This document shows, one piece after another, positions 1 through 64,000 of a stretch of DNA of 64,000 bases. The notes beneath the pieces are model-generated. The model did no database searches. It worked only from the letters and a program-made list of their open reading frames with translations, and had not been told where the DNA came from. Position numbers and translations under genes: made by a program. Position 1 is the stretch's first letter; every line of letters begins with the position of its first letter. The stretch comes from Prochlorococcus sp. AG-436-C14. GTDB lineage: Bacteria > Cyanobacteriota > Cyanobacteriia > PCC-6307 > Cyanobiaceae. The stretch lies in assembly GCA_003209755.1 (NCBI GenBank), contig QCPD01000001.1:124001-188000 (forward strand). Reading direction: 5' to 3'.

Positions 1-1
1 A

Positions 2-259
2 AATATTGATGAAAAAGTACAAATTGCCAAGAATAATCCTCAATTAAAACCTTTAAGAAGATTTCTAGGTATTGATGGAGGACTAGGAGAAAAAATTGGT
101 CTTAGCAATGACTTCGTAGTTAAAGTAATTAGCTCAACTGGTAATTATGGAGAGATTTACGAAAGACATTTAGGACAAAATAGCGAAGTACCTATTCCAA
201 GAGGACAAAATGAGTTGTATAACAATGGAGGTGTACATATTTCACCACCATTTAACTAA
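2..259 (+). CDS. Amino-acid ABC transporter substrate-binding protein, C-terminal part (truncated at window edge)
   Basis: Open frame from base 2 to TAA at 257-259, translating as ...LKPLRRFLGIDGGLGEKIGLSNDFVVKVISSTGNYGEIYERHLG...; typical C-terminus of AapJ/BztA-like binding proteins; directly precedes two permeases and an ATPase. Confidence 0.85.
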   Translation, partial: NIDEKVQIAKNNPQLKPLRRFLGIDGGLGEKIGLSNDFVVKVISSTGNYGEIYERHLGQNSEVPIPRGQNELYNNGGVHISPPFN

Positions 260-277
260 AAATAATTTATTGCTGGA

Positions 278-1177
278 ATGAATATAAATCAAAGAATATT
301 TTTGCAATTTGGAATATGTATTATCATTTTTGGTTTGATTGGGATACTAATTAATAATTTAACAATTAATCTAGTAAGAACAGGTCTTGGTTTTAATTTT
401 AGCTGGCTTTTCAAACCAGCAAGTTTTGCTTTAGCGGAACACCCCTTACCTTATACCTCTTCAGATAGCTATGTTTGGGCATTATTTATAGGTTGGCTCA
501 ACAGTCTTAAAGTTATTTTCTCATCATTAATATTGGCTACTTTCTTGGGAACACTAATAGGCTTTGCAAGAACAGGTAAAAACTCATTACTAGGTCTCAT
601 TTCAGCTGGTTACATAACCATAATCAGACAAACTCCTCTTTTACTTCAACTCATGTTTTGGTATTTTGTTGGGTTCTTAGGTTTAAAAGACAATATGTTT
701 ATCCAAATAAAAAATATATTTAACATTTCAAATCAAGGAATAGAGTTTTCAGGATTAACCTTTTCTTCAGAGTTTCTAGCATTATTACTTGGTCTAAGTA
801 TATTCACGAGTGCTTACATAGCAGAGGTGATCCGTGGAGGCATTCTTTCTGTTTCCCGAGGGCAATGGGAAGCATTTAGAAGCCTAGGACTTTCAGAGAG
901 ACAAGGACTTATACGTATAGTCATTCCACAGGCATTACCAGCAATCATCCCAGGATTGACAAGTCAATATCTTAACCTTGCTAAAAATAGTACCCTAGCA
1001 ATTGCAGTCGGATACTCAGATATTTACGCAATTAATGATACTATTATAAATCAAACAGGAAGATCTATAGAGTGTTTTATTATATTACTTGTTAGTTTCT
1101 TGATATTAAATCTATTGATAACAAATACCATGGAAATCATAAATAGATTAATTTTAAAATCACGAAAATATAGTTAA
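278..1177 (+). CDS. aapQ: Polar/general amino-acid ABC transporter permease (AapQ/BztB-like)
   Basis: ORF track; multi-TM protein with permease EAA-type loop (EAFRSLGLSERQGLIRIVIPQALPAIIPGL); operon context. Confidence 0.85.
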   Translation: MNINQRIFLQFGICIIIFGLIGILINNLTINLVRTGLGFNFSWLFKPASFALAEHPLPYTSSDSYVWALFIGWLNSLKVIFSSLILATFLGTLIGFARTGKNSLLGLISAGYITIIRQTPLLLQLMFWYFVGFLGLKDNMFIQIKNIFNISNQGIEFSGLTFSSEFLALLLGLSIFTSAYIAEVIRGGILSVSRGQWEAFRSLGLSERQGLIRIVIPQALPAIIPGLTSQYLNLAKNSTLAIAVGYSDIYAINDTIINQTGRSIECFIILLVSFLILNLLITNTMEIINRLILKSRKYS

Positions 1178-1180
1178 TTT

Positions 1181-2215
1181 ATGCTCAAAATCTATATAAG
1201 TTCAATAAAAGTTTTCTTAAAGACCCTAAAGAAGAAATTATTTTCAAATTTATTCAATACTATTATTACTTTGCTTATTATATTATTTATTAGCGTAGCT
1301 TGTTTTAATACTTTTGAATGGCTCATATCTCAGGCTAATTGGAAAGTTGTAATATCAAATCTTCCTTTATACGCATTTGGTAGTTACCCACCTAATGAAC
1401 AATGGAGACCTGCTACTTGGATTATTAGTCTTCTCTTACTCAGTATCTTTACTCTTTGCGGCCCTGAGTGGAAATGGCTACGTAAAAATCTACTAATAAT
1501 TTGGGTAGGAACAATACCATTGGGTCTATATTTACTTTATGGTGGGTTTGGCTTATCACCTATAATGAGTAGACATTGGGGTGGACTAACTCTAACTATA
1601 CTTTTAACTGTTTGCAGCTCATTGTTATCATTACCTTTTGGGATAGTTTTGGCACTATGTAGACAGAGTTCACTGCCATTAATTCAAAAGCTAAGTTCAA
1701 TCTATATAGATGCTATGAGAGCAATTCCTCTTATTGCAGTACTTTTCTTTGGTCAACTACTAATACCTTTATTTCTTCCTGTTGGAATAGAAATTGATCG
1801 TGTTTGGAGAGCTATCTTTGCATTTACTCTATTTGTCTCTGCCTACATAGCGGAAGATATTCGTGGCGGACTACAGTCAATACCCAACACTCAAATAGAG
1901 GCAGCGAATAGTCTGGGCCTTAATCAATACCAAATCATTCAATTCATATTAATTCCTCAAGCTTTACGTATTGCTTTACCCGCTCTCACTAATCAATCTA
2001 TTGGTCTGTTTCAAAATACATCTTTAATGGCTATTTTAGGACTAGTGGAGTTACTAGGTGTAGGCAGAAGTATCCTTGCTAATCCAGAATTTATTGGTCA
2101 ATATATTGAAGTTTATGTTTGGCTAGCATGTGTCTATTGGATGGTTTGTACGATTATGGCTATCCTAGCGAGACATCTTGAACAAAGAATGACCATTAAT
2201 CAAGCTAATTTCTGA
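1181..2215 (+). CDS. aapM: Amino-acid ABC transporter permease (AapM/BztC-like)
   Basis: ORF track; EAANSLGLNQYQIIQFILIPQALRIALPAL motif; 3 nt after the preceding gene. Confidence 0.85.
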   Translation: MLKIYISSIKVFLKTLKKKLFSNLFNTIITLLIILFISVACFNTFEWLISQANWKVVISNLPLYAFGSYPPNEQWRPATWIISLLLLSIFTLCGPEWKWLRKNLLIIWVGTIPLGLYLLYGGFGLSPIMSRHWGGLTLTILLTVCSSLLSLPFGIVLALCRQSSLPLIQKLSSIYIDAMRAIPLIAVLFFGQLLIPLFLPVGIEIDRVWRAIFAFTLFVSAYIAEDIRGGLQSIPNTQIEAANSLGLNQYQIIQFILIPQALRIALPALTNQSIGLFQNTSLMAILGLVELLGVGRSILANPEFIGQYIEVYVWLACVYWMVCTIMAILARHLEQRMTINQANF

Positions 2216-2221
2216 TAATTC

Positions 2222-2968
2222 ATGGAACCTATTGTTGTTGCGAAGAATCTCACTAAGTCGTACACCAAAGGATTACGAGCTCTTGATAATGTTTCTCTCA
2301 CAGTTAATCAAGGGAAAGTTCTTGTAGTCATGGGCCCCTCAGGCTCAGGGAAAAGTACGCTAATTCGGACTTTTAATGGTCTGGAAACTTTTGACAAAGG
2401 AGAACTAAGTATTTTAGGAATAAAAGTTGATTCCACTCACGATGAAAGAAAAATCCAAAAAATAAGAAGAAGAGTAGGGATGGTATTTCAACAATTCAAT
2501 TTATTCCCTCATCTATCAATTCTTGAAAATATCACTCTCGCGCCCGTTCATGTACAAAAACGTCGTCAAATCGAGGCGGAAGAATATGGTATGTATCTCT
2601 TGAGTCAAATGGGAATAGATTCTCATGCCAAAAAATATCCAAGTCAACTTAGTGGAGGAGAGCAGCAACGAGTTGCTATAGCTCGAGCTTTAGCATTAAA
2701 GCCTAAATTACTTTTATTCGATGAACCCACTAGTGCTCTAGACCCCGAGCGAATCACCGAAGTGCTCGATGCAATGAGAAGACTTGCTGAGCAAGGAATG
2801 ACAATGATTGTAGTAACACATGAAATTGGCTTTGCTAAAGACGTAAGTGATCAAGTTTTATTTATGGATTCAGGCAAAGTCATAGAAAAATCTCCTCCAA
2901 ATATTTTCTTTTCTAATGCTAGGCATGAAAGAAGTAGAAAATTTCTAAATCAGCTGGATAAACATTAA
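2222..2968 (+). CDS. aapP: Amino-acid ABC transporter ATP-binding protein
   Basis: Walker A GPSGSGKST, signature LSGGEQQRVAIARAL, Walker B LLLFDEPTSALDPE. Confidence 0.93.
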   Translation: MEPIVVAKNLTKSYTKGLRALDNVSLTVNQGKVLVVMGPSGSGKSTLIRTFNGLETFDKGELSILGIKVDSTHDERKIQKIRRRVGMVFQQFNLFPHLSILENITLAPVHVQKRRQIEAEEYGMYLLSQMGIDSHAKKYPSQLSGGEQQRVAIARALALKPKLLLFDEPTSALDPERITEVLDAMRRLAEQGMTMIVVTHEIGFAKDVSDQVLFMDSGKVIEKSPPNIFFSNARHERSRKFLNQLDKH

Positions 2969-3082
2969 CAATAGCCAATTCATGGTAAAACTTGTGCAAT
3001 TAATTTTACAATTAACATTGATAAGTTCGATGACAAATTATTTAAAATCAACGACCAAATAAGTTCTTCATTTGAATCTTCA

Positions 3083-3313
3083 TTAGTTGTGAAATGCATT
3101 TTCAGTTGAATCTTTTGTGTTTTGCACCTTACCTGCCTCTAAGATATCACTCCCAGGGATGCCTTTAGCCACAGCCCCTATCAGGGTCGTATGAGTCTCT
3201 GGATCTTTCTTTAAAGTTGTAACCCCGAGATCATTTTTCGAAATTAATATGAAAATAATTATCCCGACAAATGTCAAGATAATTGCTAGAGCCAATGAAG
3301 ATTCCATAACCAA
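3083..3313 (-). CDS. Hypothetical small protein with one N-terminal TM segment
   Basis: ORF track; ALAIILTFVGIIIFILI hydrophobic stretch followed by a polar tail. Confidence 0.55.
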   Translation of the reverse strand: MVMESSLALAIILTFVGIIIFILISKNDLGVTTLKKDPETHTTLIGAVAKGIPGSDILEAGKVQNTKDSTENAFHN

Positions 3314-3535
3314 TGTTTCTGATTCAGACTAGATTAAGATAAAAATTAAAATCTATATACAAAAAAGAACTAACTCATATCACTATTTATTCAAAGACCT
3401 TTTTTAATTTTTACTATTTTGAATTCAAAAAATCACATGGAGGTTTTAAGTATAAAAGGAACTTCAATTTCGTAAAATAAATCGACCTGCAATACAACAA
3501 TTAATAGATAATTAAAAAAACTTCAACTCCGATAA

Positions 3536-3829
3536 ATGCCTGAAGACAGTTCAAGTGAAAGCAACCCCGAAACAGCTAATCATCATTGGTTTCCCTTCCT
3601 AAGATTCAAAAAGGAATGCGAAGCAGCTGGGAAAGAGGTCAGTGTGAATAAATGGATGAGAGAAACAGGACAACTAAATGAGAAGATAGCTCATGAAGAA
3701 TCACTTGCATTAGCAGCAAAAATAGCTTCTGAAAAAGAAGCAAATTCAAAAAAAGAAATCGAAAAAGAAGATCTAAAGAAAAAAAAAGAAATACAAAGTG
3801 AACTCAAGACAAAACATAAATCAGACTAA
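3536..3829 (+). CDS. Hypothetical protein, Lys/Glu-rich C-terminus
   Basis: ORF track; intact ORF in an otherwise unoccupied interval. Confidence 0.55.
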   Translation: MPEDSSSESNPETANHHWFPFLRFKKECEAAGKEVSVNKWMRETGQLNEKIAHEESLALAAKIASEKEANSKKEIEKEDLKKKKEIQSELKTKHKSD

Positions 3830-3933
3830 TTACGATCAAATTAAAAAGTAAGGAAAATCCCTACAGCCTTTTACAAAAAATAAACCTTTAAAAAAATATA
3901 GTTAAAAATAAAATTAATTCGACTTCAACTTCA

Positions 3934-4074
3934 ATGTTTTTTGCATTAGCATCTTCTCAGTTAGGTGTGAGTTCGTTCACTATCAATCTGATACTCATTA
4001 CTTCAGTAACAATTCTACTGGGATTACCCACTTTATTTCTTTTTAGATCAGGACAAGGCAAATCAGCATTTTAA
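3934..4074 (+). CDS. Single-TM miniprotein, 46 aa (below ORF-track cutoff)
   Basis: My translation: MFFALASSQLGVSSFTINLILITSVTILLGLPTLFLFRSGQGKSAF*; one hydrophobic helix with a basic tail, similar in layout to small thylakoid subunits. Confidence 0.6.
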   Translation: MFFALASSQLGVSSFTINLILITSVTILLGLPTLFLFRSGQGKSAF

Positions 4075-4265
4075 ACGATAGAAAACCATTCAAGAACCCT
4101 TAATACTGGAATAAATAACAAATGATCTGGTTTGAAAATCATAGAATCAAATAATTGATCAAGGTAAATGTAATTTATAAGCATAAGTTTGTTTCATTTT
4201 TAATAGACGTCTTGCCTTAGAAAGAGCAAATATAGAGTCTGGCTTTATTCATCTTGTAAGAGTAT

Positions 4266-4574
4266 ATGTTCTTATCTTCAGAAAATATAGAATTCTTTTA
4301 TGGTCATGCAAATTTTTTCAGTACTCGTAAGTTACATGCTTTAGATGAATATTGGAGTAATAATAGATCTCATCCTACACATCAGCAAATACATGAGATC
4401 ATTCAGAATCACTTAATTCAGAGAGGAGAAAAAAACTTGAATCAGGTAAGATCATATCAAATTAGAAAACTGGAGAGATCCTATTTAATTTCAAATCCTA
4501 TGGGACGATTTAGCGCTAATATTATTAGGCTAATAACTAAACTTTTGATTTCAAAAAAATTGATTAAAATCTAG
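4266..4574 (+). CDS. Hypothetical protein
   Basis: ORF track only. Confidence 0.45.
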   Translation: MFLSSENIEFFYGHANFFSTRKLHALDEYWSNNRSHPTHQQIHEIIQNHLIQRGEKNLNQVRSYQIRKLERSYLISNPMGRFSANIIRLITKLLISKKLIKI

Positions 4575-4586
4575 CAAGTACTTTAA

Positions 4587-4781
4587 ATGAATCAAGAAAT
4601 AAAAAGGCTCACTGAAACTAAACAACAGTGGGAAAATGATATACAAATGTATAAAGATTTTTTAAATAGTAAGAGTAAAACTTTTGAAGGTAACTATGGA
4701 GCAAAGGAATATATTTCTATGGCCGAAAATAGAATAAATGATATCAATCAGAGAATAAAAGATATTGAAAAAGAAGTATAA
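4587..4781 (+). CDS. Hypothetical small coiled-coil-like protein
   Basis: ORF track; charged helical sequence (ENRINDINQRIKDIEKEV); 12 nt after the preceding ORF. Confidence 0.5.
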   Translation: MNQEIKRLTETKQQWENDIQMYKDFLNSKSKTFEGNYGAKEYISMAENRINDINQRIKDIEKEV

Positions 4782-4899
4782 GAACTACTCAAGAAGGATG
4801 AAACTTCTTATATAATTGATTTTCTTATAATTCAATTCCAAAACATAAAATATTATCAAAGTCTCCATTCTCATGCATTATTGTCATATAATCCTTGAT

Positions 4900-5055
4900 T
4901 TATTGACTATCGTAAATCAATCCGAAATCACTACAATATTTAAATAAGATACTCATTGCGGCCTCATGGTTAACAGGGAATTCCTCGCAAAGCTCAGATA
5001 ATTTTTCTTTATTCAAACTATGTATCATTTTTTGAAAATCATTAAAGTTGCTCAT
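4900..5055 (-). CDS. Possible small hypothetical protein, 51 aa (below ORF-track cutoff)
   Basis: My translation: MSNFNDFQKMIHSLNKEKLSELCEEFPVNHEAAMSILFKYCSDFGLIYDSQ*; protein-like composition. Confidence 0.45.
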   Translation of the reverse strand: MSNFNDFQKMIHSLNKEKLSELCEEFPVNHEAAMSILFKYCSDFGLIYDSQ

Positions 5056-5377
5056 TTGATCTTCTAGAAGTCGAAGTTAACTATTCATAACTTTTTTATA
5101 TATTTTCTTCATCACAAATATTGCTATTGCAAGTAATAAAATACTCATCAGAGTGTAACTTTATCAAAAACATAGTCATCAATACAACTCTCATCTGTTG
5201 CTTGAATCTAAAGTCAAGCTATAAAACCTTTTATTTTTGCAGAGTATTAAAATAAGTTAGTTTATATTTCCTTGGCAAGTATAAATTAAAACTAAGTTGT
5301 GTATTTATTAATAGTATCTATTTTTAGAAGAAATAAGTAAATTAGATTAATAATAAAATTAAAAATCAACGATCAAT

Positions 5378-5506
5378 ATGAATAAAGATCTAATTCAAAT
5401 GACAATTGAGAATGATATTAGCCAAGCTAATTATCCAATACTATTCAAAGGGATTTGGACAGGTGTTTTAATCTCCTTAATAGTGCATCAGTTTATCAAT
5501 CATTAA
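5378..5506 (+). CDS. Possible small membrane protein, 42 aa (below ORF-track cutoff)
   Basis: My translation: MNKDLIQMTIENDISQANYPILFKGIWTGVLISLIVHQFINH*; one C-terminal hydrophobic helix. Confidence 0.45.
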   Translation: MNKDLIQMTIENDISQANYPILFKGIWTGVLISLIVHQFINH

Positions 5507-5541
5507 ATTCTTTAATTCTATTAAGCGATAGGTATCAGGAT

Positions 5542-5817
5542 TTAATCACCAAATCGATAATGCTTACGCACTGCCTTATGAACATCCCATCTACAATCCA
5601 TTCCTGCTGGGAAGACAACTAAGTCACCCGCTCCAAACTTAACTGGTTCTCCTCCCTCAGGAGTTACCGTCACCTCACCTTCTAGCCACAAGCAAGTCTC
5701 CTTATCGTCATAAGTCCAGTCAAAAGAGCTTGCATCACAAGTCCATATCGGCCAATTTTTAATTCCTAATTTTTTAATCGTACTTTCAGGACAAGGGGAT
5801 GTAACTAATATCGACAC
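5542..5817 (-). CDS. Small cupin-domain protein (cupin_3/DUF861-like)
   Basis: Single-domain cupin: CLWLEGEVTVTPEGGEPVKFGAGDLVVFPAGMDCRWDV. Confidence 0.85.
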   Translation of the reverse strand: MSILVTSPCPESTIKKLGIKNWPIWTCDASSFDWTYDDKETCLWLEGEVTVTPEGGEPVKFGAGDLVVFPAGMDCRWDVHKAVRKHYRFGD

Positions 5818-6010
5818 GAAGCAGTAGACATAGAGACTTCTTTATAGCTGATCATGAAAGCGGTTGTATTTGCTTCTTCAATTTTTGACAGGAATTTTTC
5901 AAGGCAAATTAGCAACAGGACTAGAACTCAACCTCCCCCATAGGGGATAATGTAAAGAGATAGAAGCCATAAAAAGTTTCATTCGAACTTCACATTTTCG
6001 CTGAGATCCA

Positions 6011-6484
6011 ATGGCACCAAAGGAGATTAACTACTGGCTAATGAAAAGTGAGCCAGATGCTTACAGTATTAAAGATTTAGAAAAAGAAGAAGAAACTATC
6101 TGGGACGGTATTCGAAATTATCAAGCTAGAAACTTTATGAGATCAATGAAAATTGGTGATCAAGCTTTTTTTTATCATTCAAATACTAAGCCCCCTGGAA
6201 TAGTTGGTCTCATGGAAATTGTTGAGACCAACTTAATCGACCCATTTCAGTTTGATGAAAGTTCAAAGTACTTTGACAAGAAATCAAATAGAGATAGCCC
6301 ACGTTGGGATTGTGTGAAGACGAAATATATCTGTGAATTTAAAAATATGATTACGTTAAAGGAGCTATCAGAAGCTTATACGTCTGAACAACTAACTCTT
6401 GTTCGAAAAGGAAACAGGCTATCAATTATGCCAATTAATCAAAATATCGCTTTAGAGATTCTCAAAAAGCTCAGGAAGAATTAA
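6011..6484 (+). CDS. EVE-domain (PUA-like) protein
   Basis: N-terminus YWLMKSEPDAYSIKDLEKEEETIWDGIRNYQARNFMRSMKIGDQAFFYHSN matches the EVE signature. Confidence 0.88.
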   Translation: MAPKEINYWLMKSEPDAYSIKDLEKEEETIWDGIRNYQARNFMRSMKIGDQAFFYHSNTKPPGIVGLMEIVETNLIDPFQFDESSKYFDKKSNRDSPRWDCVKTKYICEFKNMITLKELSEAYTSEQLTLVRKGNRLSIMPINQNIALEILKKLRKN

Positions 6485-6485
6485 T

Positions 6486-6749
6486 TTAAAAAGAATGAGA
6501 TCCAAACATATTCCCAATATAAAGACGTGTTATCAATCTGGAACTGATCCCATTTTGGATCAAAAACCCTGCAAGCGCAGCTTGTAAAAGCCTGTATTGA
6601 TCCCAATTTGGATGTTTCTCAATATAAACCTTCATCGCTTGTTGTATTTGCTTGGGTATTTCTGTTTGAAAACTAATTGTATCCTCAGATTCCAAAACTT
6701 CCGAACCTTTAACCGAGTTTCCTTCTTTCGTAAAATCAATATTTTTCAT
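6486..6749 (-). CDS. DUF2811-family protein
   Basis: ISFQTEIPKQIQQAMKVYIEKHPNWDQYRLLQAALAGFLIQNG resembles the cyanobacterial DUF2811 core. Confidence 0.7.
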   Translation of the reverse strand: MKNIDFTKEGNSVKGSEVLESEDTISFQTEIPKQIQQAMKVYIEKHPNWDQYRLLQAALAGFLIQNGISSRLITRLYIGNMFGSHSF

Positions 6750-7054
6750 TTAAGAGGCTCTAAAGAAGTTTTAATTCATCCGCAAACTACTCTCAAAATC
6801 AAATCCATAAAAAACACTTTCTCGTGTCGTCTCATTCTCAGATCAAGCACTGGACTGCTTTTCCGAAGGAATGATAAGCCTTCCTTATGCATCTTGGTAT
6901 TATCATTCGAAAAACAAATCCAAGCTATCAAACTCATTCTTTTTCCACAGCAAATAGTAGGGGCCTGGTTCATTGGATCAATCCTGTGGGAAAAATGTGG
7001 GTTAAATCCATTTGAATTTGGGGAAAAATTTGAAAAACTTTTAGTTAAGTTCTC

Positions 7055-7435
7055 TCACAAATAGTCTGAATCCCACATTGTTCTCATTGCATTAACAACA
7101 TTGTTAGTCACATTTCTAGGCCAATAGACCTCTGCCCCTCGATTCAACAGGCTACTAGAACTCAAGATCAATTTAAGGTTCCATCCATATTGATCGCCTT
7201 TTAAAATTGCTAACCAAGGGCTACGTTCTAATTCCAAAGTTATATCCTCATCGGCCATTAATTGTTCTTTAACTGATTTATATTGATCAGACAAATCCAT
7301 TACAACTTTAAATAGATTTTCCCACTCAGATTGGTTCAACTCTATTGCCCAAGTTTCTCCTCCTATAAGCATAGAAAAGTTATCTCTTGATGAATCTCTA
7401 ATTATTCTCCAACCCAAACCTTCTTTTTTGATCAC
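7055..7435 (-). CDS. DUF1818-family cyanobacterial protein
   Basis: GLGWRIIRDSSRDNFSMLIGGETWAIELNQSEW...; directly abuts rpoZ. Confidence 0.7.
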   Translation of the reverse strand: MIKKEGLGWRIIRDSSRDNFSMLIGGETWAIELNQSEWENLFKVVMDLSDQYKSVKEQLMADEDITLELERSPWLAILKGDQYGWNLKLILSSSSLLNRGAEVYWPRNVTNNVVNAMRTMWDSDYL

Positions 7436-7669
7436 CTAACCAGGTAATAGATCGGGCTGATCTTGTTCATCACTAAGTTCAATTATGGCTCTTTGTACTG
7501 GTTTGACTGTTGATTCTTCTAAAAGTCCATCAAAATCATCAAATCTTCTTTGTTTTGCTCTAAAAGCAATCCGCACAGTAGTGAGGTAGCGGTTAGTGGA
7601 ATGCCTAATGAGGCTCTCGCCTCTTTTTGCTAAATCCTTGGAATTAACACCTGAACCGGAAGTGATCAC
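7436..7669 (-). CDS. rpoZ: DNA-directed RNA polymerase omega subunit
   Basis: [39 protein letters not shown] is typical of cyanobacterial omega. Confidence 0.85.
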
Positions 7670-7815
7670 ACTTAAAATTTTATTGTTATTTTATTCTAAG
7701 AGAGAATCGTTCATTTCTATATTTTTCGTCAAAAAATAAAAGTGGTGTTAGTTTTTCTACACTCACTTGTCTTTGATTAATTCTTGCTGAACCTTTTAAA
7801 AACTCACTAAGAAAG

Positions 7816-9441
7816 ATGGAAAAGAATAAAATCAATCAATTCGAAAACATCAATCAAACTGAGATTGATACAAATGATTTTGGAACATTAGCCATCGATT
7901 TAGGCAGTTCAACAACAGTAGTTGTTTTTCAAAAAGAGCATGGTCAACCTCCTGAACTTTTAGATCTTCCTCCAATTAGTCGAGCTCCTGGAGAGGTCCC
8001 AAGCTTAATTTGGGAATCATCAGAAAAAGAAGGATGCTATTTGATTGGACAACAAATTATAGATTTAAACCTAATTAATGAAAAAGGAAATAACTTAAGT
8101 CAAGACTTTAAAAGATGGATAGGAACTTATGAAATTGAACCAATTTATGATTCGAAAATCTCCCCAGAAAAAGCAGGAGAGATTTTAATTCACAATATTT
8201 GGGAGAAAGTCTCTGCGAAGGTAAAAATCAAAAGACTGGTATTAACAGCGCCTGTAGATACATATCGAGAATATAGAACTTGGTTAGTCAATGTATGCAA
8301 TTCTTTAGATGTAAAAGAAATTGCATTAGTTGATGAACCTACAGCTGCTGCAATGGGCGCTGGATTGGAGCCTGGGTCAACATTGCTTGTTTTAGATTTT
8401 GGAGGAAGCACAATCGATATGTCAATTGTTGCTTTAGAGGGAGGAGAAGGACAGGCTTCACCAATTGCGCAACTTGTTAGATTTGATGGAAATAATTTAG
8501 AGGGAAAAAGTACACAAGTTCTTCGAACAGCAAAAGTTCTAAGTAAAGCAGGACTTCGGTTAGGCGGAAAAGATATAGACAGATGGATATCTCATCATTT
8601 GTTACCAAAAGAAAAGTCAACCAATTCAATCTTGAGAAAGGCAGAGGAACTCAAATGTGAATTAAGCAATATAAATATAAAAGAGACATTAGTTATCACT
8701 AAACAAGTACAAAACAATCAGAATGAAGAAAAGTTTTTAAAACTATCAAAAAAAGGACTTGAAGAATTACTTATAGAAAAAGGGCTTTTGAAAAGTATAG
8801 AAAAGCTTTTTAATCAAACAATTAATATCGCAAAACGAAATTCTTTTGAATTAAAAGATCTTGATGGTGTTGTCTTAGTCGGAGGAGGGTCTCGAATTCC
8901 TTTGATTAAAAATTATTTAATGAATATCTGCAATTCCATACCTTTTTTGACTCCTCCCCCTATTGAAGCAATTGCATTGGGAGCATTAAATCTCACTCCA
9001 GGTGTTCAAATAAAAGATGTTCTTAACAAAGGAATAAGTTTAAGATGCTGGAATAAAAAAAATGAAAAGCACATATGGCATCCTCTTTTTCTAGCGGGTC
9101 AAACGTGGCCAACAAATAAACCTTTAGAAATAATTTTAGCCGCAAGTATAAATAATCAATTAAGCATAGATTTAATAATTGGAGAACCTCAGGAAGAGGG
9201 ATCAAATGAAATTATTTATATTAATGGATTACCCACTTTAACAGCAATAGAATCAAAAGATAAAATCAAGAGAATAAACGATACTATTATTTCAATTCCT
9301 CTAGATCCTCCTGGTGAAATTGGTCAAGATTGTATTAAATTAATTTTTAATATTAATAATAATTGTCAACTTGAGGTTGAAGGTTTCGATTTACGAAGTG
9401 ATAAAGAAATAACCAGTCAAAATCTTGGGCAAATCAGATAA
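7816..9441 (+). CDS. Hsp70-family (DnaK-like) protein
   Basis: Actin-fold ATPase motifs: AIDLGSSTTVVVF, VDEPTAAAMGAGLEPGSTLLVLDFGGSTIDMSIV, GVVLVGGGSRIPLI; shorter C-terminal part than canonical DnaK. Confidence 0.9.
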   Translation: MEKNKINQFENINQTEIDTNDFGTLAIDLGSSTTVVVFQKEHGQPPELLDLPPISRAPGEVPSLIWESSEKEGCYLIGQQIIDLNLINEKGNNLSQDFKRWIGTYEIEPIYDSKISPEKAGEILIHNIWEKVSAKVKIKRLVLTAPVDTYREYRTWLVNVCNSLDVKEIALVDEPTAAAMGAGLEPGSTLLVLDFGGSTIDMSIVALEGGEGQASPIAQLVRFDGNNLEGKSTQVLRTAKVLSKAGLRLGGKDIDRWISHHLLPKEKSTNSILRKAEELKCELSNINIKETLVITKQVQNNQNEEKFLKLSKKGLEELLIEKGLLKSIEKLFNQTINIAKRNSFELKDLDGVVLVGGGSRIPLIKNYLMNICNSIPFLTPPPIEAIALGALNLTPGVQIKDVLNKGISLRCWNKKNEKHIWHPLFLAGQTWPTNKPLEIILAASINNQLSIDLIIGEPQEEGSNEIIYINGLPTLTAIESKDKIKRINDTIISIPLDPPGEIGQDCIKLIFNINNNCQLEVEGFDLRSDKEITSQNLGQIR

Positions 9442-9464
9442 CTATCTAATATTTTTAATATTAA

Positions 9465-10017
9465 TCACTTATATTTTTTACATAAGAATATATCTTCTTC
9501 ACCATCAACTTCTCTCAATCTAAGATCAATAGTTTCATCTTTACTAGTTGGAAATACGCGTCCACAAAAGTCTGTTTGAATTGGAACTTCTCTATGACCC
9601 CTATCTACCATTACAAGAAGCGAAACTCTTTTTGCCCTTCCCCATTAATGCAGGGCTTCCAATGCAGCTTTGATCGTTCTAACTGTAAACATAACGTCAT
9701 CAATTAAAACAACTTCTCTATTATCAAAAGAGGTAGGAAAATCAGTTAATTAATCAATGCGAGTAACAACCCTCGCAAGATCATCTCTATCAAAATAGGA
9801 TCCAAGCAACCATTTTCTACAGGCTGGCCAGAAAATTCCTCTAAATAATTTGCTAATAATTTAGATAAATAAACTCCCCTAGTTGGTATTCCAAAAAGCA
9901 ATAAAGCACTTATTTTTGGAAGCTTTTCCAAAATTTGAGAAGCCAATTTTTTATGGTTCTATCAAGTTCTTTTTTTGAGAGGATTTCTATCTCTTTTTTT
10001 ACGGCCTCATCTGGCAT
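9465..10017 (-). pseudogene. pyrR: Degraded pyrR (bifunctional pyr operon regulator / uracil phosphoribosyltransferase)
   Basis: PyrR-like sequence spread over three minus-strand frames: MPDEAVKKEIEILSKKELDRTIK / LASQILEKLPKISALLLFGIPTRGVYLSKLLANYLEEF / DRDDLARVVTRID*LTDFPTSFDNREVVLIDDVMFTVRTIKAALEALH*WGRAKRVSLLVMVDRGHREVPIQTDFCGRVFPTSKDETIDLRLREVDGEEDIFL. Two in-frame stops plus two frame changes; PRPP-loop glycine (FTGRT) is FTVRT. Confidence 0.88.
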
Positions 10018-10074
10018 ATTTTAAAGTCCAAAAATTTAATTTTTTCTTAGGAATAGCTGAAATACTTTTTTAAT

Positions 10075-10127
10075 CTAATAGGGAAAAGCTAACCAAACAT
10101 CAAAGTATTAGCCTGTTTCCCTATTAG
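10075..10127. promoter_or_regulatory. Long nested inverted repeat upstream of gpmI
   Basis: CTAATAGGGAAA (10075-10086) and TTTCCCTATTAG (10116-10127) are perfect 12-bp complements; inside them GCTAA (10088-10092) pairs with TTAGC (10108-10112). Confidence 0.75.
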
Positions 10128-10177
10128 GAAGTAATTTAATACCAAAGAGAAACATTATTAGGAGCCAATTTCTTTGA

Positions 10178-11803
10178 ATGTCAAGCAGTAAAGCCGCTGT
10201 TTCAATAAACAAAGGTAAAGTAGCGCCAGTCGTATTGGCGATACTGGATGGGTGGGGGCACTCTGAAGAAACTCTTCACAATTCTATTAAACAAGCATCT
10301 ACTCCTGTAATGGATGCTCTATGGCATGCATATCCCCATACTCTTATTGAAGCGAGCGGAGCAGATGTTGGACTACCAGATAATCAAATGGGAAACTCTG
10401 AAGTTGGTCATCTAACTATTGGGGCAGGGAGGATAATTCAGCAAGAATTGGTTCGAATATCTAATACAGTGAAAGAAAATAAATTAAATGAAAATCCTGC
10501 TCTGAATAAATTTTCTAAAACTTTAAAAAAGAGAGGCGGAACTCTACATATCATGGGACTTTGCTCCGATGGAGGGGTCCATAGCCATATCAATCATTTG
10601 TGCGGTTTAATTCAATGGGCTGCCGAAAAAGACTTAACAAATGTCTCATTACACCTTTTTACTGATGGAAGAGACACTTCAGCAAAGAGCGCTTCAAAAT
10701 ATATAAAGAAAGTTAAAAATACAATCAATTCCACTGGCGTAGGAGAGATTTCATCAGTTTGCGGAAGATATTGGGCTATGGATCGAGATAATCGATGGGA
10801 AAGGACTTTGAAAGCTTATGAATTACTTACAGATCCAAGCTTTATAATTAGCGATCTTTCCGCAGAAGATAGCTTAAATAAAAGCTATGAAGAAGGCATA
10901 ACTGATGAATTTGTTGAACCGGTTAGGCTTTCCTCCTCCTTCTTAAAGGATGGAGATGGAGTAGTTTTCTTTAACTTTCGCCCCGACAGAGCAAGGCAAT
11001 TAGTAAAGGCTCTTAAGTTAAAAGATTTTGATGGCTTTGAAAGAAAAAACAAAATAGATATTGATGTTCTGACTTTTACACAATACGAATCAGGTCTTCC
11101 AGTGTCAGTTGCTTTTCCACCTGAGCCACTGAATGATTTATTAGGTCAAGTTGTCTCTAGTCATGGACTAAATCAATATCGGACAGCTGAAACCGAGAAA
11201 TATCCACACGTAACATATTTTTTAAATGGAGGTATTGAAAAGCCATTAAAAGGAGAGGTAAGACACCTTGTACCATCTCCAAGAGTTGCAACTTATGATC
11301 TACAGCCCGAAATGTCAGCAGACGAGCTAACTGAAAGTTGCATCAAAGCAATTGAATCTGGGATTTACTCATTAGTTGTAATTAATTTTGCTAATCCCGA
11401 TATGGTTGGACATTCAGGAATAATGCAAGCAGCTATAAAAGCCAATGAAAAAGTTGATACCTGCGTTGGGAAATTATTAAATTCAATAGGTAAGTTAGGA
11501 GGATCACTTCTAATAACAGCTGATCACGGTAATTCTGAAATGATGGTAGGTCCAGATGGTCAACCATGGACCGCTCATACAACAAATCCTGTGCCAGTTA
11601 TACTTGTAGAGGGAGAAAAACGTAAATTAAAAGGATATGGCAATGACATAAAACTTAGAGAGTGCGGAGGTGGATTATCTGATTTAGCTCCAACTCTTCT
11701 ACACCTATTAAATTTACCAAAACCAAAAGCAATGACTGGCTCAACACTTATTGAACCAATTAACTTACCTAAGAAGCCAAATCTTATTCCTCAACCCGCA
11801 TAA
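10178..11803 (+). CDS. gpmI: 2,3-bisphosphoglycerate-independent phosphoglycerate mutase
   Basis: [45 protein letters not shown] motifs. Confidence 0.96.
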
Positions 11804-11814
11804 TAAATAAAAAA

Positions 11815-12045
11815 ATGATCATTCCACTTTTATCCTGGGCATGGGCAATTTCAGGGGTTTTTCTAATTCTATTAGTTCTTCTTCATAGCCCAAAAGGTGA
11901 TGGGATGGGTGGCTTAGCATCTAGCGGAAGCTCTATGTTCACAAGTGCCAGTAGTGCAGAATCCACTTTAAACAGAGCGACCTGGGCATGTCTTATATTG
12001 TTTTTAACCCTTGCCATTATTCTTAGTGCAGGATGGTTGAAATAA
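11815..12045 (+). CDS. secG: Preprotein translocase subunit SecG
   Basis: Two TM segments with LLHSPKGDGMGGLASSGSSMFTS core. Confidence 0.9.
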   Translation: MIIPLLSWAWAISGVFLILLVLLHSPKGDGMGGLASSGSSMFTSASSAESTLNRATWACLILFLTLAIILSAGWLK

Positions 12046-12063
12046 GTTTTCAAACTTATTTTT
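12040..12063 (+). terminator. Possible intrinsic terminator of gpmI-secG
   Basis: AAATAAGTTT-TC-AAACTTATTT inverted repeat followed by T's, overlapping the secG stop codon; AT-only stem, so weak. Confidence 0.45.
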
Positions 12064-12262
12064 AAGTCTAGCTTTATTTAATAGAGAGAAAAATAAGCAA
12101 TTATCAATCAAAGTCAATATATATAGTTAGCTAAATTCCTACAGGATGTTTTCATGTAGAAAGTTCTTAAAAGATTATTCTTAACTTTGTTATGAGAGAA
12201 AAATCACCTCACTAGTAACCAGAAGGAAAGATAAAATGTTAAAAACATTATAAACTGGCAAT

Positions 12263-12290
12263 AAAAAAGGACTGAGCATAAACCCAGTCC
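12263..12290 (-). terminator. Intrinsic terminator downstream of groEL
   Basis: Minus strand GGACTG-GGTTTATGCT-CAGTCC followed by TTTTTT. Confidence 0.8.
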
Positions 12291-12328
12291 ATAATGTTGA
12301 TTAAAGTAATATTTGATCCCGAATTAAA

Positions 12329-13975
<1,647 letters not shown>

Positions 13976-14023
13976 TTAATTTCGAAAAGTTTTTTTGGTT
14001 TGGACTACAGCAAAAGCTGAGTT

Positions 14024-14335
14024 TTAATTGACGACAGCAAGAATGTCTTTCTCAGAGAGAAGTACATATTCATCGCTGCCAAGCTTGATATCAGTACCTG
14101 CGTACTTACTGTAGAGAACCTTGTCTCCAACACTTACTTCAGGAGATTGACGTGAACCATCCTCGTTACGTTTTCCAGGACCAACCTGAGCAACTTCTCC
14201 GACTTGAGGTTTCTCTTTAGCAGTGTCAGGAAGCAATATGCCTCCCGCGGTCTTCTCTTCTGATTCCGAAACTTTTACAAATACACGATCTCCAAGTGGC
14301 TTAACAGTGGAGACGCTGAGAGATACAGCTGCCAT
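14024..14335 (-). CDS. groS: Co-chaperonin GroES
   Basis: [38 protein letters not shown]; upstream of groEL. Confidence 0.97.
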
Positions 14336-14369
14336 AAATTAGTGCAGTAGCAAAAAAAACAAAAAGCGC

Positions 14370-14397
14370 TTAGCGCTCACTCGATAAAGAGTATTAC
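14370..14397. promoter_or_regulatory. Degenerate CIRCE-like element upstream of groES
   Basis: TTAGCGCTC-N10-GAGTATTAC compared with CIRCE TTAGCACTC-N9-GAGTGCTAA; one good half-site, weak second half and off-by-one spacing. Confidence 0.25.
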
Positions 14398-14499
14398 TCA
14401 TTACCAACGGTATTAATTTATGCATCTAAGTACGCTCTAGACCACATATATTCTGTGCGGTTGACCGAACACTAAAAAAAAATGCCTGTGGAGTGGTAG

Positions 14500-16026
<1,527 letters not shown>

Positions 16027-16083
16027 AAATCTTTTTTCCTACTCAATCACCTTCAGTCAACGTTTTTCTAAAATCCCCAAGAA

Positions 16084-16491
16084 ATGTCTTTAACTCTACG
16101 AGTTCTTGCTCCTGATCAGAGCGTATTTGACGATACTGCTGATGAAATAATACTTCCAAGCACTACGGGGCTATTGGGAGTATTACCTGGTCACATTTCA
16201 ATGGTTACTGCTATTGATTTTGGTGTATTAAGGGTTTTTAAAAACGGTAATTGGGATTCAATAGCACTAAGCGGGGGTTTCGCAGAAGTGGAATCCAATG
16301 AAGTTACAGTTTTAGTAAACAAAGCTGAGATGGGAAAAAATATTGACTCTGCTAAAGCTGAAGCTGAATTAGAACAAGCTAAAAATCAACTAAGTCAAAC
16401 TCAGGATAAAGCAACTTCCCCTGAAAAAATCAAAGCTCAAGAAGCATTAAACAAAGCTAAAGCTTGGTTTAATGCTTCAAAATCTGACTAA
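16084..16491 (+). CDS. atpC: ATP synthase subunit epsilon
   Basis: SLTLRVLAPDQSVFDDTADEIILPSTTGLLGVLPGHISMVTAIDFG; follows atpD. Confidence 0.95.
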   Translation: MSLTLRVLAPDQSVFDDTADEIILPSTTGLLGVLPGHISMVTAIDFGVLRVFKNGNWDSIALSGGFAEVESNEVTVLVNKAEMGKNIDSAKAEAELEQAKNQLSQTQDKATSPEKIKAQEALNKAKAWFNASKSD

Positions 16492-16506
16492 AATTTCTAA
16501 AAGTTT

Positions 16507-16544
16507 AAAAAAAACCTTGAACAAAATTTTGTTCAAGGTTTTTT

Positions 16545-16546
<2 letters not shown>
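16507..16546. terminator. Bidirectional intrinsic terminator between atpC and the convergent PSRP-3 gene
   Basis: Perfect 40-nt palindrome AAAAAAAACCTTGAACAAAATTTTGTTCAAGGTTTTTTTT, with A-run and T-run at the two ends; overlaps the minus-strand stop codon at 16545. Confidence 0.88.
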
Positions 16547-17063
<517 letters not shown>

Positions 17064-17247
17064 CTAACAAAATACTAACTTAACAGGGACTAGGACCTAT
17101 TTGAATTACTAGATTAGGAATTCAAAAGGTTTTCTACTATTCGATAATGATGGGGTTATGAAAGTAGAAAAATATTTGGGTTGATTTATTTATCATGAAC
17201 AATTTAATTAAATAGATTTTCTTAGAAATTTTCTAAAATAAATTCAA

Positions 17248-18600
17248 TCAATTTTCCAAATCAATCACATTCTTAGTCGCATTTCGACTCAATACTTCTA
17301 AAGAATCTTTTGTTACTAAAACATCATCTTCAATGCGAATCCCAATACCCTTCCACCTTTCATCTATCTCAGGCTGACCCTCTGGTACTGCTAAACGGTC
17401 ACTAATGTAGATACCAGGTTCGACTGTTAAAACCATTCCAGGTTCAAGCTTCAGATAATAATCACCAAGTCGATACGCCCCTACATCGTGAACATCTAGA
17501 CCTAACCAATGCCCGGTTCGATGCATATACAAATGAGAGTAAGCTTCTTGTTCAATTATCGAATCCACTTCACCAACTAGCAGACCAATATCAACTAAAC
17601 CCTCAACAAGATGCTTCAAGGCAGTCATATGAACATTCTCAGCGTTATTACCTGGGCGAACACATTGAATTGCGGCTTCTTGAGCTATTAGAGTAATTTC
17701 ATATAAAGCTTTTTGTTCTCCAGAAAATTTGCCATTAGCAGGAAAAGTTCTTGTAATGTCGCCATTGTAATAGTCTTCTAAAGAGCAACCGGCATCTATC
17801 AAAATAAGATCTCCATCTCTTATGAATGAATTATTTGCCGTGTAATGAAGTACACATGCATTGTCTCCTGAAGCAACTATTGAGCCATAAGCTGGTCCCC
17901 TTGTCCCTTTTTCAAGAAAGTATTTTTCTATTTGAGCTTGTAAATCTCTCTCATTCATCCCTGGGCGAGCAAATTCTCTAACTATTTCATGGCCCTCTGC
18001 AGAAATTTCTGATGCAATACGCATACGTTCTATCTCAAAATCATCCTTACGAAGTCTTAAATCATGAAGTATTGGGCAAGGTGCAATCATGGACAAAGGA
18101 GCGAAGCCACTTCTAGGAAGTTTTTGTAAATGCTCAGACCAAGTTTTCAAAACCAAAGGCTCCAAATGTGGATGTTTCCCAACTCGAAAAGCAATCCCTT
18201 CGGCTCCTTTTAAATAATGAGGCAAAAGGTTTGGCAATTCATTCAAAGGATGAGATATATCAACATCGAAATTATCTAAAACTCCTTTTGTTCCCCATCT
18301 AAAGCCTGTCCAAACTTCTGCACCAGACTCTTTGGGTAAGACAAATAGTACATATTGTTCTCCCTTGGGTTTATGAGGTAAAAACAAAGCTACTGCATTT
18401 GGCTCGTCAAAACCAGTTAAGTACCAAAAATCACTGTTTTGACGAAATGGGTAATCACAATCTGCGTGATGAGTGACTAATTCTGACGCTGGGATGACAG
18501 CTGCATGAGAACCTAAATGTGACAAAAATATGTCTCTTCGTCGACGAAAAATACTTGGATCAGCCACAAAAATACTCCTATTTACTCTTAAGGATGGCAA
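17248..18600 (-). CDS. pepP: Xaa-Pro aminopeptidase (M24B)
   Basis: DADCDYPFRQNSDFWYLTGF-type N domain (HADCDYPFRQNSDFWYLTGFDEP), LIDAGCSLEDYYNGDITRTFP, MHRTGHWLGLDVHDVG, VLTVEPGIYI; first codon in the track is TTG, so the exact start is uncertain. Confidence 0.92.
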   Translation of the reverse strand: MPSLRVNRSIFVADPSIFRRRRDIFLSHLGSHAAVIPASELVTHHADCDYPFRQNSDFWYLTGFDEPNAVALFLPHKPKGEQYVLFVLPKESGAEVWTGFRWGTKGVLDNFDVDISHPLNELPNLLPHYLKGAEGIAFRVGKHPHLEPLVLKTWSEHLQKLPRSGFAPLSMIAPCPILHDLRLRKDDFEIERMRIASEISAEGHEIVREFARPGMNERDLQAQIEKYFLEKGTRGPAYGSIVASGDNACVLHYTANNSFIRDGDLILIDAGCSLEDYYNGDITRTFPANGKFSGEQKALYEITLIAQEAAIQCVRPGNNAENVHMTALKHLVEGLVDIGLLVGEVDSIIEQEAYSHLYMHRTGHWLGLDVHDVGAYRLGDYYLKLEPGMVLTVEPGIYISDRLAVPEGQPEIDERWKGIGIRIEDDVLVTKDSLEVLSRNATKNVIDLEN

Positions 18601-18663
18601 TAGAACTAACTTAGTGGAAAAATAAAAGCAAAAGATCCAAACTCTTTAAAAAATCTCTAGGGA

Positions 18664-19656
18664 ATGGCCCAAGACATTCTGCTCTTAACTGCTCTTGTTG
18701 CGGTTGTTTTAATTGGTTCCGCAATGTGCTCAGGGATAGAGGCAGCGCTATTGGCTGTTAATCCATTACACGTGCATGAGCTAGCAAGAAGAAATCCAAA
18801 AGTATTAGGAGCTAGAAGATTAGAAAAATTACGTCACAGACTTGGAAGGACTTTAACTGTCGTAACAATTGCTAATAACAGCTTCAATATTTTTGGAAGC
18901 CTCATGGTTGGTAGCTACGCAAGTTTCATATTCCAAAATCGAATCGGATATCTAATGCCAATTTTTTCGATTGGCCTAACCATTCTTGTTTTGCTTCTTG
19001 GAGAAATTGTACCCAAAGCTCTTGGTACAAGACTTGCACTCCAAATCAGTTTAACTAGCGCTCCTATCCTGGATTTCTTAAGTATATTAATGAGACCATT
19101 GCTAATATTTCTTGAACGTCTATTGCCAATTATTACTGCAAAGAGTGAGCTAACAACAGACGAAGAAGAAATCAGACAGATGGCTAAACTTGGGTCTCAA
19201 ATTGGTCAAATTGAAGCAGACGAAGCTGCAATGATATCAAAGGTTTTCCAGCTAAATGATCTTACGGCTAAAGATCTTATGACCCCAAGAGTTGCTGCAC
19301 CTACACTCCCAGGACGAGTTTCTCTTCAATCTGTCAAATCAAACTTATTAGAGAATAATTCAACATGGTGGGTAATATTAGGTGAAGAAGTAGATAAGGT
19401 CGTTGGTGTTGCTAACCGTGAAAAGCTATTAACCTCTTTACTTCGAGGAGATTCCCATGTGACGCCCTACGAGCTAAGCGAAAATGTAGAGTTTGTACCC
19501 GAAATGATTAGAGTAGACAGATTACTTCTTGGATTTAATGACGACAAAAAAGGAGTCAGAGTTGTGGTAGATGAATTTGGAGGATTTGTTGGATTAGTAG
19601 GAGCAGAAGCAGTCTTAGCAGTATTAGCTGGGTGGTGGGGGAAATCTAAAGCATGA
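18664..19656 (+). CDS. CNNM/DUF21 transmembrane protein (hemolysin/CorC-like)
   Basis: N-terminal TM DUF21-like region (LLLGEIVPKALGTRLA), DLMTPR motif and CBS-like region. Confidence 0.85.
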   Translation: MAQDILLLTALVAVVLIGSAMCSGIEAALLAVNPLHVHELARRNPKVLGARRLEKLRHRLGRTLTVVTIANNSFNIFGSLMVGSYASFIFQNRIGYLMPIFSIGLTILVLLLGEIVPKALGTRLALQISLTSAPILDFLSILMRPLLIFLERLLPIITAKSELTTDEEEIRQMAKLGSQIGQIEADEAAMISKVFQLNDLTAKDLMTPRVAAPTLPGRVSLQSVKSNLLENNSTWWVILGEEVDKVVGVANREKLLTSLLRGDSHVTPYELSENVEFVPEMIRVDRLLLGFNDDKKGVRVVVDEFGGFVGLVGAEAVLAVLAGWWGKSKA

Positions 19657-20975
19657 TTAATAAAAGAGATATTCCCAAAAAATGCACCTTTTTACTTAGT
19701 CACTGGAAGAAAAATCTAAATCTTACTAATTATGAGAGAACTAAATTTGCAAGCACTTTAAATCAACTAGATTTCCAAATAAAAAAATTAGAAAAAAAAG
19801 AACTACAGATATCAGTATATGGTCGTGTTGGAGTTGGGAAATCAAGTTTATTAAATGCATTAATTGAAAAGCAAATATTTCCAACTGACATACTAAACGG
19901 GAATACAAAAGCAACTAAATCTTACACATGGGACAAAAGATTTAAAAGCTTAAATAAGGTTAAACTAACAGACTCTCCAGGTATAGATGAAGTAAATAAT
20001 AGTAATAAAGAAGAAATAAATTTTAATTATGTATTAGATACAGATTTAATTCTTTTTGTAATTGATAGTGACATAAATCGAATCGAGTTGGATTCCATTG
20101 AAGAGCTATTAAAGCATAACAAACCTATACTAATAGTTTTAAATCGATGTGATCAATGGAACATGAAGGAGACAAAACTAATTCTCTCTAGTATTCATAG
20201 AAAACTATCTTTTTGCAAACAAAAAATTAAAATTGCTCTGGTTTCATCATCTCCAAGGGAAGCAAAAATAAAACCAGATGGAACTGTTAGAAGTAAAGAA
20301 ATAACGCCTAAAGTTGATATTCTAAAAAACGAGCTTAAAGATATTATTGATGAAAATGGTGAGTTACTTCTTTGTATAAATAGTCTAAGAATTGCAGACC
20401 AATTCTACAAATTACTTAAGGAGAGTCGACTACTCAGGAAGAAAGAAGAAGCACAGAGTTTAATCGGCAAATATGCAACTTTAAAAGCCTCAGGAGTAGC
20501 AATTAATCCCTTTTTAATGATTGATCTTTTTACTGGTCTTGCTTTTGATAGTGCACTTGTTATCCAATTAAGTAAATTATATGGACTAAAAGTAGGTGGT
20601 CCCTCTGCCAGGCAATTAGTTAAGAAGCTTAGTTTTCAGAATTCATTACTAGGGGGTGCACAAATAGGAATACAAATTACTTTAAATATTCTCAAGCAAA
20701 TACTTTTTCTTGCTGCACCTATTACTGGAGGACTAAGTCTAGCACCTACTGCTCCAATAGCCATTGCTCAAGCAGCTCTTGCGATTCATGCAACAAAGCT
20801 CATAGGTCGTCAAGCAGCTTATAAATTTCTTAATGGGACCAATAAAAAAGATGGGCGACCTCGATTAATGTTGAACTATCTTCTCAAAAAAAATTCAGAC
20901 TTAAGAATAATGCTTGGTGACTTTAAATTTCTTACATCAAGTTCTGCAAAAAATAAAAATTATTTATTGCCATGA
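19653..20975 (+). CDS. Era-like GTPase with C-terminal membrane domain (DUF697-like)
   Basis: G1 GRVGVGKSSLLNAL, G3 DSPGID, G4 NRCD; hydrophobic C-terminal segments; ATGA overlap with upstream gene. Confidence 0.82.
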   Translation: MINKRDIPKKCTFLLSHWKKNLNLTNYERTKFASTLNQLDFQIKKLEKKELQISVYGRVGVGKSSLLNALIEKQIFPTDILNGNTKATKSYTWDKRFKSLNKVKLTDSPGIDEVNNSNKEEINFNYVLDTDLILFVIDSDINRIELDSIEELLKHNKPILIVLNRCDQWNMKETKLILSSIHRKLSFCKQKIKIALVSSSPREAKIKPDGTVRSKEITPKVDILKNELKDIIDENGELLLCINSLRIADQFYKLLKESRLLRKKEEAQSLIGKYATLKASGVAINPFLMIDLFTGLAFDSALVIQLSKLYGLKVGGPSARQLVKKLSFQNSLLGGAQIGIQITLNILKQILFLAAPITGGLSLAPTAPIAIAQAALAIHATKLIGRQAAYKFLNGTNKKDGRPRLMLNYLLKKNSDLRIMLGDFKFLTSSSAKNKNYLLP

Positions 20976-21556
20976 AAGTCAAAATTAACTCAATAGCCTT
21001 ATTTGGTACCAGCGCTGATCCACCCACTTTAGGTCACGAGGCCTTGTTGAGTGAATTAACAAAAATCTTCCCAAAAGTTATAACTTGGGCAAGTGATAAC
21101 CCTGATAAAAAACATCAAATTCCACTTCTAAAAAGAACTCAGCTTTTGAGAATTCTGGTAAAAAAAATCTCACATCCAAAATTAGAACTAGTTCAAGAAT
21201 TGAGTAGCCCTAGAACGATTCATACTCTAAAAAAAGCTTTCCAACTATGGCCTGAAGCGAATTTTAGTTTTGTCATTGGTAGTGACTTAACAGTTCAAGT
21301 TCCAAAGTGGCTTAAGGCTAAGTCTATTCTAAATAAAGCAACAATAGCTATCGCAATGAGAGATGGATGGCCAATTAATGATCAACAATTAGAGGAAATC
21401 AAAAAACTTGGCGGTCAAATTGATCTGTTGCCTTTCCATATACCTGAATCATCAAGTTCAAAATTTAGAGAGAGACCCCAAGAAGGTCTTGTTCCTCAAG
21501 AGCTTGTCCCATTTCTACTTGAAGAGAATCTATACGGTCTGTCAAAAATCAGATAA
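20972..21556 (+). CDS. nadD: Nicotinate-nucleotide adenylyltransferase
   Basis: GTSADPPTLGHEALL nucleotidyltransferase motif; SSSKFRE; upstream of nadE. Confidence 0.85.
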   Translation: MKVKINSIALFGTSADPPTLGHEALLSELTKIFPKVITWASDNPDKKHQIPLLKRTQLLRILVKKISHPKLELVQELSSPRTIHTLKKAFQLWPEANFSFVIGSDLTVQVPKWLKAKSILNKATIAIAMRDGWPINDQQLEEIKKLGGQIDLLPFHIPESSSSKFRERPQEGLVPQELVPFLLEENLYGLSKIR

Positions 21557-23256
21557 TGAAATTAGCATTAGCCCAACTTAATCCAGTCATTGGAGATCTC
21601 GATGGTAATGCCGAGAAAATATTTGAAGTGTGTAAAGAGATCAAAAACAAGGAAATAGATCTAGTCATAACACCAGAGCTGTCTTTGATCGGCTACCCTC
21701 CAAAAGACTTATTATTTAATCCAAGACTTTTTGAAGAACAAAAAGATATTCTAAAAAAATTAAGCAAAAGATTAAGTAATCTTAGTCAAAACTTATCTGT
21801 ATTAATTGGTATCGCAGAGCCAACTCCAGATATAGAAATTCCTAAAATGTATAATTCAGTTGTTATTTTAGAAAAAGGAAGTTGGAGAATCGTAGCGAGG
21901 AAGCAACTCCTACCCACTTATGATGTTTTTGATGAAAAACGTTATTTTCGTTCTGCGGAGAATAGTAGTATTTTAAATTTTAATTACCAAGAAAAACTTT
22001 GGAAGATCGGAATAACTATTTGTGAAGATATATGGGTTGAGCAAAACCTACAAAATGAAAAGATCCTAGGGAAAGATCCTATAAAATCCCTAGAAAAAGA
22101 AAAATTAGACTTGCTTATCAATCTTTCAGCTTCTCCATTTATTGAATCTAAAAGTTTATTACGCCAACAAATAGCAGCCAAAGCAGCTATACGTCTTTCA
22201 TGCCCGGTGGTCTATGTCAATCAAGTAGGAGGAAATGATGAATTAATCTTTGACGGTTCTAGTTTTGCTCTTAATAAAAAAGGTAAGTTACAACAAGAAC
22301 TTCCTGCATTTAAAGAGTCAGTTGGTCTTTGTGATATATCTTCCCTAAAGCAACAACTTTCGATATCAAGTAAATATCCAACATCACAAGAAATCCTTTT
22401 CAGAGCTTTAGTTCTTGGAGTTAAAGATTATGCAAGAAAATGTAATTTCAACAGTGCCATTATTGGTTTAAGTGGGGGTATCGACTCAGCTCTAGTAGCA
22501 ACTATTGCAGTAGCAGCTTTAGGCATCTCAAAAGTTCATGCGATTTTAATGCCATCTCCTTGGAGTTCAGAAGGATCCGTAAAAGATGCAACGACATTAG
22601 CCAATCGACTTGGAATCTTTCATCAAAAGATTCCGATCTCAGGTGTAATGAGTAGTTTTAACGATGTTTTATCCAATTCAACATGGGGCATACCAACCGG
22701 AGTCACAGCTGAAAATCTACAGTCTCGTATTCGAGGAACAATATTGATGGCTCTAGCAAATCAAAAAAAACATCTGCTTCTATCTACAGGAAACAAATCA
22801 GAACTAGCCGTCGGATATTGCACTCTTTACGGAGACATGAATGGAGGCTTGTCTGCAATTGGAGATCTTTATAAGACAAGTGTATTTGATCTATGTAATT
22901 GGATAGATAGTAAATCGTCATCAAGTTGTAGAAATGATTTCTTTCTCCCTGAAACAGGAGAAATTATAGGTTCTAAAATAAGAAACAAACCTCCTAGCGC
23001 TGAATTACGACCAGAACAATTAGATAGCGACTCTTTACCGGATTATTTTATCCTTGATCCAATACTAAAAGGATTAATTGAACAGCACTTACCAACTGAA
23101 GTTTTAATAGAGGAAGGATTTGATAAAAAAATTGTCCATAAAGTAGCCAACTTATTAAAGAACGCCGAATTCAAACGTTATCAAGCGCCTCCTTTATTGA
23201 AAATTAGTAATCAAGCTTTTGGGACTGGCTGGAAAAAGCCAATAGCCTCAAAATAA
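21556..23256 (+). CDS. nadE: Glutamine-dependent NAD+ synthetase
   Basis: N-terminal nitrilase domain (TPELSLIGYPPKDLL, ICEDIW) and C-terminal synthetase domain (GLSGGIDSALVA, STGNKSELAVGYCTLYGDMNGG). Confidence 0.97.
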   Translation: MKLALAQLNPVIGDLDGNAEKIFEVCKEIKNKEIDLVITPELSLIGYPPKDLLFNPRLFEEQKDILKKLSKRLSNLSQNLSVLIGIAEPTPDIEIPKMYNSVVILEKGSWRIVARKQLLPTYDVFDEKRYFRSAENSSILNFNYQEKLWKIGITICEDIWVEQNLQNEKILGKDPIKSLEKEKLDLLINLSASPFIESKSLLRQQIAAKAAIRLSCPVVYVNQVGGNDELIFDGSSFALNKKGKLQQELPAFKESVGLCDISSLKQQLSISSKYPTSQEILFRALVLGVKDYARKCNFNSAIIGLSGGIDSALVATIAVAALGISKVHAILMPSPWSSEGSVKDATTLANRLGIFHQKIPISGVMSSFNDVLSNSTWGIPTGVTAENLQSRIRGTILMALANQKKHLLLSTGNKSELAVGYCTLYGDMNGGLSAIGDLYKTSVFDLCNWIDSKSSSSCRNDFFLPETGEIIGSKIRNKPPSAELRPEQLDSDSLPDYFILDPILKGLIEQHLPTEVLIEEGFDKKIVHKVANLLKNAEFKRYQAPPLLKISNQAFGTGWKKPIASK

Positions 23257-23272
23257 ATCCCTAAATTTACTT

Positions 23273-24382
23273 CTATTGGTCATTCAATTCCTTTAAGCAA
23301 CCAATTGGTCTTTGCAAAGACTTAATATTAATTCCGTGACGTAAAGCTGTTATAAGTCCTGCAGCCTCTATATAATTTTCAGCATACAAAATATTATTTT
23401 TTTTGCCACTTAAGCCATCTAGTCTCATCTTTGTAGAGCTAACATTTAATACTCCTTGATTAGAAACTATTATCAAAGGAATAAATCTTTCGATACAAGA
23501 TAAAACTGCTTCGCCACCTAATGCGCCCTGTGGCACTACAACGGCCCCTAAATCCCTATTCCTTAATAAAGCTTTCACCTGTAAAAAAGCATTTTCTTTG
23601 GTCTTCATGGCTGACTTACAGATCAGATCAGGTGCACGGCTAAGACCTACTAAAACACTTTGCAAAAATGTATATCCTATTTCCTCTCCCGAAGTTCGAG
23701 GATCTAAATCAAAATCAATTGGCAAGGGAGCTAACCCCGGTGCATGTGCACATGGAATCAATAAATGTTTTACAAGAAAATGACTTATTACAGCTTCGAC
23801 CCCCGCTATAACATCTACACCATTCCCTTGTCGATAAAGTTTAGTATCTAATCCATCACTATCATCAGGAAAGCGCGTTACTACAGCTATTGCGGTTGCA
23901 CCACCTGTCTTAAGTTTTTCAGCAGCTCTTAAAAGAACATCTGGTTCTTCGATATTCCCCCAACTCGAGCCACTTAAACCTTTTTTTAGATTAATTTTCA
24001 TGGCTCTTTCAGTGGTAATTACAGGGCCAATATTTAACCCCAAACTTGCGACACAGCCATCAGCAACTTGTAAATGTCTTTTCTTTATATCAGGCTCTAA
24101 GCCAGCATCTAATAGCAAACCTACTTTTTGTTGTCTTACTGGTTTAAGAAACACTTCTCCAGCAGCAAAAAGATTTAAGCTATACCCTTCTACATATTGG
24201 ATACAAGAATCTGGCCAATATAAAGATCCGCCATTCATAACATTGGGATGAGTTATTAAACATTCACTAGCAGAAGCCAATAATCTTGCGGCAGGGATTG
24301 CATCCCCTGCATATCCACCGACACTGCATCCTATGCCAGTAGGAATAATCAATAATGTTGGCAAAGGATTAGTAATAGTCAT
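23273..24382 (-). CDS. DUF3326-family protein
   Basis: PTGIGCSVGGYAGDAIPAARLLASASECLITHPNVMNGGSLYWPD is typical of cyanobacterial DUF3326 proteins. Confidence 0.75.
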   Translation of the reverse strand: MTITNPLPTLLIIPTGIGCSVGGYAGDAIPAARLLASASECLITHPNVMNGGSLYWPDSCIQYVEGYSLNLFAAGEVFLKPVRQQKVGLLLDAGLEPDIKKRHLQVADGCVASLGLNIGPVITTERAMKINLKKGLSGSSWGNIEEPDVLLRAAEKLKTGGATAIAVVTRFPDDSDGLDTKLYRQGNGVDVIAGVEAVISHFLVKHLLIPCAHAPGLAPLPIDFDLDPRTSGEEIGYTFLQSVLVGLSRAPDLICKSAMKTKENAFLQVKALLRNRDLGAVVVPQGALGGEAVLSCIERFIPLIIVSNQGVLNVSSTKMRLDGLSGKKNNILYAENYIEAAGLITALRHGINIKSLQRPIGCLKELNDQ

Positions 24383-24399
24383 AAAGAAATCAATTCAAT

Positions 24400-24627
24400 T
24401 TAATTCAATTCAGAAATGATACTTTTCCCCTGATCTTGATTAATGATCAAAACAACTTCGACCGATATTACCTGGATCTTTTTTTCAGGATGAGTAGTAA
24501 CTGAAGTAATAGCCCACCTTAGTGGTTCACCATACTCACTTAGCTTAGATAAAATAAAATTTTTCAGGTCAAATAAGCTTAATTCAGAAGGCCAGTCAAG
24601 GTCTAATTCTATAAATTCAAGGTTCAA
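24400..24627 (-). CDS. Hypothetical small protein
   Basis: ORF track; compact spacing between two same-strand genes. Confidence 0.6.
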   Translation of the reverse strand: MNLEFIELDLDWPSELSLFDLKNFILSKLSEYGEPLRWAITSVTTHPEKKIQVISVEVVLIINQDQGKSIISELN

Positions 24628-24680
24628 TTTATTAAATACTTATACTTTGAGAACTCGCAAAGTATAAGATAAAAAATACA

Positions 24681-25631
24681 TTACGCTGCAGCGCCACCCA
24701 CAACTTCTAAAATTTCTTGCGTAATTGCTGCTTGCCTAGCCTTATTATAGTCAATAGTCAGGTTTTTAGCCAATTCCTTAGCATTATCACTAGCGTTATT
24801 CATTGCAGTCATTCTACTCGCTAACTCTGAAGCAGCAGACTCCTGTAATGCACGTAGTAATTGATTCTGTAAATAAAGAGGTAAAAGAGCGTTCAAAAGT
24901 TGATCAGGACTTTGTTCAAAAACAATATCCGATGGTAGTTTTGGCTCTTCATTCGAAGGAGCAGCATCTTTCTCGATAATTAATTGGCTATCTTTTGTAG
25001 TTAATCTAAAGATTTCATCTTCTGAATCTGCTATTCCTTGAGGATCTAAAGGTAAAAGAGTTTGTATGGTTGGATTACAACTAACCAAGCTTACAAACTT
25101 AGTAAAAATGACTTCTACTCGATCAGTACTTTCAGAGAGAAATTCGGCTAATACTTCACTCGTAATAGAGCCAGCATCCTCAGAAGTAGGAACTTGTTCT
25201 AATTCTTTAAAAGTAGCTCTTATGTTATAAAGACTAGATCTATTCTCGAAATAACCTATTGCTTTCTTACCAATTAACACTAGGTCAGGACTATATCCTT
25301 GACCTTTTAATTCGGCATAGCGTTTCTCTGTTCGTTTAATAATATTTGCATTATAACCTCCACATAATCCTCTATCACCAGTAACCGCTAAGAGAGTAAT
25401 TGTCTTAACTTCACGCTTATTTAGGAGAGGAGAATCAGCAGCTTCAAACTGCATTCTTGATTGTATATTTTCTAAAACCCTTGCTAATCGATCAGCAAAA
25501 GGTCTGCTCCGTAGGACCTGATCCTGTGCTCTTCGAACTTTCGCAGCAGCAACTAGTCTCATTGCTTCTGTGATTTTTCTGGTGTTTTTGACAGATACAA
25601 TTCTGTCTCTTATGTCCTTGAGGTTAGCCAT
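24681..25631 (-). CDS. atpG: ATP synthase subunit gamma
   Basis: [37 protein letters not shown]-terminal [23 protein letters not shown]. Confidence 0.97.
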
Positions 25632-25663
25632 AGGTAATTGTCTCTCTTAAGTAGCCTTTGTAT

Positions 25664-27187
<1,524 letters not shown>

Positions 27188-27244
27188 TTAAGTTGGGAAA
27201 GATGAAAGGGAGGAAGAATGGAAGAAAGTCAGTAGAGAAAGAAA

Positions 27245-27793
27245 TTAGCTGACTTTGGCCAAAGCAAGGCCAAGTCGCCTGACTTGGCCTGCGATGCTGG
27301 CATCAATGACCTTTGATCCAACATTTACAACAAAGCCACCTAGCAATTCGGAGTCGACTTTTAGATCGATTTCCAAATTATCTGTACCAGCTATTGATTG
27401 TACTTTCTTGAGTAGCTCAGATTGTTGATCTTCATTTAAAGCTGAAGCTGAAGTAATTGTCGCTAAAGCAATATTTCTTTGTTCTCGATAGATTTCCAAT
27501 AATCTTTCAAGAACAGAATTCAACAATCCAATTCTCTGTCGATCTGCTAAAAGTTTGAGAAGGTTTAAGAAAGAGGGAGTGACCTGACTTGAGAAAAGCT
27601 TTTCTAAAGCTGCTTTCTTCTGATTAACCTCTAAAACTGGCGATGACATCGCATCACTAAATTCAGGGCAAGTATCCCAAAGTTCTAAAATAGATTTAGC
27701 TTGAGTTACTACTTCATCGATCTCGTTTCGGCTCTCAGCTACTTGAAGGAACGCTTCAGCATATGGAGTAGTAATAGTATTAAGTAGTGGCAT
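27245..27793 (-). CDS. atpH: ATP synthase subunit delta
   Basis: PYAEAFLQVAE N-terminus and LLGGFVVNVGSKVIDASIAGQVRRL C-terminus. Confidence 0.93.
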   Translation of the reverse strand: MPLLNTITTPYAEAFLQVAESRNEIDEVVTQAKSILELWDTCPEFSDAMSSPVLEVNQKKAALEKLFSSQVTPSFLNLLKLLADRQRIGLLNSVLERLLEIYREQRNIALATITSASALNEDQQSELLKKVQSIAGTDNLEIDLKVDSELLGGFVVNVGSKVIDASIAGQVRRLGLALAKVS

Positions 27794-28305
27794 TAGTTGT
27801 CTCCAATATTTTTAATTGACTGTTTAAGAAATTTATCTTGAGTATTTGAATCTAACTTTTTAGGAAGCATTTCTAATGCTTTTTTAATAGCAAGTTCTGC
27901 TGCCTCTTTTCTTAATTGAGATGTCACTCTTGCAGCTTCAGCATTTAAGTCAGACGCAGCACCTTGTTTAATTCTTGCCATTTCCTCAACAGTTCTTTTT
28001 TCACTCTCTAAACGAATTGCTTCAGCTCTCGCTTTGCAATCATTTCTGATTTTGTCTGCTTTTTGCTTAGCTGAGGCAAGTTCGTCTTTTGCTTGAGAAA
28101 GAGAATCTTGAGCTTTAGCTAAACGCTCTTCTGCTTCTTTCAAGTCAGAGAGAATTGTAGTTCTTCGTCTTTCAAGGATCTTTCCTAAAAAGCCTGGTAA
28201 GAACTTATAGAGACCAAAAACAACAACAGCTAAGTTGATGATGTTAGTTTCAAAAATATTTAAATTCAGGCCAAAGCCTTCGGAAGCGAAAATTAAAGAA
28301 GTCAT
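27793..28305 (-). CDS. atpF: ATP synthase subunit b
   Basis: N-terminal TM followed by long charged helix; overlaps atpH by 1 nt. Confidence 0.93.
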
Positions 28306-28763
28306 TTTTTTGCCAAGAGTCTTTCAATAATCAAATCACCAAGATTGTCAGCCTCGCTTTTAAGTTGATTAAGAGCTTCATCTCTTTGTGAATCAATCTC
28401 ACGTCTAGCTTTTTCTCTTGATGCATTTGCCTCTGAAGTAGCAAGAGCAAGAGCTTCTTTATAAAGATTCTCAGAATCCTGCTCTGCCTCAAGAATCACT
28501 TTCTGTGATTCTAGACGAGCTTCCTTGAGCTGATCTTTGAGTTCAGTCTCTAGTCTTTCAACCTCAACAATTTTTTTCTTTGCTTCTGCTCGACTTGTAT
28601 TTACATAATCCTCTCTTTCTTCAACTACCTTTCCAACAGGTTTAAAGAAAAGAGCATTAAGTATGAAAGTAAGCAACACAACTTGAACCGCCATGAGCGG
28701 AAGAGTTGCATCGAAATCAAACAGACCTCCCTCAGAGGCACCAAACAAAAAGAAAGTTGGCAT
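28302..28763 (-). CDS. atpF2: ATP synthase subunit b'
   Basis: [38 protein letters not shown]; 4-nt overlap with atpF. Confidence 0.93.
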
Positions 28764-28824
28764 TAGCTAGGGGTGCAAGAAATTAAGCGAGCCGGATAAC
28801 GGCAATTGAAATTTGCTAAAGAAT

Positions 28825-28889
28825 TTTCAAATTTTGGGGCTGAAAGTTAATCAAATTGATTAATTTACTCAATCAGCCCTTTTTTGAAA
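28825..28889 (-). other. Structured intergenic element between atpE and the b' gene
   Basis: Nested complementary segments: TTTCAAA (28825-28831)/TTTGAAA (28883-28889), GGGCTGA (28837-28843)/TCAGCCC (28873-28879), TTAATCAA (28847-28854)/TTGATTAA (28856-28863). No T-run on the transcribed strand. Confidence 0.7.
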
Positions 28890-28891
28890 TA

Positions 28892-29252
<361 letters not shown>

Positions 29253-29308
29253 GCCTCAAAGCAGGAAATTTGCCATTGAAAAGTTAATTCAGTAGCAAAA
29301 AATCATGA

Positions 29309-30034
29309 TTAATGATGCTCTTCGACTGCTTCCCCGATGTAATAGGCAGCAAGAGTTGCAAAAATCAGAGCTTGAATAGCACTAGTAAACAAGCCTAGAA
29401 ACATAACAGGAACTGGAAGAACAAGAGGTACAAGAAAAACAAGTACCGCTACAACAAGTTCATCCGCCAAAATGTTTCCAAATAAACGGAATGAAAGAGA
29501 GAGAGGCTTTGTAAAGTCTTCAACAATTTTGAATGGGAGCATTATTGGCGTTGGGTGAACGTAATACTCGAAGTAACGCAAACCTTTATTGCTCAACCCC
29601 GCATAAAAATATGAGAGAGATACCAGTAGTGCTAAAGCAACAGTCGTATTTATGTCAGCTGTAGGCGCCCCAAGTTCGCCACTTGGTAGTTCAATCAGCT
29701 TCCAGGGAACTAATGCTCCGCCCCAGTTGCTCACGAATATGAACAGAAAGAGGGTTCCGATGAAAGGCATCCAATCTCTATAAACCTTTTCACCAATTTG
29801 TGTTCTTGCGAGATCACGTATGTAATCCCATAGAAATTCCAAAAGATTTTGGACACCTCTTGGATCACGTTCCATTTTTTTTGTTCCAATGACAACTAAG
29901 GCAAGCAAAGCGCCTATAAGAAGCCATGAAGTCATAAAAACTTGGCCGTGAATTCTAAAATTTCCAATTTGCCAGTAGAGATGTTGACCCACCTCTAATT
30001 CAGCCAAAGGAAAAACAAATGGTAAAAAACCCAT
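29309..30034 (-). CDS. atpB: ATP synthase subunit a
   Basis: [63 protein letters not shown]. Confidence 0.97.
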
Positions 30035-30108
30035 TTATCTGGAAGTTAGGTTGCGTAGAAAATAAAAGCCAAACAAACAAAACTTAAAAATTTAATTTCT
30101 AAAAGCAC

Positions 30109-30528
30109 CTATGGCATTATTAGAAACTGAATAATTAACGCTGGTTTATAAAGCACAAATCCTAATAAAGCCGGAATCAATTCAAGTTGAGGAAATCTAG
30201 AAGATACCAAAACCAAAAGAACCGGAACTAACAACTGGACTTTACCGACTATTTTTGATGAAGTACCGAGTCTTCCAACTCCGCGAGCAAGCAAGCGAAA
30301 ATAAAAAATTCCTGATAAAGCACCAATAAAAAGGCTCGCACTAGCTTGGATTCCCCAAAAGAAACCTGCTATGCCAACAGAAAAAATAGTCAATAGAAAT
30401 GTCAGACGAAATACTCGAAATTGAAGTTCAAGATATTCGTCTGATTTGACTCCGGACGATGAGTCCGATGAATCAATATCCAGAAGAGGATCATGACTTG
30501 AGCAATTATCAACCCTCTCAGATGCCAC
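30109..30528 (-). CDS. atp1: ATP synthase protein I
   Basis: Four TM segments; first gene of the atp cluster. Confidence 0.85.
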   Translation of the reverse strand: MASERVDNCSSHDPLLDIDSSDSSSGVKSDEYLELQFRVFRLTFLLTIFSVGIAGFFWGIQASASLFIGALSGIFYFRLLARGVGRLGTSSKIVGKVQLLVPVLLVLVSSRFPQLELIPALLGFVLYKPALIIQFLIMP

Positions 30529-30952
30529 GAAAATTCCTCCTATTGGAGTTTCTTAGTGATCGCGAGAAGTTGTTTTGCAAACAAGACACCTAAGCTCTCT
30601 GCAAAGGCCCGGGGAATCTATCACGAGACTTGCATCAAAACAAAAAAATTTTCAACAATAAATTGAAAAGTTGGTTAATTTAATAACTAGATAAAAAATT
30701 TAAGCACAGTTTTAGTAATCAAAACTAAATCAATACATAATCTATTCAAAAAGAGAATTCTGATGATATGAAGTTAAATAATTATTAATTGATTTGTATT
30801 TTCATTTTGTCTCTAAAAACTAATAATTAAATTTTAACCTATAAAAATCATCATTATTTTGCTGAAATTCCATAAAAAAACAAATTAATTACATTCAAAG
30901 ACTTGGCAAGATGGCAATTAAACGGCTCAATGGTTTATAAGCAAAAGATCCT

Positions 30953-32185
30953 TTGAGTAATATCTCTAATAGCAAAATTAATTCAAATACAAGAAGGAAA
31001 CATTCTCACGAATCAAAAGATTATTTAGGTAATTTAATAAAGAACAAGATACTGCCTTTGCCTTGGTCTTTTTGGCCAAAGGAGGGACGTTTGATCATGG
31101 GATTGATCGCCTTTTGGAGCATATCAGGGATCTTTATTCTTGGATCAGCTAGTTGGTGGGTAGCAATCAGAGAAATGGGTGAAGGTGCTTATTACATAAA
31201 AAGACAACTGATTTGGCTGATCGCTAGTTGGAGCATTTTCTACCTAGCGATAAATATTAATCTAAAAAATTGGCTGAGGCTATCAGGACCGTGCCTACTT
31301 ATAAGCATGGTCTTGATAGCATCAACAAGCTTTTTCGGTAGCACTGTTAATGGCTCTACTCGATGGCTAGTTATTGGTCCAATCCAAATTCAACCATCGG
31401 AATTAATCAAACCTTTCATCATTCTCCAAAGCGCAAAGCTTTTTGGTCAATGGGAGAGAATAAATTCAGAAAAAAAAATTTTTTGGTTAACTATTTTTGC
31501 ATCTATTATTCTATTAATTATAAAGCAGCCAAATCTGAGCACCGCTGCATTAATAGGGATATTACTTTGGATGATTGCATTAGCTTCAGGTATTAACTTC
31601 CGCTATCTTTTTAACACAGCTATATCTGGCTTTTTTATTGGTTCAATAAGCATTTTTTTTAATTCCTATCAACAAAGTCGAGTAATGTCATTTATAAACC
31701 CATGGAAAGATCCACAAGGAAGTGGCTATCAATTAATTCAGAGTCTTTATGCTATTGGTTCAGGTGGTCTATTTGGAGAAGGTTATGGTCTTTCAATGCA
31801 AAAATTACAATACTTACCCTACAGAAGTACTGATTTTATATTTGCTGTTTTTGCTGAAGAATTTGGATTCTTTGGATCTATTTTACTTTTATCATTTCTC
31901 CTTGTAGTTGCATATTTAACCCTGAAAATATCTCTCAATTGTAGAAATAATTATTCTAAACTAATCGCTATTGGATCAGGTACTATTCTTGTTGGCCAAT
32001 CAATTATGCACATAGCAGTTTCATCAGGAGCGATGCCTACGACTGGTCTACCCTTCCCTTTGATTAGTTATGGGGGCAACTCGTTGATTTCAAGCTTACT
32101 AATAGCTGCTTTATTGGTCAGATCCTCTATTGAATCTTCAGATTTATTATTTAAAAATCCCTCAAATAGACTTTTAAATAGATAA
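30953..32185 (+). CDS. ftsW: FtsW/RodA/SpoVE-family cell-cycle protein
   Basis: NPWKDPQGSGYQLIQSLYAIGSGGLFGEGYGLS and PLISYGGNSLISSLL motifs; TTG start in the track. Confidence 0.93.
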   Translation: MSNISNSKINSNTRRKHSHESKDYLGNLIKNKILPLPWSFWPKEGRLIMGLIAFWSISGIFILGSASWWVAIREMGEGAYYIKRQLIWLIASWSIFYLAININLKNWLRLSGPCLLISMVLIASTSFFGSTVNGSTRWLVIGPIQIQPSELIKPFIILQSAKLFGQWERINSEKKIFWLTIFASIILLIIKQPNLSTAALIGILLWMIALASGINFRYLFNTAISGFFIGSISIFFNSYQQSRVMSFINPWKDPQGSGYQLIQSLYAIGSGGLFGEGYGLSMQKLQYLPYRSTDFIFAVFAEEFGFFGSILLLSFLLVVAYLTLKISLNCRNNYSKLIAIGSGTILVGQSIMHIAVSSGAMPTTGLPFPLISYGGNSLISSLLIAALLVRSSIESSDLLFKNPSNRLLNR

Positions 32186-32189
32186 TCTA

Positions 32190-32945
32190 GTGGTGGTACA
32201 TAGAGCGGCAGATCTCTTTTTGAACATTTCATCATTAAGTTCAATTTTCTCTGATTTAACTCGTCATGGCGAGCTGTTAATTAATAATGGGCTCAATAAT
32301 CCAACCCCCCTAACAATTCTGATAGTTTTCACTGGGGGACTTTTGACTAGTTTGGGCCCATGTTCATTGTCACTTTTACCAATAACAGTTGCATATTTAG
32401 CTGGATTTAAAAACAACCAAAACCCTTTACAAAAAACCATTAGTTTCTGTAGCGGTATAGTTTTTTCACTAGTGGTATTAGGAAGTCTAAGCGGGTTTTT
32501 AGGAAAAATTTATGGTCAATTACCAGGTTTCTTTTCTATATTTATAAGTTTTCTAGCAATAATTATGGGCCTTAATCTGCTTGGAATTTTCAAATTCTCA
32601 CTTCCATCTGGTCCTGACCCTGAGATATGGACAAATAAAGTTCCTCCTGCATTCGCTCCTCTTTCAGCAGGCTTTGCTTTTGGATTAGCCTCCTCTCCTT
32701 GTACTACTCCTGTTCTTGCAGTTCTTTTGGCCTGGGTTGCAAAACAAGGAAATCCTCTTAGTGGCACAATTTTTCTTGGAAGTTTTGCGATTGGACAAAT
32801 TGTTCCATTATTTTTAGCAGGTACTTTTGCAGCAAGTATTCCAAAATTATTATCATTAAGACCTATTGGGAAATGGGTTCCACCTATTAGTGGAGTGATT
32901 TTGTTAACCATAGGTCTTATTAGCCTTCTTTCTATTTGGATATAA
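32190..32945 (+). CDS. ccdA: Cytochrome c biogenesis protein CcdA
   Basis: GGLLTSLGPCSLSLLPITVAYLAGF and FGLASSPCTTPVLAVLLAW: two conserved Cys-containing TM motifs. Confidence 0.93.
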   Translation: MVVHRAADLFLNISSLSSIFSDLTRHGELLINNGLNNPTPLTILIVFTGGLLTSLGPCSLSLLPITVAYLAGFKNNQNPLQKTISFCSGIVFSLVVLGSLSGFLGKIYGQLPGFFSIFISFLAIIMGLNLLGIFKFSLPSGPDPEIWTNKVPPAFAPLSAGFAFGLASSPCTTPVLAVLLAWVAKQGNPLSGTIFLGSFAIGQIVPLFLAGTFAASIPKLLSLRPIGKWVPPISGVILLTIGLISLLSIWI

Positions 32946-32950
32946 AATAG

Positions 32951-34231
32951 ATGAAAAAAATTAGCCAAGTTTTAAACTGGCTTTCAAGCTTAAAAATTGC
33001 GATATTACTGTTATTATTAATAGCTATTTCATGTGCAGCTGGGACCTTAATTCCCCAACAAGAACCAGATCAATTTTATTATGATAATTTCAATCAAAAT
33101 CCTTTTCTTGGAATAATTAATGGAAATATATTAATACTTTTTGAATTCAATCATGTCTATACAAGTTTTTGGTTTTTATTCCTACTGAGTTGGCTTGGTT
33201 TAGCTCTTGCAGTTTGTAGTTTAAGAAGACAATTACCTATACTAAAATCAGCATTAATGTGGATAGATTATAAATCACCTCGTCAAATAGCAAAACTTTC
33301 TATTGCTCAAACAATAGTGACTAATAATTACGCAAAAAGCCTAGAAAAATTAACAATTAATTTAAAGAAAAAAGGTTGGAACGTGAGAGAAACAGATGGA
33401 AGGGTAGCTGCTCGACAAGGAGTAATAGGTAGATTAGGACCTATATTAATTCATCTAGGTATGATCCTATTAATGATTGGGGCAACATACGGATCATTAA
33501 ATGGTAAAAGCATAGAGAAATTTTTAGCTCCTGGCAGATCAATAGATTTATTAAACAATAATGAAGAGAAAGGATTAACTATTGAATTGCAAAAGTTTCA
33601 AATTGAAAGAGACCCCCAAGGAAGAGCTGAACAGTATAAGTCGACAGTAAATGTTATTGAGCCAAATGGAAATAATCAATCTAAACAAATTAGTGTTAAT
33701 TATCCCTTAAGGTATAAAGGGTTAACATTATATCAAGCCGACTGGTCATTGGCAGCAATGACTATTCAAATTGAAAATAGTCCAAAATTACAAATTCCAA
33801 TAAAATCTATTCCTGAGCTTGGTGAACAAGTATGGGGAACAGTTATACCTACAAAAAAAGATGGTAGCGACCCAATTTTATTAACCGTAGAGAGTGAACT
33901 TGGACCAGTAAGGATTTATGATATTGATGGTACATTACTTACAACCTTAAGTACAAATCAGAAGATAAAAGTCAAAGGCAGTTTAATAAAGATAATAAGT
34001 ATAATCCCAAGTAGTGGGTTACTTTTAAAGTATGACCCTGGAGTACCTCTTGTATATACCAGTTTTGCAATAATACTTATTGGAGGTTCACTTAGTATTA
34101 TTTCTACTAAAAAAATCTGGGTATTATATTCAAAGGAAAAATCTATGATTTATATAGGTGGATTAAGCAACAGAAATCTATCTGGCCTTTCAAAAGAAAT
34201 GCCTAAATTTGTTAGTTTCCTAGAGAATTAG
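32951..34231 (+). CDS. ccs1: Cytochrome c biogenesis protein Ccs1/CcsB (ResB-like)
   Basis: LSSLKIAILLLLLIAISCAAGTLIPQ; LGPILIHLGMILLMIGATYG; LRYKGLTLYQADW; 5 nt after ccdA. Confidence 0.93.
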   Translation: MKKISQVLNWLSSLKIAILLLLLIAISCAAGTLIPQQEPDQFYYDNFNQNPFLGIINGNILILFEFNHVYTSFWFLFLLSWLGLALAVCSLRRQLPILKSALMWIDYKSPRQIAKLSIAQTIVTNNYAKSLEKLTINLKKKGWNVRETDGRVAARQGVIGRLGPILIHLGMILLMIGATYGSLNGKSIEKFLAPGRSIDLLNNNEEKGLTIELQKFQIERDPQGRAEQYKSTVNVIEPNGNNQSKQISVNYPLRYKGLTLYQADWSLAAMTIQIENSPKLQIPIKSIPELGEQVWGTVIPTKKDGSDPILLTVESELGPVRIYDIDGTLLTTLSTNQKIKVKGSLIKIISIIPSSGLLLKYDPGVPLVYTSFAIILIGGSLSIISTKKIWVLYSKEKSMIYIGGLSNRNLSGLSKEMPKFVSFLEN

Positions 34232-34642
34232 CTCTAGATTATTTCTTTTACCATGACAGACTCTAATGACTGTATGAACATTACCTCTAGGATTAAAATC
34301 AGCCTCTAATTGTATCCACCTAGGGGCACAAACTTCAACAAAATCATCAATTATTTTATTCGTAACTTCTTCATGAGATATTTTCTTTTCACGAAAGCTG
34401 TTTAAGTAAAGTTTAATTGCCTTTAATTCTAAAACCTTAGTCTTTGGTTGATATTTAATTCTCAAAGTTGCAAAATCAGGATAGCCCGAGAAAGGACATT
34501 TACATGTAAATTCAGGGAAATCTATTGAAATTTCATAATCTCTATCAATATTTGGATTTGGGAAACAAATTAAGCTCCCAGCTTCTATTTCCCTCTCCCC
34601 ATACATAATTTCCTGTTTGATGTCTTTTTCTCGTCTAATCAC
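34220..34642 (-). CDS. queF: NADPH-dependent 7-cyano-7-deazaguanine reductase
   Basis: EFTCKCPFSGYPDFATLRIKYQPKTKVLELKAIKLYLNSFR with catalytic Cys; 12-nt tail-to-tail overlap with ccs1. Confidence 0.94.
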   Translation of the reverse strand: MIRREKDIKQEIMYGEREIEAGSLICFPNPNIDRDYEISIDFPEFTCKCPFSGYPDFATLRIKYQPKTKVLELKAIKLYLNSFREKKISHEEVTNKIIDDFVEVCAPRWIQLEADFNPRGNVHTVIRVCHGKRNNLELIL

Positions 34643-34752
34643 ATTTTAATAGCATTTAAAACTCACACTACATAAAAGCTTGATTAAAAATTCAAACTTT
34701 AAATAAATTCGTCTAATCAAAAAGTGGCGAAATGATGCCAAAAAGTTGATTT

Positions 34753-34766
34753 GTATCATTGAGTAC
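34753..34766 (+). promoter_or_regulatory. NtcA-type binding site
   Basis: GTA-TCATTGAG-TAC, extended dyad TTTGTA-N8-TACAAA (34750-34769); followed by -10-like TAATAG at 34791-34796, placing the site near -41. Confidence 0.7.
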
Positions 34767-34815
34767 AAAACTAATCATCGCTATCCCCCCTAATAGAGAG
34801 AACACAAGGTTTTGT

Positions 34816-35043
34816 ATGGACATCAGCCTTTCTGAAAAACGACATGGAACTCAAATAGAACCAAAGAGTGTTCATGGAATCCTTTGGCTTCAAACTCATT
34901 TTGAATCCAACCATTGGGAATCAATATGTAATGGTCTAGCAATAATTCCTGCCAAGGATGCAGAAATGCTAGGTGAAGATGCAAGAAAGGCTGGTCTAAA
35001 TATAAATTTCATCAATTCTCTTAGTAAAATAGACAATTTCTGA
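34816..35043 (+). CDS. Hypothetical 75-aa protein upstream of glnB (ORF track starts it at TTG 34759)
   Basis: ATG at 34816 is preceded by AAGG (34806-34809); the called TTG start lies inside the NtcA-type site. Confidence 0.65.
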   Translation: MDISLSEKRHGTQIEPKSVHGILWLQTHFESNHWESICNGLAIIPAKDAEMLGEDARKAGLNINFINSLSKIDNF

Positions 35044-35075
35044 TAAAACTATTTAATATTCTTGGAGTTTCTTAA

Positions 35076-35420
<345 letters not shown>

Positions 35421-35446
35421 AGGCAAAATTTAAACGCATAAAACAT

Positions 35447-36295
35447 TTAAAATTTTTCGATTTCAATTTTTCCTTCAACTTCTTCACTCATCCAAAGAAG
35501 ATATTCTTGATTACCAGCAGGACCCTTTAAAGGCGATTTGATTAATCCTTTTGTATACCATCCATACCTTTTAGATTCGTTTACTACGCCCTCTATAGCC
35601 TCAAAATGCAATGAATGATCACGAACTACTCCCCCTTTCCCTACTTTATCTTTGCCAACCTCAAATTGAGGTTTCACTAATACAAGCAACTCAGATCGGT
35701 TAGGTTGAAGAAGAGATTTAATACTAGGCAAAACAATTTTAAGAGATATAAAAGATAGGTCTGCAACTGCGAAGTCTGGTATTGGGCCTCCATCATTAAA
35801 TAATTTTTCAGGAGTTAAATGCCTAATATTGGTTCGTTCCCAAAGAACCACTCTTGGATCATTTCTGATTCTCCATGCAGTCTGGCCATAACCAACATCA
35901 ACTCCATAAACCTTTGCGGCCCCTAACTGCAAAAGACAATCTGTAAAACCACCAGTTGATATCCCAGCATCTAAACAAACCCTATTCTTTATATTTATGG
36001 GAAATTGATTAAACGCTTCAGCTAACTTTTCACCACCTCGAGAAACATATCTCAAAGGCTGCGTAACTTCTATCTCAAGATCTTTTAAAACTTCTTGGCC
36101 TGGCTTATCCAAGATTTGACCATTGATCGTTTTAACTTTGCCAGCCCTAATAAGCTTCTGGGCCTCTTGACGAGATTTAACTAGTCCTTTAGTCAGCAAG
36201 TGAACATCTAATCGCGATTTTTTAGTCATTTGTTTACAAAAACAAACAGGAAACGGAACAAAAACCGCAGAACTCGTACTTATCCTCTTTTTCAA
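35447..36295 (-). CDS. tlyA: TlyA-family rRNA (cytidine-2'-O)-methyltransferase
   Basis: S4-like N-terminus RLDVHLLTKGLVKSRQEAQKLIRAGKV and LDAGISTGGFTDCLLQLGAAKVYGVDVGYGQTAW. Confidence 0.92.
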   Translation of the reverse strand: MKKRISTSSAVFVPFPVCFCKQMTKKSRLDVHLLTKGLVKSRQEAQKLIRAGKVKTINGQILDKPGQEVLKDLEIEVTQPLRYVSRGGEKLAEAFNQFPINIKNRVCLDAGISTGGFTDCLLQLGAAKVYGVDVGYGQTAWRIRNDPRVVLWERTNIRHLTPEKLFNDGGPIPDFAVADLSFISLKIVLPSIKSLLQPNRSELLVLVKPQFEVGKDKVGKGGVVRDHSLHFEAIEGVVNESKRYGWYTKGLIKSPLKGPAGNQEYLLWMSEEVEGKIEIEKF

Positions 36296-36324
36296 TAGAG
36301 AATCTAGTCAACTAACCAAAGGTT

Positions 36325-36585
36325 TTGTCTAAAAAGCTCAGGCATCCAACCAATGAAAATGAGCTATCTAGCCATGGTCATTTTCATCTAACCTCAAAAA
36401 AACAAACTGGAGAAGTCCTTGAACTTCTGCCTCCAGGCAGTTTTGCAATATTTGCAAATCAACCAAATGATTTGCCCCCCTTTCAAGTAATTGATTGCAA
36501 AGGAGGAAGATGCAGAGTAAGACAGCAGGCGTGGGGAAGATATGTTCATTGGGAAGTTGAACACAATAGACTCAAGTCAGCTTGA
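36325..36585 (+). CDS. Hypothetical cyanobacterial small protein
   Basis: ORF track; protein-like C-terminal half (FQVIDCKGGRCRVRQQAWGRYVHWEVEHNRL); short intergenic gaps. Confidence 0.65.
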   Translation: MSKKLRHPTNENELSSHGHFHLTSKKQTGEVLELLPPGSFAIFANQPNDLPPFQVIDCKGGRCRVRQQAWGRYVHWEVEHNRLKSA

Positions 36586-36628
36586 CCTTAAAGACTTAAA
36601 TTAAACTAACCTTTAACTTTGTAGCACT

Positions 36629-37924
36629 TTGATTGAGCGTTACACAAACCCAGAAATGGGAAATATTTGGTCTGATCAAGCCAAATACCAAACATGGCTT
36701 GATGTTGAAATTGCAGCATGTGAGGCTAATTGCAAATTGGGGAAAATCCCTAATACGGAAATGGAAACCATTAGATCACAGGCAAGTTTCAAACCAGAGC
36801 GCATTCTCGAAATAGAAGCGGAAGTTCGCCATGATGTAATTGCTTTTCTAACGAATGTAAATGAATATGTTGGTGATGCTGGCCGTTACATTCACGTCGG
36901 GATGACAAGTAGTGATGTCCTTGATACTGGTCTTGCACTTCAATTAAAGTCATCAGTCAAGCTTTTAAGAAAAGAGCTTTTGTTACTTGAAGAATCTATT
37001 AGAGATTTAGCAAGGCAGCATAAGAAAACAGTAATGATTGGACGTTCGCATGCGATTCATGGAGAACCTATTACCTTTGGTTTCAAGTTGGCGGGATGGC
37101 TGGCTGAGACTCTCAGAAATAAAGATAGGCTAAAGAGTCTTGAAAAAGACATCTCGGTTGGTCAAATAAGTGGGGCTATGGGTACTTATGCCAATACTGA
37201 TCCAGAAATAGAAAGAATAACTTGCGAACTTTTGGGGCTTGAGTGTGATACTGCTAGCACTCAAGTTATCTCAAGAGACAGGCACGCCAATTATGTACAG
37301 ATTCTTGCTTTGATTGGATCTTCACTAGATCGTTTTTCTACAGAAATTAGAAACCTTCAAAGAACGGATGTTCTGGAAGTAGAGGAAAACTTTGCTAAAG
37401 GCCAAAAAGGAAGCTCTGCAATGCCTCATAAAAGAAATCCCATACGAAGTGAAAGGGTAAGTGGTCTTTCCAGAGTTTTAAGAAGTTATGTAGTTGCAGC
37501 TCTTGAAAATGTAGCTCTATGGCATGAAAGAGATATCAGCCATAGTTCCAATGAAAGATTAATGCTTCCAGACACATCTATTACTCTTCATTTTATGATC
37601 ACAGAAATGACCGCAATAATTAAAGGTCTTGGGGTTTATCCGAATAATATGCTGAAAAATTTGAACATTTATGGAGGCGTAGTTTTTAGTCAAAGAGTTC
37701 TTTTAGCTTTAGTGGAAAGTGGAATGAGTCGGGAAGATTCTTATCGACTAGTACAAAAGAATGCTCATTCAGCCTGGAATCAAAACGAAGGCAATTTCAA
37801 AAAAAACCTTGAGAATGATCCAGAAGTAATGAATAGTCTCTCACCAGAAAAGCTTTCTGACTGTTTCTCAACCGAACTACATCAGTCCAATTTGCAAGTG
37901 ATTTGGGAAAGACTTGGAATATAA
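36629..37924 (+). CDS. purB: Adenylosuccinate lyase
   Basis: GMTSSDVLDTGLALQL, KGSSAMPHKRNPIRSERVSGL signature. Confidence 0.97.
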   Translation: MIERYTNPEMGNIWSDQAKYQTWLDVEIAACEANCKLGKIPNTEMETIRSQASFKPERILEIEAEVRHDVIAFLTNVNEYVGDAGRYIHVGMTSSDVLDTGLALQLKSSVKLLRKELLLLEESIRDLARQHKKTVMIGRSHAIHGEPITFGFKLAGWLAETLRNKDRLKSLEKDISVGQISGAMGTYANTDPEIERITCELLGLECDTASTQVISRDRHANYVQILALIGSSLDRFSTEIRNLQRTDVLEVEENFAKGQKGSSAMPHKRNPIRSERVSGLSRVLRSYVVAALENVALWHERDISHSSNERLMLPDTSITLHFMITEMTAIIKGLGVYPNNMLKNLNIYGGVVFSQRVLLALVESGMSREDSYRLVQKNAHSAWNQNEGNFKKNLENDPEVMNSLSPEKLSDCFSTELHQSNLQVIWERLGI

Positions 37925-38053
37925 CTTTAAAAGCTTAATCAATTAATATCAGTGAATACACTCTCAAAAGGCAATAGAACTAGATTCAACTAAAATTTAT
38001 AGTTATAAGCTTCTATTCCCTAGGAAACTTAAAAAATTCTCAAACTAAGATCA

Positions 38054-39448
38054 ATGTCCAATATGAAACGACTTGAGAAAGATAGCCTAGGTTCGATCGA
38101 TGTTCCAAAGGATGCGTTATGGGGAGCTCAGACTCAAAGATCAATATTAAATTTCGCTATTGGAGATGAGGTCATACCACTAGAAATTATTCATGCAATT
38201 GCCCAAATCAAAGCCTCTGCTGCTCAAGTAAACAATCAGCTAGGTCTAATAAATACAGAAACCACTCAATTTATTACCGAAGCAAGTTTAGAAATTATTG
38301 AAGGGAGACATAATGATCAATTCCCTGTAAAAGTTTGGCAAACAGGCAGTGGTACTCAAACAAATATGAACGTCAATGAGGTGATTTGTAATATAGCTTC
38401 AAGACGTTTAAATAATCCGTTAGGTAGTCATAATCCAATACATCCCAATGATCATGTCAATTGCTCTCAATCAACAAACGATGTTTTCCCAGCCGCAATC
38501 CAAATAGCCACAATAGTCACCTTAAAAGACACATTAATACCTGAATTAAGAAAGCTCATTGATTTACTCCATCAAAAGAGTAGAAAATGGAAGGAAATTA
38601 TAAAGATTGGACGTACTCATCTTCAAGATGCAGTACCTCTAACTCTTGGACAAGAAGTCTCTGCTTGGGCTACTCAATTAGAAACTGCATTAGGACGTAT
38701 TGAAATCAACCTCGAGGAACTTTATCCACTTCCACTTGGTGGAACTGCTATTGGGACTGGCCTTAATACTCCTAAGAATTTCGATAAATTAATAGCTCTT
38801 GATATTGCTAAAAAAACAAACTTACCTTTTAAAACTGCAGCTAATAAATTTGCCATCATGGCTAGTCATGATGGTCTTGTAAATATAATGTCTCAACTAA
38901 AATTATTAGCCATAACTTTTCTCAAAATAGTTAATGATCTTCGACTTTTATCTTGTGGACCTAGGGCTGGATTATCAGAATTACAACTACCAGCTAATGA
39001 ACCTGGCAGCTCAATAATGCCAGGGAAGATTAATCCTACTCAATGCGAAGCGATGGCAATGGTGTGTACGCAAATAATTGGTATGGACACCTCTGTATCA
39101 ATTGCAGGTAGTGGAGGACATCTACAAATGAATGTTTATAAACCACTTATTGGCTATAACATTTTAAAAAGTATCAAGCTTATTCAAAATGCATGTAAGA
39201 GTTGCAGAGAAAATATGATTGAAGGTATTCAACCCAATAAAGAGAAAATCAAAGAATATCTAGACAATTCTTTGATGTTAGTAACTGCATTAGCGCCATC
39301 AATCGGATACGAAAAAGCTAGTAAAATTGCACAATTAGCCTATGAAAAAAATCTCAGCCTAAAACAAGCATCTAGTCAATTAAATTATATTGATCAAGAG
39401 GAATTTGATAATCTCACTAATCCGAAATCTATGATTGGAGATGATTAA
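38054..39448 (+). CDS. fumC: Class II fumarate hydratase
   Basis: LWGAQTQRS, GSGTQTNMNVNEV, GSSIMPGKINPTQCEAM. Confidence 0.97.
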   Translation: MSNMKRLEKDSLGSIDVPKDALWGAQTQRSILNFAIGDEVIPLEIIHAIAQIKASAAQVNNQLGLINTETTQFITEASLEIIEGRHNDQFPVKVWQTGSGTQTNMNVNEVICNIASRRLNNPLGSHNPIHPNDHVNCSQSTNDVFPAAIQIATIVTLKDTLIPELRKLIDLLHQKSRKWKEIIKIGRTHLQDAVPLTLGQEVSAWATQLETALGRIEINLEELYPLPLGGTAIGTGLNTPKNFDKLIALDIAKKTNLPFKTAANKFAIMASHDGLVNIMSQLKLLAITFLKIVNDLRLLSCGPRAGLSELQLPANEPGSSIMPGKINPTQCEAMAMVCTQIIGMDTSVSIAGSGGHLQMNVYKPLIGYNILKSIKLIQNACKSCRENMIEGIQPNKEKIKEYLDNSLMLVTALAPSIGYEKASKIAQLAYEKNLSLKQASSQLNYIDQEEFDNLTNPKSMIGDD

Positions 39449-39468
39449 AAAATAAGGGTTTTTCAATC

Positions 39469-42246
39469 TCAATTATGTCTTTCAGTTGCTGGATTAATAA
39501 TTTCATGATTTGTTTCTTTTGCTTGATTAATATCTTCAGCTTCGCACACTGGAAATCTATCCATTAGTTTCATCGCTGCCTTGGCATTATTTTGTAGTTG
39601 CCTACTTACAGACTCGCAATAGGGAATTTGTGAAAGTAAATCATTTGTTCTTCTTAAAATCCTTACGACATCTCCCTCATCCAAGGAAGTATTTGAAATT
39701 AAATCCGTCCAAGAACTTCCTCGAGCCCAAGCTTCTACTAAACCCATTAATTCTGAACTCCACAAGATTGGGACTTCTATCCCAAACCGTTCTTGAACTC
39801 TAAACAATTCTCTTCGAATATTTGATAAATCATTAAACGCTTCATCTGCAACTGCACTTGGAATAAATCCAGACCATAAATCAGGACGATTTACTTCAGT
39901 CACAATTGACTGAATAACACCAGCTAATTCTACTGGTGTTATTTCATCAAGATGTCCACTCATCAAAACCAATCCTAGCCATAACTCATTTTCACCTCTT
40001 AAAGATCCAATACCTCTACCGATTTCAGTTGGATTTAAATCTTCCAAGCATCCAAAGTGGTTTAGTACTTTAATTAGTGATAAGAAAGTTTCCCAGTGCC
40101 GATTAGACCTGTCGTAGAGCATCTCCTCACGTTCATGTATTTCAATACCTAATGCGTCCATTTTTCGTCTATGCTTCTTTAATTTTTTCTTATCTCCCCA
40201 TCGATGAGCTGGCTGAATCAATAATTGATCATCCAGAGACTTAACTAATTTAGCTTGAGATAAAACTTCAGTAGCCAGATCATATTGAGCCGTTCTCATA
40301 TCATTTTTCTGCGCTAAATTTGAAATCATTGAAGCTGTTTCATTGCTTAGTAAATCCCCATGATGTATTTCTCCTAATCTACTAATTTCAGGAGTTATAA
40401 GATGTGATACGTCTAAGCAAGTCAATTCACCATAAAGACTAACAACTTCCTTACAAGCAATAAGTATCCAAATGTTTTCATCTGTTAAGCATAACAATTG
40501 GGATTGTCTATCTCCTTTTTGTCTTTTATCAACAATAACTGCAGGTGTAACTTTTCCTCGCAACTGTGATGTCTTCAGACTTATGAGGGTTCCATTATTT
40601 GCAAATTCTAAGGCTAAGATCAATTCATTAGATAATGTTTCTGCAGATTGTTTTTGGAGAATTTTTAAAAGTCTTCTTTCTTCCTTTAGATGACTTTTTA
40701 TTTTCTCATATCTTTCAAAATCTGCCCATGGAACATCTTCTGAAAAGGTTTTATACTCTTTAAACTCCTCTTTTAATCTGGATAACTCTTCTTCTTCTTC
40801 AACTAAATCCAGACTTGCCAAATATTTACTAAAGCTTCTTTCTATCAATTCTTTTGATTTGTCTAAATCATATCGCTGTAATAAATTCAGAACCATGCCA
40901 TAGCTCGGGGTAAATTGACTAATAAGTGGGTCAGCTGGACTAGTTGCTAATTGACCAGCCTCTCGAACCCCTTCAAATCGAGTTTGTACAGTAACCACAT
41001 AGCCTCTAGAATCAAGACCTCTTCTTCCAGCCCTACCAGCCATTTGTAAAAATTCACTCCCCATTAATTGACGATGTCCATTATCTGATCTCTTCGACAA
41101 AGTAGATATAATTGTGCTTCTCGCCGGCATATTGATTCCTGCAGCTAAGGTTTCAGTTGCAAAAACTACCTTTATCAATCCTTCTTGAAATAATTCCTCA
41201 ATGAACTCCTTCCAAGCAGGAAGAACTCCTGCATGATGAGAGGCTATTCCATTAAATAAAGCTTTGATATGTAAATCATCTCTCAAACCTTCTGAATTTA
41301 AAACTGTATATTTTTGAAATCGATCTTGAATTGAGTTTCTTTCTTCTGCGCTCACCAAACAATTGCTAGCTATTGTTTTCACAGCCTTGTCACAACCACG
41401 ACGACTAAATATGAAATAAATAGCGGGTAACATATTTCTTTCTGCCAATTTCGATATCACAAAGCCCAGTGAAGGAGAGTCAGGTTGAGTAGGTTTGGAT
41501 AAGCGTCCTCTCTTCTTATGTGATTTTGTTGGACGCCAAATCTTACAGTTTGGATGTAATCCAGTTCCTTTATCATTGAGTAATGGATGAAGTCCTTTAG
41601 CACTACAAAAATTGAATTCCAAGGGAACCGGTCTTAAATCACTAGAAATTAAATCTGTAGGTCCATGAACTTTCTCAATCCAATCAGTTAATTGTCCTGC
41701 ATTTGCAACAGTTGCCGAGAGAGCAACGAACTGAACGGATTTAGGACAATGAATAATTGATTCCTCCCACACCGTCCCTCTATGAGCATCATTCATATAA
41801 TGACATTCATCAAGAACAACAGTTTCTATCTCAAGTAGAGGGTCATCATTTCTATCTGCTGCTGCATAAAGCATATTCCTAAAAATCTCAGTAGTCATAA
41901 CAAGAATCGAAGCCTCTCTATTCAGGCTTAAATCACCTGTTAAAAGACCCACATTGCTTGAACCAAATTGATTCCTAAAGTCTCTTAGTTTTTGGTTAGA
42001 TAAAGCTTTTAAGGGCGTTGTATAAAACACCTTATTTCCATGAGAAATCGCTCTATAAATTGCATACTCTCCTATTAAGGTTTTTCCTGAGCCTGTAGGG
42101 GCACTAACAACTACAGAATGACCTTGATTGAGTGAGTCAATTGCTTTAAGTTGAAACTCATCCAATGCAAAAGGAAAGATTTCCTTTGGATTTAAATTGT
42201 TTTGAAGGATTTCGTTCTCAGACGTATCTCTTTCTGATGAAGTCAT
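39469..42246 (-). CDS. Ski2/Mtr4-like DEAD/DEAH-box RNA helicase
   Basis: APTGSGKTLIGEYA, DECHYMNDAHRGTVWEE, ALSATVANAGQL, QMAGRAGRRGLDSRG; DSHCT-like C-terminus. Confidence 0.92.
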   Translation of the reverse strand: MTSSERDTSENEILQNNLNPKEIFPFALDEFQLKAIDSLNQGHSVVVSAPTGSGKTLIGEYAIYRAISHGNKVFYTTPLKALSNQKLRDFRNQFGSSNVGLLTGDLSLNREASILVMTTEIFRNMLYAAADRNDDPLLEIETVVLDECHYMNDAHRGTVWEESIIHCPKSVQFVALSATVANAGQLTDWIEKVHGPTDLISSDLRPVPLEFNFCSAKGLHPLLNDKGTGLHPNCKIWRPTKSHKKRGRLSKPTQPDSPSLGFVISKLAERNMLPAIYFIFSRRGCDKAVKTIASNCLVSAEERNSIQDRFQKYTVLNSEGLRDDLHIKALFNGIASHHAGVLPAWKEFIEELFQEGLIKVVFATETLAAGINMPARSTIISTLSKRSDNGHRQLMGSEFLQMAGRAGRRGLDSRGYVVTVQTRFEGVREAGQLATSPADPLISQFTPSYGMVLNLLQRYDLDKSKELIERSFSKYLASLDLVEEEEELSRLKEEFKEYKTFSEDVPWADFERYEKIKSHLKEERRLLKILQKQSAETLSNELILALEFANNGTLISLKTSQLRGKVTPAVIVDKRQKGDRQSQLLCLTDENIWILIACKEVVSLYGELTCLDVSHLITPEISRLGEIHHGDLLSNETASMISNLAQKNDMRTAQYDLATEVLSQAKLVKSLDDQLLIQPAHRWGDKKKLKKHRRKMDALGIEIHEREEMLYDRSNRHWETFLSLIKVLNHFGCLEDLNPTEIGRGIGSLRGENELWLGLVLMSGHLDEITPVELAGVIQSIVTEVNRPDLWSGFIPSAVADEAFNDLSNIRRELFRVQERFGIEVPILWSSELMGLVEAWARGSSWTDLISNTSLDEGDVVRILRRTNDLLSQIPYCESVSRQLQNNAKAAMKLMDRFPVCEAEDINQAKETNHEIINPATERHN

Positions 42247-42375
42247 TACTAAATCTTAGGGGAATATTCTATGAGCACATGATTTTTGACTTGGATACAT
42301 AATAAACTCAAGAAATCAAAGAAAAAATGTTAAGCCACCTCCCAAATCTTTAAATACAAAAAACAAAATAACAAT

Positions 42376-43518
42376 ATGCCTAAAATCCCTAACTCTAGAA
42401 TTCGTAAACTCAGGACTTGGGTCCCAGGGAAAAGATCATCAGAATTGATTGGTGTAGATGAAAATCAAAATCAAATCACATTAATTGACCTAGCTAGTAA
42501 TGACTATCTAAACCTGGCAAGACATCCATTATTAATTGAGGCAGCCAAACAAATCGTAGAAACTGATGGAGTTGGCTCTGGAGGATCAAGATTTATTACT
42601 GGCAGTAGAAATATTCATCAAAAACTTGAAACGAAGCTTGCTCAATGGCTTGATCGTGAGATTGTCCTGCTTTACCCGAGTGGTTTCCAGGCAAATCTGG
42701 CTGCTGTTTTAGCACTTGCTGATCGTCACACTCCTGTGATTTGTGATCGTTTGATACATCATTCCCTGCTCGTTGGAGTCAAAGCGAGTGGAGCAAAGCT
42801 CATTAGATTCAAGCACAACAATTTATATGAATTAGAAAGACTTTTAAAAAAATCTAGACACAGCAGTCCTCAAAAAAAACCTTTAGTAATTACTGAAAGC
42901 CTTTTTAGTATGGAAGGTACAACAGCCCCCATAAACGAAATTTCAAAGCTATGCATTAAGTATGATTCAAAGTTATTGGTAGACGAAGCTCATGCTTTTG
43001 GCGTTATGGGTCCGGGAGGAAGAGGTGAATCATTTGGGCTCAAAGAACCAATATCAATTATCAGTGGGACATTCGGTAAAGCATTTGGAAGTGGGGGAGC
43101 ATTTCTAGCAACAGACAAGATAACAGGAGAAAATTTAATTCAAAACTGTGGTGCATTTCGCTATACAACTGCTTTGGCTCCTCCACTCTGTGCAAGTGCA
43201 TTAGCCGCGTTAAATCTAATTAAAAGTAACCCTAGCTGGGGTAGTAAATTGAAAGAGAAATCAATAGCCTTAAGAGATAGATTGTCTCAAATTGGGTGGC
43301 AACGACCTGTTGGGGGAGGTCCAATAGTCTCCATAATTCTAGGTTCAGACGAATTAGCCATGGATTATCAGAAGAGACTTGAGGCACAAGGCCTTCTTAC
43401 TGTTGCGATCCGTCCACCAACCGTCCCTGAAGGCAAATCGAGAATTAGGTTAGTTATCAGGCGAAATACTCCAGTTCAGGCCATCGAAAGACTTATCGAA
43501 GTTCTTAAGAATAAATGA
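42376..43518 (+). CDS. bioF: 8-amino-7-oxononanoate synthase
   Basis: ASNDYLNLARHP, VDEAHAFGVMGPGGRG, SGTFGKAFGSGGAF. Confidence 0.93.
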   Translation: MPKIPNSRIRKLRTWVPGKRSSELIGVDENQNQITLIDLASNDYLNLARHPLLIEAAKQIVETDGVGSGGSRFITGSRNIHQKLETKLAQWLDREIVLLYPSGFQANLAAVLALADRHTPVICDRLIHHSLLVGVKASGAKLIRFKHNNLYELERLLKKSRHSSPQKKPLVITESLFSMEGTTAPINEISKLCIKYDSKLLVDEAHAFGVMGPGGRGESFGLKEPISIISGTFGKAFGSGGAFLATDKITGENLIQNCGAFRYTTALAPPLCASALAALNLIKSNPSWGSKLKEKSIALRDRLSQIGWQRPVGGGPIVSIILGSDELAMDYQKRLEAQGLLTVAIRPPTVPEGKSRIRLVIRRNTPVQAIERLIEVLKNK

Positions 43519-44243
43519 AAGAAATTATTGCTATGCATGGGTGGGCTGGTGATAGTCATCAATGGGCAGATTGGGAAATGATTTTTAAAAGTTGTGATTG
43601 GGAATGGCAAACTGCTGAACGCGGATATAAAGATATAAGTCCTCATACACCGAAATGGAATAACAACTCAAATCAAGTCGAACTTAAAAGAGTTGCTATA
43701 TGTCACTCTCTTGGTTCACATTTGATAGATAAACAAGTTTTAGAATCAGCGACTCACGTTGTATTAATCAATAGTTTTAGTCGTTTTATTCCTATTGGTA
43801 AAGAGAATCGCCCTGTAAAACTAGCGCTTAACAAAATGATAAATTCCATTAACACACCCAACGAAGCAACTATGTTAAGAAAATTCCATATAAAAGCTCA
43901 TAAACCTAATGACATAAGTATTGAATCAGTCGAATCAAATCTCCTTCACATATCAGATTCAGGAAGGATGAGATTAAAAAATGATTTAGAACTTCTTATT
44001 AATTCTGATTCTCTCCCAATAGGCATAAATAGTTATGCGAAAGTACTTATTGTTAACAGTGAAAAAGACTATATATTGGCTGATCAAACGAAAGCAAAGC
44101 TAGCTGAAGATTTAATAAATTACTTAGAAGCCCCACCCAAAACAATCCATCTGCAAGAGGAGGGGCATTTCATCACTAAAATCAAAAATATCAAAAAAAT
44201 AAAACACTGGCTAGAATTTGATCATGCAAAAAATATGGTCTAG
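43515..44243 (+). CDS. bioK: Alpha/beta-hydrolase, probable pimeloyl-ACP methyl ester esterase (BioK-type)
   Basis: MHGWAGDSHQW, nucleophile elbow CHSLGSHL, C-terminal EEGHFITK; lies between bioF and bioC with a 4-nt ATGA overlap to bioF. Confidence 0.7.
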   Translation: MKEIIAMHGWAGDSHQWADWEMIFKSCDWEWQTAERGYKDISPHTPKWNNNSNQVELKRVAICHSLGSHLIDKQVLESATHVVLINSFSRFIPIGKENRPVKLALNKMINSINTPNEATMLRKFHIKAHKPNDISIESVESNLLHISDSGRMRLKNDLELLINSDSLPIGINSYAKVLIVNSEKDYILADQTKAKLAEDLINYLEAPPKTIHLQEEGHFITKIKNIKKIKHWLEFDHAKNMV

Positions 44244-44979
44244 CCAAGTTAAAAAAAACTTTAACAAAGCTGCATTAAGCTATAACGAATTCTCATCTAT
44301 TCAAAAAAGTACTGCTTTAAAACTTGCAAAGATATGTTCTCATCATTCAATTAAATATGGACTATGGGTTGACCTTGGCTCTGGCACTGGACTACTCGCT
44401 AAATCATTAGAAGATCTACATCCGAACCAATATGTAATTAGATTGGATAACTCTAAAAACATGCTTGATCAACATTCGGGAAAGAGTGTTAAACAAATTT
44501 GGGATTTAAATGATGGGTTACCTAAGTGGTCTACAAAACCAAATTTATTAGCTTCAAGTTTTGTTTTACATTGGCTTGATAATCCACAAAAGAAACTTAA
44601 GGAATGGTTGAATTCTCTAAGCGTAGATGGATGGATTGCTTTAGCAATCCCAATCAAAGGAAGTTTTCCAGAATGGTATGAAGCTGCAGAAAAAGCAAAT
44701 TTAACATGTACGGCTCTTGATTTACCATCATACGACTCAGTAACTAGAGTCATTCCGAAACAAAGTATTTTATATAATAAAATTGAAGTTATTAAACAAA
44801 CAGCGAAGAAGGCAACTTCTTTATTAAAACCGATGATCAAGGTTGGAGCACAAAGTAGTCAAAAGGAACAATTAAGTGTTTCAGATTGGCGACATCTATT
44901 ATCTTTTTGGCCAATTTCCAACAAGGATAATCAAGTAAGCCTTAGTTGGTCCATTCAGTTTTTGTTAATAAAGCGATGA
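44224..44979 (+). CDS. bioC: Malonyl-ACP O-methyltransferase
   Basis: SAM motif LWVDLGSGTGLLAKSLE; LASSFVLHWLDNPQKKLKEW; ATG at 44224 preferred over TTG at 44218. Confidence 0.85.
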   Translation: MQKIWSSQVKKNFNKAALSYNEFSSIQKSTALKLAKICSHHSIKYGLWVDLGSGTGLLAKSLEDLHPNQYVIRLDNSKNMLDQHSGKSVKQIWDLNDGLPKWSTKPNLLASSFVLHWLDNPQKKLKEWLNSLSVDGWIALAIPIKGSFPEWYEAAEKANLTCTALDLPSYDSVTRVIPKQSILYNKIEVIKQTAKKATSLLKPMIKVGAQSSQKEQLSVSDWRHLLSFWPISNKDNQVSLSWSIQFLLIKR

Positions 44980-45626
44980 GTACTTTCTCAAAAAGGATTA
45001 TTATTTGCGGCACAGATACAGATGTAGGTAAAACGATAGTTAGTAGTTTTTTCGTCCAGGGTCTTAAAGGTATCTACTGGAAACCCATTCAAAGTGGAAC
45101 AGAGGAAGGTACAGATACCAAAACTGTTTCCAATCTTTTAAATCTTGAACCTAACCGCTATCTTTCTGAAAGATATAAATTCAAGGCTCCTGTCTCTCCA
45201 CATTGGGCTGCCGAACAAGAGTCTGTTTTTATTGAACCAAGCAATTTAAAATTACCTGACTTAGATGAATTAATAATCATCGAGACTGCAGGTGGTTTAA
45301 TGGTTCCTTTAAATCGAGATTGGCTACAAATAGACCAATTAAAGGTTTGGGGAGCCCCAATAATTCTTGTAGCCAGGACCGGTCTTGGCACTCTCAATCA
45401 CACCTTATTAAGTCTAGAAGCCTTGAAACATAGAAATTTAGATGTATTAGGAATAGTATTAAACGGCCCTCCACACAAAGACAATCCGAAGACTTTAGAG
45501 CAATTTGGAGATACTAAAATTCTTGCAAGTCTTCCTACTTTTGAAGAAGTCAACGCAAAAGTACTTTCACAAGAATGGAATAAACAGCAATTAGATCAAA
45601 AGCTTAAAAAATACATTCGAAATTAA
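44976..45626 (+). CDS. bioD: Dethiobiotin synthetase
   Basis: IICGTDTDVGKTIVSSFFVQGL; IETAGGLMVPLN; ATG at 44976 gives an ATGA overlap with bioC (track starts it at 44946). Confidence 0.93.
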   Translation: MSTFSKRIIICGTDTDVGKTIVSSFFVQGLKGIYWKPIQSGTEEGTDTKTVSNLLNLEPNRYLSERYKFKAPVSPHWAAEQESVFIEPSNLKLPDLDELIIIETAGGLMVPLNRDWLQIDQLKVWGAPIILVARTGLGTLNHTLLSLEALKHRNLDVLGIVLNGPPHKDNPKTLEQFGDTKILASLPTFEEVNAKVLSQEWNKQQLDQKLKKYIRN

Positions 45627-45678
45627 AATTTTATTTTTTTCTTAATCAAAAATATTATTTTGACTTCAATCAAGTTAA

Positions 45679-47004
45679 ATGAAACAAGAGAGAAAACTAA
45701 ATTTGATGAATGAGAAAGAAAATTCAAATCAAACTATTCAGAATCCTCATATATGGCCACCATTCACACAACTTACATCCTCTAAGCCTCAATTATTGGT
45801 TGAAAAAGCAAAAGGTGCCCTTTTACTGCCCAAAGGCAGAGCTCCAATAATCGATGCCATAAGTAGCTGGTGGGTCACTCTTCATGGTCATGCAAATGAA
45901 TATATTGCCAAGGCTATCGCAACTCAAGCAGAGCAATTAGAACAAATTATCTTTGCAGATTTCACTCATCCTCAAGCTGAGCTATTAGCCAATCGACTAA
46001 GCAAATTAACAGGTCTAGAAAAGTTATTCTTTTCAGATAATGGCTCTACTGCAGTAGAAGTAGCTTTAAAAATGGCTCGACAATGGTGGAAAAACAAAGG
46101 TGATCATAGATCTCAAATCATTGCATTCGAAGGTGCCTACCATGGAGATACATTCGGAGCCATGGCAGTAGGCGAAAGAAATATATTTAGCGAGCCTTTT
46201 GATCAAATGCTATTTCCTGTTAGCAGAGTCCCTTGGCCTGAAACATGGTGGGGTGATGAAGATTTTGAGAAACGAGAAAAGGAGGTTTTAGAAACTCTCG
46301 ATCACCTCCTAAAGAAACCAACTATTGCAGTAATTATTGAGCCATTAGTGCAAGGGGCTGGAGGGATGCGAATGGTTCGTTCAGAATTTTTGGTGGAAGT
46401 CGAAAAAAGAATTCGCCAGGCGAATTCTTTACTGATTACAGATGAAGTCTTAACTGGCTTTGGAAGGTGTGGAGAACTATTCGCTTTTCAAAGAGCAGGA
46501 TTAAAGCCAGACCTTATATCACTCTCAAAAGGATTAACCGGTGGGTTTCTTCCGATGGGAGTTACTATGTCCAGTAAAAGGATTTCCGAAGGTTTCCTTG
46601 GTGAAGATCCCAAGCAAACTTTCTGGCACGGTCATAGTTTCACAGCTAACCCCTTAGGCTGTGCAGCTGCCAATGCCAGCTTAGATCTTTTAGAAAACTT
46701 CCCTCAAAAATATTTAGATTTTGAGTCACGTCATTTACCTCATCTACAAAAAATAGTTAAAGATCCAAGAATTGAATGTCCAAGAATTACAGGAACCATT
46801 GCTGCTTTTAATATTAAAGTGAAAGGTAAAAAGGGGTATTTAAGTTCCGTTGGAAAAATCATTAAAGCAAGTGCATTGAAGGTTGGTGTTTTCATTAGGC
46901 CATTAGGAGATGTAGTTTATCTAATGCCACCACTATGTATCACAGATGAAGAACTAGAAAAATGCTATTTTGGAATCCAAGAGGGCTTAAATTCTCTATC
47001 CTAG
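45679..47004 (+). CDS. bioA: Adenosylmethionine-8-amino-7-oxononanoate transaminase
   Basis: HIWPPFTQ, AISSWWVTLHGHANEYIA, FEGAYHGDTFGAMAVGE, LITDEVLTGFGRCGELFAF, SLSKGLTGGFLPMG. Confidence 0.96.
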   Translation: MKQERKLNLMNEKENSNQTIQNPHIWPPFTQLTSSKPQLLVEKAKGALLLPKGRAPIIDAISSWWVTLHGHANEYIAKAIATQAEQLEQIIFADFTHPQAELLANRLSKLTGLEKLFFSDNGSTAVEVALKMARQWWKNKGDHRSQIIAFEGAYHGDTFGAMAVGERNIFSEPFDQMLFPVSRVPWPETWWGDEDFEKREKEVLETLDHLLKKPTIAVIIEPLVQGAGGMRMVRSEFLVEVEKRIRQANSLLITDEVLTGFGRCGELFAFQRAGLKPDLISLSKGLTGGFLPMGVTMSSKRISEGFLGEDPKQTFWHGHSFTANPLGCAAANASLDLLENFPQKYLDFESRHLPHLQKIVKDPRIECPRITGTIAAFNIKVKGKKGYLSSVGKIIKASALKVGVFIRPLGDVVYLMPPLCITDEELEKCYFGIQEGLNSLS

Positions 47005-47061
47005 AATTTTTCTTACCAAGATTCTGAAAATTTAGCTATATAATTATTTCTGAAATTAAGC

Positions 47062-47502
47062 TTACATCAACCAACTTGGAGTAAAATTCAAGTTACCACC
47101 TCTTAAAAAAGCAATAAACACTCCTAAAGCCAGACTCAAGAAAATAGAGGTGATTAAAAGAAGAAGTGAAAATAGTTCTCCTCCTGATAATGGTCGCCTT
47201 ACTCCTATCGTTTTAGAAAATTGTACAGATTTTATATTTGTTAAGTAAGGTTCTTTGTTTTGACTTAAAAGATTATTCTCTTTTTCTATAAATAAGTCAT
47301 AGTTTGCCCTTAGGACAGGATCACTCAATAAATCATACGCCTCACAAACATTTTGAAATTGCCTTGTCGCTTCATCACTTGGCAAAGATGTCGTATCCGG
47401 ATGAAGTCGCTTACTTAATTGATGGAAAGCTTTTCTGAGCTCTGCGTTATTGGCAGAGGGAGAAACACCAAGCAGTTCGTAACAATTAGAAGAAGGAGTC
47501 AA
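47062..47502 (-). CDS. J-domain protein with C-terminal TM segment
   Basis: NCYELLGVSPSANNAELRKAFHQLSKRLHPDTTS (HPD present); hydrophobic LFSLLLLITSIFLSLALGVFIAFL. Confidence 0.9.
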   Translation of the reverse strand: MTPSSNCYELLGVSPSANNAELRKAFHQLSKRLHPDTTSLPSDEATRQFQNVCEAYDLLSDPVLRANYDLFIEKENNLLSQNKEPYLTNIKSVQFSKTIGVRRPLSGGELFSLLLLITSIFLSLALGVFIAFLRGGNLNFTPSWLM

Positions 47503-47580
47503 CTAAAGAAAATATGATCTAATAATAAATAGATTTTATCTAAATATCTCAGAACTGACTTTTACAAAAAACAATTCCAA

Positions 47581-48327
47581 ATGTCTACTAATAAAAACAA
47601 CAAAAAAGCAAATCATCTCATGATATGGAATGAGCTTAAATGGGTGCCAAGTGAAAAACAATTAGCTCAATTTATCCATTTGCAAGAGTTACTTAAAGAG
47701 TGGAATAAGAAGAGCAACCTTACTCGTTTAGTTGATGGAGATGATTTTTGGACTGCACAAGTATGTGACAGCTTGTTGCCACTTCATGAAGAACTTAAAT
47801 ATCCAGAACTTTCTCATAAATATATTGATATTGGTTCTGGCTGTGGATTCCCTGGCATTGCCATAGCTATAGCAATGCAAAATTCAAATATTACTCTTTT
47901 AGATTCTTCAAGTAAAAAAACGACTTTTCTGAAAGAAGTTTCTAAAGAAATTGGATTAAATTCTCGTATCACAGTAGTAACTGAAAGAGCTGAGACAGCA
48001 GGAAAGGATCCAATTCTTCGAAGTAATTTTGACTATGCCATTGCGAGAGCAGTTGCTTCTGCAAATGTAGTAGCTGAATATCTGGTGCCTTTTTTAAATT
48101 CGACAGGTCAAGCGCTCATATATAAAGGGGGCTGGAGTGACGCAGAGCAACAAATACTAAAAAAAGCTTTAACTAAACTAAATGCAGAGATCAAACGAAT
48201 ACATAAATTCGTACTCCCTAACAATCGTGGTATTAGACATATTATTAGAATTAGTTCTATTAATAAATGTCCTAATCAATATCCAAGATCAATTGGCAAA
48301 CCCAAAAAACAGCCTTTAGGTTACTAA
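47581..48327 (+). CDS. rsmG: 16S rRNA (guanine527-N7)-methyltransferase
   Basis: WNKKSNLTRL, YIDIGSGCGFPGIAIAIA, AIARAVAS; overlaps the convergent AKR stop codon. Confidence 0.93.
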   Translation: MSTNKNNKKANHLMIWNELKWVPSEKQLAQFIHLQELLKEWNKKSNLTRLVDGDDFWTAQVCDSLLPLHEELKYPELSHKYIDIGSGCGFPGIAIAIAMQNSNITLLDSSSKKTTFLKEVSKEIGLNSRITVVTERAETAGKDPILRSNFDYAIARAVASANVVAEYLVPFLNSTGQALIYKGGWSDAEQQILKKALTKLNAEIKRIHKFVLPNNRGIRHIIRISSINKCPNQYPRSIGKPKKQPLGY

Positions 48328-49550
48328 ATTCCCCATAATCTATCTCTTCTTTCTCCCCCCAATCTGTCTTTCAATTTTCTAAGTACAAAAGGTATTTCAG
48401 ATCTCCACGGGCTATTAATCAAAACTTTTTTCAAGTCATCCTCGCTCACTTCACAATCCAAACAATCTGCATTTGAGCCTGGGAACCAATGCCCTCCTCT
48501 ACCTAAAAGACCATAACGATCTTTAGCAAAGTTTTCCATATCCCAAGCCTCTAATAAATTATTTAGCCATAGCAAAATAGGTATATTAATCTCTCCTGGA
48601 GTTTTGTCCCAACTAGGCAACCCTATCTTCCAAGTATTCAACCATAACTCTCCAAGCGATTTATATGAGGCATTCAATAGTCGCTTATCTATAGTATTAA
48701 CTAAACCATGCATTATATCCATTTTTGAGATTGCACTTAAATGAATATCTAGATCTTCGGGCTTTGATGCTCCAACACTTAATGTATGAATTCTTTTATC
48801 CCTCAAGCAAAACAGATCATTAAATTCTATTGGATGCAAAGGACTACATAAATCTAAGAGTTTCAATGACGGAGTATGTAAATGACCTCCTTTATCAGTA
48901 GGGCTTATAATGAAAACCCCCATATCATTAGCATTCGCTGCTTGTAAAGCTTTTTCGTTTTCTTGCCGTATAAAATACCAATGCAAATTAACATAATCAA
49001 AAAGTCCTGTTTCAATTGTTTTAATGATCAGGTCAACGTTGGCATGAGTTGAGAAGCCAACATGACCAACAAGACCATCTTTTTGCCATTGACGAACAAT
49101 CTGTAGACATCCGTTAGGACGAATAGTCATATCTAGATGCTCAGGAAGATTGATACCATGAATAGCTAATAAATCAATTTTCTTAGAACCTAATCTACTC
49201 ATACTTAATTCAAGTTCTTGCTCAAATATCGAAGGGTCATTATTTGGTGGGATTTTTGTTTGCAATATTCTTTTTGGATCATCGATTTGGCCGAAGGCCC
49301 AACCTATCTGGCGCTCTGATGTTCCATAATGACGAGCAGTTTCGATATGATGCATACCTTTTTTAGACGCATGCTTAATAGTTTTTCGCAAGATGTCTTG
49401 TTGTTGATTCTCAATCTCTTTAGGATCTAAATCCTTCCAGCTTTGTTGAAAGCGCATCCCGCCTAGAGATAAGACTGGCATCTGAATCTCGGTTCGACCA
49501 AATCTTCTTCTAGGTATGGAATCGTTTTTACTATCTTTAATTGTTGACAC
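48324..49550 (-). CDS. Aldo/keto reductase family protein
   Basis: RRFGRTEIQMPVLSLGGMRFQQSW, HIETARHYGTSERQIGWAF, DLLAIHGIN. Confidence 0.9.
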   Translation of the reverse strand: MSTIKDSKNDSIPRRRFGRTEIQMPVLSLGGMRFQQSWKDLDPKEIENQQQDILRKTIKHASKKGMHHIETARHYGTSERQIGWAFGQIDDPKRILQTKIPPNNDPSIFEQELELSMSRLGSKKIDLLAIHGINLPEHLDMTIRPNGCLQIVRQWQKDGLVGHVGFSTHANVDLIIKTIETGLFDYVNLHWYFIRQENEKALQAANANDMGVFIISPTDKGGHLHTPSLKLLDLCSPLHPIEFNDLFCLRDKRIHTLSVGASKPEDLDIHLSAISKMDIMHGLVNTIDKRLLNASYKSLGELWLNTWKIGLPSWDKTPGEINIPILLWLNNLLEAWDMENFAKDRYGLLGRGGHWFPGSNADCLDCEVSEDDLKKVLINSPWRSEIPFVLRKLKDRLGGERRDRLWGI

Positions 49551-49565
49551 TTCTATATTTAAAAA

Positions 49566-49985
49566 TCAAGTAACCGGTGGTAAACCTAAATTTCGAAAAT
49601 GATGCTTTTCCAATATTTTTTTCAATTTAATTAATTCTTCAAAAGAAACCCAATCTATGCAATCAACAGGACAGGTATCTATAGCTTCTTGTATTAATTC
49701 ATCACTATCTCCATCTTGCCTAAAAGCTCTTGCCCTCCCTTGTTCAGGCTCCATTGCAAAAGTGTTAGTAGCGACAGAACTGCAGTATGTACAGCCAATG
49801 CATTTTCTCTCATCAACCCAAACGGCTTTTTCCCTTAACTTCCCTCCAAGGACTGGATCTCTACCACTAAGCTCGAAATCTTCATTATTAGCGGCCTCGT
49901 ATGCAACATTTGGATCATAAATATCATTTGAGGACTGATATTCAATAGACCTAGTTTCAAAAGCAGCTCTAGGATCAAAAGTCAA
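49566..49985 (-). CDS. [4Fe-4S]-type ferredoxin-domain protein
   Basis: CIGCTYCSSVATNTFAMEPEQGRARAFRQDGDSDELIQEAIDTCPVDCIDWV. Confidence 0.9.
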   Translation of the reverse strand: MTFDPRAAFETRSIEYQSSNDIYDPNVAYEAANNEDFELSGRDPVLGGKLREKAVWVDERKCIGCTYCSSVATNTFAMEPEQGRARAFRQDGDSDELIQEAIDTCPVDCIDWVSFEELIKLKKILEKHHFRNLGLPPVT

Positions 49986-50000
49986 TTTTCAAAAACACTC

Positions 50001-50393
50001 TTAGGAATCCCAACGAGTAACTACTAATTCTATTGATCCATCTAAATTTTGCTTTTGCTCAGACACTTGAAAACCTTCTTGAGCAGTTGAATCAAGAACA
50101 GTGTTTAGAGCATAACGTTGAGTGACTTGAGCTAAAAATCTCTCAATTGGTATTGATTGTTTCCATAGATCAAGGTCAGTTACAAGTTCATATGATTTTG
50201 AACCTTCATTCCAACGAAATCCAATGTCTGCTCCCTTACTCATCTCAACAGTCATTTGAGCTTTTACAGTTTGACCTCTATAACCTCTAACTAGATTTTC
50301 ACCTTCATTGGGAACATACCCTAAATCAATTAGAGCCTGTTTAAGGAACTCTTTCTTACGAAGTTGAGTTTTAACTGTGCTGAAATGTGACAT
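50001..50393 (-). CDS. ycf35: DUF1257 / Ycf35-family protein
   Basis: MSHFSTVKTQLRKKEFLKQALIDLGY...VKAQMTVEMSKGADIGFRWNEGSKSYELVTDLDLW. Confidence 0.88.
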   Translation of the reverse strand: MSHFSTVKTQLRKKEFLKQALIDLGYVPNEGENLVRGYRGQTVKAQMTVEMSKGADIGFRWNEGSKSYELVTDLDLWKQSIPIERFLAQVTQRYALNTVLDSTAQEGFQVSEQKQNLDGSIELVVTRWDS

Positions 50394-50596
50394 CAGTGGA
50401 TTTCTGCAGGAATAGTCTGTTTTTGAACTTTTTCGCGAAGAAAGGTATCAGAGGTTGCCTCTCTCCTTTCAACGGTGCCTAAGGCATCCTCAAGCTTCTC
50501 AGTTAAATCAATACATGCATCACCAACAAGACCTTCAACGGTTTCTTCAACCCGTCCATCTTGTCGTATTTTAAAGCGCAATGTGCGTTGTGGCAT
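50393..50596 (-). CDS. DUF2997-family protein
   Basis: RTLRFKIRQDGRVEETVEGLVGDACIDLTEKLEDALGTV; 1-nt overlap with ycf35. Confidence 0.82.
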   Translation of the reverse strand: MPQRTLRFKIRQDGRVEETVEGLVGDACIDLTEKLEDALGTVERREATSDTFLREKVQKQTIPAEIH

Positions 50597-50685
50597 GAAA
50601 TTGAAGCCCTAAGTCAAGCATGATATAGAAAAAAACTCTAGAAACGCGAATTATTAATTACAACGAATTGTTTTTGTACCAAAAA

Positions 50686-51495
50686 TTAAACCAATTGACC
50701 ATCATCAATTAACGATTTTAATTTTTTTTGTACCTCTGAATTATCCAATTGCTCCAAAGCTGTCCTTGCTTCATACCTAACAGAAGGTTCTCTATCATTT
50801 AATAAAACAGAAATAAAAGTCTCCACTATTTGCATTTGGATTTCCGCACTCAAAAGTCCATAAAGACGTCCTAGGGACCAAATACAGTTACTTCGAACTA
50901 TTGGTTCACAATCTACTTGTAAACTTTCCAGTAATTGATTCGCGGCTGGAGGAGAGCTCTCTACTGAATTTAGTCCAACCTCTGCTAAAGAGCTGGATGC
51001 CCATAATCTCACGGCGGCAACATCTTGTTTTAATGCATTAATCAGAGGTTCTAGAACTTGGGCGTCAGGGTAATTTCCGAGACTCCATGCAGTAGCTTTT
51101 CGCACATAAGCATTACTATCAAACCTCAATAAATGCAGTAGAAGATCTATTGCATTTGGACAAGGATTTCTACCTAAAGCATAAACAGCACTCATCCTGA
51201 CGACAGGAGAAGGTTCCTCAAGTAAAGGCAATAAGAATGGAAGAGCTCTAGGGTCTCTATGTTCGCAAAAGACTCTTAAGCCCTGAAGTATCTGTTCATT
51301 GCCGGATTGAAGCCATTTCAAAGCAAGATCACATTCTTTTGATGAATTCCCTTGATCTTCATCAATTTTATCTAATTCAATTTCATCTAAAGGGTCTCCA
51401 GCTAACTGAGCAGCTAATTCTCTTGCTAAAAGATCAGGGTCTATGGCCAAATTAGCCAACCCTTTTTCAGTTAATTTTTGATTTTCATCATTCAT
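50686..51495 (-). CDS. HEAT-repeat protein (PBS-lyase-like repeats)
   Basis: Repeated RMSAVYALGRNPCPNAIDLLLHLL / YVRKATAWSLGNYPDAQVLEPLINAL / AVRLWASSSLAEVG units. Confidence 0.88.
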   Translation of the reverse strand: MNDENQKLTEKGLANLAIDPDLLARELAAQLAGDPLDEIELDKIDEDQGNSSKECDLALKWLQSGNEQILQGLRVFCEHRDPRALPFLLPLLEEPSPVVRMSAVYALGRNPCPNAIDLLLHLLRFDSNAYVRKATAWSLGNYPDAQVLEPLINALKQDVAAVRLWASSSLAEVGLNSVESSPPAANQLLESLQVDCEPIVRSNCIWSLGRLYGLLSAEIQMQIVETFISVLLNDREPSVRYEARTALEQLDNSEVQKKLKSLIDDGQLV

Positions 51496-51518
51496 AGCTC
51501 TGAGAGAAGAAGAGCAAA

Positions 51519-51644
51519 CTAATTAATTGGTGCTGGTGCGAGCATATCCCCGGGGAGCCATATCCGAGCGCTGACTGCGAACAAAGCAACCGCAAAAAGA
51601 GCAACAATTAGAATAGGGAAAAGAGTTGTTCGTAAAAAACCCAA
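51519..51644 (-). CDS. Possible single-TM miniprotein, 41 aa (below ORF-track cutoff, TTG start)
   Basis: My translation: MGFLRTTLFPILIVALFAVALFAVSARIWLPGDMLAPAPIN*; hydrophobic helix plus polar tail. Confidence 0.5.
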   Translation of the reverse strand: MGFLRTTLFPILIVALFAVALFAVSARIWLPGDMLAPAPIN

Positions 51645-51697
51645 AATTACAAACTAATTAGTATTCTATTCTGCTCTAAATTTTGACCATTTGGCTA

Positions 51698-53461
51698 TCA
51701 TGGGTCAACTTTTTGAGTTATTAGTTTTGTTTTCTTCATTAAAAACGAACAACTCGCAGCAATGGAAAGCGCAATCCATGCGCTTCTTTCTTGATGTAAT
51801 AAGAAAGCCCCAATACTAACTAATCCACCATAGAGAATTCCTGAACCTAAAACGAAGCGAGATCCAAGCACTGAAAAATTGTCAACTGGATCAATATTCA
51901 GACTTTTCCTTATTTTTTTCCAACCAGGACCTGGGGGTTTTACCTGCATGACAAATTTGTTGAGTGTCTCCTCAGACTCTGGCTCAGTAAAAAATAAAGT
52001 AAGCAACCAAATCACCGCTGTAAATGAAGTGGTAAATAAGAGTCTTTTTCCGAAATCTTCAATTATAAAAAAAGGAGAAACTGAAGTGATTAAGCCTATA
52101 AAAAAACCACTCAGCATTGCTGAAAGTTCAGCCAAAGCATTTACTCTCCACCAAAACCATCTAAGGACAAGAACCGCACCTGGGCCTGTACCTATAGCAA
52201 TAACAAGCCTAAACATTGAAGCAATACTGTTACTAAATAAAGCAGTGACGACTCCAATTAGAAGCAACAAAATACTTGCAAGCTGACCCATAAGAATCAT
52301 TTCTCTGGGGCCAGCCGATGGCCTGAAAAATCTTTTATATAGATCATTAGCAAGATAACTAGCCCCCCAATTAATTGAAGTACTTACGGTACTCATGAAT
52401 GCAGCGACCAATGACACCACGACTAATCCAAGTCCAACAGGTGGCAAGTATGTAACAGCGAGGTTTGGATAACTTAATTCCCAGTCACTCTGATAAGGCA
52501 AGAGAACCAAACCAGCCAATCCAACTAAAATCCAAAGCCAACTGCGAATAAGATAATTAACAATTAAAAAAACTATTCCTGCCAAAGTTGCTTGTTTTTC
52601 ATCCTTAGTAGCCAATAAACGTTGAATAAATTCCCCACCACCATCACTACGTCTAAAACTCCACCACTGCAAAGAAATATAAGCGAAAAAAGTAGTAATA
52701 CTAATTCCTGAACTATCTAACCAATTGAAACCATCCCTATTTAATGTCCATGGAAATAAAGAAAGCAGCTCTGGTCGATCTAATGCCTCTAATTTGATTA
52801 ATAAATCCCTCATGCCACCTGAAGCATCTAGTGCCACATAGCAAACAGCAAACGCGCCAAGAAGAGCTAAAACTAGTTGTACAAAATCATTAACCACTAC
52901 TGCCCATAGCCCACCTAACACAGTGTAAATAAGTACAAATGAAGCAACTAAAATCATTAAAAATATAGTGTCAGTAAAGAGTCCAAATACAATATGTCCA
53001 TCCACTACACCTAATGATTCAGAAACTTTACGCATTGCTAAGAAAGCATAACCAATCCCAATACAATTAATTGGAACAGACAGCAAAAAAGCTTTTATAC
53101 CTCTTAAATAAGCTGCTGGTTTACCCCCATAACGTAATTCAGTGAAGGCTGCATCAGTCAAAACTCCACTACGCCTCCAAAGTGGAGCGAATATAACGGT
53201 CATAGCCACATGCGCAAGTCCAAAACTCCACCATTCCCAGTTTCCAGCCAAGCCTCTAGTCCCAATAATGCCAGCAACGTAAAGAGGCGTATCAATCGAA
53301 AACGTTGTTGCAGCCATGGACATACCTGAAAGCAAACCATTCAGACGACGACCAGCAACAAAATAGTCTGCTTCATTATGATTTTTTAGAGATATATAAA
53401 CTCCTAATACCAAGGAAAATATTAAATATAGAAATAAAATAAACCAATCAATAAATGTCAT
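51698..53461 (-). CDS. Sodium:solute symporter family protein
   Basis: FIDWFILFLYLIFSLVLGVYISLKNHNEADYFVAGRRLNGLLSGMSMAATTFSIDTPLYVAGIIG; many TM segments. Confidence 0.92.
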   Translation of the reverse strand: MTFIDWFILFLYLIFSLVLGVYISLKNHNEADYFVAGRRLNGLLSGMSMAATTFSIDTPLYVAGIIGTRGLAGNWEWWSFGLAHVAMTVIFAPLWRRSGVLTDAAFTELRYGGKPAAYLRGIKAFLLSVPINCIGIGYAFLAMRKVSESLGVVDGHIVFGLFTDTIFLMILVASFVLIYTVLGGLWAVVVNDFVQLVLALLGAFAVCYVALDASGGMRDLLIKLEALDRPELLSLFPWTLNRDGFNWLDSSGISITTFFAYISLQWWSFRRSDGGGEFIQRLLATKDEKQATLAGIVFLIVNYLIRSWLWILVGLAGLVLLPYQSDWELSYPNLAVTYLPPVGLGLVVVSLVAAFMSTVSTSINWGASYLANDLYKRFFRPSAGPREMILMGQLASILLLLIGVVTALFSNSIASMFRLVIAIGTGPGAVLVLRWFWWRVNALAELSAMLSGFFIGLITSVSPFFIIEDFGKRLLFTTSFTAVIWLLTLFFTEPESEETLNKFVMQVKPPGPGWKKIRKSLNIDPVDNFSVLGSRFVLGSGILYGGLVSIGAFLLHQERSAWIALSIAASCSFLMKKTKLITQKVDP

Positions 53462-53491
53462 AAGAGCTCAAAAGTCATATATGTTTCTTTC

Positions 53492-58928
<5,437 letters not shown>

Positions 58929-58935
58929 CTAAGAG

Positions 58936-60843
58936 TTACGAGGTTGCTGCTACAGCATCGATAATTGTATGGTTCATTACGACCCGGCCAACCGTAGTCA
59001 AGATGTAACGGCTAATTAAACTTCCATCTTCATCTAATCGATCACGTCGATAAGTCCATTCCTCAATACGAGTACCATCTTTCAAAGTCTCCGACTTACG
59101 CGGTTTCTGAAGCTCTTCATCATCCTCAATTTCACCAGAAAATCGAACCCAAACCCAATCATGTAAATCAATTCTTTTATTTTCAAGAGCTTGCAAAACA
59201 TCTTCAAGTGATGCATAGGTATGAGAATGATTCCCAAACTTTGGCTTATTTGCTTGAGGCTGAATTGCGGTTAGGTAGTAAGACCCTAAAACCATATCTT
59301 GAGATGGAGTAACTATTGGATCCCCAGTTGCAGGCGAAAGAATATTGTTACTCGCTAGCATTAACATCCTTGCCTCTGTTTGCGCCTCAATTGCTAAAGG
59401 AACATGAACAGCCATTTGATCTCCATCAAAATCAGCGTTAAAAGCAGGACATACCAATGGATGTAGCTGTATAGCTCGTCCAGCAACTAATTTAGGCTCA
59501 AAAGCTTGAATGCCTAGTCGGTGCAAAGTAGGAGCACGGTTAAGCAGGATAGGATGACCATCTATAACTTCCTGTAAAACCTGCATTACTTCATCGTCTG
59601 CTTTCTGTATCAATTTCTTAGCTGCTTTGATGTTATTGACAATATTCTGGCGAATCAATCTATGAATTACAAAAGGCTGAAAAAGCTCTATTGCCATTTC
59701 CTTTGGCAATCCACATTGATGCATTTTCAACTTGGGGCCAACTACTATTACCGAACGTCCTGAGTAATCAACTCTTTTTCCAAGTAAGTTCTGCCTGAAT
59801 CTCCCTTGCTTGCCTTCGATAATATCACTTAATGATTTCAAGGGGCGATTATTTGCGCCAACAACAGTTCTTCCTCTTCTACCATTATCAATAAGCGCAT
59901 CTACAGCCTCTTGCAGCATCCTTTTTTCATTTCTAACTATTATCTCTGGGGCTAATATTTCCTGAAGACGAGCAAGACGGTTGTTTCTATTGATTACTCT
60001 TCTATATAAGTCATTTAAATCTGAGGTAGCGAATCTACCCCCATCTAATTGGACCATAGGCCTCAAATCAGGTGGTATAACAGGTATCGCATCTAAAACC
60101 ATCCATTCTGGACTTGCACTTGTAGCAATAAAATTATCTATTACTCTAAGTCTTTTGATAAGCTTAGCCCTTTTTTGACCTTTGCTTGTTGCAATCTCTT
60201 CTCGTAATTGCTCAGCAACTTCTTTTAAATTTAAATCCTCCAGTAATTGTTTTAAGGCCTCTGCACCTATTCCAACAATGGGTTCATTCTCGATAGTTGA
60301 ATCCTCAGCATAAATCTCGTCTTCAATCTCAAGCCATTCATCTTCTGTTAATAACTGCTTATATTTTAGATCTTTACTATCTCCAATATCTAAAACAACA
60401 TAACAATTAAAGTAAACAATTTGCTCGACATCTCTTAGAGGCATGTCTAACAAAATAGCGACATAGCTAGGAATACCTTTTAAATACCAAACATGGGATA
60501 CTGGCGCTGCTAATTTAATAAACCCCATCCTATGTCTTCTTACTCGACTTTCTGTTACTTCAACACCGCACCTTTCGCAAACAATTCCACGATGCCTAAC
60601 TCTCTTATATTTCCCACAATGACATTCCCAATCCTTTGATGGACCAAAGATCTTTTCACAAAACAACCCGTCCATCTCAGGCTTAAGTGTTCGATAATTT
60701 ATTGTTTCTGGCTTGGTTACTTCCCCTACGACCTGACCATTGGGCAAAGTTCTTTGCCCCCATTCCATTACTCTTTCTGGCGAGGCTAGTTTTATTTTGA
60801 CATAATCAAAATGATTTTCTGTACGTAGATTGCTATTAGTCAT
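58936..60843 (-). CDS. rpoC1: DNA-directed RNA polymerase subunit gamma (N-terminal beta')
   Basis: [50 protein letters not shown] catalytic motif. Confidence 0.98.
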
Positions 60844-60885
60844 TAGAGATTAGTGTGTGTAGATGATTTGTTTCGGTTGAGTCGA

Positions 60886-63800
60886 TTACTCCTCGTATTC
60901 TTTACCTAATGATTCATAGGTAGGTCTACTTGGGGTGCTTCTACGCGGATTGACATCTTGCATTAGATCAACTTCTTTCCCATCATCTGTATAAACTCCA
61001 ATATCTAATCCCAATGACTGAAGTTCTCTCATTAAAACTTTGAAAGATTCTGGAGTACCAGGCCTTGGGATTGGCTTGCCTTTTACAATCGAATTAAGAG
61101 CTTCATTACGACCTTGCATGTCATCAGACTTTACAGTTAAAAGTTCTTGCAAAGTGTATGCTGCTCCATAAGCCTCAAGTGCCCATACCTCCATTTCCCC
61201 CAGTCTCTGTCCACCTTGTTGAGCCTTCCCACCTAGAGGTTGTTGAGTAACTAAGGAGTATGGACCTGTAGATCGCGCATGGATTTTATCGTCTACTAAA
61301 TGAACAAGTTTTAGGAAGTGAGCGTAGCCAACAGCAACTGGTTGATCAAAAGGTTCACCGGTTCGACCATCCTTTAGGAGTAACTTCCCAGGATCCTCAG
61401 GATTGTATACCCATGATTTACCTGGTTGCTTTGCGGCCTCTTTTAAATAAGCTTGAACGGTCTGATTAGACATTTCTGGTCCATACATCTCATCAAATGG
61501 AACAATTTTGACTCGACAATCCAAGTTTGAGGCAGCCCAGCCCATAAGGAGCTCAAAGACTTGCCCTACGTTCATTCTACTTGGAACCCCAAGTGGGTTA
61601 AGGCATATATCTACAGGTGTACCATCAGGAAGATAAGGCATATCCTCTCTTGGCAGTATTCTGCTTATAATCCCTTTGTTGCCATGCCTACCTGCCATTT
61701 TGTCGCCAACTTGGATTTTTCTGCGCTGCGCTACATAGACTCTTACAACCATATTTGCTCCAGGAGGTAGCTCATCTCCTTGTTCTCTTGTATAGATTCT
61801 GACGTCAACTACTCTTCCTCTCTCCGTAGAGGGAACTCGAAGAGAGTTATCTCTTACATCTCTAGCTTTTTCTCCAAAAATAGCTCTTAAAAGTTTTTCC
61901 TCAGGCGGTTGATCTGATTCTCCTTTGGGGGTTACTTTACCAACAAGAATATCTCCACTCTCAACGAAAGCTCCTATTCGAATAATTCCCATTTCATCCA
62001 AATTCCCAAGATTTTCTTCAGATACATTTGGGATCTCTCTTGTTATTTCTTCAGGACCTAGTTTGGTTTGACGAGCTTCTATTTCATATTTTTCTATATG
62101 TACAGAAGTATATAGATCATCTTTAACTAACCTTTCGCTAACAAGAATTGCATCTTCATAGTTGTAACCTTCCCATGGCATATATGCAATTAAAACATTT
62201 TGGCCAAGAGCTATTTCACCTCCCTCACATGCGGAACCATCCGCTAAGACTTGCCCAACTATTACTGGGTCACCATTAAAAACTATAGGTCTATGATTTA
62301 AACAAGTATCTTGATTAGATCTCTGATATTTTTGCAAATAATGAGTATGATCATTGCCTTCCTCATCAGTAACGACAATTGCATTAGCGTCTACATAAGT
62401 AACTGTTCCATTTACTTTTGAGATCGGAACCATACCAGAGTCTCTAGCAACCTGAGTCTCTAAACCAGTCCCTACTAAAGGTCTTTCTGGACGCAAAAGA
62501 GGAACTGCTTGTCTTTGCATATTGGAACCCATCAAAGCTCGGTTAGCATCATCGTGTTCCAAAAATGGAATTAAGGATGCCGCTACCGAAATAACCTGAA
62601 CAGGTGATAGTTGGACATAATCAACTTGCTCAGGAGAAACCGTTTCAAAATCTTGTCGATACCTAACTGGAACAAGTTCTGCTAATATTTTTCCTTCTTC
62701 GTCTGTAGCTACATCACCTGGCGCAACCCTACATTCATCCTCTAAATCTGCAGAAAGGTAAATAGGATCACCTGATTTGATTATTCGCCCATTTTCCACC
62801 TTCCAAAATGGTGTCTCAATAAAACCGTATTCATTTACTCGTGCGTGAGTTGCTAAAGAATTAATCAGACCTGCATTTGGTCCTTCAGGGGTTTCAATTG
62901 GACAAAGTCTTCCATAATGAGATGGATGAATATCCCTAACTGCAAAACCAGCTCTTTCACGAGTTAAACCTCCTGGCCCCAAAGCAGAGATACGTCTTTT
63001 ATGAGTTAATTCAGCTAATGGATTTGTTTGATCCATAAATTGACTTAATTGACTTGAACCAAAAAATTCTTTTATTGCTGCAACTAAAGGTTTTGGATTC
63101 ACCAATTGAGCAGGAGTAAGTGAATCTGTTTCCCCAACGGTCATCCTCTCTTTAATTATCCTTTCAAGTCTATTTAAACCAACTCGAACTTGATTCTGTA
63201 AAAGTTCGCCTACAGACCTAACTCTTCTATTGCCTAAATGATCAATATCATCCAAAGTTGCTCCACCAACATCTAATTCTAAATTAATTAGATAATCTAA
63301 AGTAGAAAGAACATCTTCGTTTGTAAGTGTTCTTATGTTGTCAGGAATAGTTAAGCGTAATTTCTTATTTATTTTATACCTACCAACTCTTCCTAAGTCA
63401 TATCGTTTTGGATCAAAAAATCTTGTTTGGAGTAACTGTTGACCTCCACTAACTGAAGGAGGTTCGCCTGGTCTTAATTTCTTATAAAGCTCTAACAAGG
63501 CTTGATCTTCTGAGCTTATACCTTCTTCATTTGCTGCATCAATTGACTTTTTGTAAAACTCAGGATGTCGTAATTTATCTATTACATCATTATCTGATAA
63601 ACCCATTGCCCTCATTAAGACATGAGCGTTAATTTTTCGTGTTTTATCTACACGTACATGCAACAAATCATTTTTATCAGTTTCAAACTTTAACCATGCT
63701 CCGCGATTAGGAATAACACTTGCATTGTAAGTTCTTCTTCCATTTTTATCTTGCTCATCTTTGAAATAAACCCCTGGACTTCGAACAATTTGATTGACTA

Positions 63801-64000
63801 TTACTCTCTCAGCACCATTAATTATGAAAGTTCCACGTTCAGTCATTAAAGGTAGTTCACCTATAAAAACTTCCTGTTCTTTAATCTCGCCGGTTTCTTT
63901 ATTAACTAAACGACAAGTGACATACATTTGAGAGGCAAATGTTGCATCTCTTCTTTTTGCTTCTTCTACATCATGCCTCGGCCGTTTTAGCTTATATTCT
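60886..64000 (-). CDS. rpoB: DNA-directed RNA polymerase subunit beta (N-terminus beyond window)
   Basis: ORF track starts at an internal Met (63927), but the frame stays open to the window edge ([79 protein letters not shown]). Confidence 0.97.

Follow-up and report, generated by a model that had tools for sequence, protein, structure and literature searches.

Gene organization at the glnB locus

The window analyzed here, a 64-kb stretch of DNA from Prochlorococcus sp. AG-436-C14, contains a small open reading frame (ORF) followed on the same strand by glnB, with a candidate promoter upstream of the pair. The features of the locus are listed below, with positions counted from the first nucleotide of the window.

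34220-34642, minus strand: queF, the divergent upstream neighbor, outside the operon (QueF-II equivalog above cut-off)
34750-34769, plus strand: NtcA box TTTGTA-N8-TACAAA, from sequence and conservation, with the core GTAN8TAC at 34753-34766 and its center at 34759.5
34789-34794, plus strand: CCTAAT, the -10 element proposed here, at canonical spacing (N22) from the box and overlapping TAATAG at 34791-34796 (N24)
34795-34796, plus strand: conserved R-G of the discriminator (-6/-5)
34801, plus strand: predicted transcription start, an A that places the box at -41.5, inferred from purine conservation
34806-34809, plus strand: AAGG, a possible Shine-Dalgarno sequence, from sequence
34816-35043, plus strand: small ORF of 75 amino acids, a picocyanobacteria-specific family (ATG start, codon bias, homology)
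35044-35081, plus strand: 38-nt gap between the small ORF and glnB, with a length of 36-42 nt in almost every Prochlorococcus relative
35082-35420, plus strand: glnB, encoding the PII signal-transduction protein and placed second in the proposed operon

The assignment of glnB to the PII family is given by its match to the Pfam P-II profile (PF00543, E=1.7e-32). The initial annotation, which was made from the sequence alone, made no mention of glnB as the next gene. A search of the gap at 35044-35081 for a terminator-like site found none, and the small ORF and glnB are very likely co-transcribed.

A conserved box at a fixed distance from a downstream hexamer

The symmetric, extended NtcA box that had been claimed at this locus is present exactly at 34750-34769, where TTTGTA-TCATTGAG-TACAAA (in full, TTTGTATCATTGAGTACAAA) is the sole exact match within the window. 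The GTAN8TAC palindrome of class-II NtcA sites is exact at 34753-34766 and is extended here to TTTGTA/TACAAA. As the initial annotation had cautioned, GTA-N8-TAC alone is not rare, and in the window the bare motif occurs at chance level, 6 times for an expectation of 7.1. Its further argument, that the symmetry combined with the -10 spacing is unlikely by chance, agrees with expectations per window of ~0.014 for the exact 20-mer and ~0.006 for GTAN8TAC-N24-TAATAG. The called TTG start codon (34759-34761) does lie inside the box.

The predicted NtcA-type promoter layout is conserved across picocyanobacteria. The box, exactly 24 nt and then TAATAG, TAATGG or (once) TAATAA are found in 33 of 34 related Prochlorococcus upstream regions, the box being conserved in these 33 as GTA-N9-AC, and at the level of the family a GT-N10-AC box followed after 24 nt by [TCG]AATRG occurs at 46 of 56 Cyanobiaceae loci compared with 1 of 11,200 dinucleotide shuffles. 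GT-N10-AC is likewise found in 60/60 of the family promoters that were aligned, though the search pattern itself required GT-N10-AC, and since all the sequences compared here are related the counts are not independent. The 3' half-site is something other than TAC in 9 of the 33 Prochlorococcus relatives and in many family members. In genera whose glnB has no small ORF, the same box-N24-hexamer unit stands directly 5' of glnB (L137-L147), which suggests that the promoter serves PII control rather than the N-terminus of one protein. A scan of 14 whole genomes for box-N24-TAATRG returned 0-6 matches each, roughly the level of a reversed-pattern control, the glnB/small-ORF promoter excepted; thus the unit is not a general signature of the NtcA regulon.

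The GTA-N9-AC-N24-TAATAG layout was also observed directly 5' of Glutamine-II riboswitches, once in the source genome (G000, C18:12287-12330, minus strand) and once in G025 (C1:473473-473516, minus strand). One HL-type relative (L086) has TATATA in place of the hexamer and keeps the N24 spacing. The pyrimidine/C run GCTATCCCCCC that precedes the hexamer at window positions 34780-34790 is unusually conserved in Prochlorococcus, without clear reason.

The -10 element and the predicted transcription start

The initial annotation had taken TAATAG at 34791-34796 as the -10-like element and had derived from it a start site around 34801 with the box centered at -41.5. The hexamer is present and the figures are those that we favor, but the figures correspond to CCTAAT at 34789-34794 and not to TAATAG, which is shifted 2 nt downstream relative to the best register. 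With TAATAG occupying -12 to -7, where the -10 hexamer usually lies, transcription would start at 34803 and the box would fall at -43.5. We propose as the best -10 register CCTAAT, whose N22 distance from the box is also that at the glnA promoters of relatives. The T, A, A and T of this element are conserved in 52, 56, 60 and 60 of the 60 aligned family promoters, respectively (T at position 39 of the alignment, A at position 40), counts that have to be read with the knowledge that these promoters were picked by a pattern that already fixes much of the hexamer. Immediately downstream, position 43 is a purine in 60/60 and position 44 is a G in 59/60. The only other conserved downstream position is 49, the equivalent of 34801, which is unconstrained by the search pattern and is a purine in 51 of the 60 (A in 34, G in 17) and in 32 of 33 Prochlorococcus promoters. 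With position 49 as +1, the box falls exactly at -41.5, CCTAAT becomes the -10 element and the R-G stands at -6/-5.

Neither register matches the TAN3T that canonical sites have 22-24 nt after the box, for CCTAAT (N22) keeps the T6 without the TA and TAATAG (N24) keeps the TA without the T6. The R-G at 34795-34796 is presumably a contact for sigma region 1.2, such that a G-rich discriminator would compensate for the poor -10 element.

NtcA as the candidate regulator

The source genome encodes NtcA (TIGR03697, 365.9 bits against a cut-off of 244.95), and weaker matches to the NtcA profile, of the Crp family, are also present in the genomes examined. Prochlorococcus NtcA binds GTAN8/9TAC specifically by EMSA (PMC5767323). 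Together with the conserved box, spacing and hexamer, these data support the claim of a class-II NtcA-type promoter, and 34750-34815 in all likelihood constitutes a class-II NtcA-activated promoter of the small ORF-glnB bicistron, with ATG 34816 as the start codon. Within this prediction, binding of NtcA to the box at 34750-34769 is the part that we hold most firmly; activation from -41.5 is a little less sure but still clearly favored, and a transcription start at 34801 is probable.

A different Crp-family factor would have to be considered if the box, whose consensus GTARCAACRGNNAC with N24-TAATRG is unlike a glnA-type site, were read as belonging to something other than NtcA. The glnA promoters of relatives, within the same family, do have the canonical GTAN8TAC-N22-TAN3T, the 3' half-site here is often not TAC, the hexamer is distinctive and other, weaker Crp-family profile matches exist. 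The GTA...AC core and the -41.5 geometry are nevertheless the signature of NtcA, and glnB is reported as induced by nitrogen starvation in picocyanobacteria, which leaves this alternative unlikely. In Synechococcus WH7803, glnB rises ~2-fold on nitrogen starvation and a putative NtcA promoter has been stated for it (PMC9430850), glnB is strongly induced by nitrogen starvation in MED4 and not in MIT9313 (reported in PMC5767323), and in SS120 the PII protein goes slightly down under azaserine (PMC5451487). The MIT9313 and SS120 results tell against the NtcA promoter model, as do the relaxed 3' half-sites and the departure of the -10 element from TAN3T. As glnB/PII responses differ among these four strains, strain differences are likely.

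Under the NtcA model, a rise in 2-oxoglutarate during nitrogen shortage would cause NtcA to bind TTTGTA-N8-TACAAA centered at -41.5. The bound NtcA would then recruit RNA polymerase to the weak -10 element CCTAAT with its conserved R-G discriminator, and transcription from A34801 would yield an mRNA with a 15-nt leader encoding the 75-amino acid protein (from ATG 34816) and glnB (PII).

The small ORF starts at ATG 34816

The small protein could begin at the called TTG or at ATG 34816, which has AAGG 6 nt upstream and was the start suggested initially. The orthologues favor the ATG. Homology begins at ATG 34816 in the orthologues with a complete 5' end, and all 32 of the distinct Prochlorococcus orthologues compared have an ATG start. 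An AGG-type motif is found in only 14/32 Prochlorococcus orthologues, so AAGG lends weak support to this start. The longer N-terminus (residues 1-19), for which an alignment of orthologues had been proposed as a check, is not conserved: of 33 regions, only 12 keep 19 or more open codons in the extension from the TTG and 6 have the TTG itself; in others the frame is interrupted by stops, or 1-5 nt have been gained or lost between the promoter and the ATG. Conservation of these residues was the observation that would have told against the ATG, which thus stands.

The opposing argument is that translation from TTG 34759 produces a protein whose N-terminal peptide, MSTKLIIAIPPNRENTRF, accounts for the conservation. 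In the window this frame contains no stop, and IPPN-like residues recur where it is open in relatives. In the 21 same-register regions, however, 10 carry an in-frame stop within the extension, and divergence by codon position is even across the extension (0.24/0.23/0.26), unlike the coding pattern of the ORF (0.16/0.11/0.28). Lengths of -64, -65 and -68 in relatives shift the frame of the extension, and the promoter unit precedes glnB even where the small ORF is absent. The stops, frameshifts and non-coding divergence lead us to reject an N-terminal coding extension, which is extremely improbable. TTG 34759 also lies 42 nt upstream of the predicted start site, a position from which it would be unable to start the small protein. 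The true start is ATG 34816 on the evidence of sequence comparison, a revision that also gives proteomic and expression studies a corrected annotation.

A small-protein family of the Cyanobiaceae, also present on probable phage contigs

The small protein is characterized by the motif MDI..HGILWLQTHFE..W..L..DA..AGL, with the invariant core G..WLQ..F....W and D....G. Of 300 Cyanobiaceae genomes, 205 encode a member of the family, and these cover 44 of 59 genera. Among 243 Cyanobacteriia genomes searched it was present in 27, all Cyanobiaceae, with no relatives among the other genomes of that set. Curated Pfam and NCBIfam profiles gave no match, and a PDB sequence search returned nothing significant (E>=0.2). 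The AlphaFold model is a confident, compact alpha/beta structure (pLDDT 87.9), for which a fold search gave no significant PDB (E>=0.39) or viral match. An accessory role in PII function or nitrogen stress is a tentative suggestion, guessed from the operon partner. Some copies of the small ORF lie away from glnB and still have this box and hexamer upstream (L127, L128, L129, L133 and L134) or the box with the hexamer TAATGA (L135); those of L127 and L134 are preceded by a Glutamine-II riboswitch.

Five IMG/VR contigs carry homologues of the small protein, as follows.

L238, 3001-3195: beside the phage genes PurM and Hsp20, right after a manA RNA
L239, 2959-3186: between psbA and talC
L240, 3001-3207: right after a manA RNA
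L241, 3001-3207: right after a manA RNA
L242, 2965-3150: small-protein homologue

These contigs look like uncultured cyanophages. A search of deposited phage records gave no convincing match to the small protein, the hits in Pseudomonas phages being weak (29%).

Glutamine riboswitches, DUF4278-type genes and a hairpin in relatives

In most loci of the Synechococcus/Cyanobium type, the co-directional upstream gene codes for a protein with YRG repeats, assigned to the DUF4278 type by motif and literature. A glutamine riboswitch precedes the DUF4278-type gene in 19 of 20 loci scanned, with scores that range from above the gathering score (L107, L108, L097 and L122, plus L090, L117, L127 and L134) down to E=0.32. 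The 50 nt before the ATG of the small ORF in DUF4278 loci form a terminator-like hairpin, often with a U run, that holds the AATRG hexamer in its loop. The fold z of these 50 nt has a median of -3.6 in 28 loci with DUF4278 versus +0.23 in 28 without (Mann-Whitney p=2.7e-6), although GC content differs between the groups and the shuffles control for it only partly. Examples with the hexamer in the loop include L088, L093, L094, L101, L083, L084 and L117, where the DUF4278-type gene ends just upstream.

This raises the question of whether the conserved element is mainly a terminator or attenuator in a leader and not an NtcA promoter. Where DUF4278 lies upstream, the strong fold, the frequent U run and the placement of the hexamer in the loop are what such an element would predict. 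The window locus is the simpler form, without DUF4278 and without the hairpin (z ~ -0.5), and it shares the lack of a fold with most DUF4278-less loci, yet the box, spacing and hexamer persist in them. An Rfam search of window positions 33000-36500 found no RNA family, including RF01739 and RF01704. We therefore consider the terminator or attenuator explanation very improbable and retain the NtcA promoter. The same search led us to reject a glutamine-riboswitch leader, or any other Rfam RNA, for this locus; the type-2 glutamine riboswitch (RF01704) has 8 copies elsewhere in the source genome.

A broader and more speculative model, which we put forward with considerable doubt, is that the small ORF product functions together with PII in the nitrogen stress of picocyanobacteria and that some cyanophages carry the gene as well. 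In the Synechococcus/Cyanobium type it might form a cassette with the riboswitch and DUF4278 gene, the two halves being expressed in opposite nitrogen states. The NtcA promoter would be nested in the upstream terminator, so that read-through stops just before the ATG, while the NtcA-driven start would lie past the 5' arm of the hairpin.

Comparison with known systems

The NtcA-type promoter was correctly read from the sequence and the start revision is correct; the conserved PII-linked small gene and its possible cassette in relatives are the more interesting result. With class-II NtcA promoters such as that of glnA, the locus shares a GTAN8TAC-type box, the -41.5 geometry (predicted here), a target in nitrogen metabolism and an encoded NtcA. 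It differs in having CCTAAT with R-G (or TAATRG at N24) in place of TAN3T at N22, and many relatives of this promoter have a relaxed 3' half-site and are nested in a terminator-like hairpin. Glutamine riboswitch-DUF4278 genes (type 1 RF01739, type 2 RF01704) are co-oriented neighbors in many relatives and are absent at the window locus.

PipX, PirA, NirP1 and the glutamine synthetase (GS) inactivating factors IF7/IF17 resemble the small ORF product in being small proteins of nitrogen control (predicted here, from a proposed operon with PII), and the small ORF differs in the lack of a Pfam/NCBIfam or significant fold match. Prochlorococcus is reported to lack PirA, NirP1 and the GS inactivating factors, and most marine Synechococcus likewise to lack NirP1 (PMC8092223, PMC10907346, PMC6316151). 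That the small ORF is a PirA, NirP1 or IF homologue was rejected on this reported absence and the lack of a family match. The tuning of nitrogen assimilation in these cells has been called unclear (PMC6316151), and a conserved small gene that has its promoter in common with PII throughout the family, with copies on cyanophage contigs, offers a concrete candidate for study. PirA and NirP1 are NtcA-repressed, whereas the small ORF described here is expected to be NtcA-activated.
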